Origin: Bacteriovorax sp. BSW11_IV
GTDB lineage: Bacteria; Bdellovibrionota; Bacteriovoracia; Bacteriovoracales; Bacteriovoracaceae
Reading direction: 5' to 3'
Assembly (NCBI RefSeq): GCF_000447755.1
Contig: NZ_AUNE01000004.1
Location: 62,001 to 126,000 of the forward strand
Length of the DNA: 64,000 bases
The translations under genes and the position numbers were made by a program. The notes beneath the pieces were generated by a model that was given only the letters and a program-made list of their open reading frames with translations, was not told the origin of the DNA and did not search any database. Shown in pieces: positions 1-64,000 of the stretch (positions are counted from its first letter, which is position 1; every line of letters starts with the position of its first letter).

Positions 1-1
1 G

Positions 2-697
2 GGAATGGTGAATATGGGATTTGGTATAACTCATGTTTATGGACTGACTGAAGTCTATGGCCCGGCATCTGTTTGCGTGAAGCAAGAGAGCTGGCAAGAG
101 AGTTCATTAGGCGAACAGGCAAAATTAAATGCCAGACAAGGAGTCACTTATCATTTGCAAAGTGATATTACAGTTCTTGATCCCAACACAATGAAAGAGG
201 TCCCTCACGATGGTGAAACTATTGGTGAATTGTTCTTTAGAGGAAATATCACCATGAAAGGGTATATGAAAAACCCAAAGGCCACAGGTGAAGCATTTAA
301 AGGTGGTTGGTTTCATACAGGAGATTTGGGCGTTATTTATCCTGATGGCTATGTGAAAATTAAAGATAGAAGTAAAGATATTATCATTTCCGGAGGAGAA
401 AATATCTCAAGTATAGAAGTTGAAGATGTTCTCTATCAGCACCCGGCCGTTATGTTGGCCGCTGTTGTGGCAAAGCCTGATGGGAAATGGGGAGAAGTCG
501 TTTGTGCTTTTATTGAATTAAAAAATAATACAAAAGTCACTGCTAAAGAAATTCAAGACCATTGTCGTAATATTTTACCAGGATTCAAAGTTCCTAAAGA
601 AGTATACTTTGAAGTGCTGCCAAAGACTTCGACAGGGAAGATTCAGAAATTTGAACTAAGAAAAAAACTAAGTTCTGATAGCGCAATTGACGTGTAA
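2..697 (+). CDS. Acyl-CoA synthetase (AMP-binding), C-terminal part cut by window edge
   Basis: Adenylate-forming ligase that activates a carboxylic or fatty acid to its AMP ester and then to the CoA thioester in the cytoplasm. The reading frame is open to the window edge, so the true start lies upstream; about 230 residues are visible where the family usually has 500-560. Visible motifs, counted from the Met codon at position 5: YGLTE (12-16, adenine-binding motif), TGD (105-107), the hinge-region motif DRSKDIIISGGEN (121-133), and the conserved C-terminal catalytic lysine in PKTSTGK (Lys212). Family assignment is secure; chain length of the substrate is not deducible. The gene ends at a hairpin terminator shared with convergent metG. 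Confidence 0.93.
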   Translation, partial: GMVNMGFGITHVYGLTEVYGPASVCVKQESWQESSLGEQAKLNARQGVTYHLQSDITVLDPNTMKEVPHDGETIGELFFRGNITMKGYMKNPKATGEAFKGGWFHTGDLGVIYPDGYVKIKDRSKDIIISGGENISSIEVEDVLYQHPAVMLAAVVAKPDGKWGEVVCAFIELKNNTKVTAKEIQDHCRNILPGFKVPKEVYFEVLPKTSTGKIQKFELRKKLSSDSAIDV

Positions 698-700
698 AAA

Positions 701-724
701 AAGGCCTCTTGCGAGGCCTTTTTT
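701..724. terminator. Bidirectional intrinsic terminator
   Basis: AAGGCCTC (701-708) pairs perfectly with GAGGCCTT (713-720) around a TTGC loop, with a T-run on the plus side and an A-run (697-702) giving a T-run on the minus side. It lies between the convergent acyl-CoA synthetase and metG and overlaps the metG stop codon. Confidence 0.9.
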
Positions 725-2660
725 ATTCTTCAACAGCTGGGAAGTAAACACCCTGTTCATTAATTTTGTGATTTTCGGGGAAGTCATTTTTCAACTCGTC
801 AATAGAGTAGATCGACTCTGGAAGATTGAGAGAGTGGCGCAGCTTTTCCATCGTTTCTGGAACAAATGGTTGAAGCATAATGAGAAGGTTCTTTAAAATG
901 TAAAAACATGAGTAAAGAGCATCACTTCTTTCTTCAATTGGAAAACGATCATCATGGGGCTTATATTGGTTGAATAAGCCATTGATGATTCTTGCATAGT
1001 TCTCTAGGGCCCCTAAGGCCTTAGGGTATTCAGCTTTTTCCATAAAACGAATATATGACTGAACCATTTTTTGTGTCTCAGCTTCTGTCTTTCCAATTAG
1101 TTTTCCTTTTGGAACAACACCATCAAACTTTGAATGGCACGCTGAGATTGGTTTTTCAAATGCAGCATTCATTGGACCAGCAAGGAATAGGTTTTTGTTT
1201 TTGAAAACTTCAAAATCAAAATTAGACGCTTTTTCAGAAAGACTTAAAGTAGATAAAAAGTAACGTAACTGATCTGGAGCATAGCCCATTTCATTTACAA
1301 GTTGATCACCCGTATAGAAGTTTCCTTTAGATTTACTCATTTTTTCACCATTAATTTGTAGGTGAAAATTACTGAAAACATCAGTTTGTTGTAGTTCGCC
1401 TTTAAGTGGTTGTCTCATTGGGTCTTCTTGGTAACCAAACCACATACTTCCTTGCATTAAGACGTAGAAAAAGACGTTATCAGTTCCTAGAAATTGATAA
1501 ACCTTTGCCTCTGGATCACACCAGAAATCTTTATAAAGCTCAGGCGATAGGCCTTTCTTTTTAAGCGCTACTTTTGAAAATGAAATTGGTGCAATTAGAG
1601 ATTCTGGCCATACGTAGAGAGTTTTTCCCTCCATACCAGGTTCAATATCTGTCGGAACAGGAATTCCCCAAGATACGTCACGGGTAATTGAACGGTGTGC
1701 CCAACCATCATTTAGAGTACATTCAATACCTTTTTTTGTTAGAAGCTCTAGCCCAACTTTTAAATCTGCTAGATTGTTGAATTGGACAAGAACTTGTCTT
1801 CCTGGTGCATAACGACTTTTATGTGCTGGAAGTGAATCTTTAATCTCTTTATAGTCTGGCTCTGATTTATTCGTGAATAAAACAGAAGGGTGAACTGTTC
1901 CAAGAACTTCTTGAAGAATAGACTTTCTCCAAGTCTTCTCTTTTGTCGAAAGCCACTCGATTAATTGATCAGTGACTTTCCACATATTCAAATACCAATG
2001 GTCTGTTTCTTTTAAAACAGGAGTGGCATCGCTTAGAGTACTTCTTGGGTTAATAAGCTCACTAGGATCATATTGAGCGCCACATACATCACAGTCATCA
2101 CTGTAAGCACTCATATTTGTACAACTTTCGTTTGGACATTTACCTTGTACATAACGATCGGGAAGGAACATGCTAAGTTTTGTATCAAACCATTGTCTGC
2201 TTGTTTTTCTATCAAGCATATTATTTGCATGCATCTTTCTTAGAAAATCTTGGCACAGTTCTTTATGGGCCTCAAAATTTTCCTCACGAGAAGTTCCTGT
2301 GTAGACATCAAGGCCAATTGAGAAACGATCCATAGTCGCTTTTTGGCGAGCGTGAACTTCTTCAATAAATTCTTGAGTTGTTTTGCCTAATTTCTTTGCA
2401 GCTACTTCACTCGTTGAGCCGTGATCGTCTGTACCACATACAAACAATACATTGTCATTGCCGATGAGAAGTCTTGTCCAACGTGAATAAACATCTGCTG
2501 GAACGTGTGCACCTGCTAGGTGGCCAAGGTGAACTGGTCCATTTGCATAGGGCATACCGGCAGTGATCACTGCTTTTTTGGGACGAGTAATTCGGCCTAG
2601 GATTGATGGGATGTCCTGTTTTGGACGCATGTCTTTTTTGTTATTTGTTTCTTCATTCAT
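723..2660 (-). CDS. metG: Methionyl-tRNA synthetase
   Basis: Class I aminoacyl-tRNA synthetase charging tRNA-Met (cytoplasm). It shows the HIGH-type motif HLGH (44-47), the KMSKS motif (440-444), and a CxxxxC...CxxC zinc knuckle (Cys175, 180, 190, 193). Length is 645 residues without any C-terminal EMAP-type tRNA-binding domain, so it is long for the minimal form. The excess is mostly a segment of about 65 residues (about 254-318) between WRKSILQE and the conserved block ending ITRDVSWGIP, where E. coli MetG has only a few residues. A 25-30 residue N-terminal extension is also present. No clear Shine-Dalgarno precedes ATG 2660; an in-frame stop lies about 40 nt upstream, so the start cannot be much earlier. 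Confidence 0.95.
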   Translation of the reverse strand: MNEETNNKKDMRPKQDIPSILGRITRPKKAVITAGMPYANGPVHLGHLAGAHVPADVYSRWTRLLIGNDNVLFVCGTDDHGSTSEVAAKKLGKTTQEFIEEVHARQKATMDRFSIGLDVYTGTSREENFEAHKELCQDFLRKMHANNMLDRKTSRQWFDTKLSMFLPDRYVQGKCPNESCTNMSAYSDDCDVCGAQYDPSELINPRSTLSDATPVLKETDHWYLNMWKVTDQLIEWLSTKEKTWRKSILQEVLGTVHPSVLFTNKSEPDYKEIKDSLPAHKSRYAPGRQVLVQFNNLADLKVGLELLTKKGIECTLNDGWAHRSITRDVSWGIPVPTDIEPGMEGKTLYVWPESLIAPISFSKVALKKKGLSPELYKDFWCDPEAKVYQFLGTDNVFFYVLMQGSMWFGYQEDPMRQPLKGELQQTDVFSNFHLQINGEKMSKSKGNFYTGDQLVNEMGYAPDQLRYFLSTLSLSEKASNFDFEVFKNKNLFLAGPMNAAFEKPISACHSKFDGVVPKGKLIGKTEAETQKMVQSYIRFMEKAEYPKALGALENYARIINGLFNQYKPHDDRFPIEERSDALYSCFYILKNLLIMLQPFVPETMEKLRHSLNLPESIYSIDELKNDFPENHKINEQGVYFPAVEE

Positions 2661-2829
2661 GACATCTAATTTATCAAGTGAGGGGCGTTCTCGTCCAGAT
2701 AAAAACTGGTAGTGAGTACTAGTGCGCCATGTGTCACTCGAGATAAGTAAAGATAAAAGGTTGTCCCAAGCTTCAGATGGTATAAAATTTATTCATTGAG
2801 CAATGTTTATCTAAGCGAGGAGTACGAAG

Positions 2830-3600
2830 TTGAAAAAGTTATACTGGACAGTTTCATTGATAATTTTAATGGGAATAGGAACTTTTTTCGCCAGAACTTA
2901 CTATTTTAAAAATAATTTCGAACTTATTTCGCCAAAAAGAGGAAATATTGTTGAAGCTATTTATGGTCTCGGAAAAGTAAAATCAGATCAAATTTTCGAA
3001 GTCAAAATTGGAGTAATCGCCGTTATTAATAAGGCCTTTGTTAAAGAAGGTGCCAAAGTTCAAAAGGGTGATCGTCTTATTTCATTCGATGATAATGCTT
3101 TGTTTAAAGCGCCATTTGATGGAACTGTAACTCTTCTTGCAAATCAAGAAAATGAAGTGGCGTTTCCTCAAGTTCCTATCCTTAGACTTGAAAATCTTAA
3201 TAAAAAATACATAGAAGTTTCACTTGAACAAGATGCTGCACTAAAAATAAAGTCAGGGCAAAAAGCACAAGTGATCTTTGAGAGTCAGTCATTCAAGAAG
3301 TATCCTGCAAATGTGAGAATGATCTATCCAAGAGAAGGAGAGTTTATTGCGCGTTTGGAAGTTGAGAATTTGATTGATAATATTTTACCTGGAATGACAG
3401 CAGATACAGTTATTGAAGTCGGGAATAAGACAGATGTTCTTCTTATTCCAATAAGCGCTATTAGTAATGGGAAAGTCCTAAGACTTCGTGACAACCATAG
3501 AGAAAAAATCGATGTGGCCCTTGGAAATAACGATGGAAATTGGGCCGAGGTGCTTTCTGGGGACATCAAGACAACTGATAAGCTCTTCATCAAGAGGTAG
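2830..3600 (+). CDS. Periplasmic adaptor (membrane fusion) protein of a MacAB-like exporter
   Basis: HlyD/MacA-type adaptor that would link an inner-membrane ABC transporter to an outer-membrane channel. It has an N-terminal membrane anchor (about residues 5-22), a split lipoyl/barrel-sandwich region (GNIVEAIYGLGKVKS and later APFDGTV), and a C-terminal beta-barrel segment. At 256 residues it is shorter than MacA (about 370) and seems to lack the long coiled-coil hairpin. The start is TTG at 2830, chosen because GAGGAG (2817-2822) sits 7 nt upstream and the signal-anchor follows at once. The permease starts 2 nt after its stop, and the ATPase follows, so the three form one operon. Confidence 0.82.
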   Translation: MKKLYWTVSLIILMGIGTFFARTYYFKNNFELISPKRGNIVEAIYGLGKVKSDQIFEVKIGVIAVINKAFVKEGAKVQKGDRLISFDDNALFKAPFDGTVTLLANQENEVAFPQVPILRLENLNKKYIEVSLEQDAALKIKSGQKAQVIFESQSFKKYPANVRMIYPREGEFIARLEVENLIDNILPGMTADTVIEVGNKTDVLLIPISAISNGKVLRLRDNHREKIDVALGNNDGNWAEVLSGDIKTTDKLFIKR

Positions 3601-3602
3601 TC

Positions 3603-4844
3603 ATGTTATTTCTAGCAATGAGGCAATTGGCCTCAAAGAAAAAGCAAACAATTCTCATTCTTTTAGGAATCAGTTTTGGAACAATGCTTTTTATTACCAT
3701 ATCTGGAATTCAACTTGGACTTCGAGAATTTATTATTAAATCTCTTCTCAATAATACTGCCCATATTTTAATTTCGGGGCGTGAAGATATTATCAAACGC
3801 GATGATGTGAACGAGTGGTTCTTTCCAAATAAACAAGTTCATTGGTTGTCCGCACCTTATGGAAAAAGAGGAGAGTCTAAACTCGAAAATTATCAAGGTT
3901 GGGCCGATCGTTTAAGTCACGATCCTGAAGTATTCGACTTTAGTCCCAGATTAAATATTCAAGTGATTCTTAAAAAGGGCGCCATTGTTCACAATGTGAG
4001 TCTTACTGGAACAATTCCTCGCAAGCAACTTCGCATTAGTGAAATTGAAAGCGATATGGTTGAAGGAAGCTTTTCTGATCTCGACTCTGGTGGCGGGAAA
4101 ATCGTTATTGGTACGGGCGTTGCTGATGAATTGGGTGTAAGACCTGGGCAATTTATCGATGTTGTTACTGGAAAAAAAGGACTGAGAGAATCATTTAAAG
4201 TCGTGGGGACGATTTCACTAGGAGATGATTATATAGATAAGACGATTGCCTTTGCCCATTTAACAGATGTACAAAAATTAAATAACACTCCTGGTAGAAT
4301 TTCAGAAATTGCAGTGGCATTGATTGATATCGATACCTCAGAACAATTGGCCCAAAGATGGTCATTGTTTAGCCGAGATAAGGTGCAAGATTGGAAAAAG
4401 GCCAATCCAATGATTATGGATGTTATTATGATGCAAGATGGAGTTCGCTATTTTATCACGGTCGCGGTTCTCGTTGTTGCGGCCTTTGGAATTTATAATG
4501 TTCTTTCCATTTTGATTAATCAGAAGAAAAAAGAAATCGCTATTTTACGATCCATTGGTTATGGACCACAAAAAATCTTAGAATTGATTATGTATCAAGG
4601 TCTCTTTTTGGGAATCAGTGGGGGGATTGTGGGAATAATTCTCGGTCTGATAATTTGTCGCTTGGTTGAAAGTATTAATCTTAGTATCAAAATTGGTGAT
4701 GGGAATCATTTACTTGTTTCTTATGCACCTTCAATTTATATAACGGCCTTCGCATCGGCCCTCTTTGCTTCAATTATTGCGAGTCTTCTTCCGGCCATGT
4801 CGGCTAGTAAGATGACTCCGATTGATATTATAAGGGAGGAATAA
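3603..4844 (+). CDS. ABC transporter permease, MacB/FtsX-LolCE type
   Basis: Inner-membrane permease with the FtsX fold: one transmembrane helix near residues 16-36, a large periplasmic domain (about 40-270) and three C-terminal helices (about 280-305, 330-355, 375-400). The segment SILINQKKKEIAILRSIGYG after the second helix is the typical FtsX-family coupling region. It is separate from the ATPase, as in LolCDE, not fused as in MacB. The role inferred is mechanotransmission-type export of a lipid, lipoprotein, peptide or drug with the adaptor encoded upstream; the substrate is unknown. The ATPase ATG follows its stop directly (4845). Confidence 0.85.
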   Translation: MLFLAMRQLASKKKQTILILLGISFGTMLFITISGIQLGLREFIIKSLLNNTAHILISGREDIIKRDDVNEWFFPNKQVHWLSAPYGKRGESKLENYQGWADRLSHDPEVFDFSPRLNIQVILKKGAIVHNVSLTGTIPRKQLRISEIESDMVEGSFSDLDSGGGKIVIGTGVADELGVRPGQFIDVVTGKKGLRESFKVVGTISLGDDYIDKTIAFAHLTDVQKLNNTPGRISEIAVALIDIDTSEQLAQRWSLFSRDKVQDWKKANPMIMDVIMMQDGVRYFITVAVLVVAAFGIYNVLSILINQKKKEIAILRSIGYGPQKILELIMYQGLFLGISGGIVGIILGLIICRLVESINLSIKIGDGNHLLVSYAPSIYITAFASALFASIIASLLPAMSASKMTPIDIIREE

Positions 4845-5510
4845 ATGATTCATGCCCATAATTTAGTGAAAGAATTTGGAGAACCTGCTCAAAGAATAAT
4901 TAACGATATTACAATTGATATTAAAGAAGGTGAGTTTGTTTCAATTGCTGGACGCTCAGGAAGTGGCAAAAGTACGTTGTTATACATCATTAGTACCTTA
5001 GACAATCCTACGCACGGAGTTGTTGAAATAAACAATCGAGTTATCAATAATCTCTCGGTAGAAGAAGTTCATGAATTTAGAAATAAGAATATTGGTTTTA
5101 TCTTTCAATTCCATTATTTATTGCCTGAACTTAGCGCATTAGAAAATGTCTTACTTCCACCAATGAACTCAGGAATACAGAAACAATATAAAAAACGAGC
5201 TCTTGAATTACTTGAAAGATTAAATATCTCTCACACGCTTAATAAAATGCCTGGTCAAATGTCTGGTGGAGAGCAGCAGAGGGTTGCGATTGCAAGGGCA
5301 CTTATTATGAATCCCAAGTATATTTTTGCAGATGAGCCAACTGGAAATCTAGACTCAACAAATGCTCAAATTGTAATGGATATATTAAAAGAAGTGAATA
5401 AGGAGAGTGGGACGACTATCTCATTAGTTACTCACGATAGAGAATTTTCCAAAATGGCCGATCGTGAGATTTTTCTCGTCGATGGAAAAATATCTGATAC
5501 CTATCTTTGA
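4845..5510 (+). CDS. ABC transporter ATP-binding protein, LolD/MacB family
   Basis: ATPase partner of the preceding permease. Walker A is GRSGSGKST (36-44), the Q-loop Gln is at 88, the signature reads MSGGEQ (139-144), Walker B is YIFADE (159-164) followed by PTGNLD, and the switch His is at 197 (VTHD). The 221-residue length matches LolD-type subunits. It is the last gene of the adaptor-permease-ATPase operon and is followed by a strong terminator at 5512. Confidence 0.93.
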   Translation: MIHAHNLVKEFGEPAQRIINDITIDIKEGEFVSIAGRSGSGKSTLLYIISTLDNPTHGVVEINNRVINNLSVEEVHEFRNKNIGFIFQFHYLLPELSALENVLLPPMNSGIQKQYKKRALELLERLNISHTLNKMPGQMSGGEQQRVAIARALIMNPKYIFADEPTGNLDSTNAQIVMDILKEVNKESGTTISLVTHDREFSKMADREIFLVDGKISDTYL

Positions 5511-5511
5511 A

Positions 5512-5536
5512 AAAGGGCCTTGTTAGGCCCTTTGTT
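5512..5536. terminator. Intrinsic terminator, probably bidirectional
   Basis: AAAGGGCCT (5512-5520) and AGGCCCTTT (5525-5533) form a perfect 9-bp stem with a TGTT loop. A run of A on the left gives a T-rich tail on the minus strand, so it can serve both the exporter operon and the convergent small gene that ends at 5537. Confidence 0.85.
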
Positions 5537-5854
5537 CTATCTGTGGCAATTAATATTAACTTTTGCCCCAACTTGCGGGTATGAGCCTTCAATAACGTCT
5601 TCACGTCCTTGAACAGAAAAATTGTATATATTACTAAGATTAAGTGTAATTTCTGCTTTACCAATTGAAACGTTTTCAAGAGTTCCACACTTTTCGATAG
5701 CGATATCAAAGATTTTATCTTTTAACTCTTTTTCTAGTTGTGAAAAACTTCCTACAAAGAGGTTGATATTACTTTTTGGAATATGAATTTCTTCGCCATA
5801 GCTCATTCCAATGAAAGTAGTAGAAATTAAAAGAGTCGTAAGTAGTGTTTTCAT
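5537..5854 (-). CDS. Small exported hypothetical protein
   Basis: A 105-residue protein starting at MKTLLTTLLISTTFIG, a clear signal peptide with probable cleavage after MSYG. The ATG at 5854 is preferred over an upstream in-frame start because GGGAGC lies a few nt before it and the signal sequence begins there. The mature part (about 85 residues) has two cysteines that could form a disulphide, and alternating beta-strand-like segments. No family is recognised. It probably sits in the periplasm. It is transcribed alone, convergent with the exporter operon and divergent from the LysR gene. Confidence 0.6.
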   Translation of the reverse strand: MKTLLTTLLISTTFIGMSYGEEIHIPKSNINLFVGSFSQLEKELKDKIFDIAIEKCGTLENVSIGKAEITLNLSNIYNFSVQGREDVIEGSYPQVGAKVNINCHR

Positions 5855-5952
5855 TTTTGCTCCCTTTGGATTGTAACTGTCCATTGTTCTTATGTGATTT
5901 GTCAGATTTCTCTGGCAAGAAGAAAATTATTACAGGAGGCGCGATAAATAAA

Positions 5953-5997
5953 ATGATAATAATCCATGGTTGTGATAAAATATTTTTATGGCACTAG
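5953..5997 (+). CDS. Possible 14-residue leader peptide upstream of the LysR gene
   Basis: ATG 5953 opens a frame of 14 codons (MIIIHGCDKIFLWH) ending in TAG at 5995-5997, two bases before the LysR ATG at 6000. The best Shine-Dalgarno in the region, AGGAGG (5934-5939), lies upstream of this ATG at a rather long 13-nt spacing. The LysR gene itself has no visible ribosome site, so translation could be coupled through this small frame. A frame this short can arise by chance. Confidence 0.3.
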   Translation: MIIIHGCDKIFLWH

Positions 5998-5999
5998 TA

Positions 6000-6818
6000 A
6001 TGGATGATATAAAGTATTTTATCGTAGTTTCAGAGACTTGTAATATAACAAGAGCATCTGAAAAAATTGGTATTTCTCAACCCGCACTTAGTTATTCAAT
6101 TAAACGTCTTGAAAAAGAAGTGGGTGGAGAGCTCCTTATTCGTTTGAAAAATGGAATGCGCCTAACAAAGCTTGGGGAATCGTTTTTAACAAGAGCTCGT
6201 AAACTTATTGTCGAATGGGAAAACGTCCAGAATATTGCTGCAGATTCATCATTGATTGATTCTTCTTATACCTTTGCCATACATCCTTCGATCGCACTTT
6301 ATTCAATGAGAGCATTTCTTCCTACAATAATTAGAAATTTTCCAACTCTAGATATTAATTTTATTCATGGACTTTCGAGAGAAATGACGGAAAAAATTAT
6401 TAGTTGGGAAGCTGATTTTGGAATAGTTGTAAATCCAATTCGCCATAACGATCTTGTTATTAAAAAATTATGTACTGATAGCGTTTCTATATTTCATCTT
6501 GATGGAATAGAAAGTAACACATTGATTTTCGATGAAGATTTATTGCAGGCCCAGCATATTATTAAAAACTATAAGAGTATTCATCATTATGAAAATAATA
6601 TTCGTTCGAAAAATTTAGAGGTCGTGGCGAAGCTCACTTCACTCGGATTAGGCCATGGCGTTTTACCAACGCGAGTCGCTGAGCAATTTCCTAGGTTGAA
6701 GCAAGTAAAAGGTGCTCCAATATTTAAAGATGAGATTTGTCTCATCTATAGACCTGAAAGACAAAAAGATCATATTGGTCAAAAAATTATCGACATCATA
6801 AAAAAAGCTAGATTTTAA
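6000..6818 (+). CDS. LysR-family transcriptional regulator, next to katG
   Basis: The N-terminal winged helix-turn-helix (about residues 1-60) contains ITRASEKIGISQPALSYSIK, followed by a substrate-binding domain of two alpha/beta lobes; 272 residues is slightly short for LysR. ATG 6000 gives MDDIKYF, the usual family start; ATG 5988 adds four residues. Neither has a Shine-Dalgarno. It lies 103 bp upstream of katG in the same direction, so it may control katG as OxyR does elsewhere. The effector domain does not show a convincing OxyR-like redox cysteine pair, so it is not called OxyR. Confidence 0.88.
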   Translation: MDDIKYFIVVSETCNITRASEKIGISQPALSYSIKRLEKEVGGELLIRLKNGMRLTKLGESFLTRARKLIVEWENVQNIAADSSLIDSSYTFAIHPSIALYSMRAFLPTIIRNFPTLDINFIHGLSREMTEKIISWEADFGIVVNPIRHNDLVIKKLCTDSVSIFHLDGIESNTLIFDEDLLQAQHIIKNYKSIHHYENNIRSKNLEVVAKLTSLGLGHGVLPTRVAEQFPRLKQVKGAPIFKDEICLIYRPERQKDHIGQKIIDIIKKARF

Positions 6819-6885
6819 TTTTCTCCGATTCATTTTGTCAGGTGTCTTAATCTAATCTTGTGTCTGAATTGAAAGTAATCTCTGA

Positions 6886-9090
<2,205 letters not shown>

Positions 9091-9099
9091 AGTATTTAG

Positions 9100-9128
9100 G
9101 GCCAGCTAAACTAGCTGGCCTTTTTTTT
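9100..9128. terminator. Bidirectional intrinsic terminator after katG
   Basis: GGCCAGCTA (9100-9108) pairs with TAGCTGGCC (9112-9120) and is followed by eight T (9121-9128). It separates katG from the convergent small gene whose stop lies inside the T-run. Confidence 0.9.
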
Positions 9129-9330
9129 AATCTTTCGAATATGTTTCTACAAATTTTTTAATATCATCAATATGCTCTAGAAGATATTTTGCTTTCGTCA
9201 CACCAAAACTTAAGATCGTTCCATATTTTTCAATTTCATTACCTTCATCATCAACCTTGAAGATCTTGAAAATTTTATTTCCTTTGAATTCTTCAACTGC
9301 AATATCGTGGGGAGGAAGATTCGATGCCAT
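9127..9330 (-). CDS. Small conserved-looking hypothetical protein (67 aa)
   Basis: A 67-residue acidic soluble protein with no signal peptide or membrane segment. It is a real gene candidate because AAGGAG stands 5 nt before the ATG at 9330 and a shared terminator stands at its end. The sequence has an N-terminal beta-rich part (FKGNKIFKIFKVDDEGNEI) and a C-terminal amphipathic helix (AKYLLEHIDDIKKFVETYSK). No family is recognised and no function is proposed. Confidence 0.6.
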   Translation of the reverse strand: MASNLPPHDIAVEEFKGNKIFKIFKVDDEGNEIEKYGTILSFGVTKAKYLLEHIDDIKKFVETYSKD

Positions 9331-9462
9331 ATAGTCTCCTTCTTTTGAGAATTAAGTTATTAAAATTTAAGCAAAATTGCCATTAAGTTTCAATACTAAA
9401 AAGGACATGAATTATGAGTTTTGCTATGCCATGATATTAGTAATCAAAAAAGAGGAAAACTT

Positions 9463-10818
9463 ATGAGTTTGAGAGTATATCGATTGGAATGTAATGGATT
9501 GGATATTTTTCAATCGTTAGTATTGAATAGCAAATCCAATGGTCCAGAAGACTCATGGCCGCCAAAAATTGAAAACTCATTTAATGGAGCGAACGTATAT
9601 TGGACCAATATTGGCTATAAAAAATACCTCCAAACTGGTTTGAGGGATTCGCATCTTAGTGTTCTTGACGGAAATTTCACTTGTACGATAGGAACAGTGG
9701 AAGGTGAAATTCTGTACCAAAATGAATACCAAGTTATTTGTCTACCATCTCAAGTTAAGGTCATTAAAAGTTATCCTTTTACATATGAAGGTCCTAGACC
9801 AGCATTAAAGCGATTGGAAGATACAAGGCCTGATAATTTAAGACATTATTCTTCTCTTCTTGATTGGTGCACTTACACTCCCTACACAGGAAGTGATGAG
9901 AGTTTTACGTTATTGTCATCGGTTGGGGTAGAGCTTGGACTTGTTAAGATTGGAATCCACCGCGAAATTCTTATGCCAAACAAAAGAAGTTCATGGCCTC
10001 ACGCCCATAAAGTAGAAGAAGAGCTAGTCTATATTCTTAAAGGCGAGCCAGATATTTGGATCAATGGAAAAATTTATGGCGCAAAGGCCGGGGACTTTAT
10101 TTTCTTTCCTCCAGGGACAAATATTGCACACTCCATATTAAATAATACAGACGAAAATGTTGAGATGATGGTTCTTGGAGAGCAGGGCGATCATGGGGAT
10201 TTAATCTATTATCCTTTGCATCCAAGTAGAAATGAAGAGTGCAAAGAGCAAAACTTTTTTTGGGAGCAACGCCCAGAGGTCGAGCTTGGCGATCATAATG
10301 GTTTACCTTCAAAAAATGTCAAAAGAGAGGAAGGTCCTTGGCGATATCAGACATCTTATAAAGATGTTCAAGAAGTTTTCATTGGCGACAAATCACATGA
10401 AAATAAAGTTTTTCACTCTGATCGCGATTTGGGAAGGGCCCTCGGGGTGACAAGAGTTGCTCTTCACCACCAAGTGCTGCCTTCTGGTTTTCGCACAAGT
10501 CATCCTCATGCTGAATCTTTAGAGGAAGAATTTGTTTATATATTAAAAGGCACTCCCATCGTTTGGATTAATGGACATCGCTATCAAATGAGAGAGGGAG
10601 ACAGCGTCGCTTTTCCAAGTGGAACAGGAATTGCCCATACGTTTATCAACGAATCGGGTGAAGATGTTGAATTACTCGTAGCAGGTGAGACGTCTAAAAA
10701 AGACAATCTCTGCTCTTTTCCGATTAATCCTGAAATGCTTGAAAAAAGTCCTATTCCTTGGAAAGATGCGCCTTTGCAAGAAATAGGATCAGATTCGGCA
10801 ATGCCCGAAACTAAATAA
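9463..10818 (+). CDS. Two-domain cupin (bicupin) protein
   Basis: A 451-residue protein with two cupin_2 barrels. The first carries His180, His182, Glu186 and His223 (WPHAHKVEEE...GTNIAHS), the second His347, His349, Glu354 and His392 (SHPHAESLEEE...GTGIAHT). Each is a complete 3-His/1-Glu metal site. The first 140 residues form a separate domain that is not recognised. Bicupins include dioxygenases, decarboxylases and sugar isomerases, so the reaction cannot be given. ATG 9463 is chosen over 9421 because AGAGG precedes it by 7 nt. The gene ends by overlapping the convergent flavin monooxygenase gene by 8 bp. Confidence 0.8.
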   Translation: MSLRVYRLECNGLDIFQSLVLNSKSNGPEDSWPPKIENSFNGANVYWTNIGYKKYLQTGLRDSHLSVLDGNFTCTIGTVEGEILYQNEYQVICLPSQVKVIKSYPFTYEGPRPALKRLEDTRPDNLRHYSSLLDWCTYTPYTGSDESFTLLSSVGVELGLVKIGIHREILMPNKRSSWPHAHKVEEELVYILKGEPDIWINGKIYGAKAGDFIFFPPGTNIAHSILNNTDENVEMMVLGEQGDHGDLIYYPLHPSRNEECKEQNFFWEQRPEVELGDHNGLPSKNVKREEGPWRYQTSYKDVQEVFIGDKSHENKVFHSDRDLGRALGVTRVALHHQVLPSGFRTSHPHAESLEEEFVYILKGTPIVWINGHRYQMREGDSVAFPSGTGIAHTFINESGEDVELLVAGETSKKDNLCSFPINPEMLEKSPIPWKDAPLQEIGSDSAMPETK

Positions 10819-11788
10819 TTTCAGACAGAAGTTTTAGGGAATGAATTCTTTTTTCAATATCGAATATCGACGTTACAACCATGAGTTCATCTGGTTTGTA
10901 GCGCTCGATAAAAACTTCTAATTTCTTTTTTACTGTTTCTTTTGAACCAATAAATGAAAAGTAGAGCATATGAGAGGCCATTTGTTTTTCGGCCTCGCTC
11001 CAGTATGAGTTCATATCATCAATGGGTGCTTGAAATTTCTTTTTCACACCTCGTCTTAAATTCACGAATGATTGTTTTTGACTTGTAGAAAGGTACTCAG
11101 CTTCTTCATCTGTATCAGCAATGATGATATTCACTCCAAGCATTAGATAAGGTTTTTCTAATTTTTGTGAAGGTCTAAAATCACTACGATAATATGCAAT
11201 AGCTTCTGCAATGGCATCTGGTGCAAAATGGGAAGCAAAGGCATAGGGAAGACTAAGGTGCGCTGCCAATTGTGCACCAAAAGTACTTGAGCCTAGCATC
11301 CAAAGAGGAATATCTTGACCCATTCCTGGAGTAGCGACAACGGCATCATCTTCACTTTCCTTAGAAAGGAAATGTTGAAGTTCAATAACATCTTTCATGA
11401 AATTATTTGAATTTTTTAAATCATTTCTTAGGGCCTGTGTTGTAAGAGGATCTGTTCCTGGCGCTCTACCAAGCCCTAAGTCTATGCGGCCAGGATAAAG
11501 TGCATCAAGAGTTCCAAATTGTTCAGCAATAACAAGTGGAGAATGATTCGGAAGCATAATACCACCCGCGCCAATGCGGATGGTTTTTGTTTCACTTGCA
11601 AGATGACCAATAACAACTGAAGTTGCAGCACTGGCGATGGCCTTCATATTGTGATGCTCAGCCACCCAAATTCTGTTGTATCCGAATTCTTCGGCCGCTT
11701 GTGCGGCCCTTACTGAATTTGCAAAAGCGTCTTTGAGCTCTTGTCCCTCATTAACAAATACAAGATCCAGTATAGAAAGCTTTGGCAT
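10811..11788 (-). CDS. Luciferase-like flavin-dependent monooxygenase (LLM, MsnO8/YhbW type)
   Basis: A 325-residue TIM-barrel flavin oxidoreductase of the bacterial luciferase superfamily. It shows the N-terminal MPKLSILDLVFVNEGQ strand, RIWVAEHHNM (about 44-53), GRIDLGLGRAPGTDP (about 100-114) and WMLGSS. These match the LLM class MsnO8 group; the substrate is unknown. ATG 11788 lies one base after the stop of the old yellow enzyme gene, with a weak GGAA site upstream; ATG 11800 is a four-codon-longer option. The two genes form one transcript, so both flavoenzymes are probably induced together under the ArsR-type regulator. Confidence 0.85.
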   Translation of the reverse strand: MPKLSILDLVFVNEGQELKDAFANSVRAAQAAEEFGYNRIWVAEHHNMKAIASAATSVVIGHLASETKTIRIGAGGIMLPNHSPLVIAEQFGTLDALYPGRIDLGLGRAPGTDPLTTQALRNDLKNSNNFMKDVIELQHFLSKESEDDAVVATPGMGQDIPLWMLGSSTFGAQLAAHLSLPYAFASHFAPDAIAEAIAYYRSDFRPSQKLEKPYLMLGVNIIIADTDEEAEYLSTSQKQSFVNLRRGVKKKFQAPIDDMNSYWSEAEKQMASHMLYFSFIGSKETVKKKLEVFIERYKPDELMVVTSIFDIEKRIHSLKLLSEII

Positions 11789-11789
11789 T

Positions 11790-12854
11790 TTAAATTCCAT
11801 TATTTTCAAGTGCTGGATAATCAGTGTATCCAACATGATCTGGATTATAAAAAGTTTCAAAAACAGGAGCGTTCAAAGGAGCGTCTTTTTCAAAGCGCTC
11901 TACTAAATCTGGGTTTGCAATAAAGGGAACTCCAAATGAGATCGCATCAGCGATATTTTCAGAGAGTGCTTTATTCGCACTGTCTTTTGTGAATTTTTCA
12001 TTTGAAATGAAAACACCTTTGAAAAGTTTTTTCAGCTCTGGAGAAATGCTGTCAGGGGCCTGGGCCTCTCTTGTGAAGATAAAAGCGATATTTCTTTTAT
12101 CAAGCTCGCTCACAACATAACTAAAAAGTTTTAGGGGATTAGAGTCACCCATATCATGGGCATCACAACGAGGTGCTAAGTGAACACCAACGCGATCAGC
12201 TCCCCAAACTTCGATAAGAGCATCTGTGATTTCTAATAAAAAACGCGCTCTATTTTCAATTGATCCACCGTATTGGTCTTCTCTTTTATTTGTTGAATCT
12301 TGCATGAATTGATCAATCAAATATCCATTGGCCGCATGAATTTCAACTCCATCGAAACCAGCTTCTTTTGCATTCATGGCCGCTTTTTTATAATCGACAA
12401 CGATCTGAGCAACTTCTTCAGTTTCAAGTGCGCGTGGCATTTCGAATTCAGTAACTGGGCGTACAAGTGAAACGTGACCTGCGGGGCGAACGGCGGATGG
12501 GGCCACTGGAGCTTTACCATTTAAAAACATTGAATGAGAAATTCTTCCAACGTGCCACAATTGCATAAATATCTTTGAACCTTTGGCGTGAACGGCGTCA
12601 GTTATTTTTTTCCAACCAATCACTTGCTCTTGTGACCAAATACCTGGAGTTTTAGCATAACCCACGGCCGAAGGTGTAATTGCAGTCGCTTCTGTGAGGA
12701 TCATGCCAGCACTTGCTCTTTGAGAATAATATTCAACCATTAATTCATTTGGGATTCTCTCATCACCGGCCCTTGCACGAGTGAGAGGGGCCATGATGAT
12801 TCTATTTTTTAGATCTAGGCTTCCAAGTTTTAGAGGTGAGAATAAATTTGTCAT
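11790..12854 (-). CDS. Old yellow enzyme family NADH:flavin oxidoreductase (NemA-like)
   Basis: FMN-containing ene-reductase that reduces activated alkenes, N-ethylmaleimide-type electrophiles or nitro compounds with NAD(P)H. Length is 354 residues. Family motifs visible are NRIIMAPLTRARA (N-terminal FMN strand), QLWHVGRISH, the active-site pair in GFDGVEIHAANGYLIDQF, and YGGSIENRARF. The phosphate-binding end is present but less canonical (FGVPFIANPDL). It is the first gene of a two-gene unit with the LLM monooxygenase. Its start faces an ArsR-family gene across two copies of a palindromic operator, so repression relieved by electrophiles is the likely control. Confidence 0.93.
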   Translation of the reverse strand: MTNLFSPLKLGSLDLKNRIIMAPLTRARAGDERIPNELMVEYYSQRASAGMILTEATAITPSAVGYAKTPGIWSQEQVIGWKKITDAVHAKGSKIFMQLWHVGRISHSMFLNGKAPVAPSAVRPAGHVSLVRPVTEFEMPRALETEEVAQIVVDYKKAAMNAKEAGFDGVEIHAANGYLIDQFMQDSTNKREDQYGGSIENRARFLLEITDALIEVWGADRVGVHLAPRCDAHDMGDSNPLKLFSYVVSELDKRNIAFIFTREAQAPDSISPELKKLFKGVFISNEKFTKDSANKALSENIADAISFGVPFIANPDLVERFEKDAPLNAPVFETFYNPDHVGYTDYPALENNGI

Positions 12855-12869
12855 ATGTGTCCTTTTATA

Positions 12870-12891
12870 TTGTTCGATATTTATCTAACAA
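12870..12891. promoter_or_regulatory. Palindromic operator copy 1 (OYE side)
   Basis: TTGTTCGA (12870-12877), six-base spacer, TCTAACAA (12884-12891): inverted repeat with one mismatch. It lies 16 bp upstream of the old yellow enzyme ATG and matches copy 2 in 15 of 16 arm positions. Probable binding site of the adjacent ArsR-family protein. Confidence 0.7.
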
Positions 12892-12921
12892 TAAGACTGC
12901 TCTTGAAAAAAATCAAGGTCT

Positions 12922-12943
12922 TTGTTAGAATTTTATCTAACAA
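12922..12943. promoter_or_regulatory. Palindromic operator copy 2 (arsR side)
   Basis: TTGTTAGA (12922-12929), six-base spacer, TCTAACAA (12936-12943): perfect inverted repeat. Its last base is the A of the regulator ATG. The two copies are 52 bp apart, about five helical turns, so bound dimers would lie on one face of the DNA. Confidence 0.72.
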
Positions 12944-13236
12944 TGGATAAATGCAAACTCATACCACTAGATAAGATCTTTAAATCATTAGGTGACCCCA
13001 TCAGAATGGGTGTCATCAAGCAGCTTATTATGAGTGAAACTGGTGAGATGAGTTGTGGCTCTTTCGACTATTGCGTGAACAAAGCTACTTTTTCTCATCA
13101 TATTAAAATCCTTCTTGAGGCCCATATTCTGTGTGAGAGAACAGAAGGGGTGAAGAAGTATCTGTTTTTAAATCCAAGCATTAAAAAATTATATCCAGGC
13201 CTTGTTGAAACAATCAGAATTACAATTCCAGATTAA
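12943..13236 (+). CDS. ArsR-family winged-helix repressor
   Basis: A 97-residue helix-turn-helix protein with IFKSLGDPIRMGVIKQL and a recognition region around CVNKATFSHHIKILLEAHIL, typical of ArsR/SmtB folds. Three cysteines (Cys4, and two in SCGSFDYC) could sense metals or electrophiles; the classical ELCVC metal site is absent. ATG 12943 directly abuts operator copy 2, leaving no room for a Shine-Dalgarno, so the mRNA may be leaderless. Divergent from the old yellow enzyme gene; ArsR-like repressors paired with such enzymes are known, and autoregulation is inferred from the operator position. Confidence 0.85.
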   Translation: MDKCKLIPLDKIFKSLGDPIRMGVIKQLIMSETGEMSCGSFDYCVNKATFSHHIKILLEAHILCERTEGVKKYLFLNPSIKKLYPGLVETIRITIPD

Positions 13237-13334
13237 GAAATCTTGATACCCCACATTGCAAAAAAAACTTCCACTTAGATGTTTTTTATTGTTATATAGC
13301 GCCTTTAATTCAATCAAAATTTATAGAGGTAAAG

Positions 13335-14501
13335 ATGAGGGGAATCATACTTATCGCAATGTCGTTTTTGACATTCAGTGCACTAGCATCAAAAACACTT
13401 GTGCTCCATGGACAAGGTTATGTTGAGCAGGTGGATTCAATTTTAATCAACGATAATTCAAATCAAAGTCAAACTACTTCATTCACAGGCCTTGAGTTTC
13501 TTGGACAGAAAAAAGTTTTTGATGAATTCACTCGCGATCAAGTTTTTGATACTTCAGTTTTTCCAAATAGAGTTATTGGTCAAATCGATGAGGTTTGCAC
13601 AGGGACTTTAATTGGTCCTCGCCATGTTATTACTGCTGCACACTGTGTGTATGAATACGAAACGAAGAAGTGGATTGATAGAAATACTTTTTCTCCGGCC
13701 CGTATTGCTAGTAATAATTCTCCTTACGGCACAAAAGATTGGGAGAGAGTCTACATTCTTCAAGAATATACAGAAAAAGGGAGTGCTAAAACTGACTTTG
13801 CTGTTATCGAATTAAAAGAAGATCTTGGGAATCAAATAGGTTGGTTGGCCTATGGGTATAATAATTCTTTTAAAACAGGAAAAATGGGAATGATCACTGG
13901 TTATCCTGGTGATAAGAGTCGTGGAACTCAGTGGGGAGTTGAGTGTCCACTGGCCTACTATCAATTTGAAGTTGCCCACAGATGCGATACTTACGGAGGT
14001 ATGAGTGGATCGGCGATCGTTGTCCATAACGATCAAGGTGAACCTCTAATTAATGGAATCCATACTTATGGTTCTGAGTTCTATAATGGTGGAGCAAGAA
14101 TCACAAAAGAGACATTTGAAATTATTCGTACGTGGACATCGAATAAAAGACTTCCTAATGATCTTGTAAGTGTTAATAAAAAACCAGTACAAACTTATGA
14201 CAAGATTTTCCTTGAAAACAAATGTCATAGAACTATCTGGACAGCGCTTCACTATGTTGATCTTAATGGTAAATGGATAACACAAGGCTGGTGGAAAATT
14301 GCGCCAGGTGAGAAGGCCTATGTAGCGGATACGAGAAATTCAGTTTATTACTTTCATGCCAAAAGTGACAATGGTCAATATAACTGGGGTAGTAGAGACT
14401 ATGCGTGGAGAGTGAATAATGAAGGTCCATATAATTTCAACGAAGGAAAAATTACGACTTCTGGATGGGGAACTTGGACTCAGCAGTTTACTTGTAACTA
14501 G
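13335..14501 (+). CDS. Secreted trypsin/V8-like serine protease with C-terminal DUF1036 domain
   Basis: Exported protease of 388 residues. A signal peptide occupies residues 1-19 (cut after SALA). The S1-family triad is visible: His103 in ITAAHC, Asp154 in KTDFAVIEL, and Ser225 in GGMSGSAIV. The fold and TGTLIGPRHV context fit glutamyl endopeptidase-like S1B enzymes. Residues about 293-388 resemble DUF1036 (ENKCHRTIWTALHY, QGWWKIAPGE, final Cys), a domain normally found alone in small exported proteins. A predator or scavenger would use such an enzyme outside the cell. It is transcribed alone and ended by a perfect hairpin terminator. Confidence 0.88.
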   Translation: MRGIILIAMSFLTFSALASKTLVLHGQGYVEQVDSILINDNSNQSQTTSFTGLEFLGQKKVFDEFTRDQVFDTSVFPNRVIGQIDEVCTGTLIGPRHVITAAHCVYEYETKKWIDRNTFSPARIASNNSPYGTKDWERVYILQEYTEKGSAKTDFAVIELKEDLGNQIGWLAYGYNNSFKTGKMGMITGYPGDKSRGTQWGVECPLAYYQFEVAHRCDTYGGMSGSAIVVHNDQGEPLINGIHTYGSEFYNGGARITKETFEIIRTWTSNKRLPNDLVSVNKKPVQTYDKIFLENKCHRTIWTALHYVDLNGKWITQGWWKIAPGEKAYVADTRNSVYYFHAKSDNGQYNWGSRDYAWRVNNEGPYNFNEGKITTSGWGTWTQQFTCN

Positions 14502-14530
14502 AAAACATCCTCATATTGAGGATGTTTTTC
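14502..14530 (+). terminator. Intrinsic terminator after the protease gene
   Basis: AAAACATCCTCA (14502-14513) and TGAGGATGTTTT (14517-14528) form a perfect 12-bp stem with a TAT loop and a T-rich end. Confidence 0.88.
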
Positions 14531-14598
14531 AATTCGTTTGACTTGTCATGTAATAAAGGGGATTAAAGACATAAATCTAGATACATAATTATAATTTT

Positions 14599-14634
14599 TT
14601 GCTGATGCAGGTATTTGGATTTATTCATCAGCAA
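14599..14634 (+). promoter_or_regulatory. Hairpin in the 5' leader of the RNA-helicase operon
   Basis: TTGCTGATG (14599-14607) pairs with CATCAGCAA (14626-14634), a 9-bp stem with an 18-nt loop, ending 10 nt before the AGGA ribosome site of rhlE. DEAD-box helicase genes are often controlled through structured, cold-responsive leaders. That role is inferred here. Confidence 0.5.
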
Positions 14635-14655
14635 TATCACAATTAGGAATTATGC

Positions 14656-15921
14656 ATGTCTTCATTCAAGTCATTGAATCTAAACCCCTTAATTTTAGAA
14701 GCACTTACGGCCAAAGGTTATACAAAACCAACACCAATTCAAGAGCAATCAATTGCTCATATTTTAAATAAAGGCGATATCCTTGGTATTGCTCAGACGG
14801 GTACAGGGAAAACAGCAGCTTTTTCTCTACCAATCTTAACAAACTTGGCCGCTCATCAAGTTAAATTAAAGCCCTATCATATGAGATGTTTGATTCTCAC
14901 ACCCACAAGAGAGCTGGCCTCTCAAATCGAGGACAACATTAAGGGTTACGGCAAGAATCTAAATATTTCAAGTGCTGTAATTTTTGGTGGAGTGAATCCT
15001 AGAGCACAAGTTTCTAAAATGGCCAAAGGTGTGGATATTGTTATTGCAACACCTGGGCGCTTGCTTGATTTGATGAACGGTGGCCACATCAAATTTGATC
15101 AACTTGAAATTTTTGTCCTTGATGAAGCAGACCGTATGCTTGATATGGGATTCATTAATGACGTTAAAAAAATCATTACAAAGATTCCTCAAAAGAGACA
15201 GACTCTACTTTTTTCTGCAACTATGCCTAAAGATATCGCAGAACTTTCACGCAAGCTTTTAAAAGATCCTAAACGAGTGGAAGTAACTCCGGAATCGACA
15301 ACAGTAGAGAAGATTAAGCAAAGTATTAACTATGTTGAAAAGATCAATAAACCATTATTGCTTGAGAGTATCCTCCAAGATAAAAGTATAAAGTTTGCTC
15401 TTGTATTTACTCGAACTAAACATGGTGCAAATAGAGTTGTTCAACATCTGGAAAGGGCGAAAATTGCTGCAAGAGCAATCCATGGAAATAAGTCTCAGGC
15501 CGCTCGAGAAAAGGCCCTTAGTGAATTTAAAAATGGAAGAATTCGCGTACTAGTGGCCACTGATATTGCTGCCCGTGGAATTGATATTTCAAGTATTACT
15601 CATGTTATTAATTATAATCTACCCGACGATCCTAAGAGCTATGTTCACCGAATCGGAAGAACTGCTCGTGCAGGAAGAGAAGGTGTGGCCATTTCATTTT
15701 GTGAGCCGGCCGAAGTAAAACTCTTAAAAGATATTGAAAAATGTATTAACTATAAAATTCCAGTTGATGAGACACACCCATTTCATGGTGTGCCTGCGCA
15801 AATTGTAAAAAAAGAAAATGTTCCTGCTGAGAAAAAAGAACTCGCTGGTAAAAAACCACAGTCGCGAAGTTATAGAAGAAAGCGTTCATTTTCATCAAAT
15901 TCATCAAAGAAGCAAAAATGA
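14656..15921 (+). CDS. rhlE: DEAD-box RNA helicase, RhlE type
   Basis: ATP-dependent RNA-unwinding enzyme of 421 residues. All helicase motifs are visible: Q motif (TPIQEQS, 26-32), motif I AQTGTGKT (46-53), PTRELASQ, motif II DEAD (156-159), SAT (187-189), and motif VI HRIGRTARAG. The basic, serine-rich tail (about 385-421) fits RhlE-like enzymes in ribosome assembly and RNA decay. AGGA at 14645 is the ribosome site. The next helicase gene overlaps it by 4 bp (ATGA), so the two are translationally coupled. Confidence 0.93.
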   Translation: MSSFKSLNLNPLILEALTAKGYTKPTPIQEQSIAHILNKGDILGIAQTGTGKTAAFSLPILTNLAAHQVKLKPYHMRCLILTPTRELASQIEDNIKGYGKNLNISSAVIFGGVNPRAQVSKMAKGVDIVIATPGRLLDLMNGGHIKFDQLEIFVLDEADRMLDMGFINDVKKIITKIPQKRQTLLFSATMPKDIAELSRKLLKDPKRVEVTPESTTVEKIKQSINYVEKINKPLLLESILQDKSIKFALVFTRTKHGANRVVQHLERAKIAARAIHGNKSQAAREKALSEFKNGRIRVLVATDIAARGIDISSITHVINYNLPDDPKSYVHRIGRTARAGREGVAISFCEPAEVKLLKDIEKCINYKIPVDETHPFHGVPAQIVKKENVPAEKKELAGKKPQSRSYRRKRSFSSNSSKKQK

Positions 15922-17297
15922 TTGATAAATTCGAAAGTTTAAAACTAGATCCTAGGCTAGAAAAAAACTTAAAAGACCTAGAATTTACAGCAATGACACC
16001 TATTCAACAAAAGGCCTTACCTCTTATATTAGATAAGGCCGATGTTATTGCCCAAGCAAAAACTGGAAGTGGAAAAACTGTGGCCTTTGGCCTTGGTGTT
16101 TTGAATGATATTGATATTAAATTCACAAGACCTCAGTCATTAATTCTATGTCCTACAAGAGAACTTGCTGAGCAAGTGGCAAAAGAGCTGCGCATACTAG
16201 CTCGAACATTGCCCAACATGAAAATTTTGACAATTACTGGTGGGAAATCTGAGTTCTTACAGGAAAAGTCTCTGGCCCATGGTGCTCATATAATTGTTGG
16301 TACTCCTGGAAGAGTATTAAGACTTCTTACTAAGAGAATTTTAAGCTTAGAGAACGTAAGATATTACGTTCTAGATGAAGCCGATAGAATGCTAGATATG
16401 GGATTTAGAGATGATATTTATAAAATTTCATCAAGACTTCCACAACAACGACAGACATTATTGTTCTCTGCAACCTTTCCAGAAGATATCGAAGAGCTTA
16501 GTCGTGATCTTCAGCAAAATGCTCAAAAGATTGTTGTCGATTCTCAGCATCTCGACAATATTATAAAAGAAGAGTTTATTGAATTAGACTCACATAAAGA
16601 TAAGATTGATGCTCTCTTAAAAGTTCTTGGACAGTATCAAGCGCAGAGTTTTATCATTTTTTGTAAAACGAAGAAAATTTCAGATACTGTTGCAGATGAA
16701 CTTTATCGTAGAAATATCGTTGTTGCCTCAATCCATAGTGATCTTGAGCAAAATGAGAGAACGGCCACGCTTGCCATGTTTTCTAATCGTAGTCTTTCAG
16801 GTGTTGTTGCAACTGATGTTGCAGCTAGAGGTATTGATATTAAAGGCCTAGACCTCGTTGTCAATTTTGACCTACCAACTGATCCCGAAGTTTACGTTCA
16901 CCGTATTGGTAGAACGGGAAGAGCTGGAAACGAAGGACATGCTGTGAGTTTTATCACCAAGCATGAATTCGATAGTTTCGATGCCATTTCACAATATCAG
17001 AATAAAGAATATGAAATTAAAGAACTCGCTTCATTACAAAGTGATGTTGCGTATTCTCTTCAACCAGAAATGACGACATTGTTTATTAGTGGTGGAAAAA
17101 AAGACAAACTACGTCCAAGTGATATTGTCGGTGCCATTATTGGCTCATCAGGTGTTGATTTCTCACACATTGGTAATATTAACTTGTTAAATGTGATTAC
17201 TTACGTGGCCATAAAAAATGAGAGTGCTAAGCTTGTTTGTGATAAACTAAACGCAAGTAAAATCAAAAATAAAAAATTTAGAATTGGAATGTTGTAG
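15918..17297 (+). CDS. dbpA: DEAD-box RNA helicase with 23S-rRNA-binding tail
   Basis: A 459-residue helicase with motif I AKTGSGKT (47-54), DEAD (153-156), SAT and HRIGRTGRAG. Residues about 385-459 form the DbpA/YxiN-type RNA-recognition domain (TTLFISGGKKDKLRPSDIVGA, GVDFSHIGNI). In E. coli this domain targets hairpin 92 of 23S rRNA during late 50S assembly. Coupled to rhlE by an ATGA overlap and to the next gene by a one-base overlap. Pairing of rhlE and dbpA in one transcript suggests a ribosome-assembly unit. Confidence 0.93.
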   Translation: MIDKFESLKLDPRLEKNLKDLEFTAMTPIQQKALPLILDKADVIAQAKTGSGKTVAFGLGVLNDIDIKFTRPQSLILCPTRELAEQVAKELRILARTLPNMKILTITGGKSEFLQEKSLAHGAHIIVGTPGRVLRLLTKRILSLENVRYYVLDEADRMLDMGFRDDIYKISSRLPQQRQTLLFSATFPEDIEELSRDLQQNAQKIVVDSQHLDNIIKEEFIELDSHKDKIDALLKVLGQYQAQSFIIFCKTKKISDTVADELYRRNIVVASIHSDLEQNERTATLAMFSNRSLSGVVATDVAARGIDIKGLDLVVNFDLPTDPEVYVHRIGRTGRAGNEGHAVSFITKHEFDSFDAISQYQNKEYEIKELASLQSDVAYSLQPEMTTLFISGGKKDKLRPSDIVGAIIGSSGVDFSHIGNINLLNVITYVAIKNESAKLVCDKLNASKIKNKKFRIGML

Positions 17298-17761
17298 TGG
17301 ATAAAAAAGCTGTCAAGATATGGATCGATGCAGATGCTTGCCCTAAGGCCGTTAAAGAAGTTGTTTATAAAGTTTGCGCACGCTTAAAAATTCCAGTCGT
17401 TCTTGTTGCTAATTCTTATATGAATGTTCCTCATGATCAACTTATCTCGTTTGTAAAAGTTGAAAGTGGCGCCGATGTGGCCGATATGCATATTGCCGCC
17501 AATGCCGATATCAATGATCTTGTCATTACAGCTGATATTCCCCTGGCCAGTGAAATCGTCAAAAAAGGCGCCCTGGCCATTAATCCAAGAGGGGAGCTAT
17601 ATGATGAAGACAATATCAGTGAGCGTCTTTCCATGCGCGATTTCATGAAAGATTTGCGAGACAATGGCCTTGTCACAGGTGGGCCTGATGCCTATAGTGC
17701 CAAGGATAAGATCAATTTCACAAACTCATTAAATAAAATTCTGACGAAAAAAGGATATTGA
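17297..17761 (+). CDS. UPF0178 (YaiI/YqxD) family protein
   Basis: A 154-residue cytoplasmic protein of the DUF188 family. It starts with GTG at 17297, overlapping the dbpA stop by one base. The family signature IDADACP (10-16) is present, as is DLVITADIPLASE (about 74-86); the acidic residues resemble those of PIN/NYN-type nucleases, although no member has a well-established biochemical role. Its place as third gene in the helicase operon supports an RNA-related task, which is an inference. Confidence 0.92.
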   Translation: MDKKAVKIWIDADACPKAVKEVVYKVCARLKIPVVLVANSYMNVPHDQLISFVKVESGADVADMHIAANADINDLVITADIPLASEIVKKGALAINPRGELYDEDNISERLSMRDFMKDLRDNGLVTGGPDAYSAKDKINFTNSLNKILTKKGY

Positions 17762-17820
17762 TTTATTAAGTAAAATCAGTCATTTATGTGATTTCTTCAC
17801 CTCTACCTAAAGAGGATACC

Positions 17821-17848
17821 TTAAAATACCGATACTGTATTAAAATAC
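17821..17848 (+). repeat. Direct repeat in the promoter region of the diiron-oxygenase operon
   Basis: TTAAAATAC occurs at 17821-17829 and again at 17840-17848, a 19-bp period (nearly two helical turns), just upstream of the first gene of the oxidative cluster. The heptamer ATACTGT (17832-17838) lies between the copies. It could bind a regulator; no regulator gene lies within the cluster. Confidence 0.35.
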
Positions 17849-17866
17849 TCGGGATTGAGAAGGTTT

Positions 17867-19063
17867 ATGAAAAAAGAATTATCGCAGAATTTCGATTACT
17901 GTTTGTTAGATGATGCTATTACTCATAAAAAGCTTAAGTTCAATTACAAAAAAAACAAAGAGCAAGACCATACAGAACTCTTAGATGCAAGTGCTAATCG
18001 ATTTGATTATGAACAGTGTAAAGATAGTTACTGGAATCCCGAAAAATTTTCTCTTCTTTATGGAACACCTTTATGGGAGCAGGCCTCTCAATCTGAAAGA
18101 ATCATTTTAAATCAGCTCTACTGGGTAGCTTATTATTCACAGATTATCTCTGCAGAGATCGCAACAATATTTTTTAATCAAACAGCGGCAGCAGGTCTTT
18201 ATGGTATTGAAGATTTTAGAATAGCCTGTGAAACTCTTGATTTCGAATCAATGCAAGAAAGGGCACATATTGATGCCTTTAAAAAAATATCTGAAGAAGT
18301 TGAGTTAAAGCTTTTTGGAGAAAGAATATTCACTTATCCAATGAGACCTTATTATTACGAGACAATGATTTTTCAAAATACAAACGCTATAAAAAAGTTT
18401 TGGAAAAGACTACAACTTCAGGCCTACAGTGTTTTGAGCTCAGGAAATGCTTTCATTGCGTGTCAGTATCTGACGGTCCGAGGTCTAAGAACATTGAATG
18501 GAAAAATTATCCAGCATCAACTGAGTGAGTTTTATAGCAGCTTATCTGAAGAGGAAAGACTAAAGGCACCTGTGCCGAGTGCCGTTAGCTATTATCACTT
18601 TATGGATGAGTCGTATCACTTTAATAGCTCGAATATTATCGGAACCGACCTTTTAAAACTTTTAAAGACACCGACATCTTTTGAAAAAAATATTGCAAAC
18701 CTTGGAATTAAAGGAACGCTAAAAGATCATTCGAATTTCTCAACGATGGTCAATGGTATCTTTTGGTACGATCCAGCTACCTTTCAAGCGGCCTATCGAG
18801 TAATGAGGTCTAAGATCTTTAATTTCTCTCATGCCGAGGCCATTGAGATGTTGGAGAAATGTTTTTGCAAAGAAAATAATGGTATTCACGAGAGTTTTAA
18901 AACCCATCAAGTTGCCTTAGAAAGCTATCGCAATTATTTATCAGGAATTGATTACCTCGATGAATATGCACTTCGTGGCGGAAAGATGAATGAGACGTCT
19001 ATTGAAAAGTATCTTATTCAGAACACTAATGAACTGAACAAATTTAAGAAGAAGGCCGCTTAG
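17867..19063 (+). CDS. Ferritin-like diiron oxygenase, AurF-like
   Basis: A 398-residue soluble protein. Visible metal-ligand candidates are Glu97 (ISAEIAT), Glu131-x2-His134 (ERAH) and His244-x3-Glu248-x2-His251 (HFMDESYH). The HxxxExxH helix and the 34-residue gap between the first two ligands parallel AurF (p-aminobenzoate N-oxygenase); the ligand expected between them is not obvious. AurF relatives oxidise amines to hydroxylamines or nitro groups, or hydroxylate C-H bonds. ATG 17867 is preferred to TTG 17855 because GAGAAGG precedes it. Ferredoxin and Rieske genes follow directly (1-bp overlap, then abutting), so the ferredoxin may supply electrons. Other ferritin-like oxygenase families are possible. 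Confidence 0.6.
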   Translation: MKKELSQNFDYCLLDDAITHKKLKFNYKKNKEQDHTELLDASANRFDYEQCKDSYWNPEKFSLLYGTPLWEQASQSERIILNQLYWVAYYSQIISAEIATIFFNQTAAAGLYGIEDFRIACETLDFESMQERAHIDAFKKISEEVELKLFGERIFTYPMRPYYYETMIFQNTNAIKKFWKRLQLQAYSVLSSGNAFIACQYLTVRGLRTLNGKIIQHQLSEFYSSLSEEERLKAPVPSAVSYYHFMDESYHFNSSNIIGTDLLKLLKTPTSFEKNIANLGIKGTLKDHSNFSTMVNGIFWYDPATFQAAYRVMRSKIFNFSHAEAIEMLEKCFCKENNGIHESFKTHQVALESYRNYLSGIDYLDEYALRGGKMNETSIEKYLIQNTNELNKFKKKAA

Positions 19064-19353
19064 TGAGTAAATGTAAAATTGAGATTACGAATACTGGTGA
19101 ACAACTAGAAGTTAACGAAAACGTCGAACTTAGTAAGCAGCTTAACGCTACAAATAGTCCAATCTTATTTGGCTGTAGAACAGGAATATGTGCAACCTGT
19201 TTAGTCGTTGTAGAAGAAGGTATTGAAAACTGTAATGATGCTACTGACGATGAAAAAGAACTGTTAGAAATAGTCTCTGAAGATACAAATGCGCGCCTAG
19301 GCTGTTTATTAAAGTGTCATGGCAATTTGAAATTGAAGTACATTGGGAAATAG
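19063..19353 (+). CDS. Plant-type [2Fe-2S] ferredoxin
   Basis: A 96-residue electron carrier. The cluster ligands are Cys38, Cys43, Cys46 (CRTGICATC) and Cys81, the standard C-x4-C-x2-C...C pattern. The start is GTG at 19063, overlapping the upstream stop by one base, and the stop abuts the Rieske gene start. It probably passes electrons to the diiron and Rieske oxygenases of the same operon. No ferredoxin reductase is present in this window, so a general cellular reductase must feed it. Confidence 0.93.
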   Translation: MSKCKIEITNTGEQLEVNENVELSKQLNATNSPILFGCRTGICATCLVVVEEGIENCNDATDDEKELLEIVSEDTNARLGCLLKCHGNLKLKYIGK

Positions 19354-20385
19354 ATGGAAGTTAGCTTTAGAGATTATTGGTATATTGCATGCGAATCCCA
19401 CGAGCTTAAAAAAGATCAAGTTCTTGGTCGCAAGATCTTAGACGAGTGGATTGTTCTTTTTAGAGATGAAAAAGGAAATCCTCGTGCCTTTCAGGATCGC
19501 TGTATTCATCGAAACTCACAGCTTTCAAAGGGCTGGGTCAAAGATGGTCAACTTCAATGCTCCTACCATGGTTGGATTTTTGATGGAAAAGGCCAATTGA
19601 AAAATATTCCCTCAGAGGGACCCAATCAAAAAAAGGTTGGAAATAGATGTGCTGTGACTTATGAGGCCGTTGAAGAAGATCGTTTTATTTTTGTCCGACT
19701 TAATAAAAATCCAGATAATCTCACTGAGCCGTTTCGTTCACCAAAGTATAATGCTCCTGGCTTTGAAACGGTGAGACTTTTTAATGTCTTTAAAAATTCT
19801 GTTATAAATTGTGCTGAAAATTATATTGATGTTCCTCACACCGTTTTTGTACACGATAAAATATTTCGTGATGCTCTTGATGAAGAGATCAACTGCATTG
19901 TTCATCGAAAAGAGGGAATGGTTGAAATTGAATATCTTGGAGAGTCAGACAATCTGGGATGGTTTTCTTGGTTTTTAAATCCTAGAAAAGTTCCAATCGT
20001 TCATATCGATTCATACTACGCCCCAAATATTACCAGTGTTAAATACATTATTGATAAAAAAGAATTTTGGATTACGAGCCAATCGATACCTATTTCTGAG
20101 CATGAAACGTGGGTGTGGACAGATCTTACATATAATTTTGGACATCCTATAATTAATAAATTGAGCCGTCCCATTGTTAAGTATCAAGGTCAAAGTGTTA
20201 TCGATCAAGATATTGTCGTTTTAGATAATCAGGCCGAAGTTATCAAGAAGTATGGAGAACAGTTCTCCAACGCAACAGCTGATGTCGTTCATGTGTTAAT
20301 CGAATCTCTTTATAACGCTATCAAAGAAGGAAAGAACCCCAAAGATATTGCAGATAAAAGGGTTGAGGTTAAATTTTGGATATAA
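19354..20385 (+). CDS. Rieske non-haem iron oxygenase (first of three)
   Basis: A 343-residue ring-hydroxylating-type oxygenase subunit. Its Rieske centre is Cys50-x-His52 and Cys69-x2-His72 (CIHR...CSYHGW). The mononuclear iron site is indicated by ENYIDVPHTVFVH (Asp159, His162, His167). The family includes vanillate demethylase-like and pheophorbide a oxygenase-like enzymes that oxidise, demethylate or desaturate. The ATG follows the ferredoxin stop directly, and its end overlaps the next start by 10 bp, so it is tightly coupled in the operon. It differs from the two minus-strand Rieske proteins, which share a CFFHHW motif. Confidence 0.9.
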   Translation: MEVSFRDYWYIACESHELKKDQVLGRKILDEWIVLFRDEKGNPRAFQDRCIHRNSQLSKGWVKDGQLQCSYHGWIFDGKGQLKNIPSEGPNQKKVGNRCAVTYEAVEEDRFIFVRLNKNPDNLTEPFRSPKYNAPGFETVRLFNVFKNSVINCAENYIDVPHTVFVHDKIFRDALDEEINCIVHRKEGMVEIEYLGESDNLGWFSWFLNPRKVPIVHIDSYYAPNITSVKYIIDKKEFWITSQSIPISEHETWVWTDLTYNFGHPIINKLSRPIVKYQGQSVIDQDIVVLDNQAEVIKKYGEQFSNATADVVHVLIESLYNAIKEGKNPKDIADKRVEVKFWI

Positions 20386-21137
20386 GATTTGTCATAGAGT
20401 TATCTATCTTCTTATTCTTAATGATTTGGTATCTTCTTGATGTGGATAGAAGAAAGAGTTTTTTTGGCCGTACATTGGATGAAAATATTGTTGATATCAT
20501 CAGTCTAACAATTCAGGGAACACTTATTCCTCTATTTTCATATTTTTTGATCTATAGAGTTTATGAGATGGGCATTCCTAATCTTAAAAACAGTATTGAG
20601 ATTAACAATACTCTTGGATTTTTAGTTAATTTTGTTTTTGTTGATTTCTGTTTTTATTGGACTCATCGCACTTTTCACGGCAATGCACTGTGGGGATTTC
20701 ATCTTTTACATCATAGCGCCAGAAAAATGGATATCGTTGTATCTTCAAGAAATACAGTATGGACTTCATTCTTTTTTCCTTATTTGTGGGTCAATAGTTT
20801 TTTTGTCTTTGCGCTAACTAATAAAACGGGTTTTATATTGAGTATTTCCATAACGGCCATGTTAGATCTTTGGAGGCATAGTCCCTTCTTTATTGATCCG
20901 AAATCTCAATTAGCAAAATATATTTCTATTCTTTTTATAACTCCAGTGCACCATGCTTGGCACCATAGTCGTAGTCAGAGTCGAGTCAACTTCGGGGCCA
21001 ATCTCAGCGTTTGGGATAAAATATTTGGTACTTATTACTTCGATACAAAGTACCCGAATGATATTGGATTTGATTTAAAGAGTGATTTAAAGACGAAACT
21101 TTTTAGACCACTGAAGCTACAAAAGGAGAATTCGTGA
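20376..21137 (+). CDS. Membrane fatty acid hydroxylase / sterol desaturase family protein
   Basis: A 253-residue integral membrane diiron enzyme with four or more hydrophobic segments (about 5-22, 45-62, 80-96, 128-165). The histidine boxes are His97-x3-His101 (HRTFH), His109-x2-HisHis (HLLHH, 109-113) and HisHisxxHisHis (192-197), plus His168. Relatives hydroxylate fatty acyl chains or sterols next to an activated carbon. Start TTG 20376 has GAGG 9 nt before it and overlaps the Rieske gene by 10 bp. The next gene overlaps its stop by 4 bp. It probably acts on a lipid-like intermediate of the cluster. Confidence 0.9.
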   Translation: MDIRFVIELSIFLFLMIWYLLDVDRRKSFFGRTLDENIVDIISLTIQGTLIPLFSYFLIYRVYEMGIPNLKNSIEINNTLGFLVNFVFVDFCFYWTHRTFHGNALWGFHLLHHSARKMDIVVSSRNTVWTSFFFPYLWVNSFFVFALTNKTGFILSISITAMLDLWRHSPFFIDPKSQLAKYISILFITPVHHAWHHSRSQSRVNFGANLSVWDKIFGTYYFDTKYPNDIGFDLKSDLKTKLFRPLKLQKENS

Positions 21138-21781
21138 GTTGGAAGAGTAAGCTCTTTAATCTATTTCCACTATTTCATATCTTACTCATTTTGGTATGTA
21201 TTTATCATTTTGTGTTAAATCCAAATCCTCTAAGTTTTGTTTCAATCTTTTTAGGAATTTATATATTTCCTTTGTTATGCTTTCGTCTATTTGTCATTTT
21301 ATATCCAATAAATGAAGGGGAAAGTGATATTTTTGGTGGTGGCTTCTCTCCATGGTGGGCGGGTCATCAAATTCAATTACTCTTTGTCGCTATGCCACGA
21401 CTTGAGTCCTTACTCATAATAATACCGGGCCTCTATTCATTATGGTTGCGTTGTTGGGGCTCTAAAATTGGAAAACAGGTTTACTGGACTCCTGGTGTTG
21501 TAAACTATGACAGAAATCTTTTAGAAGTTGGTGATAATGCTATTTTCGGCGAGCGATCGTTAACTGTGGCCCATGTTATTACGCCAAAAAAAGGTAAAGG
21601 GATTTTAAAGATCGCCAAAGTTAGAGTTGGAAATAGGGCCTTTGTAGGAGCTGGTAGTGTTTTAAGTCCTGGTGTGACGATGGATGAGAAAACATTTGTG
21701 AGGGCCGGAAGTAATGTCTTTCCCGATACTCATATCAGAAAAGATGGCCACACAGGAAAAATTGTAGAAGTTGATGGTTAA
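21134..21781 (+). CDS. Left-handed beta-helix (hexapeptide repeat) acyltransferase-like membrane protein
   Basis: A 215-residue protein with two hydrophobic segments near the N-terminus (about 8-28 and 34-56). A hexapeptide-repeat region follows (about 120-205: LLEVGDNAIFGERS, VRVGNRAFVGAGSVLSPGVTM, FVRAGSNVFPD). Similar modules occur as the terminal part of some NRPS-like proteins and in O-acyltransferases of the LbetaH fold. The catalytic His typical of these transferases may be His147 in LTVAHVITP. It starts with GTG within the TGA region of the preceding gene and overlaps the GH3-like gene. It could transfer an acyl group to a cluster product; this is inferred. Confidence 0.65.
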   Translation: MSWKSKLFNLFPLFHILLILVCIYHFVLNPNPLSFVSIFLGIYIFPLLCFRLFVILYPINEGESDIFGGGFSPWWAGHQIQLLFVAMPRLESLLIIIPGLYSLWLRCWGSKIGKQVYWTPGVVNYDRNLLEVGDNAIFGERSLTVAHVITPKKGKGILKIAKVRVGNRAFVGAGSVLSPGVTMDEKTFVRAGSNVFPDTHIRKDGHTGKIVEVDG

Positions 21782-23240
21782 TCTTTTAAACTCACTTATT
21801 ATTTTCTTTTATAAAATCTATGCGGCCCGCAAGTATCGGGCCTTTATTAGTGCTCTAGATAATCCGCATCATGCTCAACAAAGATTGAAAGAGCAGCTTG
21901 AAAAAGATTATTATCGAAGTCTCAGGTATAAAAAAAATAATATTCCATTCGATGAACTTCCAATTCAAAATTATAATGAACTTGCAAAGAATCCGATAGA
22001 AGATCTCATTACAAAGAAAATTCTTTTTTTTGAAGAGACCTCTGGAAGCTCAGGTATAAAGAAAAGGATTCCTTATACAAAAAATCTTTTAGGTTCCTTT
22101 AGCAATATGTTTGTGATTTGGAGCTATGATATCTTGAAAAATGTAAACTTTAGTTCTTACAAGTTTTATTTTTCAATAAGTCCACAGTTTTCCGAAAACG
22201 CGAGTGGCCTTGAGGATGACAGCGCTTATTTGGGAGAGAGTATTGGCCTCTTTTCAAAAAACTACTTCGTAAAGCTGCCAAACGCAAAATCTATTCAAGA
22301 TCCAAATGAGTTCTTACTAAAATTAGGACTACTTCTGGCCTCAAATCGTAATCTTGAAATTATATCTATTTGGTCTCCAACATTTTTATTATCTCTCATG
22401 TCTTATCTGAAGGAGAATGAAGAGAATTTTTTAAGAATTCTAAAAGTCGGAGAGTATAAAGGACTGAAGTTTGATCCTATCGTTTTGGATGAAGTGACTT
22501 CACTGAATTTGTTTCCTAATTTGAAGTTTATATCAACATGGGGAAGTGCAAGTGCTCAAGTGAGCTTTGATAAATTAAAAACATTATTTCCACATGTTGT
22601 TATTCAAAAAAAAGGACTTCTTGCCACAGAGGCGCCAATGACTATTCCTCTTTTTAATATAGAGGGAAGTGTTCCGCTGATAAATGACGTCTATTTTGAA
22701 TTTATCTCAAAAGAGAGTGAAATATTAGGGCCTGAAAAATTAATTGTAGGAGAAACCTATGAAGTCGTCATTTCTCAAAAAGGAGGGCTTCTAAGATATC
22801 CAATGAATGATCTTGTTCGTGTTGAAGGGTTTTATAAGAAGACCCCATTATTGGAGTTTGTCGGAAGAAAGCATCAAATTAGCGATATGGTAGGAGAGAA
22901 GTTGCATGAAAGTGAAGTGGCCAACGCCATTGAAGATACTGGCGCCTATGCGCTTATCCCTTCATTAGAGAAGCTAAAATATATTCTTCTCGTCGATAAT
23001 TCTTTTAATGAGGCAAAGGTCGCTGAAGTAGAAAATCGACTTCATAATAATATTCACTATAAAAATGCGAGATTATTGGGGCAGCTTAATGAAATTGAAG
23101 TTGTTGTTTGTAATCAACCAAACGAGATTTTAAATCAGTATTACACAAGTATTTTGAAAATCAAAAAAGGTGATATTAAAGAGAGCTTTCTGCTTTACAG
23201 AGAAGCTCCACGATTATTAGAGCTTTTGAAATCAACCTAA
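21774..23240 (+). CDS. GH3-like acyl-adenylating / acid-amido synthetase
   Basis: A 488-residue ANL-superfamily protein of the GH3 type. ATP-binding motifs are ETSGSSGIKKRIPYT, LLATEA, LLRYPMNDLVRVEGF and FVGRKHQISDMVGEKLHESEV in the usual GH3 order. Plant GH3 enzymes join amino acids to jasmonate or auxin; bacterial members have few known roles. The first 20 residues are hydrophobic and could touch the membrane. ATG 21774 is used; TTG 21771 is also possible. It is the last gene of the plus arm and overlaps convergent Rieske gene 2 by 9 bp. It most likely activates a carboxylate for conjugation to an amine. Confidence 0.82.
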   Translation: MVNLLNSLIIFFYKIYAARKYRAFISALDNPHHAQQRLKEQLEKDYYRSLRYKKNNIPFDELPIQNYNELAKNPIEDLITKKILFFEETSGSSGIKKRIPYTKNLLGSFSNMFVIWSYDILKNVNFSSYKFYFSISPQFSENASGLEDDSAYLGESIGLFSKNYFVKLPNAKSIQDPNEFLLKLGLLLASNRNLEIISIWSPTFLLSLMSYLKENEENFLRILKVGEYKGLKFDPIVLDEVTSLNLFPNLKFISTWGSASAQVSFDKLKTLFPHVVIQKKGLLATEAPMTIPLFNIEGSVPLINDVYFEFISKESEILGPEKLIVGETYEVVISQKGGLLRYPMNDLVRVEGFYKKTPLLEFVGRKHQISDMVGEKLHESEVANAIEDTGAYALIPSLEKLKYILLVDNSFNEAKVAEVENRLHNNIHYKNARLLGQLNEIEVVVCNQPNEILNQYYTSILKIKKGDIKESFLLYREAPRLLELLKST

Positions 23241-24320
23241 TTCAATCTTTTCTTGCGACCAAATAGAAGGTTCTAATCTATTAATATAGGCAATATATTT
23301 TACAACTGGGCGATCCATTTTCAAAAAGGCTTCAGTGTTAAATCTAATATTGTCATAAATTTGACCATCTTCTCCTTGAAGCATTTTAAAAAAGGCCTTG
23401 GTCATATTTAGTTTGAACCAGTTCTTAAAAGGTCCCAGAAGTCCTTTTGATTTACTATTTACATAGATTGGCCTTACTGCAACTTTCCCATATTCAAGTT
23501 GAGAATAGGAAAAAAGCATATGGAGCTCAGGCATTTTAATGCGATTAAAGAGTTTGGCGTCTTTCATCATAGTGAGGCTTGCCAGACAGCCATCAGCATA
23601 TTTCATAGAATAGGAATAGCTTTTACCAAGTAGCAAAGAGCCCATTTTCTCTTTGAAAGTATCCGTTGTGAAATTTCCTCTTAAACAAATATCAATATGA
23701 TTTGATTTCGAATTATCAATATTTATATCCATATCGATATTGATTTTATGGACAGTGCTTAGGTGTTGAGGATCAATACCATTGATCATTGTGATATGAT
23801 AGTGACATTTACGATAGAAGATATCGTCGATTTTAACACAAATTTCTTTGTCACTTAATCCTTCAAGGGCAGGGACTTCTAAGACCTCTTCATCTGTATG
23901 AGTTTCTGGATAAACCCAAATGAGATTATACTTTTCTTTAACAGCATATGAATTTAAGTTTAAATTTTTTGGAGGTTCTTCTCCACAAGGAATATCAATA
24001 CATTTTCCTTGTGAATTGAATTTCCAGTGATGAAAGAAGCATCTTAAATTTTCTCCCATTACCTTTCCAAGTGATAAATCAACTCCCATGTGCGGACAAA
24101 AAGCATCCAGACAAAAAACTTTTCCAGTCTCAGCTCTGTAAATAACTAGTTTATGGCCATTGAGTAAAATTGATTTTTTATCACCAATTTTTAAATCTGA
24201 AGAAAGAAATGTTGAATACCAACCCTTTGTCACAATATTCCAGTTGTTGAATATTTTGTGTGATCTTAATGGTTGAGCGTTTTTGTTTAGAAATTCGTTC
24301 TTAATTTCATTTATTTTCAT
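23232..24320 (-). CDS. Rieske oxygenase, KshA/Neverland-like (second of three)
   Basis: A 362-residue protein with Rieske ligands Cys75, His77, Cys94 and His97 (CPHMG...CFFHHW). The mononuclear iron motif is GIDPQHLSTVH (Asp183, His186, His191). The spacing and the FFHHW form resemble 3-ketosteroid 9-alpha-hydroxylase oxygenase and cholesterol 7-desaturase relatives more than dihydroxylating dioxygenases. It shares architecture and both motif contexts with the Rieske protein at 27302-28408, so the two are paralogues. Its start is 52 bp from the divergent Mpo1-like gene. The substrate is probably a lipid or polyketide-like chain, by inference. Confidence 0.88.
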   Translation of the reverse strand: MKINEIKNEFLNKNAQPLRSHKIFNNWNIVTKGWYSTFLSSDLKIGDKKSILLNGHKLVIYRAETGKVFCLDAFCPHMGVDLSLGKVMGENLRCFFHHWKFNSQGKCIDIPCGEEPPKNLNLNSYAVKEKYNLIWVYPETHTDEEVLEVPALEGLSDKEICVKIDDIFYRKCHYHITMINGIDPQHLSTVHKINIDMDINIDNSKSNHIDICLRGNFTTDTFKEKMGSLLLGKSYSYSMKYADGCLASLTMMKDAKLFNRIKMPELHMLFSYSQLEYGKVAVRPIYVNSKSKGLLGPFKNWFKLNMTKAFFKMLQGEDGQIYDNIRFNTEAFLKMDRPVVKYIAYINRLEPSIWSQEKIELG

Positions 24321-24372
24321 ATACTGTTAATATCGTAATAGAGTTGATTATTCTTTAGAACGGGAACAGAAA

Positions 24373-24783
24373 ATGTCTTCAAAAATGGGACGAAATCAAA
24401 GAAAAGACGTTATTAATAACTTTATGCCAAATGATTTTGAAAATTATGAGGATTACTTCTACTATCTTCATTTGAATCAAAAAGTGCGTATTATGCACTT
24501 GGTAGGGATGCTTGGCGGTTTACTTCTCTTACCATATGCCATTTACACTCTTAAATGGTGGCTTTTTGTTATTTATTTTGTGTTATTCTACGGCTTTGGC
24601 TATATCAGCCACTGGATTTTTGATGGTGTCGTTTCAAGAACTGCTGCCGAAGCTCCATGGAAGTCTTTCATTTATGCAACTAAGATCAATCTTATGTGCT
24701 TAAGACCAAAATATGTAAAAGATCTCGATGAGGCCTTTTATAAAAAATATCCTTTTGTGACGAAAGTCTTTCCAAGAAATTAG
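24373..24783 (+). CDS. Mpo1-like (DUF962) membrane protein
   Basis: A 136-residue protein with two hydrophobic segments (about 40-58 and 62-80). Conserved histidines match the family pattern: His33 and His42 in YYLHLNQKVRIMH, and His80 in GYISHWIFD. Yeast Mpo1 is an Fe(II) dioxygenase that shortens 2-hydroxy fatty acids by one carbon in alpha-oxidation. The Glu and Asn-Pro motifs of typical bacterial DUF962 proteins are not obvious, so this is a divergent member. It sits between two minus-strand cluster genes and ends by overlapping the ferritin-like gene by 4 bp. Confidence 0.72.
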   Translation: MSSKMGRNQRKDVINNFMPNDFENYEDYFYYLHLNQKVRIMHLVGMLGGLLLLPYAIYTLKWWLFVIYFVLFYGFGYISHWIFDGVVSRTAAEAPWKSFIYATKINLMCLRPKYVKDLDEAFYKKYPFVTKVFPRN

Positions 24784-25688
24784 AAACAAGCGGCCATTTG
24801 ACTTAGGTCAAGTGGTCTCAATAGGCCCTTCGCTTCAAGCTCTTCAATAATAGAATTGGCACCAGCTTTTCTCATAAGCCTCTTAAGCTTTAGGAGTTTT
24901 TCATCTGTAGAGCCAAAGGCATTTAGTTGTTCCAGAGCATGAACTCTATTGTAGTTGTTGAATTTTGAAGTCATTGTCTCCAATTGGGCCAAGATACCAA
25001 TCGGGCCAACTTGAACCATTTGAAAAAAAGAAATTAAAGAATGAGTGATAAATTCTCTCTCTTTTTTTGTGAGATTATTTTCATCGAAAAGAATAACACC
25101 TGAGCCATGATGAACAACTTCGTCTTCAAGAATAGATTGAAGGTCTGTTTTTAGATTACTATTTTTACATTCCTTGGCCATAGTGCTGTAATGATCTAGA
25201 CCCCATCCTTCAAGAAGGACTTGAATCATAAAAACAAGTGACTTTTTTGGTGCCACTTCGATAGTATTTGAAAGAAATTCAAGAAATGAATTGTCAGTAA
25301 TATCTTCTGCAATAGTATTGTGGTGGTACTTTTCAATGAGTTTGAAGTGTCTTGCTTCATCACCAGTGAAGCTACCATACAGAACACGCTCATCGATATT
25401 ATCACTAAGGATCGTCATCTTTGATCCATAGGCAATTCCCGATTTCTCAATATGGAAGGCCTCAGAAATTCTGTTTTGTGCTAATTCATTTAAAAGTTGA
25501 ACTTTCTTATTCTCTTCGAGTTCAAGAAAGTATTCGACTTTATCTAGTCCATAGCTAGAAGCATCCCAAAAAGGTTCATCTTGATTTGAAAGCTGTGAAG
25601 ATGCAAATCTCTTTTTTAAGATTGTTGCAATCTTTGTGTTCTTTCTTGTGTGAATATCTTTTAGTTGAAGCTTCATTTCATGTTTCAT
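24780..25688 (-). CDS. Ferritin-like diiron protein (second in cluster)
   Basis: A 302-residue helical protein with the classic carboxylate diiron set: Glu76 (ISEAFH), Glu111-x2-His114 (EARH), Glu160 (LLEGWG) and Glu190-x2-His193 (EVVH). It is therefore a good candidate for an oxygen-activating oxidase or hydroxylase. It could also be a MiaE-like or aldehyde-oxygenase relative; the exact family is not recognised. It differs from the AurF-like protein in ligand pattern. Its start lies 2 bp after the SDR stop, so it belongs to the minus-strand operon. ATG codons 1 and 5 are both possible starts. Confidence 0.68.
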   Translation of the reverse strand: MKHEMKLQLKDIHTRKNTKIATILKKRFASSQLSNQDEPFWDASSYGLDKVEYFLELEENKKVQLLNELAQNRISEAFHIEKSGIAYGSKMTILSDNIDERVLYGSFTGDEARHFKLIEKYHHNTIAEDITDNSFLEFLSNTIEVAPKKSLVFMIQVLLEGWGLDHYSTMAKECKNSNLKTDLQSILEDEVVHHGSGVILFDENNLTKKEREFITHSLISFFQMVQVGPIGILAQLETMTSKFNNYNRVHALEQLNAFGSTDEKLLKLKRLMRKAGANSIIEELEAKGLLRPLDLSQMAACF

Positions 25689-25690
25689 GA

Positions 25691-26542
25691 TTAACTCGCA
25701 CTGACCATTTTTGAATATAAAATACGGATGTATTTCATTAGTATGTTGAAAGGAAGTAGCTTTCTTAAGATATAGAAAGAGTTTGCATCATTTCCGACAT
25801 AAGTTCTTGCAACAAATTTTTTGCTATTAATAATTCTAACAACTTTATTTGAAACATTTGATAGAGGAATCTCTTTTCCTGTAGCAAATTTTTGCATAAG
25901 CTTTTTTAAATTATCAGTCTGGGCGATATAAATTCCCTCTGCATCTTCGTTTTCTGACCACTGAACACTTTTCATAAAATTAGTTCTATGTCTTCCTGGG
26001 CAGATAGTTAGAATGTCAATTCCAAGAGGTGCAAGTTCAAAATGAAGGCCTTCGACAAGTCCTTCTAGGGCATGTTTTGAAGCGGAATAACTGGCAGATA
26101 GGGGCATCCCTGTTTGCCCAAGCATGGACGAAATATTGATGATTTTTTTGTCTTTAGAGTCACTCTTTCTAAGAGCTGGTAAAAATTCTTTAATCATCAT
26201 GGCCGTACCAAAGAAATTCACTTCCATCTGATCTCTAAGCTGTTCTTCTGAGGTCAACTCAAGAGCACCATAGAGTCCATGACCCGCATTGTTGATAAGG
26301 ATATCGAGTTTTCCGTCGTGTTTCTCATTAATATAGTTGAGAACTTTTTTTCTTTCTTCTTTATTCGTAATATCTAGAGGCAGAATAACAAGATTATCTT
26401 TATTTAAAGACTTTAGTGAGTGCTCACGATTGTCAGCATTTCTCATCGTAGCGATTATAAAATTGCTAGAGTCTTCTAATAATTGCTTCGCAATATCTTC
26501 TCCAAAACCTGAAGAACATCCTGTGATAAGAATTTTTCTCAT
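25691..26542 (-). CDS. Short-chain dehydrogenase/reductase
   Basis: A classical SDR of 283 residues. The nucleotide-binding loop is TGCSSGFG (7-14), NNAG lies near 87-90, the catalytic serine is in INISSMLG, and Tyr-x3-Lys is in SYSASK. A C-terminal extension of about 60 residues is basic and hydrophobic and could touch membrane. The enzyme would oxidise an alcohol or reduce a ketone of the product made by the neighbouring oxygenases. The stop of the upstream GNAT-like gene overlaps its start by 4 bp. Confidence 0.9.
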   Translation of the reverse strand: MRKILITGCSSGFGEDIAKQLLEDSSNFIIATMRNADNREHSLKSLNKDNLVILPLDITNKEERKKVLNYINEKHDGKLDILINNAGHGLYGALELTSEEQLRDQMEVNFFGTAMMIKEFLPALRKSDSKDKKIINISSMLGQTGMPLSASYSASKHALEGLVEGLHFELAPLGIDILTICPGRHRTNFMKSVQWSENEDAEGIYIAQTDNLKKLMQKFATGKEIPLSNVSNKVVRIINSKKFVARTYVGNDANSFYILRKLLPFNILMKYIRILYSKMVSAS

Positions 26543-27324
26543 ATAGTCTGCTCCACTGCAGGTACTATTTCTTTTGCTTTTTTCACTTCTTTCTTCGTTA
26601 GAGACTTCATAAGATTCTTTTTGATTTTTTTAAACTGATATTTAAATGGCATTGTTAATGTCATTTCGGCAATACAACAAAGCTCGTCTCCTTTTTGCCA
26701 GCCTTTATTTTTCGTAGCAAAAAAGTTAATTCTAGGATTTTCTATTTTCATTTCTTCTGTGATAGGCGCAACACAGTCTTTTAACGAGTCTTTAATATTT
26801 TCTTTGAAAGAGATAACTCCTAACTCTTCAATAAAGTCATTAGGGTAGAGTTCCTTAGCGAATGAATTTAAGATATCTCTATGCTTTGAATCGGTTTCTT
26901 TTTCAAATCTTGGGTAGTGGTTTGAAAAATTATTGGCCATCAATAAATATGTCTTGAATCCTTTTGAAATAAGGAACCAGTAAAGTGGTTTAAAAGGATT
27001 TTTTAGCTTCTCTACAAAAAGATACTTTAAGAAGGCCACTCCAAGAGTTCCTTGACCCCAATATTCTTTTTCAATAATAGTATCACCACTGAAAAAGCCG
27101 CGATTTGAATTACAATTCAATTCAACAATAGTTGAGAAACCTCTTACTTTTTTTTCTTTCTTATCGAAAAGAACAAAAACAGCATCTTTGTTCATAAGGT
27201 CTTTCTTAAACTGCTCTTCACTAACATTGTCATAATAACGACGAAATACGTTAAACATTTCAAACTTGTGATTCTCAGAGATGTCTTGAACTTTAATTGT
27301 TTTATAAAATAATTTTTTGCTCAT
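26539..27324 (-). CDS. Putative GNAT-like acyltransferase
   Basis: A 261-residue protein. A central part with VRGFSTIVEL and EKEYWGQGTLGVAFLKYLF resembles strands 3-4 and motif A of N-acyltransferases (GNAT fold), but the acyl-CoA loop is not canonical. The call is tentative. The C-terminal 40 residues are very lysine-rich. Its start overlaps the Rieske gene 3 end by 23 bp and its end overlaps the SDR, so it is a full member of the minus-strand operon. N-acylation of an amine, perhaps from the AurF-like or GH3 step, is speculative. Confidence 0.5.
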   Translation of the reverse strand: MSKKLFYKTIKVQDISENHKFEMFNVFRRYYDNVSEEQFKKDLMNKDAVFVLFDKKEKKVRGFSTIVELNCNSNRGFFSGDTIIEKEYWGQGTLGVAFLKYLFVEKLKNPFKPLYWFLISKGFKTYLLMANNFSNHYPRFEKETDSKHRDILNSFAKELYPNDFIEELGVISFKENIKDSLKDCVAPITEEMKIENPRINFFATKNKGWQKGDELCCIAEMTLTMPFKYQFKKIKKNLMKSLTKKEVKKAKEIVPAVEQTI

Positions 27325-28408
27325 TGCTCTCTCCTGTTGAAATATTCATTTCTAAGTTAGTTATTTCTTTGTCATCAATTGTGATTAAGTCTGAATTTAA
27401 AACTTTCTTTCCATAGCCCCAGTTACAAGTTTCTTGCTTCTCTGCATGCTGAATAAATTTGATAATTGGGTAATCTTCTTTAATTGGTGTTTTGAACTTG
27501 AAGTTAATTGTTTTAAATACTTCAGTGTCGCCTTTCGCAAAATAATTTCCAACAACTCTTGTGGCCCTTAAGACAATGGCATTGAAGATTTTGCCAATGA
27601 GACCATTTCTTTTTTTCGTCAAAAGTATAGTTTGGCCCTCAGCTTGACCATTCTTATTTGTTCGGATGGCAAACATTATATAGAAATGAAGAAAATCAGG
27701 ACCAAGTGTAACTGTTCCAGTTGTTGCATTGTGATAACAAAGGGAATATGTCAGTGGGCCTTTGTAGAATTTTCCAATGAATTTCGTCAAAAGGTTTGTA
27801 TTTGGTACTTTTGTAATATTTGAAAATTCAATTGTATTACTATCAATAACGGTAGGAACTAAATTTAGATCCACAGGAAGTTTATGCACACTCGCAAAGT
27901 GATGGGCATCAATAGCGTTGATCATCATAACGTTTGGATGACATTCTTTAATATAGGGTTTACCTAAAAGTGAATCAGTCTCAAGATCTTTTAGTTCGGG
28001 CGCGTAGGGAAGACCTCTTTTGGCCTCTTTTCCTGTCCAGATCCAAATCAGGCCGAATTTTTCCTCTACAGGATATGAGTCAATCTTAGCACTTACTCCT
28101 TGAAGTGATTTTCTGCAAGGGATGTCGTTGAGTTCTCCCTTTTCTGAAAATTTCCAGTGATGAAAGAAGCATCTAAGCTCATTTCCTTCAACTTTTCCCT
28201 CTGCTAAATGGGCACCCATATGCGGACAAAATGCATCAAGAGCTCTTGGCCTACCATCTTTTCCTCTATAAATGGCCAATTTTTTTCCCATGATATCCGC
28301 ATGAACAACTTTTCCAATTTTTAGCTCTTTTGATTGAAGGGCCCAATACCAGCCTTCAATAATCGCTTCCTTATTGTTGAAAATTTTCGTTTCTTGTAGA
28401 TTGCTCAT
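27302..28408 (-). CDS. Rieske oxygenase, KshA/Neverland-like (third of three)
   Basis: A 368-residue protein with Rieske ligands Cys61, His63, Cys80 and His83 (CPHMG...CFFHHW). The mononuclear iron site is in NAIDAHHFASVH (Asp167, His170, His175). It is the first gene of the minus-strand cluster operon (Rieske, GNAT-like, SDR, ferritin-like). GAGAGG precedes its ATG. It is a paralogue of the Rieske protein at 23232-24320; both have the unusual CFFHHWKF stretch. It probably hydroxylates or desaturates an extended substrate with electrons from a ferredoxin such as the one at 19063. Confidence 0.88.
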   Translation of the reverse strand: MSNLQETKIFNNKEAIIEGWYWALQSKELKIGKVVHADIMGKKLAIYRGKDGRPRALDAFCPHMGAHLAEGKVEGNELRCFFHHWKFSEKGELNDIPCRKSLQGVSAKIDSYPVEEKFGLIWIWTGKEAKRGLPYAPELKDLETDSLLGKPYIKECHPNVMMINAIDAHHFASVHKLPVDLNLVPTVIDSNTIEFSNITKVPNTNLLTKFIGKFYKGPLTYSLCYHNATTGTVTLGPDFLHFYIMFAIRTNKNGQAEGQTILLTKKRNGLIGKIFNAIVLRATRVVGNYFAKGDTEVFKTINFKFKTPIKEDYPIIKFIQHAEKQETCNWGYGKKVLNSDLITIDDKEITNLEMNISTGESNEQKIIL

Positions 28409-28535
28409 AGGCCTCTCAATACTGTCAAAAAGTTAGTCAATTGATCTCGTAATATTCAATATAAAGTCTTAAAAACGCTGTTTATTCGATGTTTAGAGAG
28501 GATATTTGCAATTCGAGGGCCAATATTGAAAGAAT

Positions 28536-28558
28536 CGGCAGTAGCGCGGCCACTGCCG
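28536..28558. other. GC-rich inverted repeat in intergenic region 28409-28566
   Basis: CGGCAGT (28536-28542) pairs with ACTGCCG (28552-28558). It lies just downstream of the carboxymuconolactone-decarboxylase-family gene and is richer in GC than its surroundings. No T-run follows on either strand, so it is a poor intrinsic terminator. The rest of this 158-bp gap holds the promoter region of the Rieske operon. Confidence 0.4.
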
Positions 28559-28566
28559 TGAGGGTG

Positions 28567-29061
28567 TTAGATGCTAAATTGATAGAGACTACAGCTCTTA
28601 AAATCGCCTAGGGCCCTTTTTATTGAAGGGTAGATTTTTGTCGATGCAATTGCAAGAGCGAGCTCCGTCAGTTGATCAGCTGAGAATTTTTGCTCTACAA
28701 TCTTTTGAATACTGTGGTGATCTTCCTGATTTGTGGCCACTGCTTTTGCAAAATCATAAACAAGCTTTAAATCATCATTGAGTGCGTTTGGCGATTTCAC
28801 AATATTTTGGACAATGTTCTTGTCTACACCGGCCTCTAGCGCCATTGTGATATTTAATTGCACACAGGCCCCACAGTCTTCAGTGAGCATTGCCGCAATT
28901 TTGGCCGTCCACAGGACATCTGAGGGGAGTGACTTGCCAACTTGTCCCATCGGGAGGAAGTTTACAAAGGTTTCAAAGGCCTTGGGATTCGCTTTGGCCA
29001 TCTTTCTCATGTAGTTGCAGTCGTAGTTGTAATGTTTTTCAAATTGATCAATAAAGTCCAT
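28567..29061 (-). CDS. Carboxymuconolactone decarboxylase / AhpD-like protein, ECF41-linked
   Basis: A 164-residue all-helical protein. The CxxC motif is at Cys63-Cys66 (EDCGACVQLN), with Asn70 where AhpD-type proteins have the proton-relay His. Family members are peroxidase-related thiol enzymes or decarboxylases. Genes of this family are the usual genomic partner and target of ECF41 sigma factors, and here the ECF41 gene is divergent. The promoter TGTCACA-N16-CGTC precedes it, with AAGGAG 5-6 nt before the ATG. A redox role under ECF41 control is the best inference. Confidence 0.85.
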   Translation of the reverse strand: MDFIDQFEKHYNYDCNYMRKMAKANPKAFETFVNFLPMGQVGKSLPSDVLWTAKIAAMLTEDCGACVQLNITMALEAGVDKNIVQNIVKSPNALNDDLKLVYDFAKAVATNQEDHHSIQKIVEQKFSADQLTELALAIASTKIYPSIKRALGDFKSCSLYQFSI

Positions 29062-29082
29062 ATTGTTCTCCTTTTTACATAA

Positions 29083-29109
29083 GACGAATGGGCCTTCGAC
29101 TTTGTGACA
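29083..29109 (-). promoter_or_regulatory. ECF41-type promoter for the CMD-family gene
   Basis: Read on the minus strand: TGTCACA (29109-29103), 16-bp spacer, CGTC (29086-29083). These are the -35 and -10 elements described for ECF41 sigma factors. Transcription would start near 29075, giving a short leader that still contains the ribosome site. Confidence 0.85.
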
Positions 29110-29125
29110 AGGGGATTCTTTACTT

Positions 29126-29152
29126 TGTCACATTTCACCTTCACAATTCGTC
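29126..29152 (+). promoter_or_regulatory. ECF41-type promoter for the sigma-factor gene
   Basis: TGTCACA (29126-29132), 16-bp spacer, CGTC (29149-29152): identical elements and spacing to the divergent promoter. The -10 element ends 8 bp before the sigma-factor ATG (29161), so the transcript would be leaderless or nearly so. Indicates autoregulation. Confidence 0.85.
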
Positions 29153-29160
29153 TTAGCTAT

Positions 29161-30054
29161 ATGAAAGAAGAAAATAGTATTAAACAATTTGATCTCTACC
29201 GCGGATTTCTGATATCGGTCAGTTATAGGATGCTTGGCAGTTTCTCTGAGGCCGAGGATATTGTACAGGATGTGGCCATCGAATGGTTGCGTACCGATAC
29301 CGAGATTATTGAGAATCCTAAGGCCTGGCTACTTCGTGTAACAACAAATAAAGCGCTCGATGCCTTGAAAAGGGCCTACAAGAGTCGGGAAGTCTACACT
29401 GGAACATGGTTGCCCGAAGTGTTACCAGATTCCTTGATTACTTGGGATGATACTGTTCAACATAAAGAATCTTTGCATACATCATTTTTAATTCTACTTG
29501 AAAATCTAAAACCAAAAGAGCGTGCAGTATTTATTCTACGTGAAGTTGTAGAATATAGTTTTAAAGAAATTGCAGAATTTGTTGGTATTACCGAGGCCAA
29601 TAGTAGAAAGATTTTTGAGAGGGCCTCACAGAAGATTTCATCTAAAAAAGAAACTTTCGATAAATACGATCACAATTCGCTGGATCTTATCAGAACATTT
29701 TTTGATGCTTCTTGCAAAGGAGATAAAAATATCATCAAGGAACTACTTGCTCCTGACTCTGAATTTTGGTCAGATGGTGGTGGTAAAGTTTCAGCTGTAC
29801 GCGTGGTTATCTACGAGGCCCAGAAAATTATTCGCTTTTTTATTAGTATTTTTTCAACGAATAATGAGCAAAGTTCAAAATTTAAATATGAAGCAACTTT
29901 TGTAAACCATCTACCCGGACTTATTCTTTCACGCCTCGATGAAAAGGGGTTATGGCATATTGAAACGATTTTTTCATTTGAATTAAAAAATGGGATTATT
30001 TCAAAAATCTATGCACAAAGAAATCCAGACAAATTGTCGTTGGGAATTTTTTAG
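29161..30054 (+). CDS. ECF41-family (SigJ-like) RNA polymerase sigma factor
   Basis: A 297-residue sigma factor. Sigma-2 (about 5-75) and sigma-4 (about 105-165) domains are followed by a SnoaL-like C-terminal domain. ECF41 hallmarks are all present: WLPEVLP in the linker (83-89), DGGGK (205-209) and NPDKL near the C-terminus (288-292). In this family the C-terminal domain, not an anti-sigma factor, tunes activity. ATG 29161 is chosen because the ECF41 promoter ends 8 bp upstream; an in-frame start at 29104 would lie before that promoter. It most likely drives itself and the divergent CMD-family gene. Confidence 0.95.
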   Translation: MKEENSIKQFDLYRGFLISVSYRMLGSFSEAEDIVQDVAIEWLRTDTEIIENPKAWLLRVTTNKALDALKRAYKSREVYTGTWLPEVLPDSLITWDDTVQHKESLHTSFLILLENLKPKERAVFILREVVEYSFKEIAEFVGITEANSRKIFERASQKISSKKETFDKYDHNSLDLIRTFFDASCKGDKNIIKELLAPDSEFWSDGGGKVSAVRVVIYEAQKIIRFFISIFSTNNEQSSKFKYEATFVNHLPGLILSRLDEKGLWHIETIFSFELKNGIISKIYAQRNPDKLSLGIF

Positions 30055-30078
30055 ACGTTGTATAAATTTCTGTGATTA

Positions 30079-30801
30079 TTAGTTTCTTGTCCAATCAAGG
30101 TCACCGAAATTGTACTTAAATCCCGTACTTTTACTCTTAGAGTTTTCAATGATCCTAAGTTTCGAACCTTCGTGATTGTAAGTGAGATCAAGGTGGAAGT
30201 GGCCGTAGAACTCTTCTTTTGTCGGATGAGCATCGCATACAAGATTGTAGTCTTCATTGATAAGATTCTTTTCAATCGCAAAATGTATAAAAGATGCCAC
30301 ATCGCTAGTATGTACGAGATTAACATTTGTTTGAGAGCTCGCAACTGAGTTCATTTTTCTTAGAAAATTTTTTGGATGTCTGTTCTCATCAATCAGGCCA
30401 CCTGGACGTATGATTAGATAATTATCGCGAGCTTTTATGTGATTTTCACAAAGAATAAGCTCTCGCGCATTTCTTGCCTGTCCCTCACGCTCACTCATTT
30501 CATTAATGAGTCCATCTCCAAAAACTGATGTGGAACTTATGAAAATAATCTGAGTCTTTGAATGAAAGTTCTTAACTAGGGCCTCAATTTTTTTTGCATA
30601 ATTCTCACTAGGAGGAAATGATATGATAACCACATCAAAATCTGTTGGCCCTATCCAAGAATCACCTAATGAGTAGGGGATAATTGGGCTTCCTAAATTT
30701 GCATCAGCGCTTCTTTTAGTCCCAATTATGCTGTGAAGTTTATTCTGCTTTAAAAATATATTGCCAAGGTGACCGACACCAAAGAAGAGGATTTTTTTCA
30801 T
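30079..30801 (-). CDS. NAD(P)-binding epimerase/dehydratase-like protein (YeeZ type)
   Basis: A 240-residue Rossmann-fold protein. It starts with MKKILFFGVGHLG, a GxGxxG variant, and has ISSTSVFGD and a ring of conserved residues around RPGGLID. The size and motifs fit the atypical extended-SDR group that includes YeeZ; the active-site Tyr-x3-Lys is not clear. No Shine-Dalgarno is visible. It stands alone between the sigma-factor gene and tRNA-Asp, and its substrate is unknown. Confidence 0.72.
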   Translation of the reverse strand: MKKILFFGVGHLGNIFLKQNKLHSIIGTKRSADANLGSPIIPYSLGDSWIGPTDFDVVIISFPPSENYAKKIEALVKNFHSKTQIIFISSTSVFGDGLINEMSEREGQARNARELILCENHIKARDNYLIIRPGGLIDENRHPKNFLRKMNSVASSQTNVNLVHTSDVASFIHFAIEKNLINEDYNLVCDAHPTKEEFYGHFHLDLTYNHEGSKLRIIENSKSKSTGFKYNFGDLDWTRN

Positions 30802-30828
30802 AAGATGTATGATGACCGAATTTTAGGC

Positions 30829-30855
30829 AAAAAAAAAGACCGCATGTAGCGATCT
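30829..30855 (-). terminator. Intrinsic terminator of the tRNA-Asp transcript
   Basis: On the minus strand AGATCGC (30855-30849) pairs with GCGGTCT (30843-30837), with one G-T pair, and is followed by a run of nine T. It lies 23 nt downstream of the tRNA. Confidence 0.82.
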
Positions 30856-30877
30856 GTATCTTGAACCTAAATGAAAA

Positions 30878-30954
30878 TGGCGGGGACGAAGGGACTCGAA
30901 CCCTCGGCCTTCTGCGTGACAGGCAGACGTTATAACCAACTTAACTACGCCCCC
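30878..30954 (-). tRNA. tRNA-Asp (GTC)
   Basis: A 77-nt cloverleaf including an encoded CCA end (30880-30878). The acceptor stem GGGGGCG/CGUCCCC has one G-U pair; the D stem is GUUA/UAAC. The anticodon arm UCUGC-CUGUCAC-GCAGA carries anticodon GUC, the T arm has GGUUCGAGUCC, and the discriminator is G73, an identity element for aspartate. Its own promoter and terminator are visible, so it is a single-gene transcript. Confidence 0.97.
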
Positions 30955-30972
30955 GCTTATTAGGTGAGATTG

Positions 30973-31001
30973 AATATAAGTGAATGGAATCTGATCGTCA
31001 A
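30973..31001 (-). promoter_or_regulatory. Sigma-70-type promoter of tRNA-Asp
   Basis: On the minus strand TTGACG (31001-30996), exactly 17 bp, TATATT (30978-30973). The start would be near 30966, about 12 nt before the mature tRNA. The region between here and 31160 holds AT-rich sequence and no other gene. Confidence 0.78.
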
Positions 31002-31160
31002 TACGAAAAAAACCAAAAAAATCAAAAAGTTGAGGTTTATTGGATTTTAGGGCACTTAGAGTGAGCGTAAGGGGCTGTTTTTAAATAACATTTAATTATT
31101 TTAACAATTGTAATGAAATTCATTGAGAATTCCCCCTTATAATGATGCTAAGGAGGGGCC

Positions 31161-32837
31161 ATGGAAAGTGAAGTTGTTAAAATAGCACTTTTATCTGATG
31201 ACCCGATTTATATCAGAAAGCTGAGAAAGTTCTTAAAAGATCACTATCCAGGGCGAGAGCTTGCGGTATTTGGTCACGATCAGAGCTGTCGTGATTATTC
31301 GCTTGCTGCCTTATTTCCAGCTCTCATTGAAAAAAAAATGATTTCTCTTCTCATTATCGACTTCGATAAAAACTACCAGTACAAGCGCGATCTTTTAAAA
31401 ATCATTAACAAGTATCATTTTTTAAAACATATACCTCGAGTTGGAGTGTTTGGAGAGGTTCATCACAATAGTGATTTACTTGAGGCCTATTCTCTTGGTG
31501 CTTTGTTATGTGATTATAAGCGCGATGATCTTGAAGACTTTGTTTTTAATTTAAAATTTTTGGAAAAGCGCGAAGGGACAGGGGCTCCAAGCTATGCCCG
31601 TGCCGATGGCCATGGAACAGTTTTGTGGGCGAAGTTTCTGTGCAGTATTTCTGACATCTCTCTTGAAGAAGTATCTACTCTTACGAAGATTAATAAAATT
31701 GCCCCTGATAAAAAGTGGTTGGAAGAGTTCTTGCCAAGTTTCGCTGCACCTAGAAGTTTTATAAATGAAACAGACGATGTGAAAAAGAAGTTTTCTTGGA
31801 TCGAAGATATTAATACGTTAAATTTTATCACTGAGCATCCAGAGATGTTTATGTGTGACAAAGTTAATGTCAAAAGTTTGGAAAAAAGTGGTGTGGATGC
31901 GCGCTTCAATTCCTTGCTTGTTGAAAAAAGAATTGAATTAGATCGTGAGGAAGAAGTTTTAAACGAAATTAAAAAGAATTTCAAAAAATATAAAAATCAT
32001 CCTATAAAAGATAAGACTCGCATTATGATTATCGATAAAAAAATGCGATTGATGGAAGGTGTGTGTGAGCGTTATCAAGAATTAGAATATAATCTTTTTA
32101 ATTACCCGTACATGCTTGACGACTTTAGAATTGTAAAAAAAGTTTTACCTGAAATTTTAATTGTTCAAGAAGATGAGTTTGAAGTTGTTAATGGGGAAGG
32201 ACAAGTTTTGCAATTGTCCACAAAGGAAAAGTTAGAGCGTTTAGTCAAGCAACTTGAAGAATCATTCGAAGAACCCCCAATCCTTCTGATCTTTAATCGC
32301 AAAAAGAAATTTGTTTCGAACTTAAGGTATTGTATGTGTTTTGATGGAGATGGGACTGTTGAACTCCTAGAAAAGTTAGGAAAAATTTATCAAAAGAATA
32401 TTTCACCAGAATGGAAATCTTCACTAAAGTGGGACAGTCAAGAGGATAAAATTTCAAGTGATGAAATTGATCTCATCGGATTAAAACGCACAATAATGAT
32501 TGAGATCCCAATTGTGCTCAAAAATATAAGTGAGCACATGGTTGAAGTAAAGGCGCCAATGCCATTGAATGATGGGGCCGTTCTTCTCATTGATAATGTA
32601 AATCCATTCTACATAACCATTTTTAAAGATCTCTCAGACAAAGATGTTAGTAAGGGAATCGTTAATGGAATTGATGAAACCTATAAAATGAAAGTTCGAC
32701 GACTTGTTAATGATTTAATTAAGTTGCCAAAAACTAAAGAAGATGAATTGGAAACGCAAAAATATAAACAGTTAAATATTGATAAATTCATGGAAAAGAT
32801 AAAAGTAGGTATGAGAAAAGTAGATGAAATAGTTTAA
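31161..32837 (+). CDS. Large protein with degenerate response-regulator receiver domains
   Basis: A 558-residue cytoplasmic protein. Residues about 5-135 look like a receiver domain: acidic pair Asp13-Asp14, candidate phospho-Asp67 in LLIIDFDKN, and a typical alpha4-beta5 region (EAYSLGALLCDY). A second receiver-like segment is at about 283-400 (RIMIIDKKMRLMEG...PEILIVQEDE). Residues about 445-520 could be a PilZ-like beta-barrel (RTIMIEIPIVLKNISEHMVEV), which would bind cyclic-di-GMP, but the RxxxR motif is not seen. A strong AAGGAGGGG site and a TATAAT box (31138-31143) precede it. Signal-transduction scaffold is the best guess; no close family is recognised. Confidence 0.6.
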   Translation: MESEVVKIALLSDDPIYIRKLRKFLKDHYPGRELAVFGHDQSCRDYSLAALFPALIEKKMISLLIIDFDKNYQYKRDLLKIINKYHFLKHIPRVGVFGEVHHNSDLLEAYSLGALLCDYKRDDLEDFVFNLKFLEKREGTGAPSYARADGHGTVLWAKFLCSISDISLEEVSTLTKINKIAPDKKWLEEFLPSFAAPRSFINETDDVKKKFSWIEDINTLNFITEHPEMFMCDKVNVKSLEKSGVDARFNSLLVEKRIELDREEEVLNEIKKNFKKYKNHPIKDKTRIMIIDKKMRLMEGVCERYQELEYNLFNYPYMLDDFRIVKKVLPEILIVQEDEFEVVNGEGQVLQLSTKEKLERLVKQLEESFEEPPILLIFNRKKKFVSNLRYCMCFDGDGTVELLEKLGKIYQKNISPEWKSSLKWDSQEDKISSDEIDLIGLKRTIMIEIPIVLKNISEHMVEVKAPMPLNDGAVLLIDNVNPFYITIFKDLSDKDVSKGIVNGIDETYKMKVRRLVNDLIKLPKTKEDELETQKYKQLNIDKFMEKIKVGMRKVDEIV

Positions 32838-32878
32838 GTGATCTACAATAGAGAAAACTATCTTATCTAGAGGGTCCT

Positions 32879-33943
32879 ATGCCTTTTTTTCTCGCAATTT
32901 GGAATTATCTTTTATCATTCTCATTATATTTAGTTATTGGTTTACTTATAGCTGGCTTCATTCACGCTTTTATTCCCTTTCAAAAAATACAGAAGAGTTT
33001 TAGCGGAAATAGTTTTATATCCGTACTAAAGGCCGCGTTGTTTGGAGTACCGCTGCCTTTGTGTAGTTGCTCTGTTCTTCCTACTGCCGTGACATTGAAA
33101 AAGAATAAGGCCTCTAATGGTGCAACATCAGCTTTTCTTATCTCTACTCCTGAGACAGGGGTTGATTCAATCTTGCTTACCTACGGTGTGATGGATTTTC
33201 CAATGACAATTTTTCGTCCAATTGCGGCGCTCTTATCGGCACTCTTGGCCGGAGTGTTACAAAATGGTTTTAATAAATTTGAATATCAAGATGAAGAAAA
33301 AGAACAAGTGAGTTCATGCTGTTCGTCGCAAAAAAGTTGCTCTTCTAAAGTTGATAGAAAATCTTTGGGTACTAAGATTGCTAAAATGATGAAGTTCGCT
33401 TTTGGGGACCTTATGGATGACATGGCATTATGGCTGACCTTTGGTGTAATCATCGGAGTTGCTATTGAAATACTAGTGCCACTTAATCTCATTAACGATA
33501 TTCCAGCGATACAGCAAAAAGCAATTATTCTGCTCGTTGGTCTTCCTCTTTATATCTGTGCCTCCGCTGTTACACCAATTGCGGCAAGCCTTATTATGAA
33601 AGGTCTTAGTCCTGGAGCTGGGATTTTGCTTCTTCTTGTTGGTCCTGCAACTAATATTTCTAATATTCTTGTTATGCAAAAGTATATTGGAAAATGGGGT
33701 GTGTTAATCAATGTAATTAGTGTTGCGCTGGTGGCGCTTGGTATGAGCTCATTCGTGGACTGGTTCTACACGGGGACAATTTTATCATTTAATATTATGG
33801 GCGATGGCCATCATGCTGAAACTGCTAATTGGCTTGAAGTATCGTGTGCGGTTATTGTGGCCCTTCTCTTATTAAAAGGTATTGTCTACAATGAAAGCGT
33901 TAGGAAATTTTTTAAATCTGGTAAATCATGCTGCGAAGGATAG
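32879..33943 (+). CDS. SO_0444-type permease (Cu/Zn or arsenical efflux family)
   Basis: A 354-residue integral membrane protein of the DUF318/ArsP-like permease family, with about eight to ten helices in two repeats. The signature GVPLPLCSCSVLP (about 56-68) holds a CxC pair in the first repeat, and a matching region in the second repeat reads GLPLYICASAVTP. A cysteine-rich cytoplasmic loop (SSCCSSQKSCSS, about 142-153) and a C-terminal SCCEG favour soft-metal binding. It would export copper, zinc or an arsenical. The SDR gene follows after 4 bp. Confidence 0.83.
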   Translation: MPFFLAIWNYLLSFSLYLVIGLLIAGFIHAFIPFQKIQKSFSGNSFISVLKAALFGVPLPLCSCSVLPTAVTLKKNKASNGATSAFLISTPETGVDSILLTYGVMDFPMTIFRPIAALLSALLAGVLQNGFNKFEYQDEEKEQVSSCCSSQKSCSSKVDRKSLGTKIAKMMKFAFGDLMDDMALWLTFGVIIGVAIEILVPLNLINDIPAIQQKAIILLVGLPLYICASAVTPIAASLIMKGLSPGAGILLLLVGPATNISNILVMQKYIGKWGVLINVISVALVALGMSSFVDWFYTGTILSFNIMGDGHHAETANWLEVSCAVIVALLLLKGIVYNESVRKFFKSGKSCCEG

Positions 33944-33947
33944 CTAA

Positions 33948-34697
33948 ATGAAAGTGTTTATAACAGGTGGGACAACTGGAATTGGTCTTGCTTTAGCAAA
34001 AGAATATTTGGAGTCAGGTCACACTGTGGGTATTTGTGGAAGAGATCTTTCAAAGCTTCCTGCCGACTTTACAAATAAGTATCCTGCTCTAAAGTCCTAT
34101 GCTGTAGATGTGACAGATAGAGAATTAGTTAAAAAGACTGTACATGATTTTGCACAAGGTGAACTTGATCTACTAATTGCAAATGCAGGAAGAAGTGTTG
34201 GGAGTAAAACAAAGAAACCTGATTTCGATGCTTCTCGCGATGTCTTAAATATTAATATTTTTGGTGTGCTTAATAGCTTTGAAGCGGCCCTTGATATTAT
34301 GCTCGAAAAAGGAAAGGGCCATATCGTAGCGGTAGGCAGTGTTGCAGGTATGGTGGGGCTTCCTGGTGCCTCAAGTTATTCGGCATCTAAAGCTGCTGTT
34401 ATTAAACTTTGTGAGTCATATTCACTTGATCTTAAAAAGTGGAATATTGATGTAAGTTGTGTGTGCCCGGGGTTTATCGATACTCCACTGACAAGAAAGA
34501 ATGATCATTCAATGCCATGGTTGATGGAGGCCGATAGGGCCGCGAAGATGATTAAAAAGGCTTTGGAGAGCAAGAAGAGTCTCTACGTTTTTCCATGGCA
34601 AATGAGAAGTGTCATGTTCATCTTAGAAAGGCTTCCGCGCTTTCTCTATAGAAAAATGATGGGCATGAAATTTGCCAATTATTCAAAAGATATTTAA
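33948..34697 (+). CDS. Short-chain dehydrogenase/reductase
   Basis: A 249-residue classical SDR. The cofactor loop is TGGTTGIG (6-13), the structural motif NAG is at about 80-82, catalytic Ser lies in AVGSVAGMVG, and Tyr-x3-Lys is in SYSASK. AAGGA precedes the ATG, and it lies 4 bp after the permease, so it probably shares its transcript. The substrate is unknown. It overlaps the convergent metalloprotease gene by 4 bp. Confidence 0.92.
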   Translation: MKVFITGGTTGIGLALAKEYLESGHTVGICGRDLSKLPADFTNKYPALKSYAVDVTDRELVKKTVHDFAQGELDLLIANAGRSVGSKTKKPDFDASRDVLNINIFGVLNSFEAALDIMLEKGKGHIVAVGSVAGMVGLPGASSYSASKAAVIKLCESYSLDLKKWNIDVSCVCPGFIDTPLTRKNDHSMPWLMEADRAAKMIKKALESKKSLYVFPWQMRSVMFILERLPRFLYRKMMGMKFANYSKDI

Positions 34698-35449
34698 TTC
34701 AACACCCAAGACTCATCGTAACAAACTGATGGTGAGCTTGGGCAACTCTTGGCCGTTTTGTAGGCATTTTCAGAGCATCTGTAATACTGATTATTTTTTT
34801 CTCTGCAGTTTGGATAAATAATGGCATCCAATTGGCCAGAGTAAATCACGTTCTCTTCTAGGAATTGGTTTACAGTAATACTTCTCATAATAGAATCTTT
34901 TGGACCTAAGTGACGACAGTTGTAGGCCGTTTTATTGCCTGATTTAATACTTCTTTCATGATATTCGTCTACAAGTCCTAGAAGGTGAAATGTCTCATGG
35001 ACAATCGTTCCACAGCCAACACCTTGGGCCCAGCGGTCAGAGTAGGAGCGCTCTTTTGCACCGATAATTTTAATATTGGCCTCGCGGGGCCTATCGACGA
35101 GATGTTTATGTTTAGAGCGATCGTAGAGAAAAAGGCGAAGCTTGCGGCCTTTTTCGTCATAGAGATGTTTTGCGTATTCATCATAACACTCTTGAGTTCT
35201 TTTTCTTGTTTCAAGAATCACAGTTGATTTTTTTCCAGTAGCTTCTTTGGTTGGTTTGAAGTCGATATTAACAAAGACTTGCCATGTCCTTTCGTTTTGT
35301 CTTCTTAGAGAATATTTTTGCGAGATACCAGTTTTACTCTTTCCAACATTGGTTACTTTGATCGAAGCGCCCATTTCAAGATCGCTACACTCAGAGGCCG
35401 CATGAAGATTAAATGAGAGAAAAAGAAGAAATAAACTAATTTTTTTCAT
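34694..35449 (-). CDS. Secreted zinc metalloprotease-like protein
   Basis: A 251-residue exported protein. A signal peptide (MKKISLFLLFLSFNLHAA) defines ATG 35449 as the start, although the ribosome site is weak; an upstream start at 35512 would bury the signal peptide. The zincin motif is VHETFHLLGLVDEYHE, that is HExxHxxGxxDE. Nine to ten cysteines suggest disulphides. The motif type is that of metzincin-like or M-class zincins; the substrate is unknown. It follows a terminator that isolates it from the upstream phospholipase D-like gene. Confidence 0.8.
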   Translation of the reverse strand: MKKISLFLLFLSFNLHAASECSDLEMGASIKVTNVGKSKTGISQKYSLRRQNERTWQVFVNIDFKPTKEATGKKSTVILETRKRTQECYDEYAKHLYDEKGRKLRLFLYDRSKHKHLVDRPREANIKIIGAKERSYSDRWAQGVGCGTIVHETFHLLGLVDEYHERSIKSGNKTAYNCRHLGPKDSIMRSITVNQFLEENVIYSGQLDAIIYPNCREKNNQYYRCSENAYKTAKSCPSSPSVCYDESWVLN

Positions 35450-35493
35450 GGGACCATAGTAGGGTCTGATGAAAAAAATGGAAGTGTTTTTGT

Positions 35494-35529
35494 AAAAAAG
35501 ACAGATCGCCAAGGAGTAGAGACGATCTG
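35494..35529 (-). terminator. Intrinsic terminator of the phospholipase D-like gene
   Basis: On the minus strand CAGATCG (35529-35523) and CGATCTG (35508-35502) pair, followed by TCTTTTTT (35501-35494). It separates the PLD-like gene from the metalloprotease gene. Confidence 0.72.
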
Positions 35530-35543
35530 CCTAAGTGTTTGAA

Positions 35544-37697
35544 TTAATATCGCTTTTCGATTTTGTCTTTATTTCTAAAGAGAGTCGAACCAATGCCATT
35601 GATAAGTTCAGAGAACTCTATTGAAAGACTCTTTCCACCCACGGTGGCCTGAAAGTTTTCGATATCCATCTCCATTGTTTTCTCTAAATTATGCCAGTCT
35701 TCTAGGAATTTTGTTTCAAATTTCCCGATAACCTTCACGTCGTAAAGCTGAGCACCAAATTCTCTAAAACTTCCTTGAAGGGTGTCTGGGTTCAAATTCG
35801 ATGAACCTCCAAGTAGAACTTTCCCGTCAACTGATGTGATCTTTCTATGGTTCTCTTGATGAAATTCCTGTTCATGTCCATTTGGAAAGGTAAAAGGGAT
35901 ACCATACGTTTTTCTCGCACGTATCTCAATTCCATAGGACTGCATCTCTTTGATGAAAAGTGTATTTGGAAGACCGTTCAAACCAAAGTTTCCATTGTGA
36001 TCTGCAAGGATCTTTATATCCAAATCAGGCACTTCTAGTTTTCTTTTAATTAGTGCATCGTTAATATACGGATCGTAAATAAAGAGCTGTTCCATATAAA
36101 CGTTCTTTTTTGCATTTTTGATCATATCAACAAGTTGATTACGAACATTTTTAATTGTTCCATCAACATCGGCCTCTGCAAGTCTCATTGGTTGATCACC
36201 AACAACAGGATATTTTTCTTTTTTAATTGCAAACCAATCAAGAATCTCTTTTTTACGAGGAAGATATTTTTTGTTATCAAAACCTTTTTCTTTAAAATAG
36301 AAGCAATCTTGCTCAAGCTTATCTTCGGTTAAGGCCGCTTCGATATCGCGATAATATGACGCTTGTACAAGTGCCGCACTTGGACCTTTAACGTAGATGG
36401 CATCATCGTAGTAATATCCACCAGAGTGGTCAGTCCAGTTTTTAGAACCAAAGTATGCTTGTGGCCTGTCAGTATTGGCATCAACCACAATAACTTTAGA
36501 GTGGTCAATCTTCGATTCGTAATAAGTACTCTTTGACTCCATAAACTTACAAGTCTCTTTTGTCTTTGGAATCAAGTTTGTAATACCAAAAGGTATACCA
36601 GGAGGGTGGCGTTGAATATTTGCCTGAAGTAAAGAAACTGTCTTTGCCACTTCTGGCTCAGTTTCAATTCTCTTCTTAATATATTCAAAAACAGGCATCA
36701 TCTCGCCAAGCATATTATAGTTTGTCGCATAGTCATGAAGAATGAGTACTTTGTAATCAGGATTCGTTTTTCTCTTTATGAGGGCCTGATCAATTAGATA
36801 CTCAGATAAAGTGGCCCCTAGTGTTCCACCAAAGAGGAAAATATCTATGAACACTGAATCTTTAGAATCATCAATCATATCTCTAATCTTCATATAGATC
36901 GGATCTTCTTTGAAAATTATGTGTCCTGTTGGGTCTTCGGCCGTAGGCATTTTGATAAAGTCAGAGTCAAAGTCCAGACTTCCACCATTGAAGATGACGC
37001 GATCATTTAGCCATTTGATACGATCAAGGTCTCTTTTGTTCTCTGAGATCACATCAACTTTATTTCCTTTTACGATACCGAGATAAGAAAGTACGTAAGG
37101 ATCGTAATCTTTTAGCTCTGCAGAAATTTTTCGAGAGATGATTTTCTCATTGCGAATAGCACTCGCAAAAGCAGTACTTCCACCTTCTTTGGCCATTAAA
37201 GCGGCCTTTTTCTGAATGAGTGGGTAAGCAATAGTTGCAAGATTTTCTGTTGTAACATTTTCAGTAGTGAGAGTTCTAAGAATTGTTACGGCCTCGGACT
37301 TCTCACTTGCGGGTTTGATTGGGTTATCAATATAATCCCTAACAGTAAGTACATTATAGAACATATAAAAAGACAGAACCTTTTCAACTTTTTTTGAGTC
37401 AGGCTTTATAAATCGCCAATAGACTAGAGGACGTAAAATACTCTCTGGTACTTTAGAGTCTAAATGTTTAACAAACTCTAGAACTTCTTTCTTTTTCTTC
37501 TTAGGTAAATCATCTACAAGTTCTGAAAAATCATCAAATCTTGCATAAGCTGGATTTCCAAAGATATCTTCATAGGTTTCGAGATAAATCTTTTGTGTAA
37601 GGATACGATCCTTAACGTTGACGAGATCAGCTGCAAAGGAAGTTGAAATCGCTTGGGTAAAAAGTATTGTCGATAAGACCATTGATTTTATTTTCAT
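35544..37697 (-). CDS. Exported phospholipase D-like protein
   Basis: A 717-residue protein with a signal peptide (cut near SFAA, residue 22). The two HKD motifs of the PLD superfamily are complete: HSKVIVVD followed by FGSKNWTDHS, and HRKITSVDG followed by GGSSNLNPDT. An N-terminal domain of about 230 residues has no recognised family. PLD-fold enzymes cut phospholipids, join cardiolipin, or cut nucleic acid; export suggests action on lipids of its own envelope or of prey. ATG 37697 is preferred, since AAGGAG lies 5 nt upstream. The partner gene upstream ends 9 bp before it. Confidence 0.88.
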   Translation of the reverse strand: MKIKSMVLSTILFTQAISTSFAADLVNVKDRILTQKIYLETYEDIFGNPAYARFDDFSELVDDLPKKKKKEVLEFVKHLDSKVPESILRPLVYWRFIKPDSKKVEKVLSFYMFYNVLTVRDYIDNPIKPASEKSEAVTILRTLTTENVTTENLATIAYPLIQKKAALMAKEGGSTAFASAIRNEKIISRKISAELKDYDPYVLSYLGIVKGNKVDVISENKRDLDRIKWLNDRVIFNGGSLDFDSDFIKMPTAEDPTGHIIFKEDPIYMKIRDMIDDSKDSVFIDIFLFGGTLGATLSEYLIDQALIKRKTNPDYKVLILHDYATNYNMLGEMMPVFEYIKKRIETEPEVAKTVSLLQANIQRHPPGIPFGITNLIPKTKETCKFMESKSTYYESKIDHSKVIVVDANTDRPQAYFGSKNWTDHSGGYYYDDAIYVKGPSAALVQASYYRDIEAALTEDKLEQDCFYFKEKGFDNKKYLPRKKEILDWFAIKKEKYPVVGDQPMRLAEADVDGTIKNVRNQLVDMIKNAKKNVYMEQLFIYDPYINDALIKRKLEVPDLDIKILADHNGNFGLNGLPNTLFIKEMQSYGIEIRARKTYGIPFTFPNGHEQEFHQENHRKITSVDGKVLLGGSSNLNPDTLQGSFREFGAQLYDVKVIGKFETKFLEDWHNLEKTMEMDIENFQATVGGKSLSIEFSELINGIGSTLFRNKDKIEKRY

Positions 37698-37706
37698 GGT
37701 CACTCC

Positions 37707-38969
37707 TTATTTAATATCTTTTGAAAAAGTATTCAATTTTAACTGCGAGATGACTTCGTCTTTAGAGTCTTCGAGTAGTTCTTTCTTAAACCATCTTTGG
37801 GCCTGCATATCGTCAGATGCATTTCGATGATGAGCAGAAAAGTCTTGTCTAAGATTAATTTTACTTTCGTATGTAAATTTCTTTTCTTTGAACGAATAAA
37901 CCAGTTTTTCAACTTTCGCTTTATATTCTTCGCCATCATACTTTCCATAAATATGAAGATCACTTGTTGTGATATCTTTGCCATTTATAAAAGACATAAA
38001 GCGAGACCAAAGGTTTCTCTTCTTTATTTTTAAATCTGAGATTTCTCCAAATGAAATTTCCAATCTGTCATTTTCTGGAACAAGTTCTTTGAGATTAAAT
38101 GATTTAATAAGATCCACAGTTAGAATATGTTCTTTGCTGTCATCGACTTCTTTAAGGTGGAGAGTGTCGACAGTGAAGCCCTTTTCTTTAAGATTTAAAT
38201 TTAGAAGACTTCTGTCGTTAATTCGATAGTATTTTCTAAATTTAATATTTCCCTTAACAATATTTTTCTTGGGATCAGGAATTTTAAAAGCAGGAGTCAA
38301 GTCTGCAAGTTCTACGTTTACAGAAATCGCACCAGCTAAGTATTGATAGAGTTCACCATTATTCGGTACTTTATTATTTTTAATAAGCTCTGGTAGTGAG
38401 ATATCTTGGGCCGTAAGTTTTTTATGAAGTGAACCAGTATTGTCGAGATGGATGAGTTGATTTGTTGAGAGTTCATGATGATAGTCAATAGAACTAATTA
38501 CTCTTGGAGTAAAAATAAAATCAATCTGAAAGTTTCCATCGAAGATTTTGTAGACATAAAGGGTTTTAACAAATTTATCCATCACTTCAGAGACGAGATT
38601 CTTTTTCATGGCAACTGTTAGTGTTGCATCTGGATTGTCTCCAGCATTAAGTTCCATGAATGTTTTTCCGAAGGCCGCATGGAGTGCTTCTTTTGCTTTA
38701 GTGTTTATGTACTCTTTATCTGTATCTGATGAAAAACGTACCTGCACATCATAGTTCAAATAGTTTTTAAATTTATCAGGAAGAAAATAATCCTTATAGA
38801 CGTCTGTATCAAGGTCTGTAAGAAAATTAGCGGGGGAGCGTTCGGCCCTTTTTTGACTTTCCCAAAACGGAGTAGGCCTAAGGTCTTGTTGGACGAGATA
38901 ATTCGTTCCAATGGCCAAGGACATGACCGCTAGTCCTGAGAAAATTACTTTTTGTGTGGAATTTGGCAT
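37707..38969 (-). CDS. Exported hypothetical protein, operon partner of the PLD-like protein
   Basis: A 420-residue protein with an N-terminal signal or anchor (about 8-26). The rest is rich in beta-strand-like alternation and lysine, without recognised domains. It is co-directional with the exported PLD-like gene and 9 bp upstream of its ATG, so the two are probably made together. A chaperone, targeting or substrate-presenting role for the lipase is possible but unproven. No cysteines are present. Confidence 0.65.
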   Translation of the reverse strand: MPNSTQKVIFSGLAVMSLAIGTNYLVQQDLRPTPFWESQKRAERSPANFLTDLDTDVYKDYFLPDKFKNYLNYDVQVRFSSDTDKEYINTKAKEALHAAFGKTFMELNAGDNPDATLTVAMKKNLVSEVMDKFVKTLYVYKIFDGNFQIDFIFTPRVISSIDYHHELSTNQLIHLDNTGSLHKKLTAQDISLPELIKNNKVPNNGELYQYLAGAISVNVELADLTPAFKIPDPKKNIVKGNIKFRKYYRINDRSLLNLNLKEKGFTVDTLHLKEVDDSKEHILTVDLIKSFNLKELVPENDRLEISFGEISDLKIKKRNLWSRFMSFINGKDITTSDLHIYGKYDGEEYKAKVEKLVYSFKEKKFTYESKINLRQDFSAHHRNASDDMQAQRWFKKELLEDSKDEVISQLKLNTFSKDIK

Positions 38970-39057
38970 AAGTACCCCATTTACCAGTTATAGATTCCCT
39001 ATCTTTTCGGTCAGGTACTTGAAAAAAGTGAATGAATTATCGATGAAGTTCCTAAAA

Positions 39058-39891
39058 TCAGCTAGATATGTGCTCTTTTATTAACTGAAGTAAAATATCT
39101 CCCTGCTCATGGTGAGGCCAATGACCACAATCCTTGAGCTTATGAATTCGAGCATGGGGGTAGTAGATCAGTGCTTTCTCACTCAAACCTGGTGTAAAAA
39201 AAGGATCACTGTCCCCATAGATGATACAAGGACTCGCTGTTAGGTTTTTACTGATCGCCGTCTTTTTATAAAATCTAAGGGCCCGATACCAGTTGAGCAT
39301 TGATGTTATATTTTTTGACCATATAAGATCAAAGTTTGAAGTATTTGGATGGCCACTATTTTTTAAGAGCTTCTTGATAAATTTAAACTGAGTTCTTTTA
39401 AAAATAAACTCGGGAATAAGAGGGAGCTGGGCCAAGAAGATATAAAAGCTCTTTAGAAGTTGCGCGGGATTATGAGTAAGCTCATTGTGAAAAATTTGAT
39501 AATGAGGAGCACTAATCGTAATGAGTCCATTAAGCGATTGCGGATAATGATCATTCAAATACCATGCAAGAACTCCTCCCCAGTCATGACCTACAAGTTG
39601 AACATTCTTTAATCCACTTACATTAAGTAGTTCGATGATATCTTTAGCGAGAGAGTGGAGGGTGTACATAGAAAGAGATGAGTTATCTGATGAGTCTCCA
39701 AAACCTCTTAGGTCGGGGATAATTATATAATGACCATCTTTAGCAAGATCAAGGGCGAAGGATTCCCACTCATTTGAACTTTCTGGAAAGCCGTGAAGTA
39801 AAAGAATGGGTCTATCATTTGGTTGTCCAATTTCTTTTACACACATGATTAAATTTTGTTTTTTAAGTTCTATTCGTTTAGTATTAATCAT
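39058..39891 (-). CDS. Alpha/beta hydrolase, epoxide-hydrolase-like
   Basis: A 277-residue alpha/beta hydrolase. The oxyanion motif HGFPESSNEWE, the nucleophile elbow GHDWGG (Asp nucleophile, as in epoxide hydrolases and haloalkane dehalogenases) and the late catalytic His in GHWPHHEQ are visible. An Asp nucleophile makes epoxide hydrolase or dehalogenase more likely than esterase. AAGG precedes ATG 39891. The start is only 9 bp from the divergent cytochrome P450 ATG. An epoxide made by the P450 and opened by this enzyme is an attractive but untested pairing. Confidence 0.88.
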   Translation of the reverse strand: MINTKRIELKKQNLIMCVKEIGQPNDRPILLLHGFPESSNEWESFALDLAKDGHYIIIPDLRGFGDSSDNSSLSMYTLHSLAKDIIELLNVSGLKNVQLVGHDWGGVLAWYLNDHYPQSLNGLITISAPHYQIFHNELTHNPAQLLKSFYIFLAQLPLIPEFIFKRTQFKFIKKLLKNSGHPNTSNFDLIWSKNITSMLNWYRALRFYKKTAISKNLTASPCIIYGDSDPFFTPGLSEKALIYYPHARIHKLKDCGHWPHHEQGDILLQLIKEHISS

Positions 39892-39900
39892 AGAAACCTT

Positions 39901-41298
39901 ATGGCAAATAAAAACAAACGATCACCATTTTCGAAGGCCCTAGTTCATGTGAATCTATCTCATATTCCTGGACCTAGAGGTTTGCTTTTTTTCAATTATG
40001 TGAAGCTCTTTCAAAATAATATTCTAGGAGCTTTTACAAGAGTCTACAGAGACTACGGTCATATTGCTAGTTTTCCATGGCCAATGAATTCAATAATCAT
40101 TTATTCTCCATCTTTTGCGAAAAAGGTTCTAGTTGAAAGTAGCAAGAATTACATAAAGGGAGAGCAAATAGAAGAGTTGAGAGCTGTTGTTGGAAATGGG
40201 CTTGCTACAAATAATGACCACGAGTCTTGGAAAAAAAGTCGATCGATCATTTCTAAAGTGTTCACGAAAAATGCCGTTGATAGTTTTTGTCCTAAATTTG
40301 AACAATTAACTCTTAATCTCTTTGAAAATTGGCTTAGCAGGTTTGAAAATAAAACTTGGACAACAGATATTTGTGAACAGATGAAATTTTTGACATTTAA
40401 TATTGCTGCTCAAACTCTTTTGGGTGCAAATTTAGATGAGAAAAATGCCTCTATCGTTAATAAAGCAGTTCATTTTACATCGATTGTTACTTACGAAAGA
40501 ATCTTTAAATTTTTTCCACTTCCTTATTGGTTGCCGACAAAAACTCATCGTGAATTTCATCAGCATTTCAATTCAATGAATGAGATTGTTCTTAATATCA
40601 TTAATGATGAAAAGAATAATCCTAGTAATCCAGATGAACGTAGTATTTTGCAAAGACTTGTTCATGCCCATGATGAAGAAACAGGGCATCGATTTTCTCA
40701 AACAGAGCTGCGCGATGAGGCGCTAACTTTAATGTTGGCAGGTCATGAAACTTCGGCCCATTCATTAACTTGGATTATTGGTCTTCTTGCAAAAAACACA
40801 ACAGTTCAAAGAAGGCTTCAACAGGAAATCGATCTGTTTGACGATATTAAATCCAATGAAATTTTCGAGAAAATGACATATCTGCAGGCCATTATAAAAG
40901 AAGGGATGAGACTTTATCCTGCTTTTCCTGTTCTTTCTCGAAAAGCAAATGGTGAAGATCAAATTGGTGACTATCATATCCCTAAAAATACCAATGTGGT
41001 TATTCCAATTTTTGTTATGCAAAGAAGTGAAGAGTTTTGGGATAGGCCCTTAGATTTTGATCCTGAGCGATTTACAAATGGTGAAAATGATCGCACTTAT
41101 AAGTCTCTGCCATTTTCAAGAGGTCCAAGACGTTGTGTCGCTGAAACTTTTGCAATGGTGGAAATGTCGATTATTCTCTTTCATTTATTCAAAAGGTATA
41201 ATGTAGAACTTATCCAGAAGGACTTACCAGAAGCTGTGGCCTCAGTTAGCTTGAAGCCACTTGATGGTATGCCTGTTAGATTAACATTGAGAAGTTAA
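39901..41298 (+). CDS. Cytochrome P450
   Basis: A 465-residue haem-thiolate monooxygenase. The I-helix motif is AGHETS (280-285), the K-helix ExxR is Glu334-Arg337 (KEGMRLYP), and the haem ligand is Cys412 in FSRGPRRCVAE. The overall pattern (PGPRG near 23, long C-terminus) is like CYP102-haem-domain or CYP4-type fatty acid hydroxylases. There is no fused reductase, so it needs a separate redox partner. ATG 39901 has no clear Shine-Dalgarno. It overlaps the convergent fatty acid desaturase by 4 bp, so fatty acyl substrates are plausible. Confidence 0.95.
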   Translation: MANKNKRSPFSKALVHVNLSHIPGPRGLLFFNYVKLFQNNILGAFTRVYRDYGHIASFPWPMNSIIIYSPSFAKKVLVESSKNYIKGEQIEELRAVVGNGLATNNDHESWKKSRSIISKVFTKNAVDSFCPKFEQLTLNLFENWLSRFENKTWTTDICEQMKFLTFNIAAQTLLGANLDEKNASIVNKAVHFTSIVTYERIFKFFPLPYWLPTKTHREFHQHFNSMNEIVLNIINDEKNNPSNPDERSILQRLVHAHDEETGHRFSQTELRDEALTLMLAGHETSAHSLTWIIGLLAKNTTVQRRLQQEIDLFDDIKSNEIFEKMTYLQAIIKEGMRLYPAFPVLSRKANGEDQIGDYHIPKNTNVVIPIFVMQRSEEFWDRPLDFDPERFTNGENDRTYKSLPFSRGPRRCVAETFAMVEMSIILFHLFKRYNVELIQKDLPEAVASVSLKPLDGMPVRLTLRS

Positions 41299-42203
41299 AT
41301 CTCTTTTTTATGCCCCCAAATTCCTGCAAGGTCAAAGTAAGATAATACTTTGTTTGAAGAATTATTCATTTTAAATTCTTCATACGTATCTGAACTTCCT
41401 TCCACTGTAATAAGTGGGCTTAGTAGTCTTTTATTGTTATATTTTTTTGGATTAAAAATACTCAAATTAATGTGATGGCTTTTGTGGTAGTAGCCACCCA
41501 TAGTGAAGAAGTTCGCAACTTTGTAAAAGAGATTATGATCGAGGTTTACGACTTCAACCGAACCGTCAGCATTATCTCTATGGCAGGCATAATTAATATG
41601 AGCGAAGATCATATAGTTTGTAAGAAGTGATACGAGATAGAACAAGAAAAATAGTGTTTTGCCAAAAAACGTGTACCACATCGCAAGTTTAGCGATAAGA
41701 TTAAGATGAAAAACAATTGTTTGCATTAGCATGATCGTTTCATAATCTTTATTTTTTCCGTGAATATGAAATAAGTATTTTTTAGCAGTTTGAATCATGT
41801 ATCTCATTGGAGCGGATACAAAGACTAAAAATGTCATTCCTTTTGGATTTACAGGATCAAATTCTTTATCAGAATATTTATGGTGTAGAGAATGAATCAT
41901 CACGAAGTTTGCATGTCCATAGAGAACCCAAGCTCCACAAAAAATCCCAACAACTCTGTTGAGTAGGTTTGATTTAATATTATCATGAGATGAATTATGA
42001 AGTAGGGAAGATAGTGTCAGTCCAAAGATTATGGCAAAAGGTAATAAAAAAAGAGATGTTGAAATAGAGCTAAATTCAGTTAAAGGAGAGTACTGATAAA
42101 AAAAGAAGGTCATCAGTATGGTTAATAAAAGATCACCTACATATCTTTTTAATAAGTCGTAGCGATCCCTATTTATCTGTGTAAATATGGCCGAAGCTTT
42201 CAT
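41295..42203 (-). CDS. Membrane fatty acid desaturase
   Basis: A 302-residue integral membrane protein. The three histidine boxes are His69-x3-His73 (HNSSH), His104-x2-HisHis (HSLHH, 104-108) and His240-x2-HisHis (HKSHH, 240-244). Four to six hydrophobic helices are visible. The diiron enzyme would introduce a double bond into an acyl chain or act on a related lipid or carotenoid. It lies convergent with the P450 gene and downstream of trmO, with 94 bp between. Confidence 0.9.
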   Translation of the reverse strand: MKASAIFTQINRDRYDLLKRYVGDLLLTILMTFFFYQYSPLTEFSSISTSLFLLPFAIIFGLTLSSLLHNSSHDNIKSNLLNRVVGIFCGAWVLYGHANFVMIHSLHHKYSDKEFDPVNPKGMTFLVFVSAPMRYMIQTAKKYLFHIHGKNKDYETIMLMQTIVFHLNLIAKLAMWYTFFGKTLFFLFYLVSLLTNYMIFAHINYACHRDNADGSVEVVNLDHNLFYKVANFFTMGGYYHKSHHINLSIFNPKKYNNKRLLSPLITVEGSSDTYEEFKMNNSSNKVLSYFDLAGIWGHKKEI

Positions 42204-42297
42204 TAATTTTAGATCCTGTCTCTGTGTTGTGTTTATAAACTGTTATCACGATTCATAGAGAAAAAGTATTGAGGTTGAAATTATTTCTAGGGCACCT

Positions 42298-42987
42298 TTA
42301 ACGTATCTCAAGTTGGGTCACATGTATATTGTGTGCGGTCTTTATCCACTTGATATTAAAGTGATAGAAGTTCATTCCAAAGCTCTCTGAAGGGGTTTCT
42401 TTGTATTGAGGAGATGGATCGAGCCTTAGAACTTCAATGATCTGATTTTTAAGATTAGGAATATTAGAGGCCTCAATTTCTAATAGGGCATCTTGTGAAA
42501 AAGAGACATCATAGCATTCATTTTTAATTTGTCTTTTAGTCCAGCCAAAGCTCGCACTATGTTCACTATCTTCTTCGATAAATGGACGTATATCTAATAT
42601 TGGAGTGCCATCTAAAGCGTCGAGTCCAAAGACGTGCAAGTGAACTTTGTTTCCAGATTTTTCAATTTTTTGAATTTTGACTTTAGATAGTCCTAAAGCA
42701 TTTGGTCTATTGGGTGAGCGTGTTGCAAAAACACCAATTTTTTCATTTCCGCCAAGCCTAGGTGGTCTTACGACACTTTGAAAATGATCGTAATTAAATT
42801 TATGAAAATAAAAAGTCACCCAAATATGGGAGAAGCCTTCTAATTCTCTGAAAGCATCAAGATCGGAATACTCTTTTTCAAAAATAAGAATAGCAGGAAC
42901 ACTAGGAGTTAATCCTGCCTGTCTTGGAATTCCAAACTTTTCTTTGAAGGGTGATTGAACGTATGCAATGGCCTTGACGTTAATCAT
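42298..42987 (-). CDS. trmO: tRNA t6A37 N6-methyltransferase (TsaA/VirR family)
   Basis: A 229-residue protein of the YaeB/TrmO family. TrmO adds a methyl group to t6A37 of tRNA-Thr. Family motifs are VQSPFKEKFGIPRQAGL, GFSHIWVTFYFH, VRPPRLGG, GVFATRSPNRPNALGLS and DALDGTPILDIRPF. A C-terminal part of about 75 residues is as in E. coli. ATG 42987 overlaps the def stop by 8 bp; the in-frame alternative at 43026 is inside def. Confidence 0.93.
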   Translation of the reverse strand: MINVKAIAYVQSPFKEKFGIPRQAGLTPSVPAILIFEKEYSDLDAFRELEGFSHIWVTFYFHKFNYDHFQSVVRPPRLGGNEKIGVFATRSPNRPNALGLSKVKIQKIEKSGNKVHLHVFGLDALDGTPILDIRPFIEEDSEHSASFGWTKRQIKNECYDVSFSQDALLEIEASNIPNLKNQIIEVLRLDPSPQYKETPSESFGMNFYHFNIKWIKTAHNIHVTQLEIR

Positions 42988-43537
42988 TTTTATAAGCTTC
43001 TGGATTTTCTGCCCAAAATTGAACAAATTCTTCCATATAGCTTAGCTTCGATAGATCGGTAATACGATCAACATATAATTTCCCGAAGAGGTGATCGAGC
43101 TCATGTTGAAAGACTGTCGCTAAAAAATCTTCTGCGATAATTGTTTGCGCTTGAGCATTAAGGTCTAAGTAATCAATTTGTACTTTTCTTGGTCTTTGGA
43201 CGAAGCCTCGCAATCCAGGAACAGAAAGACACCCTTCCCAAAATCCTTGTTGGGTTTCATCAAGTACAGTAATAACCGGATTAATTACAACGATAAGTGG
43301 AGAACTTTCCGTTTGAGGATAGCGTGCGCTTTCCTCAGGAATACCAATTAAGGCAACTTGCTTGCTAACTCCTATTTGTGGTGCCGCAATACCAATACCC
43401 TGTTCTTCTTCCATAGTATCAAGCATATCTTGGACAAGCTTTTGCGTACTCTCGGCCAGAATTTCTTCTTTTGTTAGAGTTTGTGCAGTTTGGCGAAGTA
43501 GAGGATGACCCATTCTTATTACTTTTTGTATGCTCAT
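42980..43537 (-). CDS. def: Peptide deformylase
   Basis: Metalloenzyme removing the formyl group from nascent proteins. The three motifs are complete: GIGIAAPQIG (47-56), EGCLS (101-105) and HELDH (145-149); Cys103, His145 and His149 bind the iron or zinc. Length 185 residues. It is the first gene of a two-gene unit with trmO; both act close to the ribosome or tRNA. Confidence 0.97.
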   Translation of the reverse strand: MSIQKVIRMGHPLLRQTAQTLTKEEILAESTQKLVQDMLDTMEEEQGIGIAAPQIGVSKQVALIGIPEESARYPQTESSPLIVVINPVITVLDETQQGFWEGCLSVPGLRGFVQRPRKVQIDYLDLNAQAQTIIAEDFLATVFQHELDHLFGKLYVDRITDLSKLSYMEEFVQFWAENPEAYKND

Positions 43538-43610
43538 TTCGACTCCTTAGTCGCCAAATATTTAATTACTTGATAGCCTAATTATATATCATTTTTTAGT
43601 TGGAAATAAT

Positions 43611-44096
43611 ATGTCAGTAAATATTCTTTTTGTCTGTCTCGGTAATATTTGTCGCTCTCCTGCAGCAGAGGGGGCGTTTATTGATTTAGTTCAAAGGCAG
43701 AATGTCGATGGTCTTAATATTGATTCGGCCGGAACTTCTGCCTATCATACGGGGGAGCTTGCTGATCCAAGGATGCGAGAACATGCTCTAAAACGAGGCC
43801 TTGATTTAACGTCAAGGGCGAGGCAATTTGTAAAAGAAGATTTTGAAAAATTTGATTACATACTTTGCATGGATCAAAGTAATTACACAAACGTCATGAA
43901 ACTAGATCCCGAAAAGAATTTTAAAAATAAAGTGTACCTCTTTAGTCACTTTTGTCGTTTTTTCTCTGGCAAAGATGTTCCAGATCCTTACTTTGGTGGA
44001 GCCGAGGGTTTTGAAGAAGTTTTAGATATTGTTCAAGATGGATCAATTGGACTTCTCGAACATTTGAAAAAAGCAGGACTCTGTGGAGAGAAATAA
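43611..44096 (+). CDS. Low-molecular-weight protein-tyrosine phosphatase
   Basis: A 161-residue phosphatase. The P-loop is CLGNICRS with nucleophile Cys9 and Arg15, and the general acid Asp lies in DPYFGG (about 127-132). The family removes phosphate from tyrosine, often on envelope polysaccharide kinases. greB starts inside its 3' end (14-bp overlap), so the two are coupled. Confidence 0.95.
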   Translation: MSVNILFVCLGNICRSPAAEGAFIDLVQRQNVDGLNIDSAGTSAYHTGELADPRMREHALKRGLDLTSRARQFVKEDFEKFDYILCMDQSNYTNVMKLDPEKNFKNKVYLFSHFCRFFSGKDVPDPYFGGAEGFEEVLDIVQDGSIGLLEHLKKAGLCGEK

Positions 44097-44565
44097 TTAT
44101 ATCACTCCAAAAGGCTTTAAAAAGCTAGTTGATGAACAAGAACAACTTTTAAAAGTTGAAAGACCTGAGGCCACGCGTATCGTTACTTGGGCGGCCTCTT
44201 TAGGGGATCGCTCAGAGAACGCTGATTATCTTTATGGAAAGAAGAAATTGCGTGAAATCGACCGTCGATTGCGTTTTCTTTCTAAGCGTATTGATGCGGC
44301 CAATGTTGTAGATCCGGAGTCTATTAAATCATTAAAGGTTCAATTCGGTGCCACGGTTTTAGTGGAGGATGAAGAGGGACGGCAAAAGACTTACTGCATT
44401 GTTGGCGAAGATGAAACGAATACGCCTAAAGGCCTAATTAGTTGGAAATCTCCCATTGCAAGAGGTCTTCTTGGAAAGAGTGTAGGCGATAGTGTTGATA
44501 TTGATACGCCGGTTGGAGAAGTGGAATTAGAAATTTTAGATATAAAATATAAAGAAATATACTAG
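44083..44565 (+). CDS. greB: Transcription elongation factor GreB
   Basis: A 160-residue cleavage factor that rescues backtracked RNA polymerase. The N-terminal coiled coil carries the acidic tip region (LGDRSENADYLYGKKKLREID), and the C-terminal FKBP-like domain has SWKSPIARGLLGKSVGD. The basic, GreB-type coiled coil and YITPxGF start favour GreB over GreA. GTG 44083 is the likely start and overlaps the phosphatase gene. Confidence 0.94.
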   Translation: MERNNYITPKGFKKLVDEQEQLLKVERPEATRIVTWAASLGDRSENADYLYGKKKLREIDRRLRFLSKRIDAANVVDPESIKSLKVQFGATVLVEDEEGRQKTYCIVGEDETNTPKGLISWKSPIARGLLGKSVGDSVDIDTPVGEVELEILDIKYKEIY

Positions 44566-44573
44566 GAAGGTTT

Positions 44574-44954
44574 ATGGAAGTTTCTTGTCCAGTGTCATTG
44601 GGAGAATTAGTCGACAAAATATCAATTCTAAGAATTAAGAAAGTAAATATAGCCGACAAAATAAAGTTAGAAGCAGTGTTTCGTGAGGAAAAACTTCTCA
44701 GTGAAATTTTAATTTCGTTATCATTGTCCGAAATCGACAATTATTTGGAAAAGCTGGTTGAAATTAACTCCCGTTTGTGGAAAATAGAGGATGATATCCG
44801 AGAAAAAGAGCGAAGCAAACAATTTGATGAACAGTTCATTGAACTTGCTCGCCTTGTTTATATTACAAATGACCAAAGATTCGCTGTGAAAAACGACATA
44901 AATCAAAAGTTTGGATCGGCCGTCAAAGAAGTCAAATCATACGAAGAATACTAG
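44574..44954 (+). CDS. DUF6165 family protein
   Basis: A 126-residue cytoplasmic helical protein. Its start, PVSLGELVDKISILRIKKVNI, is the typical opening of the DUF6165 family, which often lies near glycosyltransferase or surface-polysaccharide genes. No enzymatic motif is seen. Predicted coiled-coil segments cover about residues 20-90. It follows greB by 8 bp, with AGGA before the ATG, and precedes a methyltransferase gene, in one operon. Confidence 0.8.
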   Translation: MEVSCPVSLGELVDKISILRIKKVNIADKIKLEAVFREEKLLSEILISLSLSEIDNYLEKLVEINSRLWKIEDDIREKERSKQFDEQFIELARLVYITNDQRFAVKNDINQKFGSAVKEVKSYEEY

Positions 44955-44962
44955 GAGTTCCT

Positions 44963-45757
44963 ATGCCAAAATTATCAATCAGTGACAAGTACAGATTGTA
45001 CGAAGGTTCAGTACAAAATCATGAAGTTGATATTGAATTTGTATCGAGAGAATTCAAGAAAGTTTATAAAAGAATTCCTCTTACATTCAGAGAAGATTTC
45101 GGTGGCACTGGGGCAATGGCCTGTGATTGGGTAAAACAATCAAAAAACCACAAAGCTTGGGCCATTGATTTAGATAGTGAGCCAATTGCTTACGGAATTG
45201 AAAATCACTATTCAAGATTAAATGAAGAAGAACAAAAAAGAATGAAGTATGTTGAAGGTAATGTTCTTGATAGTCATGGGTTTAAGGCCGATGTTATTTG
45301 TGCATTCAACTTTTCATATTTTATTTTTAAGAAAAGAGCTGATCTTGTGAACTATTTCAAAAAAGTTCGTAAAGGTCTCAATGAAGAAGGTTGTTTCTTT
45401 GTTGATATTTTCGGTGGCACTGAGGCCCGAGAAGAATTAGTGGAAGAAACTGAGCATGATGATCATACTTACTACTGGGATTGTGATAAGTATAATCCTA
45501 TTACAGAAGAAGTTCTTTATCATATTCACTTTAAAAAGCATGACAATGGAGTGAAGTACGAAAATGTATTCACTTATGACTGGAGAATGTGGTCTATTGG
45601 TGAAATTCGCGACATTATGGAAGAAGCTGGCTTCTCTCAAGTAATTACCTACTGGGAGGGAGAAGACGGTGAAGGCGGTGGAAACGGAGAGTTCTTCCGT
45701 ACTTCTGAAGCGGAAAATTGCGAATCGTGGGTAACTTATCTTTGTGCAGTAAAATAA
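44963..45757 (+). CDS. Class I SAM-dependent methyltransferase
   Basis: A 264-residue methyltransferase. Motif I is degenerate (FREDFGGTGAMACDW, about 42-56), motif II AIDLDSEP, and the substrate-binding part includes VICAFNFSYFIF. A downstream segment (FFVDIFGGTEA) matches the usual motif IV-V region. The methyl acceptor is unknown. It is the last gene of the operon phosphatase-greB-DUF6165-methyltransferase and is closed by a terminator. Confidence 0.85.
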   Translation: MPKLSISDKYRLYEGSVQNHEVDIEFVSREFKKVYKRIPLTFREDFGGTGAMACDWVKQSKNHKAWAIDLDSEPIAYGIENHYSRLNEEEQKRMKYVEGNVLDSHGFKADVICAFNFSYFIFKKRADLVNYFKKVRKGLNEEGCFFVDIFGGTEAREELVEETEHDDHTYYWDCDKYNPITEEVLYHIHFKKHDNGVKYENVFTYDWRMWSIGEIRDIMEEAGFSQVITYWEGEDGEGGGNGEFFRTSEAENCESWVTYLCAVK

Positions 45758-45788
45758 AAAAAGGCCAGTTTTAAACTGGCCTTTTTTT
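45758..45788. terminator. Bidirectional intrinsic terminator
   Basis: GGCCAGTTT (45763-45771) and AAACTGGCC (45773-45781) pair, flanked by A-run and T-run, between the methyltransferase gene and the convergent AtoE-like gene. Confidence 0.88.
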
Positions 45789-47148
45789 ATAGAACTAGCA
45801 TTGCTGCTGAAATGACAACACCTGAATAGACGAGAATTATTAAGCAGTAACCCATAATATCCCTAGCTCCTAAACCAGCAATACCTAGAGCTGGAAGCGC
45901 CCAGAATGGTTGGATCATATTTGTCCAAGCATCACCCCATGAAATGGCCATAGAGGTTTTTGCTACTGATACACCGAGCTCTTTTGCAGCAGGTAACATA
46001 ATTGGCGCTTGAACGGCCCATTGACCTCCTCCTGAAGGAACAAAGAAATTTACAATACCTGCACTTAAAAAAGTGAAGAATGGAAAAGTTTGAGGAGTAG
46101 AAATACTCACAAAGAAATTTGAAAGTGCTCCAGCAAGTGAAATACCTTCTGGCCCTTTTGCAACCATGATACCCATGATCCCTGCATAGAAAGGAAATTG
46201 CAGAATAATTCCGCTTGAGCTTACAACTGCATTTCTAATTGCCTGAATATAATTCTTTGGAGTCTTATGCAAAATGATTCCAATAAAAAGAAAAATGAAA
46301 TTTACGATATTTAAATTGAGATCAAGTCCTTTTGTGTAGAAATATTGTCCAATGAAAACAAGGCCCATAAGAGCGAGAAAACCAGAAATCAGCTTACTGT
46401 TTTCCATTCTGTCGGCCCATGTATTTGTTGTGTTCATCTTTGGAGTGTGTTCTTTCAAAAGTTCTGGATCTACTACAACAGTATCTACTTCCTTTGGATG
46501 CATGAAACAATTTAGAAGAGGAACTGTAAAAAGAAGAATAATGAGAATCACAATATTTTGCATTGAAAATAAAGTTTCGGCGACATCAATAGTTCCAGTG
46601 ATTGTATTTTGAGTAATTTTTGCAAGATTGCCTTCTGTGGCAATTGTCAAAGGTATAGAGCCAGATAAACCACCGTGCCATACAAGAAATCCTGTATAAG
46701 CAGAGGCGATGAGAAGGCGATAATCAACACCCTTTACTTTCTTCGCAATCTCTTTTGCGAAGATGGCCCCAATAACAAGACCAAATCCCCAGTTAAACCA
46801 AGAAGCGATAAGTGAAATGAAGGAAACTGCAATAATAGATTGTGCAGGAGTTTTAAGAGTGCTGGCCATTTTTGCTAGAAGAACCGAGAACGGTCCAGAA
46901 TTGGCCATAGCGTGTCCTAAAACTAAGACCAGAACCATTTGCATTGAAAAAGCTAAAAGGTTCCAAAAGCCAGAATACCAGCCTGTGATAGCATCTATTG
47001 GTGTCATTCCAGTAACGGGAGGTGCGCTTAGGAAAACTATAAATGTTAAAAGGGCACAGAAGATAAAAGGGTCAGGAAGAAACTCATTAACAATACGAAC
47101 TGAGAAACGTATCATTCGATCAAAAATACTTTTTTGCTTTTTACTCAT
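45787..47148 (-). CDS. AtoE-type short-chain fatty acid transporter
   Basis: A 453-residue inner-membrane protein of the short-chain fatty acid transporter family, with about eleven to twelve helices. Conserved stretches are FNWGFGLVIGAIFAKEI, WHGGLSGSIPLTIATEGN and FVPSGGGQWAVQAPIM. Members move acetoacetate, butyrate or related acids. ATG 47148 is preferred since AAGG lies 8 nt upstream; ATG 47157 would leave no spacing. It follows the phosphatase-like lipoprotein gene on the same strand, separated by 31 bp. Confidence 0.9.
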   Translation of the reverse strand: MSKKQKSIFDRMIRFSVRIVNEFLPDPFIFCALLTFIVFLSAPPVTGMTPIDAITGWYSGFWNLLAFSMQMVLVLVLGHAMANSGPFSVLLAKMASTLKTPAQSIIAVSFISLIASWFNWGFGLVIGAIFAKEIAKKVKGVDYRLLIASAYTGFLVWHGGLSGSIPLTIATEGNLAKITQNTITGTIDVAETLFSMQNIVILIILLFTVPLLNCFMHPKEVDTVVVDPELLKEHTPKMNTTNTWADRMENSKLISGFLALMGLVFIGQYFYTKGLDLNLNIVNFIFLFIGIILHKTPKNYIQAIRNAVVSSSGIILQFPFYAGIMGIMVAKGPEGISLAGALSNFFVSISTPQTFPFFTFLSAGIVNFFVPSGGGQWAVQAPIMLPAAKELGVSVAKTSMAISWGDAWTNMIQPFWALPALGIAGLGARDIMGYCLIILVYSGVVISAAMLVL

Positions 47149-47179
47149 AATAAACATCCTTGTTTATTATATTGTGAAA

Positions 47180-48619
47180 TTAAAAGCCTTCGTTGTAAAT
47201 AGAAGTGCGAAATCTGTTAAAAAGTGAAAGTAAATAAAAGCATCCATTATTTTCTTTTTTTACTTTTGCAGATAACTCTTTCACATTCACTCTTTCATAA
47301 TGGGTAGAGAATTGGTTGGACTTCTTTTTGATTTTCATAACGAGATAATCATTACTGTCTTCGATTTTTCCAATGACTCTTGCATTATCAGCAGTCACTA
47401 CTCCAAGAGGATTACTGTGATCAAGAGGAGTTGAGTTTATCTTAAGTAATTTTCCGTTGGGCATGTAAGTCTCAACAAGTACATTTTCATTTTCTATAAT
47501 AATTCTTGGAGCACCTCTGATTGTACTGTAGGAGCTATCGGCCAGCAGAACTTCAAATTCATTCTTACGCAAAATAATAGGGTAATCTCCTGTCGGGGTG
47601 TGGCCAACGACAATGCGATGTATTCCATCTTGTCTGAGTTTTTTTATTAAATTATTTGAAGGAGCTTTAGGGTTTCCAGAATCTGAAGAGAAGCGGCCAT
47701 AGATAACACTCTTTGGATTTGTTTTCTTTCCATAAGCAGGAGCATGATAGTCAAAGAGATCATTGCGGTTATAGTCTCCTTCAAACCAAGCGTTGACTTC
47801 ATTATTTAGCCAATTGTTTAACTTTAGAACCCATTTAGACGTATCAAACTCTCGCAATTCTTGTTTCGGAATATGACCGAAGTTTTCACTTGTGATTGCA
47901 CCATGAACAAAAATATTTCCATCATAAATGGCACCGATTTCAGCATTTTCTAAATAGACACGCATTCTCCCATTAGGACCAAAATCATCGAGGAAGCTGA
48001 GATAGACGTCTTTATCACTAAAAGTTTTACCAGGATTAAATTCTTCCAATTCTCGCCTGCGGTGACCAAAGGCCTCCGCAGCATTCATGCCCGCAAGAAA
48101 GGCCTTGAGACGAATCACATCGTTATCTATAGGAGTGACAAAACTTTGAAACTCTTCATATGTAAAATCATCTATATCAAGTCCAATATCTTCTTTGATA
48201 ATTTTTTTGTACCAAGGAATAACGATGGAAGGAACTTTTTTAGTTTTAGCATTGAAAATATAGCTTAGAATTTTTAGTTTATTAATTTCTCTATTTCCAA
48301 CAAGTAGAGTGACTCGATCAGGATATCTTTTTTTCAAATCATTGAGAGTATCTAAAATCCTCATTGAACCAGGTCCACGATCAGTAGCATCTCCCAGAAA
48401 TATAAATCGAGCATCTTCTCTCAGTTGAACCTGTGAATTTTCAAAATATAAAGTATCACCTTGATTGATAAAATCTTCCAAAAGATCGTAATTTCCCTCG
48501 AGGTCGCCTACGACACCAATTTTCAAATGATCATTTTTTATGGAACTAGGAGTGCGCCCTTTTTGATTAAGGGAGCAACTTAAGAGTAATAATAGGCAAA
48601 AGAGATATAGAAAGCGCAC
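47180..48619 (-). CDS. Lipoprotein of the calcineurin-like metallophosphatase family
   Basis: A 479-residue exported lipoprotein with a canonical lipobox (LLSC, Cys15). The metallophosphatase motifs are GDLEGN (GDxHG with Glu for His), GDATDRGPGS (GDxxDRG), VGNREIN (GNHE with Arg for His) and VGHTPTG. Two His ligands are therefore replaced, so activity is uncertain. The fold would face the periplasm or cell surface. It is encoded after a 126-residue gene and before the AtoE-like transporter. Protein phosphatase, bis-nucleoside phosphatase or a non-catalytic role are all possible. Confidence 0.8.
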   Translation of the reverse strand: MRFLYLFCLLLLLSCSLNQKGRTPSSIKNDHLKIGVVGDLEGNYDLLEDFINQGDTLYFENSQVQLREDARFIFLGDATDRGPGSMRILDTLNDLKKRYPDRVTLLVGNREINKLKILSYIFNAKTKKVPSIVIPWYKKIIKEDIGLDIDDFTYEEFQSFVTPIDNDVIRLKAFLAGMNAAEAFGHRRRELEEFNPGKTFSDKDVYLSFLDDFGPNGRMRVYLENAEIGAIYDGNIFVHGAITSENFGHIPKQELREFDTSKWVLKLNNWLNNEVNAWFEGDYNRNDLFDYHAPAYGKKTNPKSVIYGRFSSDSGNPKAPSNNLIKKLRQDGIHRIVVGHTPTGDYPIILRKNEFEVLLADSSYSTIRGAPRIIIENENVLVETYMPNGKLLKINSTPLDHSNPLGVVTADNARVIGKIEDSNDYLVMKIKKKSNQFSTHYERVNVKELSAKVKKENNGCFYLLSLFNRFRTSIYNEGF

Positions 48620-48660
48620 AAGAGCTTATCGGTCAGATATTTCAATAATTTAAGTTGAAT

Positions 48661-49041
48661 TTAGATATCTAGGATCTGGAAGCGATTATCTTTTAATTTA
48701 AGTTGCTTAGAGCTTAAATTAAGGACAGCAACAGGCCTGTTTAGCGCATCTTTTTTATGAAGAAGGCCCATGATATTTTCGAGGTCTTTTTCAATTTTCT
48801 CCTCACCTGGCTGAAGGTGAGTTAGCGAGAAGTCGTTTCCAAAAGATTCTGTAGAAAAGAAAGTTGTCTTAAAAGATGGTACTTCTGGTTGGGCCGCAAA
48901 TTGTGTGAGCAGTCCATCGAAGAAATAATCAAGTTCATTAAACCCATTCGGGCGATCGAGCAGTTTTTCATCTGTAATCCAGATAAGTCCTGCTAGATCG
49001 GGTGTTAATTGAAATTGAAGTTTTGAATAAAGTTCAGTCAT
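48661..49041 (-). CDS. Hypothetical protein coupled to nusB
   Basis: A 126-residue cytoplasmic protein with no recognised family. It has mixed alpha/beta character and no cysteines or membrane segments. Its start overlaps the nusB stop by one base, so translation is coupled. It may be a lineage-specific gene; nothing in the sequence points to a function. Confidence 0.65.
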   Translation of the reverse strand: MTELYSKLQFQLTPDLAGLIWITDEKLLDRPNGFNELDYFFDGLLTQFAAQPEVPSFKTTFFSTESFGNDFSLTHLQPGEEKIEKDLENIMGLLHKKDALNRPVAVLNLSSKQLKLKDNRFQILDI

Positions 49042-49514
49042 TAGTTTTTGCTTATTTTATCCAAAACGGCATTAATAAATTTCGAACTCTCTGCCCCACC
49101 AAACTTTTTCGCCATTTCAACAGCTTCGTTGATAACAACATTCTTTGGAGTTTGAGTCATATAAGTCATTTCATAAACTGCAAGAAGAAGAATTGTAGCA
49201 TCAACTTTCTCAAGAGTTGTGAAAGTTCTCTTATTTAAAAAAGGAGCAATTTTATCTTTTAGCTCTGGAAGTTTTTCAATTGCACCTTGAATTAGACCTG
49301 TTCCAAAGTTTTTAATGTTTGGAGTAAGATCATTCTCTGGGTGCTCTTTGTCTCTTTCAATATAGCTTGTATCAAATTCTTCAAGAGTTGTTTTGAATGC
49401 TTCGATATTTGAGTGAAGAAGATCACGAAGATCTGAAAACTCGTTCATTTGTAGCTTGTATAGAAATTTAAAAGCATAAGTTCTTGCTACTGATTTATTG
49501 CTGAAGCTGGTCAC
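49041..49514 (-). CDS. nusB: Transcription antitermination / rRNA processing factor NusB
   Basis: A 157-residue all-helical NusB protein. Diagnostic parts are ARTYAFKFLYKLQMNEF near the start and AVYEMTYMTQTPKNVVINEAVEMAKKFGG in the C-terminal half. NusB with NusE/S10 binds boxA of rRNA leaders. GTG 49514 is chosen, as GAGGA stands 9 nt upstream; GTG 49535 would extend it by seven residues and overlap nrdR more. It is coupled to nrdR upstream (20-bp overlap). Confidence 0.92.
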   Translation of the reverse strand: MTSFSNKSVARTYAFKFLYKLQMNEFSDLRDLLHSNIEAFKTTLEEFDTSYIERDKEHPENDLTPNIKNFGTGLIQGAIEKLPELKDKIAPFLNKRTFTTLEKVDATILLLAVYEMTYMTQTPKNVVINEAVEMAKKFGGAESSKFINAVLDKISKN

Positions 49515-49995
49515 GGTCACATCCTCTTTCTTCACATGTTTGAATTGCTGCTATATCTTTTTGTAAACTTTTAATAAATGTTTCGATGTCTTTGAAGTTC
49601 CAATAAAACGATGCAAATCGTACATAAGAAACAGGATCAAGCTCATAGAGCTTACTCATTGTTAGTAGTCCGATAACATCCGAAGGGACTTCGTCTGCAT
49701 ACTTATTCACTATCTCTCTTTCGACAGAATCAATAAGTTCATTAATTTGTTTAGTCGTTATCGGTCTTTTTTGACAGGCCTTCTTTAGACCTTTAAGAAT
49801 TTTTTCGCGGTTATAGTTTTCACGGCGTCCATCGTTTTTTGCAACTTCAGGCATTTGAATTTGCAATTGTTCATACGTCGTGAACCTACTGTCACAGCTT
49901 AAGCATTTTCTACGCCTACGAATGCACTGGCCTTCTAAGAGAAGACGAGAGTCGATTACTTTTGTATCAGCAGCATTACAACTAGGACAGTGCAT
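49495..49995 (-). CDS. nrdR: Transcriptional repressor NrdR
   Basis: A 166-residue repressor of ribonucleotide reductase genes. The zinc ribbon is Cys3, Cys6, Cys31 and Cys34 (CPSC...CLSC), followed by the ATP-cone domain (about 48-138; AKNDGRRENYNREKILKGL). It senses ATP/dATP. The pair nrdR-nusB is a common gene order in several phyla. Confidence 0.96.
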   Translation of the reverse strand: MHCPSCNAADTKVIDSRLLLEGQCIRRRRKCLSCDSRFTTYEQLQIQMPEVAKNDGRRENYNREKILKGLKKACQKRPITTKQINELIDSVEREIVNKYADEVPSDVIGLLTMSKLYELDPVSYVRFASFYWNFKDIETFIKSLQKDIAAIQTCEERGCDRDQLQQ

Positions 49996-50111
49996 AAAAA
50001 TTCCTTGGAACTAACAGGTTTTTTACCTACTGGAACGTCATAAGGCAAGGGAAAAACAGGAAGTCTGGTTATGTAACTATAAGAAATTTATTGGTTTGAA
50101 AGAAGTTCGAG

Positions 50112-50990
50112 TTATTTTTTCTTAGTAAATTCAAGGATTCCATTTTTTGAATTTCTTGAAAATTCAGCTTGGAAGGATTGTGCACCATGGAATATATCTT
50201 GAAAAATACTCGTTAAAGGAGCTTTTGAATTTTTACCATCATCTAAAAAATGTTGGTGACCACCAAAAGTGAGTTGAGAAAAGTCGAGATAATAAGCGTT
50301 CTTTGCTAACTCTCGTCGATCAATCTGTGAGGTATTTGATCGGCCGAGTCTTCTACCAGAGAAAAAATCACCATCTTTGTAATCGATGAATTTCGATCCA
50401 ATTAATACGGCATCATTACTGTTGAAAGTAATATAAATATTTGGAGCAAGTTTAATTTTTTCAATCCATTTTTTATGTTCATCATAAGGAACATCTGAAG
50501 CATTTAGAGTGACACTTTCAAAGAGAAATTTTTTTGCTTCAAATTGATGATTTTCGATAAGAGATTTGAAGACAATATTTCCCATTGAGTGGGCCATAAA
50601 ATGAACTGGTCGTTTTTTAAATAGAGAAGGATACTCATCTTTGAACTCTTGAATTTCTTCGAAGCAATGGGCCAGACGAGATGCCGCATCGATGGCATTT
50701 TGTTCAGGTCTGGAAACGGCATTGATCCATGAATCCCAATGAAACATTAAAATATCTAATCCATACCTTTGTTCAAATTCAGGTAAGTAATCTAAACCTT
50801 TCTCAGGATGTTTCCCTCTTCCGTGAACAAAGAATAAAATGGGATTTTTCGTATTTTTTCTAAAGAGCTTTTTCAATTCAATTGAAAGATAATCGCAACT
50901 TTTACCATTGTGATTATTGGTGCTGTAAAGATCATTGGCCATGATCTTTGAATGAATGAGAAATGTGAGAGCAATTAATATAAATCTCAT
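50112..50990 (-). CDS. Exported alpha/beta hydrolase-like protein
   Basis: A 292-residue protein with a signal peptide (cut near KIMA, residue 18). The hydrolase motifs are FFVHGRGKHPE (oxyanion) and MAHSMGN (nucleophile Ser); a late His lies in FGGHQHFLDDG. It resembles DUF900-type esterases more than lipases. The ribosome site and AUG lie inside an RNA hairpin (see the separate entry), so translation may be controlled. It is encoded after the haem-domain protein gene on the same strand. Confidence 0.78.
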   Translation of the reverse strand: MRFILIALTFLIHSKIMANDLYSTNNHNGKSCDYLSIELKKLFRKNTKNPILFFVHGRGKHPEKGLDYLPEFEQRYGLDILMFHWDSWINAVSRPEQNAIDAASRLAHCFEEIQEFKDEYPSLFKKRPVHFMAHSMGNIVFKSLIENHQFEAKKFLFESVTLNASDVPYDEHKKWIEKIKLAPNIYITFNSNDAVLIGSKFIDYKDGDFFSGRRLGRSNTSQIDRRELAKNAYYLDFSQLTFGGHQHFLDDGKNSKAPLTSIFQDIFHGAQSFQAEFSRNSKNGILEFTKKK

Positions 50991-51012
50991 GCTCCCTTAT
51001 CGGGAACATGAG
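50986..51012 (-). promoter_or_regulatory. Intercistronic hairpin covering the ribosome site and start codon
   Basis: CTCATGCTCCC (50986-50996) and GGGAACATGAG (51002-51012) pair over 11 positions with one mismatch and a five-base loop. On the minus-strand mRNA the GGGAG site and the AUG of the hydrolase gene lie in the 3' arm. No T-run follows, so this is not an ordinary terminator. Confidence 0.6.
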
Positions 51013-51020
51013 AATTTTAT

Positions 51021-51545
51021 TTATTCATTTTCAGATACGACGACAAACCCTCTAAATTCCTTTGCTTTGTAGCCCGTGGCCGCGTCATTGGGATAGAGTT
51101 CTTTCAATAATTTACTTACTGGGGCCGCTATCTTTTCACCATGACAAACGAGGCAGGCCGGTTGCATGTAAAGCGGTGAGAGAAGGGCCCTTTTTCCTGA
51201 TTTCAAAGTCACAACTTTATCGGGCATAGGTTGGTCTGCACTACTTTTAGCAAACTCATTGAGATAGCTTTTAAGCTCTATAGTAGGAGTATTATTTGAG
51301 TTTCTCACTTTTAAAGATGTACGAGAGAGAGAATAGTTTTTAGTACTCTCTTTATCAGTTAGGGCCATAGCATTGGTATTGCAAAAACCGATGGCATTCG
51401 TGGGTCCACCCTTTCCCATGGCCTCTTTTACATTTGAAAGCAGATTCTTTTTCAAATTGCTCGCTAGGGTCTGAGCTTCTTTTTGATCGAAAGAAAAGGT
51501 CGGTAAAGATAGAATTATCAATGGGAAAATCAATAGTTTATGCAT
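51021..51545 (-). CDS. Exported Tll0287-like (DUF3365) haem-domain protein
   Basis: A 174-residue periplasmic protein. A signal peptide (cut near TFS, residue 17) defines ATG 51545, with GAGGTG 6 nt before it. The c-type haem motif CLVCH lies in PACLVCHGE near residue 123. The layout fits the Tll0287-like/DUF3365 domain found in sensors and free-standing cytochromes. It may sense or carry electrons in the periplasm. Confidence 0.85.
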   Translation of the reverse strand: MHKLLIFPLIILSLPTFSFDQKEAQTLASNLKKNLLSNVKEAMGKGGPTNAIGFCNTNAMALTDKESTKNYSLSRTSLKVRNSNNTPTIELKSYLNEFAKSSADQPMPDKVVTLKSGKRALLSPLYMQPACLVCHGEKIAAPVSKLLKELYPNDAATGYKAKEFRGFVVVSENE

Positions 51546-51667
51546 AAACACCTCATTTTTTCTATTATACGACAAAGAGCATTTAGGGGCCTTGATCTTG
51601 GTCAACAAAAGCTGCCATCGCCATAGAGTGTCTTTATTTTTAGCGCAAAACCCGCTACTGATAGGGC

Positions 51668-52318
51668 ATGAGTGAAGTTAACACACGCTATACATTTCAT
51701 TATTCTCAACCCAATGAGTACAGATTCTCATTGGATTCGGTTTTCTTGGCCCAAAAAGTTGCTGAACTTTTAAAGTCACAATCAGAGCTAAAAAATAAGA
51801 AATTTCTCGATTTATGTAGTGGCTGTGGGGTGATTGGTCTTGAACTTGCGATTTATGAAGATGAAGTTTATCACGTGGACTTTATGGAGGTGCAAGAGAT
51901 TTATATTGAGCACTTTCAAAAGAATGCAAAAAAACTTTTTGATAATAAAAAGAATTTGAATCTTCATCTGATGAATTATGAAAAGGCCATGTCTGAACCT
52001 GCTTTTAAATCTCGTTATGATTTTATTCTTTCGAACCCTCCGTACTTTTTTCAAGGTGAAGGATTGTATTCACCAAGCGAGTTTAAAAATCGATGTCGAT
52101 TCTTTATGGACAGCTCTTTCGAAGTCTTAATTGAATCAATTTTATATATGCTAAATGAAAATGGTCGTGCTTTTGTTCTCATTAGAGATGGCAAGCATCA
52201 TGGCAGAACTTTGGTCGAAGAGGTCGTGGAAATTGTTAAAAATAGGGCAAGTGTGCGAATTATCGATAATGTAAGGGGTACAAATGTCGTAGAGATCGCT
52301 AAGACGGCGGTAGTTTAG
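51668..52318 (+). CDS. Small-domain N6-adenine methyltransferase (TrmN6/YfiC-like)
   Basis: A 216-residue class I methyltransferase. Motif I is FLDLCSGCGVIGLELA (about 44-59), the catalytic motif IV is NPPYFF, and FSLDSVFLA before motif I is typical of the TrmN6 group. This family methylates N6 of adenine 37 in tRNA1-Val, or related targets. Specificity is inferred from NPPYF and the F-x-L-D-S-x-x-L-A motif. It is transcribed alone. Confidence 0.85.
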   Translation: MSEVNTRYTFHYSQPNEYRFSLDSVFLAQKVAELLKSQSELKNKKFLDLCSGCGVIGLELAIYEDEVYHVDFMEVQEIYIEHFQKNAKKLFDNKKNLNLHLMNYEKAMSEPAFKSRYDFILSNPPYFFQGEGLYSPSEFKNRCRFFMDSSFEVLIESILYMLNENGRAFVLIRDGKHHGRTLVEEVVEIVKNRASVRIIDNVRGTNVVEIAKTAVV

Positions 52319-52375
52319 CTTTTCTTATTAGCTCGACATGACTATAATGGCTTAATAATTTTCAAGGAGTATACA

Positions 52376-52465
52376 ATGGCAGCTAGAAAGAGAACAAAGA
52401 ACAAACTTCACTGTAAAAGAATTGCTAAAAAAAGAAAAATGATCAGAAACAGCAATAGAAAATAA
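52376..52465 (+). CDS. Tiny highly basic protein (29 aa)
   Basis: A complete gene too short for the usual ORF cutoff. It has a consensus TATAAT (52343-52348), AAGGAG (52364-52369) 6 nt before the ATG, 29 codons, a TAA stop and a terminator 5 nt later. The product (MAARKRTKNKLHCKRIAKKR and nine more residues) has 14 Lys/Arg, one Cys and one His, and no acidic residue. Size and charge resemble the smallest ribosomal proteins (bTHX, bS22 or COX24-like peptides), though no firm match is claimed. An RNA- or ribosome-binding role is likely. Confidence 0.75.
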   Translation: MAARKRTKNKLHCKRIAKKRKMIRNSNRK

Positions 52466-52469
52466 TAAG

Positions 52470-52495
52470 AAGGCCCATATTGAGGGCCTTTTTTT
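52470..52495. terminator. Intrinsic terminator of the 29-residue gene
   Basis: AAGGCCC (52470-52476) and GGGCCTT (52484-52490) form a stem followed by five more T. It also lies at the stop of the convergent GNAT gene and could act on both strands. Confidence 0.85.
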
Positions 52496-53060
52496 ATATC
52501 TTCAAAATCTTTTTCACTTCATCATCAGGCGCCAATTGACCACTTCTGTAATCAATTATTTTTCGACGTGTTTGATTTGTGTAATAGATAAGATGAATGA
52601 GCACACCAAAAATATCATCTAATTCCATTTTAGAAATTGTAAATCCGGCCTTGAGTTTTGGAATGATAACTGAGTTATTGGTTGCACAATGCCTTGAGTA
52701 GATAACTTGAAAGCCTTTGTCTTTAAGTGTTGAAATCGCATTATCCAATATTTTTGAGTAAAGACCTTTTCTTCTATATTCAGGAAGAACGGCCGAATTA
52801 CACATATAGAAAGTTGTGGCATTTTCTTGGAAGCCCCATGACCAACCAACAAAATTATCTTTTTCATCGAAGGCCGCAATATAAAGATAGTATTCGTTAC
52901 CAAGATTTTTTCTAAGTTCGGCGATATGGTCTTTCTCTTGTTGCGAGAGGACATCTCTTAAAAAGTAACTATGATCATTTTCAAATACAGTAGCTCTATG
53001 TTCATTGTAGAGCTTAAAAAAATCATCTCGCTCTAGATGTCTAATTGTAAAATTTGTCAT
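52494..53060 (-). CDS. GNAT-family N-acetyltransferase
   Basis: A 188-residue acetyltransferase. The acetyl-CoA motif is in NSAVLPEYRRKGLYSKILDNAI, with RRKG as the pyrophosphate loop, and FVGWSWGF before it forms beta-4. The acceptor is unknown. ATG 53060 is used; no clear Shine-Dalgarno is seen, and the glyA terminator lies just upstream, so its promoter must be very close to the start or read-through is used. Confidence 0.85.
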   Translation of the reverse strand: MTNFTIRHLERDDFFKLYNEHRATVFENDHSYFLRDVLSQQEKDHIAELRKNLGNEYYLYIAAFDEKDNFVGWSWGFQENATTFYMCNSAVLPEYRRKGLYSKILDNAISTLKDKGFQVIYSRHCATNNSVIIPKLKAGFTISKMELDDIFGVLIHLIYYTNQTRRKIIDYRSGQLAPDDEVKKILKI

Positions 53061-53071
53061 CAATAAAACTC

Positions 53072-53101
53072 AAAAAAAAAGGAGGTTCGAAAACCTCCTT
53101 T
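53072..53101 (-). terminator. Intrinsic terminator after glyA
   Basis: AAAGGAGGTT (53078-53087) and AACCTCCTTT (53092-53101) pair around CGAA. On the minus strand a run of nine T follows. The stem contains a Shine-Dalgarno-like GGAGG that is not used as one. Confidence 0.88.
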
Positions 53102-53104
53102 GTA

Positions 53105-54355
53105 TTAATAAACGGGATAGTCTTTACAAAGTTTGAACACTTCAGAGCGAACAGATTTAAGAATAGTTTCATCTTCACTATTTCTTAGCGCCTTAACAAT
53201 CCAACCCGCAAGAAGATTCATGTGCTCTTCTTTTAGACCACGAGTTGTAATCGCAGGTGTACCAAGGCGAATACCTGAAGTGATAAAAGGAGATCTCTTA
53301 TCATTTGGAATCATGTTTTTATTACAAGTGATTCCTGCTTTCTCAAGAGTTTGTTCGGCCACTTTCCCCGTAAGGCCAACAGAGTCAGTCTTAACAAGAA
53401 TAAGGTGGTTATCTGTTCCACCAGAAACAAGATCAACTCCTTCTGCTTGTAGAGCACTTGCTAGTGCTTTTGCATTGTTGATAACTTGTTGTTGGTAAAC
53501 TTTGTATTGTGGATCTAATGCTTCTTTAAAAGCTACAGCTTTGGCCGCAATGACGTGCTCAAGTGGACCACCTTGAATACCTGGGAAGATATTGAAGTTG
53601 ATTTTCTTAGCAAGCTCTTCATCGTTAGTCAGAACGATTCCACCTCTTGGACCTCTAAGAGTCTTGTGAGTTGTAGAAGTTACAGCGTGAGCATGAGGAA
53701 CTGGAGAAGGGTGAAGACCTGCGGCCACAAGACCAGCAATGTGGGCCATGTCTACAACTAGGTAAGCACCAACTTCGTCAGCAATTTCTCTAAATTTTTT
53801 GAAATCAATTGTTCTTGAATAAGCGGATGCACCAGCAATAATCATTTTTGGTTTTTCTTTTAGCGCGACTTCACGAACATTGTTGTAATCAATCATTTCA
53901 GTTACAGGGTCTAGTCCGTAAGAAACAACTTTGTATAGTCTACCAGAGAAGTTTACAGGAGAGCCGTGAGTAAGGTGTCCACCTTCAGCAAGGTTCATTC
54001 CCATAACTGTGTCACCTGGTTCGATTAACGAAAAATATGTTCCCATATTTGCTTGTGAACCAGAGTGAGGTTGAACGTTTGCAAACTTAGCTCCGAAAAG
54101 TTCGCATACGCGATCAATTGCAAGTTGCTCTACTGTATCAACGAATTCACATCCACCGTAATATCTCTTCTTAGGAAGACCTTCGGCATATTTATTTGTA
54201 AGAACGGAACCCTGAGCTTGCATAACTGCTTTTGACGTATAGTTTTCAGAAGCAATGAGCTCTAGGCCTTCTTCTTGGCGTCCCCATTCTTTGCCGATAA
54301 GTTCGGCAATTTGAGGGTCCATCGTTTCAAGTTTTACAGCGTCTTTGTGAAACAT
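53105..54355 (-). CDS. glyA: Serine hydroxymethyltransferase
   Basis: PLP enzyme converting serine to glycine and charging tetrahydrofolate with a one-carbon unit. The 416-residue length is typical. The PLP lysine is in the signature [15 protein letters not shown] (Lys about 229), with [15 protein letters not shown] near the N-terminus. It follows fabF by 8 bp in one operon and ends at a strong terminator. Confidence 0.97.
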
Positions 54356-54363
54356 TCTTTCTC

Positions 54364-55620
54364 CTAGTTCCCTGTGTATCTTTTCAGTACAAGAGAAGCA
54401 TTTGTTGAACCAAATCCAAATGAGTTGTTCAGAGCGTACTCAACTTGTTGAGTTCTTGCTTTGTGAGCGACATAGTCTAGATCACATGCTTCATCTGGGT
54501 TATCTAGGTTGATTGTAGGAGGTAAGATACCTTCGTGCAATGCCATTGCACAGAAAATAGTCTCAATACCACCGGCCGCACCAAGAAGGTGACCTGTCAT
54601 AGATTTTGTTGAGCTTACTGCTAGCTTATAAGCGTGCTCACCAAAAGTTTTCTTTATAGCATTTGTTTCACCGGCATCACCTAGTGGAGTCGAAGTTCCG
54701 TGTGCGTTGATGTAACCAATATCTGTTGCATTAATACCTGCATTTTCAAGTGCCATCTTCATACATCTCATTGCACCTTCACCTTCAGGGTGTGGAGCAG
54801 AGATGTGGTAAGCATCAGAAGTTGCTCCGTGACCAACAACTTCTGCGTAAATTGTTGCCCCACGAGCTTTAGCTTTTTCTAGATCTTCAAGAATTAAAAT
54901 ACCAGCGCCTTCTCCCATGACAAATCCATCTCTGTCTTTATCAAAGGGGCGTGAAGCTCTATGAGGCTCATCTTGTCTCTTAGAAAGAGCGCGCATAGAA
55001 ATAAATCCACCAAGACCAAGGTTGCTGATTACGGCTTCCGCACCACCAGTTACCATTGCATCTTGTCTACCCATCATGATTTCAAATGATGCTGCAGAGA
55101 TTGCGTGAGCTGCTGAAGCACAAGCAGATGAGATAGAGTAGTTAAGACCTTTTAGTCCGTAATTGATACTTAGAAGACCTGAAGTCATATTTGGGATAAT
55201 TCCCGGAATGAAAAATGGTCCAATTCTTCTTGGCCCTTTTTCAAAAAAGTTTCTAGAAGTTCTCTCGATCTCTGGAAAACCACCGATACCAACACCAAGG
55301 ATGGCACCAATTCTTTCTGCATCGTAAACAGTGTTGCCTTTTAATCCAGAATTTTTAAGAGCTTCATCTGCTGCGTGAAGAGCAAAGTGAATGAAGCGAT
55401 CGTAACGAGCGTGTTCTTTTTCATCTAGAATATCATTTGATAATTTAAAGTCTTTAACTTCACCTGCAATTTTAATTGCAAGGGCCTCATCTAAAGGCGT
55501 GTCTGTTACAGTTGAAATTCCTGGTTTTCCTTCTTTGATGTTATTCCAAACTTCATTCAAGTCTTTTCCAAGAGCACAAACTGATCCCATCCCAGTGATG
55601 GCGACTCTTCTTAATTTCAT
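54364..55620 (-). CDS. fabF: Beta-ketoacyl-ACP synthase II
   Basis: Condensing enzyme of type II fatty acid synthesis, elongating acyl-ACP with malonyl-ACP. The catalytic residues are Cys167 (SSACASAAH), His307 ([12 protein letters not shown]), Lys339 and His344 ([15 protein letters not shown]). Length is 418 residues from ATG 55620, which has GGAGG 5 nt upstream; the longer frame to 55698 adds no conserved sequence. It lies outside the main fab cluster, with glyA. A perfect palindrome occurs 42 bp before the start. Confidence 0.97.
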
Positions 55621-55661
55621 AGGTCCTCCGCCTTTAATCGCATTGCCAATTAAATAAAAAA

Positions 55662-55681
55662 TTACAGTGATTTCACTGTAA
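55662..55681. promoter_or_regulatory. Perfect 20-bp palindrome upstream of fabF
   Basis: TTACAGTG (55662-55669), spacer ATTT, CACTGTAA (55674-55681). The symmetric, AT-flanked form looks like a dimeric repressor operator, as with FadR/FabR-type lipid regulators. It was not found near the fabH start. Confidence 0.6.
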
Positions 55682-55847
55682 AATTCGCTTATTGGCAACA
55701 GTGAGAGGGGTATATTTTTTGGCGAAAATAAGCTAGTGAAAGAACTTTGACCAAAAAGGGGTAACGTTAAGAAATTATTAGTGAATTTTCTTCTTTAAAC
55801 TGAGAAAAAGCGTTGAGTTTTCGATTCTTTTTACCGATATAGAGCAG

Positions 55848-56627
55848 GTGAAAGCGCTTTATCTTGTTCTAATCTTAATTTTCTCCGTTTCATGCTCTTC
55901 GTTGCATAGCATGAGAAGCCCTGCTTCGTGGTATTCCAATAAGGGTTGCTTTTCAACTTTGGATACTTTTAACGAACCCGTTGTTCGCGTTCATCGACAA
56001 GATGAAGCCTATAGGGGAGGAATGGGACTTGGTGTCTTTGTTAACGACGTTCTTGTAACGGGTGAAGGATATCTGTATTCGGGTGAAGAAATTTTTAAAG
56101 TGCTCGAACTCGATAATGCGAAACTTTCATTTCTTAAAAAAAATGAATCTCAAGTCCTCTCTCTCGGAGAAGGCTTTGGCTCATTACTCGATCGCTTTTT
56201 ACGTCATGGAGTAGAAGCGAAGGCCCTCGATCTTTGGTATCACATGAATCATTACCCTGTGGAGAGCTTCACGGGAAAAAAGATGTCAGAGTTCAATAGT
56301 AAATATTATGACCATCTTATTCGCGGATCATTTACTAATATTCCTTATCCTAATCGCAGTCTAGATCTTATCGTGGCCTCTATGCTTTTCAATAATATTG
56401 CTGATCGCGATGTTTTTATTAAAGGCCTTGAAGAGATGGTTCGCGTTTTAAAAGTTGGTGGAGAGTTAAGGCTTGTTGGTCTACAACCTTACCAAGTCGA
56501 TTACATATCAAAAATGTATGATGACGTTTTTGAACAAAGAATAGATAAAATTGAAATTGAAAAAGTGACTAAAGATGACACGGTTGTTTTGCTTCCTGTT
56601 TACCGTGCCATCCTTCGCAAGATTTAA
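55848..56627 (+). CDS. Putative membrane-anchored methyltransferase-like protein
   Basis: A 259-residue protein beginning at GTG 55848 with a hydrophobic signal (residues 3-15) and Cys16 in a lipobox-like SVSC (the -3 position is Ser, not Leu). The body looks like a class I methyltransferase fold: motif I VLSLGEGFGSLLDRF (about 104-118), then KALDLW, then YPNRSLDLIVASMLFNNI and MVRVLKVGGELRLVG. An exported SAM enzyme would lack cofactor, so either the anchor faces inward or the domain is re-used for another role. The motif I core (LGEGFG) differs from the usual LDxGxG. Confidence 0.65.
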   Translation: MKALYLVLILIFSVSCSSLHSMRSPASWYSNKGCFSTLDTFNEPVVRVHRQDEAYRGGMGLGVFVNDVLVTGEGYLYSGEEIFKVLELDNAKLSFLKKNESQVLSLGEGFGSLLDRFLRHGVEAKALDLWYHMNHYPVESFTGKKMSEFNSKYYDHLIRGSFTNIPYPNRSLDLIVASMLFNNIADRDVFIKGLEEMVRVLKVGGELRLVGLQPYQVDYISKMYDDVFEQRIDKIEIEKVTKDDTVVLLPVYRAILRKI

Positions 56628-56852
56628 TTAGGCCTTAGTTTTTGTGGCCTTTTTATTCTTCTTTACTTTCGCTTGAGACTTACAAATTTTCTCAAGTTTT
56701 TGGGCCTTAGGTTGTCCTTTCCAACAGAAACTTTCTCTTTGTTTTCCTTGTACATTTGAACAAGAAATAACGTTTTGTCCTTTCTTACAACTCATGGCCA
56801 TGGCCATATTCGGTGCTAGAGTACATAGCGCAGCAAACAATAGAACTTTCAT
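56628..56852 (-). CDS. Small exported basic cysteine-containing protein
   Basis: A 74-residue protein with a signal peptide (MKVLLFAALCTLAPNMAMA). The mature part has four cysteines in the order CKKG, SCSN, FCWK and ICKS, and a very lysine-rich tail (about 57-74). A strong AAGGAG precedes the ATG. It is not a recognised family; two disulphides and a basic tail suggest an envelope or nucleic-acid-binding peptide. Its stop abuts the convergent methyltransferase-like gene. Confidence 0.7.
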   Translation of the reverse strand: MKVLLFAALCTLAPNMAMAMSCKKGQNVISCSNVQGKQRESFCWKGQPKAQKLEKICKSQAKVKKNKKATKTKA

Positions 56853-56967
56853 CTAAAACTCCTTAAAAGAAGATGATGTCACTGATGACAATTCATTTTC
56901 AATCTTGTTTATATTTAGGTAAAATCGTTTTATCTCTTAAGAAAGATAGGAAAAAATTAAGTGATAT

Positions 56968-57834
56968 ATGGAAAGATTAAATTACAACCATCTTTATTAT
57001 TTTTATGTTGTGGCCAAGCTTGGTTCCATAAAAGAGGCCTCAGAGAAACTTCACGTTTCGCAACCAACAATTAGTGATCAATTAAAACTCTTAGAAGATT
57101 TTTTTCAATGCAAGTTATTCGATAGAAGAAATCGCAGTCTTATTCTCAATCAAGAAGGGAAACTGGCACTCGAATATGCAGAGAAAATTTTCTCACTTGG
57201 CAATGAGGCGACAGCTCAATTAAGAGGAAAGTTTCATCTACCAAAGCAGACACTTGATATTGGTATAAGTCTTTCCATGAGCCCATTTTTTGTCTATGAA
57301 AAATTGTTGCCCCTATTTAACAACAATGATGTGACAATTAAAGTTCAAGAAGGTGAGAGGCACTATTTGTTGGCCGACCTTGAAGAAGGTAAATTGGACA
57401 TTGTCTTTACTGATAGTAAAGATCTCCTTCCCTCTACAACCAATGCCTATAGGGTGGGAGTAAATAAGACCTTCGCTGTCGCCCATAAAAAATTCCTTAA
57501 GCATAAAAAAGGGTTTCCAAGTTCATTAAATGAAATTCCTTTTTTTAGTTACTCAAATTCCTCATCAATTCGCTCGGAACTTGAATTATTTTTCACGAAA
57601 CACGCAATTGCCCCAAAAGTTATTGGCGAAGCTGACGATATAGAATTATTACAGATGATGACAGAAAAGGGGATGGCCTTCACGGTTGTTCCAGAAGTCG
57701 CAAAGAATAGAATTTGTAAAAATAAGGATGTCATTATCCTTGGTGAATTAAAAGAATTGCAAACTTCTGTCTGGGGTATTATTAAAAACAACTACAAAGG
57801 TCAGGCACTTGATCTTTTAAAAAGCTTAGACTGA
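56968..57834 (+). CDS. LysR-family regulator, NhaR-like
   Basis: A 288-residue regulator. The opening RLNYNHLYYFYVVAKLGSI is characteristic of the NhaR branch. The helix-turn-helix lies around EASEKLHVSQPTISDQLKLLE (about 23-43), with the effector domain after about residue 90. NhaR proteins sense sodium ions in E. coli; other members control adhesins. The ATP-grasp-like gene starts 7 bp after its stop, so they share a transcript; the regulator may control that operon. Confidence 0.9.
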   Translation: MERLNYNHLYYFYVVAKLGSIKEASEKLHVSQPTISDQLKLLEDFFQCKLFDRRNRSLILNQEGKLALEYAEKIFSLGNEATAQLRGKFHLPKQTLDIGISLSMSPFFVYEKLLPLFNNNDVTIKVQEGERHYLLADLEEGKLDIVFTDSKDLLPSTTNAYRVGVNKTFAVAHKKFLKHKKGFPSSLNEIPFFSYSNSSSIRSELELFFTKHAIAPKVIGEADDIELLQMMTEKGMAFTVVPEVAKNRICKNKDVIILGELKELQTSVWGIIKNNYKGQALDLLKSLD

Positions 57835-57841
57835 GGTTGAA

Positions 57842-59275
57842 GTGAAGCATAAAGTAGAAATTATCGAGCCAAATAAATTTGATCAGCAAAATCATTTTTA
57901 TCCTAAAGCGCTTAATACTCAACTCCATGCGATGGTTAGCCATTTTTTCAACCTCGACCACGAACGAATCATCAAACGCTACTCCCATTTACATCCACAA
58001 GTTGACCCCGAATTTCTAAGAGAAATATTAAAGTATAAGTGTAAGCACTTCTTTTGGGGGGGCTCGGATTTATTCTATGTAACAACAGAAGCGGGTAATA
58101 GAAGAATGGTCGTTCTTGAAACGAACTCATGTCCTTCTGGACAAAAATCCATGCCTGAGAGAACGGATGCTGATGAGCACCGCGGATATAAATTTCTCGT
58201 AGAGAATTCATTTATTCCTGAGCTTAAAAAAAGAAGACTTCCAGAAGGTGGAATTGCAGTTATTTATGATAAGAACTATATGGAAGTTTCAGGATATGCT
58301 GCAACTTTAGCGGACAGTTTACAAGAAGAAGTATTTCTTGTGCCGTTTTTTAACAATGAAAAAAGAGCTGCTGAATTTAGAGATGGCATTCTTTACGCCA
58401 ATGTTCCAGGGCGTGGGGAAGTGCCTATTAGAGCGGCCCTTCGTTATGTGACACAAAAGCCTTGGAATAGAATTCCAATTGATACGAAAACATTTATCTA
58501 TAACTCTACTCTGGTATGTCTATCAGGGGGAAGAAATAAACTTGTCGCCAATAAGGCCTATGAATTTTTTAATTCAGAAATTTCAAGCTCGGGTCTTAAA
58601 ATCAACATGCCCCAGACAATTCGTGATGTCAGTAAAGGGGAGATTCCACTTTGGATTCAACGCTTCGGTGGCTATGCCGTAATTAAAAATCCTTACTCGA
58701 ATGCTGGGCAAGGTGTTTATACAATCACTTCTCAAAAAGAACTAGATGCCTTTATGGCCGAAGATTATGCCTATGATCAATTCATTGTTCAAAGTTTAAT
58801 CGGTCATTATGATTGGAGTTCCAAAACTGATGGTGCGAAGTATTTCCACATTGGAACGATCCCCAATAAAAGAGGCCAGATCTACGTTGCCGATTTAAGA
58901 ATGATGGTCTACTCATCACCAGATGGTTTTTATCCATGTGCCATCTATGCCAGAAGAGCAAAAGAGGGTTTAAAGTCAGACTTGAAAGAAGTTGAATCGA
59001 GTTGGGATGTATTGGGAACAAATCTTTCTGTGAAGCTTGCTGAAAATGAATGGTCATCGGATACAAGCAGATTGATGTTGATGGATAGAAAAGATTTTAA
59101 CTCACTTGGAATCGGTACTGACGATCTCATTGATGGATATATTCAAACAATTTTGAGTATTATTGCTATTGATAAAATGTGTCAGCACCTAGTGAATAAG
59201 AAAGGAAACTTCAAAATGAAGTTGTTCCAATCTCTTGATAATGACAAATCTTTATTAAAAGAAATAATGTCCTAG
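57842..59275 (+). CDS. ATP-grasp-like protein of unknown substrate
   Basis: A 477-residue cytoplasmic protein starting at GTG 57842. A central and C-terminal part resembles ATP-grasp ligases: YAVIKNPYSNAGQGVYTI (lysine and glycine loop), YDQFIVQSLIGHYDW, and a DLRMMVYSS metal-side strand. The N-terminal third has MVVLETNSCPSGQKSMPERT and is not recognised. Amide- or peptide-forming ligase activity is possible. It follows the NhaR-like regulator by 7 bp and overlaps the exported nucleotidyltransferase gene by 21 bp at its end. Confidence 0.6.
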   Translation: MKHKVEIIEPNKFDQQNHFYPKALNTQLHAMVSHFFNLDHERIIKRYSHLHPQVDPEFLREILKYKCKHFFWGGSDLFYVTTEAGNRRMVVLETNSCPSGQKSMPERTDADEHRGYKFLVENSFIPELKKRRLPEGGIAVIYDKNYMEVSGYAATLADSLQEEVFLVPFFNNEKRAAEFRDGILYANVPGRGEVPIRAALRYVTQKPWNRIPIDTKTFIYNSTLVCLSGGRNKLVANKAYEFFNSEISSSGLKINMPQTIRDVSKGEIPLWIQRFGGYAVIKNPYSNAGQGVYTITSQKELDAFMAEDYAYDQFIVQSLIGHYDWSSKTDGAKYFHIGTIPNKRGQIYVADLRMMVYSSPDGFYPCAIYARRAKEGLKSDLKEVESSWDVLGTNLSVKLAENEWSSDTSRLMLMDRKDFNSLGIGTDDLIDGYIQTILSIIAIDKMCQHLVNKKGNFKMKLFQSLDNDKSLLKEIMS

Positions 59276-60160
59276 AAGCTGAACACAAGTAGGCTTCTTC
59301 GTTCCATTTTCTATGTAAAGTGCGTTCTTATTCCAAAATGCCGTGGCCGTTTCATCGTCCATATTAAGCCAAACGACACTCATTCTTACAAAGTGCTCTC
59401 TCCAAGCGCGAGGAGTTTGTAATTTTTTAACTTCAGGCATTTCTAGATCTGAAAGATTATTTTGGCTCACAAATTCAAACCAATCTTTTTCATAAGCATT
59501 CAATGAACCATTGTAATGATAAAGTGATCGTTGTTTGATGATATCAAGGATGGCCGGATTCATATCATCGACAGGCCAATTTTGGCCCGCTAGCTTTGCC
59601 CTTAGCTCACTAGACGAAACACCTTGCCCATAATCTTTTCTTTTGAAGATATAAAGATTTGGTTGGCGCTTAAACTCTTCGTCTTCTGTGAGTTCAGGTC
59701 TTGGCATGATAATCCAATTTTTAGAGTAATCATTTTTTTCTTCTTCCGTATAAATTTCCCAGCGATCAGCGCCGCCAACACGAAAGACGATGTCATTAAA
59801 CTTTTTCTGAAGAGATTTCCAAAGAGGTGATTTGCCACCCGTTGGTTCGTAAGTAACTTCTACCTTGTCACCGTAGAGTGCAGTCATGGCACGAATCATG
59901 TCCATGCGATCTTTTATTGAGGCCAAATAATTTTTAGGTCCTTTCGTATTTACTGAAACGACTACTTTGTCGAAACCGTAATCTTCAATAAGCTCTTTAA
60001 TAGTTTGTAAGTGTGATCTGTGGGGTGGGTCAAACGAGCCAGGGTAGAAGGCCACTTTCTTATCGCGTTTGATGTCGCTAATAAGGTTATAGTCGCTTGC
60101 TAATGTGAATGATCCTACAAGCAAGCAAATCAAGAACATAAAAGTCTTGATAAAATTCAC
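59255..60160 (-). CDS. Exported nucleotidyltransferase, NadD/NMNAT-like
   Basis: A 301-residue protein with a clear signal peptide (MNFIKTFMFLICLLVGSFTL, cut after LAS). The mature protein opens with VAFYPGSFDPPHRSHLQTI, the nucleotide-binding region of the adenylyl/cytidylyltransferase family with HRSH for HxGH. The family's second site, usually ISSTxxR, is visible as GVSSSELRAKL, as in NadD. The C-terminal 90 residues are unrelated to NadD. NadD is normally cytoplasmic, so export is unusual. Confidence 0.82.
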   Translation of the reverse strand: MNFIKTFMFLICLLVGSFTLASDYNLISDIKRDKKVAFYPGSFDPPHRSHLQTIKELIEDYGFDKVVVSVNTKGPKNYLASIKDRMDMIRAMTALYGDKVEVTYEPTGGKSPLWKSLQKKFNDIVFRVGGADRWEIYTEEEKNDYSKNWIIMPRPELTEDEEFKRQPNLYIFKRKDYGQGVSSSELRAKLAGQNWPVDDMNPAILDIIKQRSLYHYNGSLNAYEKDWFEFVSQNNLSDLEMPEVKKLQTPRAWREHFVRMSVVWLNMDDETATAFWNKNALYIENGTKKPTCVQLLGHYFF

Positions 60161-60306
60161 AAAATTCTCCGTGTGCAGGTTTGTGTGATTGTATTGGAAA
60201 ATTGGTCCAATACTATAAAAATGTCACTAACGTGTAGTTATTTCAGGTGTTTAACTTCATTTTATTGATTTTTAGCGTTTTTACGGGTCAAAATTGTAAG
60301 ATATTG

Positions 60307-60336
60307 TTGATTTGTAGCGTCATTTTTTAATTTATA
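60307..60336 (+). promoter_or_regulatory. Candidate promoter for the C-rich RNA
   Basis: TTGATT (60307-60312), 18-bp spacer, TTTATA (60331-60336). The start would fall near 60343, just before the first stem of the RNA. Both elements are partial matches to sigma-70, and AT-rich DNA gives such matches by chance. Confidence 0.45.
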
Positions 60337-60342
60337 TTGGGT

Positions 60343-60575
60343 CCATCGAAACGAGATGAGAACTCGAATCCCCCCAAAGAGCTTCTCACCCCCCAATCGA
60401 GTTTCGAAAAATTGGAAGCGATTGAAGTACTAAAATACTTCCCCCCCAAAATGAGTACTGTCTGTTATGAATTTTAACGACTGAATCAATCGCTTCTTTC
60501 ATCAAAAGTTCAAAAAATTTCCCCCATCCCCCCAAAAAAAAAGGCCTGGTAAAAACCAGGCCTTCTTTCATTTTA
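60343..60575 (+). ncRNA. Probable structured regulatory RNA with repeated CCCCCC segments (6C-like)
   Basis: The 426-bp gap 60161-60586 has no convincing ORF, but 60346-60564 shows nested stems. P1 is TCGAAAC (60346-60352) with GTTTCGA (60401-60407). P2 is TGAGAACTC (60357-60365) with GAGCTTCTCA (60379-60388, one bulge), its loop holding CCCCCC. P3 is GAAGCGATTGA (60415-60425) with TCAATCGCTTC (60486-60496), 11 perfect bp. P5 is GTC-T-GTTA (60460-60467) with TAACGAC (60475-60481). CCCCCCAA occurs at 60370, 60389, 60442 and 60528, plus CCCCC at 60521, mostly unpaired. A hairpin terminator ends it. Design resembles actinobacterial 6C RNA, whose C-rich loops pair with G-rich mRNA; homology is not claimed. 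Confidence 0.7.
60534..60570. terminator. Shared terminator of acpP (minus) and the C-rich RNA (plus)
   Basis: AAGGCCTGG (60541-60549) and CCAGGCCTT (60556-60564) form a 9-bp stem. On the minus strand a T-run (60542-60534) follows, ideal for acpP. On the plus strand the tail TTCTTTCATTTT is U-rich and adequate. Confidence 0.85.
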
Positions 60576-60586
60576 TGATGCTTTAA

Positions 60587-60811
60587 TTATTGTTTCTTTT
60601 CGATGTAAGCAACTACGTCGTTTACAGTCTTAAGACCTTCAGCGTCTTCCTCAGGGATTTCAACACCAAATTCGTCTTCCATTTTCATCATAAGCTCAAC
60701 GATGTCTAGTGAGTCTAGGTTTAGATCGTCTACGAAGCTTGTTTCAGGCTTGATCTTAGCGATATCAATTTTAGTTGCATCAGATACAAGTTTAATTACT
60801 TTTTCTTCCAT
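60587..60811 (-). CDS. acpP: Acyl carrier protein
   Basis: A 74-residue acidic carrier. The 4'-phosphopantetheine serine is Ser34 in NLDSLDIVEL, within the usual helix II start. ATG 60811 is the start (AAGGAG upstream); the longer frame to 60835 reads through the ribosome site. It follows fabG by 42 bp, in the fabH-fabD-fabG-acpP order. Confidence 0.97.
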   Translation of the reverse strand: MEEKVIKLVSDATKIDIAKIKPETSFVDDLNLDSLDIVELMMKMEDEFGVEIPEEDAEGLKTVNDVVAYIEKKQ

Positions 60812-60853
60812 TTTCTCTCTCCTTAAAAGATTCAAAAATTATATCGAGTTTAA

Positions 60854-61618
60854 TTAAATATAAAGTCCACCGTCAATTTTTATGATTTCACCAGTTATAT
60901 ACGCAGAGGCCTGACTTAACAAGAATGAAGTTAGATTTGCGACCTCATTCGCTGAACCAAAACGAGTCAACGGGATTTGAGATAGATAAACTTCTTTTAC
61001 CTTTTCGTCTAGTGCATCAGTCATATCAGTGGCAATAAATCCCGGGCATATTGCATTGCATCTAACGTTCTTAGAAGCAAGTTCTTTTGCCATTGATTTA
61101 GTAAATCCTAGAAGACCAGCTTTCGAGGCAGCATAAGCAACTTGAGAAGCATTTCCCATAAGTCCTACTACTGAGCTTACGTTTACAATAGAAACGTTTT
61201 CAGCTCTTAGGAAGCCACGAGAAAGGGCCTGAGCAACAAGGATAGCACCCTTAAGATTTGTATCTAAGATTTCTTGAATATCAGATTCTTTAAGTCTTAG
61301 GATTAAAGTATCTTTTGAAATTCCTGCATTGTTTACTAGCCCTGAAATCGGTCCAAAATCCTTTGAGAATGAATCGATCGCAGTTTTAATTTGCTCACCA
61401 TTTGAAACATCAAACATAAGACCTGTTGCATTTGCAGCACCAAGGGCCATAAGTTCTTTTTTCAATTCTTCAGCTACAGCTTCTTTGCCTTCTCTGTAAT
61501 TGAAAACAACGTGGGCGCCTTGAGATGCAAGATTTTTTACAATTTCTTTCCCAATTCCACGAGTAGCACCAGTAACAAGAACAATTTTATTTTTTAAATC
61601 AGAATAAGTAACTTGCAT
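60854..61618 (-). CDS. fabG: 3-oxoacyl-ACP reductase
   Basis: A 254-residue SDR that reduces 3-oxoacyl-ACP with NADPH. TGATRGIG (16-23), the NNAG motif, Ser in NVSSVVG, and Tyr-x3-Lys in AYAASKAG are present. The C-terminal part GFIATDMTDAL is FabG-specific. The ATG overlaps the fabD TAA by one base. Confidence 0.96.
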   Translation of the reverse strand: MQVTYSDLKNKIVLVTGATRGIGKEIVKNLASQGAHVVFNYREGKEAVAEELKKELMALGAANATGLMFDVSNGEQIKTAIDSFSKDFGPISGLVNNAGISKDTLILRLKESDIQEILDTNLKGAILVAQALSRGFLRAENVSIVNVSSVVGLMGNASQVAYAASKAGLLGFTKSMAKELASKNVRCNAICPGFIATDMTDALDEKVKEVYLSQIPLTRFGSANEVANLTSFLLSQASAYITGEIIKIDGGLYI

Positions 61619-62568
61619 TATAAAAGCTCCTGAAGTTCTTCAAAGGCCCCTTCTTTATCAAGAGAGATAACTTTGATGTTACGGTTGATTTTTCTCGCAA
61701 GTCCCATAAGAACTCTACCCGGACCAACTTCAATACAAAGTGTATTGTCTGGAAGAGACTTGAAACTTTGTGTCCATAGAACACTGCCGTCAACTTGCTT
61801 ATAAAGATTTTCTTTAATTGTCTCAGCGCTTGTTCCTGCTGGATATTCCTTAGCATCAATATTGGCAATGTAAGGGATATTATTTTCTTTAAATGCAAAA
61901 TTATTAAATTCTGCATTTAATTTTTCGGCCGCAGGTTTCATTAGGCTTGAGTGAAATGGAGCAGAAACATTAAGTTCAACAGCTCTAAAAGGATCACTCA
62001 TATTATTATTTAACCACTCAACAGCACGATCACATGCTGCCGCCTCACCAGAGATGACAATTTGCTCTGGATCGTTGAAGTTTGCTGGCATAACTTGGCC
62101 TTCTTCGTTTGAAGCGGCTTCACAAGCTTTTCTAATCATCTCTTCTGATACTTTTAAAACAGCATACATTTTACCTTTACCCGCAGGTACGGCTTCTTGC
62201 ATGTATTTACCTCTTAGGTGAACTGCTTTTACAGCATCTTCAAAAGAGATTGCACCAGTTGAAACAAGAGCTGCGTATTCACCAACTGAGTGGCCAAGAA
62301 CGCGATCAATTTTAATATTTTTTGATGCTAGAAGTTCATTCAATTTAGTAAATAGAGCAACTGAATGAGAAAGAATAGCTGGTTGAGTATTCTCAGTTAG
62401 CTTTAGACTTTCATCTGGTCCTTCAAACATCATTTGCGAAAGGTTGTAGCCTAAAACTTCATTAGCTTTTGAGAAAAGCTCATATGAACTATGACCTTCA
62501 AGGGCCTTTCCCATTCCAACGTATTGTGAACCTTGTCCTGGGAAGAGAAGTGTTACTGATGTTACCAT
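61618..62568 (-). CDS. fabD: Malonyl-CoA:ACP transacylase
   Basis: A 316-residue transacylase loading malonate onto ACP. The nucleophile is Ser94 in GHSVGEYAAL, the oxyanion Gln is in FPGQGSQ (9-15), and the catalytic His is in SAPFHSSLM (about 206). It lies 14 bp after fabH and is coupled to fabG. Confidence 0.96.
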   Translation of the reverse strand: MVTSVTLLFPGQGSQYVGMGKALEGHSSYELFSKANEVLGYNLSQMMFEGPDESLKLTENTQPAILSHSVALFTKLNELLASKNIKIDRVLGHSVGEYAALVSTGAISFEDAVKAVHLRGKYMQEAVPAGKGKMYAVLKVSEEMIRKACEAASNEEGQVMPANFNDPEQIVISGEAAACDRAVEWLNNNMSDPFRAVELNVSAPFHSSLMKPAAEKLNAEFNNFAFKENNIPYIANIDAKEYPAGTSAETIKENLYKQVDGSVLWTQSFKSLPDNTLCIEVGPGRVLMGLARKINRNIKVISLDKEGAFEELQELL

Positions 62569-62582
62569 TTAACAATCCTTAG

Positions 62583-63584
62583 TTAGTATCTAAACAGTGT
62601 CGCACCTGTAGTAAGACCTGCTCCGAAAGCATCGAATAGAACGATGTCTCCACGTTTGATTTTTCCTTCTTGAATTGCTTCATGGAAGGCCATTGGAATT
62701 GTCGCAGCTGATGTGTTGGCATACTTATCAATATTCACAATAACTTTCTCAGGTTCAATACCAAGAAGTTTTCCTGTTGTTTCAATAATTCTTACGTTTG
62801 CTTGGTGGGGAACTAGCCAATCAACTTGAGAAAGATCCATACCTGCATCTTCAAGAACTCTCTTTGCATTTTGTGCAAGTGTTCTTGTCGCAACTTTAAA
62901 CATCTCTTTACCCTTCATTTGCATGAAGTAGTTTTTCTTTTCTAAGTGGTCTGTTGTAATTGGCTCAACGGCCCCACCAACTGGTTGGTCAAAAAATTCT
63001 TTACCAGTACCATCGGCACCAAGGTAGCAAGAAATGACATCTGACTCGTCGTTGTCTTCATTGCGACCAACAATCGCAACACCACAACCATCACCAAAAA
63101 GAATACATGTATTTCTATCTTCCCAATTCACTTCACGGCTAAGCATTTCAGAACCAACAACAAGAACGTTTTTAACCATTCCAGTTTTAATCATTGATTG
63201 CGCCATATTTAAACCGTAAACAAAACCAGAACAAGCTGCAGCGATATCAAGGGCCGCACAGTTGTTTGTAATACCAAGTTTTGTTTGAAGCACAGTTGCT
63301 GAGTTAGGAAGTTTGTAATCTGGAGTTACTGAACCAAAAAGAATCATGTCGATATCATTCGGTTCAAGCTTTGCTGTTTTAAGAGCATCAAGAGTAGCTT
63401 TTAGCGCCATATCTGTCGGCCACTCGCCACCTTCCGTAGAACAGATTCTTCTATTTTTAATTCCTGTTCTTTCATAGATCCATTGGTCAGAAGTATCGAC
63501 CAATTTTTCAAGGTCAAAGTTTGAAAGTACTTTTTCAGGAACGTACATTCCAGTTCCTTTAATTTTTACTTTGTAATTTGCCAT
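62583..63584 (-). CDS. fabH: Beta-ketoacyl-ACP synthase III
   Basis: A 333-residue condensing enzyme that starts chains from acyl-CoA and malonyl-ACP. The catalytic residues are Cys118 (AAACSGF), His in WLVPHQANVRII, and Asn in DKYANTSAATIP. AAGGTGG precedes the ATG. Usually plsX separates rpmF and fabH; here it is missing and a terminator and hairpin-rich leader lie between rpmF and fabH. Confidence 0.97.
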   Translation of the reverse strand: MANYKVKIKGTGMYVPEKVLSNFDLEKLVDTSDQWIYERTGIKNRRICSTEGGEWPTDMALKATLDALKTAKLEPNDIDMILFGSVTPDYKLPNSATVLQTKLGITNNCAALDIAAACSGFVYGLNMAQSMIKTGMVKNVLVVGSEMLSREVNWEDRNTCILFGDGCGVAIVGRNEDNDESDVISCYLGADGTGKEFFDQPVGGAVEPITTDHLEKKNYFMQMKGKEMFKVATRTLAQNAKRVLEDAGMDLSQVDWLVPHQANVRIIETTGKLLGIEPEKVIVNIDKYANTSAATIPMAFHEAIQEGKIKRGDIVLFDAFGAGLTTGATLFRY

Positions 63585-63603
63585 ATAATGTCCACCTTAA
63601 ATC

Positions 63604-63641
63604 AAATTCACACGGAATCTTAATGTGCCGTGCTTGAATTT
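63604..63641 (-). promoter_or_regulatory. Imperfect palindrome / leader hairpin before fabH
   Basis: AAATTC (63604-63609) with GAATTT (63636-63641), and CACGG (63611-63615) with CCGTG (63628-63632), form nested arms 20-57 nt upstream of the fabH ATG. It could be an operator or an mRNA leader hairpin. It differs in sequence from the fabF palindrome. Confidence 0.5.
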
Positions 63642-63681
63642 GTCTAAATAAATTAGAGCAATTATTCGCTAAAAAAAGCGT

Positions 63682-63709
63682 AAAAAAAAAGGCTCCTTGC
63701 GGAGCCTTT
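63682..63709 (-). terminator. Intrinsic terminator after rpmF
   Basis: AAAGGCTCC (63688-63696) and GGAGCCTTT (63701-63709) pair around TTGC; on the minus strand a run of nine T (63690-63682) follows. It would uncouple most rpmF transcripts from the fab genes. Confidence 0.88.
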
Positions 63710-63728
63710 AATATGATCAAAAAATTTC

Positions 63729-63938
63729 TTATTCTTCAGTAGATTCAGCTTTATCAGCTCTAGTGTTGAATACTTTTTTACCTTTCCAGTAACCAGATGG
63801 AGAGATACAACCTTTAAGTGTTAATTCACCAGTTGTTCCATCAGTTAAAACTGAAGTTTTTCCGTATAGTTTATGATGTTGTCCTGCTCTTCTTAAACCT
63901 TTTCTTGAGACAGAAGTTCTTTTCTTAGGTACTGCCAT
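63729..63938 (-). CDS. rpmF: Large ribosomal subunit protein bL32
   Basis: A 69-residue ribosomal protein. The start MAVPKKRTSVSRKGLRRAGQ is diagnostic for bL32. The zinc-binding cysteines of the C+ form are absent apart from Cys44 (LKGCISPSGYW), so this is a zinc-independent C- form. GGAG precedes the ATG. Position upstream of fabH is the widespread rpmF-fab order. Confidence 0.95.
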   Translation of the reverse strand: MAVPKKRTSVSRKGLRRAGQHHKLYGKTSVLTDGTTGELTLKGCISPSGYWKGKKVFNTRADKAESTEE

Positions 63939-64000
63939 TTTCTACTCCAATATTTCCAAGCTCAACTTTGATACTTATTATTAAAAAAATACAATGAGAT

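Follow-up and report, generated by a model that had tools for sequence, protein, structure and literature searches.

Clustered, exposed C-runs in a structured candidate small RNA, and a covarying C-loop element in Bacteriovorax 3′UTRs

Does the C-rich intergenic stretch beside acpP specify a small RNA, and what could its runs of C be used for? A first-pass annotation of the window (the whole 64,000-nucleotide stretch of DNA analysed here) had proposed a C-rich, structured and apparently autonomous RNA gene at this place, a proposal which is supported by the C-runs and by the fold. The features of the locus are as follows.

59255–60160, minus strand: divergent neighbour, cytidylyltransferase-like protein (PF01467) with a signal-peptide-like N-terminus
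60265–60320, plus strand: direct repeat TTGATTTKTAGCGT, copies at 60265–60278 and 60307–60320, just upstream of the proposed RNA (from the sequence)
60312–60338, plus strand: weak promoter-like site, TTGTAG - 15 nt - TATATT (read by eye)
60340–60575, plus strand: proposed C-rich small RNA of ~230 nt (from sequence, fold and unpaired C-runs)
60346–60407, plus strand: 5′ domain, P1 60346–60352/60401–60407 and P2 60357–60365/60379–60388 with one bulge (same in MFE and centroid)
60370–60375, plus strand: C-run 1 (C6), hairpin loop of P2, unpaired probability 0.99–1.0
60389–60394, plus strand: C-run 2 (C6), internal loop 3′ of P2, unpaired probability 0.99–1.0
60414–60497, plus strand: central domain, P3 60414–60425/60486–60497 (12 bp) and P4 60426–60431/60454–60459 (MFE)
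60441–60447, plus strand: C-run 3 (C7), loop of P4, CCCCCCAA from 60442, unpaired probability 0.98–1.0
60521–60533, plus strand: C-runs 4 (C5, 60521–60525) and 5 (C6, 60528–60533), CCCCCATCCCCCC, single-stranded linker ahead of the terminator, unpaired probability 0.79–0.97
60541–60564, plus strand: intrinsic terminator hairpin of 10 bp, common to the proposed RNA and minus-strand acpP (terminator call)
60587–60811, minus strand: convergent neighbour acpP, acyl carrier protein (PF00550)

The exceptional feature of this locus is the clustering of its C-runs and not the count of CCCCCC. Five of the nine runs of at least five C on the plus strand of the window fall in a single 164-nt span. In the whole 3.65-Mb genome CCCCCCAA occurs 36 times on both strands together, and four of these copies are located here within 166 nt, where the other 32 copies would lead to an expectation of ~0.0007 per 166 nt of one strand. 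The window contains eight CCCCCC compared with 6.0 ± 3.2 in shuffled sequences, which makes the motif neither rarer nor commoner than expected. All five runs are 79–100% unpaired in the predicted ensemble, confirming the description of four CCCCCCAA copies and one CCCCC in loops or unpaired parts, with the run at 60441 now read as a C7. The AA flank of CCCCCCAA is constant in all four window copies, and the candidate RNA carries no long G-runs which could mask its C-runs.

Folding of the plus strand with the terminator included gives an MFE of −58.6 kcal/mol compared with −34.1 ± 4.2 kcal/mol for shuffled sequences (z = −5.82; no shuffle equals it), and the MFE and centroid structures agree. 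The MFE stems (P1 of 7 bp, P2 of 9 bp with one bulge, P3 of 12 bp, P4 of 6 bp and a terminator of 10 bp) are close to the 7, 9, 11 and 7 bp given in the first-pass annotation. The terminator after C-run 5 is real; the minus strand (T9, acpP side) has a better T-tract behind it than the plus strand has (CTTTCATTTT). The promoter which had been suggested to flank the RNA at its other end is weak: the −10-like TATATT at 60333–60338 is accompanied by a poor −35 (TTGTAG), the site was picked out by eye only, and a consensus promoter scan of the plus strand finds none at threshold. From this weak site the transcript would be expected to start near 60344–60346. A 46-codon ORF on the plus strand was considered as a use of the same stretch; because its TTG at 60337 precedes the expected transcript start, no credible ORF is present. 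The copies of TTGATTTKTAGCGT are 42 bp apart (~four helix turns) and are the only exact ones in the window, the next best having two mismatches. It is possible that this repeat serves as a regulator site.

Rfam at gathering assigns the window RNA to no family, and the 6C model (RF01066) gives no match between 60200 and 60620 even at E ≤ 10. Weak Rfam matches, for example MicC on the minus strand, are matches to the terminator. The window RNA therefore appears to belong to no described family and is probably not a member of 6C. It resembles 6C RNA and its mycobacterial representative B11 in displaying C6–C8 runs in the loops of hairpins, with one run at or before an intrinsic terminator, and in being a putative free-standing sRNA. 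However, it has five runs, only two of which are located in hairpin loops (P2 and P4), while three lie in an internal loop and in the linker (two of them single-stranded there), and its fold is larger and branched. The C-rich terminator loop of B11 pairs with G-tracts beside ribosome sites, lowering translation and mRNA level (PMC12395582). The linker UUUCCCCCAUCCCCCC before the terminator also resembles the C-rich seed UUUCUCCCAUCCCC of RsaE/RoxS (RF01820), whose model matches 60467–60568 weakly (26.6 bits, E 0.021 in a 421-nt search). However, the cutoff of 79 bits is not reached and most of the score apparently comes from the terminator and C-run. IsrR of Staphylococcus shares C-rich stretches, which are reportedly predicted to pair with Shine-Dalgarno sites, and RepG of Helicobacter is a Gram-negative sRNA with a C-rich loop. 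Another Gram-negative sRNA, sX13 of Xanthomonas, uses C-rich loops (PMC3771888). The likeness to RepG and sX13 lies in these loops; no homology was found, and at E ≤ 10 the window RNA matches none of these families.

Comparison with relatives suggests that the locus is an orphan without a detectable homologue among 129 family genomes. The covariance model of the RNA (R1), run against these genomes including one species of the same genus, matches itself alone at a meaningful score. The check proposed earlier, a covariance search for compensatory changes in relatives, thus comes out against conservation of this locus. The second R1 match, in G043 (20 bits, E 0.03), is antisense to an apparent start region with a G-run and is no C-rich RNA. 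Blastn against 116 relatives returned terminator look-alikes only, blastn in phage and plasmid collections returned no homologue, and the exact pattern of the sRNA gave no match in genome contigs. A three-run pattern, run on the 129 genomes, recovers its own locus and, among the matches read, no other C-rich RNA of like kind. The acpP gene of the same-genus species has an ordinary terminator and a different gene behind it, and the cytidylyltransferase-like gene has no match there, so that synteny from either neighbour leads to no counterpart. A paralogue of this cytidylyltransferase-like protein, with 42% identity, is present on G000:C14.

The remaining CCCCCCAA copies in the genome are mostly within genes and usually antisense. 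Most non-coding copies are found in the loop of a hairpin or immediately 5′ of a terminator, often downstream of a gene for a secreted protein. The copy at C3:38118 forms the loop of a hairpin of ~20 bp, that at C10:24305 is in a ~11-bp hairpin at the stop codon of a gene for a small secreted protein, and that at C38:41312 is in the C8 loop of a ~20-bp hairpin after a small secreted protein, where the stop codon is followed by C7. The copy at C43:1186 lies 5′ of a terminator with its own C6 loop, and that at C26:50905 lies just 5′ of a terminator. As a control, 24 of ~2100 random non-coding positions (~1%) are flanked by stems of at least 9 bp; simple scripts or inspection by eye served to call gene starts, signal peptides and terminators, and such counts are approximate. 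The hairpin enrichment is limited to these few non-coding sites, with no genome-wide excess. C6-then-T6 terminators are not in excess over the genome and stay flat against the reversed pattern, none of 157 terminators in a 680-kb sample has a C-run, and runs of at least five C in hairpin loops show no excess in a 464-kb sample beyond the window and C10:24305. On G000:C38 (L190 ~1463–1550, minus strand) the next gene encodes a look-alike small secreted protein and has the ribosome site TTGGGGAGG.

A C-loop terminator in G014, located 3′ of the gene for a small secreted protein with GHEVTYPLSCEKK as its C-terminal sequence, was the starting case for a comparison in which relatives of that protein were drawn from GTDB genomes (Bacteriovorax and Bacteriovoracaceae metagenome assemblies). 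Directly 3′ of the stop codon are two tandem hairpins with loops of C4–C7, the second of which is an intrinsic terminator.

~75–85 nt directly after the stop codon, L275–L284, L042 and L295–L307 (genus g14): tandem C-loop hairpin element in the 3′UTR of the small secreted protein

The stems of this element covary. Among 11 aligned orthologues, 93.2% of cells are paired and both sides have changed at 16 of 21 pairs; fitting of the alignment to the structure favours pairing, and slid controls are nevertheless far lower. Doubly changed cells number 43 compared with 13.8 ± 2.7 in shuffles and with no more than 7 after sliding of the partner by 1–3 columns. C-run identity is kept as the surrounding stems change, the run of loop 1 being missing in one of the 11 orthologues (L282). 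Of the 14 genomes of genus g14, 13 contain a match to the element model at E ≤ 2e-8, and Halobacteriovorax orthologues of the secreted-protein gene are without the element. At cutoff, Rfam has no family for it. A covariance model built on a mixture of C-loop terminators was abandoned, as sequence alignment had misplaced the stems. Also set aside was the orthologue in G005/G172, whose C-rich 3′ ends are partly coding, a single C6 lying beyond the stop.

To our knowledge, 6C RNA has been described so far from Actinobacteria. The Bacteriovorax element shows the 6C layout of tandem C-rich loops, a second hairpin acting as terminator and covarying stems, with loops of C4–C7 that are not always C6. 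The RF01066 model aligns with it over its full length (1–75 of 75; L278/L295) in one of eight elements tested, at 28.4 bits against a cutoff of 47. The element is thus a 6C architecture outside Actinobacteria, whose membership in 6C is not established: the two-hairpin layout is alike, but the element is located in a 3′UTR, belongs to another phylum and scores below the cutoff. The idea of a 6C-like RNA outside Actinobacteria, put forward originally for the window locus, is borne out in this family by the Bacteriovorax 3′UTRs. The window RNA is not a copy of the element, because the element model (R3) gives 18.3 bits at 60515–60570 with hairpin 1 unpaired, and the reverse-strand terminator alone gives 14.5 bits.

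The C6-in-loop device recurs in secreted-protein 3′UTRs of the window genus and of related genera, with covarying stems in Bacteriovorax, and this recurrence makes a functional reading of the exposed C-runs likelier. The reading which we favour, giving it an even chance, is that the window RNA is a trans-acting C-rich sRNA which blocks G-rich ribosome sites. An intergenic small RNA of ~230 nt would be transcribed from the plus strand, and its stems would leave the five C-runs exposed, some in loops and the others in the pre-terminator linker. Each run may then act as a seed for G-tracts, chiefly in or beside Shine-Dalgarno sites, and several mRNAs could be repressed by blocking of their G-rich ribosome sites. 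Such a mode might be likened to that of mycobacterial 6C/B11 or of staphylococcal IsrR, in an RNA of no described family. The 3′UTR element, too, may silence genes by such pairing with G-rich ribosome sites. We infer this mechanism, rather than observe it, because start-region pairing is no better than in shuffled controls. When the C-segments were scanned against 751 start regions (a sample of the genome) and dinucleotide-shuffled controls, strong pairing (−14 kcal/mol or better) was seen in 5.1% of start regions compared with 4.5% of shuffled ones. Across these 751 regions no signal rises above the controls, and the same-genus genome, which is without the sRNA, behaves alike and has equally frequent G-rich ribosome sites. 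The gene at 31161, which the first-pass annotation had named as a possible target, does rank among the top 3.6% of start regions; pairing of this strength is nevertheless no commoner than in the controls. At the same gene, CCCCC at 31132 and the ribosome site AAGGAGGGG (31130–31165) could pair in cis.

The chief rival to mRNA pairing is that the exposed C-runs bind a protein. The sRNA would then be a sponge for a C-binding regulator or for Rho, which would load on a C-rich sequence poor in G, and the 3′UTR C-loops would be the normal sites of that regulator. We regard this as unlikely, though well worth weighing: the preservation of C-run identity amid stem changes in the 3′UTR element fits a protein site as well as a seed, and the target scan without an mRNA signal and the constant AA flank of CCCCCCAA point the same way. 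However, no C-binding protein was identified, and these short, hairpin-held runs with an intrinsic terminator behind them are unlike the usual Rho site, which is long and unstructured. A recent, non-functional or strain-specific stretch, either decayed or newly born and having chance hairpins, would account for the locus being absent in every relative searched, including the corresponding position of the same-genus species. We consider it rather improbable in view of the four of 36 genomic CCCCCCAA copies gathered unpaired in 166 nt, the folding z of −5.8, which no shuffle attains, and the terminator and upstream repeat in place.

Two further explanations place the function in a neighbouring gene, and both seem very doubtful. 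The stretch could be a convergent antisense or 3′-end element of acpP, which would be controlled by plus-strand readthrough of the weak T-tract. The two strands do share the terminator, with the stronger T-run on the side of acpP, but the C-runs are left unexplained, and acpP of the same-genus species has an ordinary terminator and another neighbour. It is still harder to credit a minus-strand signal, in which the cytidylyltransferase-like gene would have a leader with G-runs (a G-quadruplex or a G-rich leader). The minus strand folds well too (z = −3.3), but the plus strand clearly surpasses it when each is compared with shuffles, most G-tracts are 13–73 nt apart, and the acpP terminator stands between acpP and the stretch, where no promoter is apparent.

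Regulatory small RNAs of predatory bacteria are scarcely characterised, and the eight sRNAs of one study were called the first reported in Bdellovibrio (PMC3627812). C-rich terminator loops that serve as pairing seeds are described as a rarity among Gram-negatives, where two reports exist (PMC12395582). A conserved, covarying Bacteriovorax element together with an orphan five-run sRNA in a related genus would extend C-loop control to predatory bacteria. The observation of the first-pass annotation thus stands and its interpretation holds in part: the window locus is an orphan C-rich RNA, and a like kind of RNA is conserved in related genera. As a speculation to which we attach little probability, exposed C-runs might be a shared regulatory device throughout Bacteriovoracaceae, in which free-standing sRNAs of this kind and 3′UTR-derived C-loop terminator elements of secreted-protein mRNAs compete for G-rich ribosome sites or for one C-binding protein, linking envelope and secreted-protein expression. 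In that case a 6C-type system would have arisen independently in a Gram-negative predator lineage.

Some other C-rich structures were noticed in the collected genomes. Genus g43 (L308) has a weaker case of the 3′UTR element, likewise 3′ of a secreted-protein gene. In another family of the phylum, G074 (L065 ~1495–1550) and G111 (L136 ~830–870, minus strand) have a common terminator with a C7–C8 loop, which is preceded by CCCCCC and whose stems are partly changed. G063 (L061 1400–1600) contains two large tandem hairpins in non-coding sequence with two C-runs per loop, CCCCCCATTCTCCCCCCC and CCCCCCATTTCTCCCC. Tandem repeats of ~24–27 bp built on CCCCCATAGGACCA, which are possibly coding, are present in G010:C7, G010:C18, G067:C19, G006:C58 and G051:C10 (stretches L121, L123, L115 and L114).
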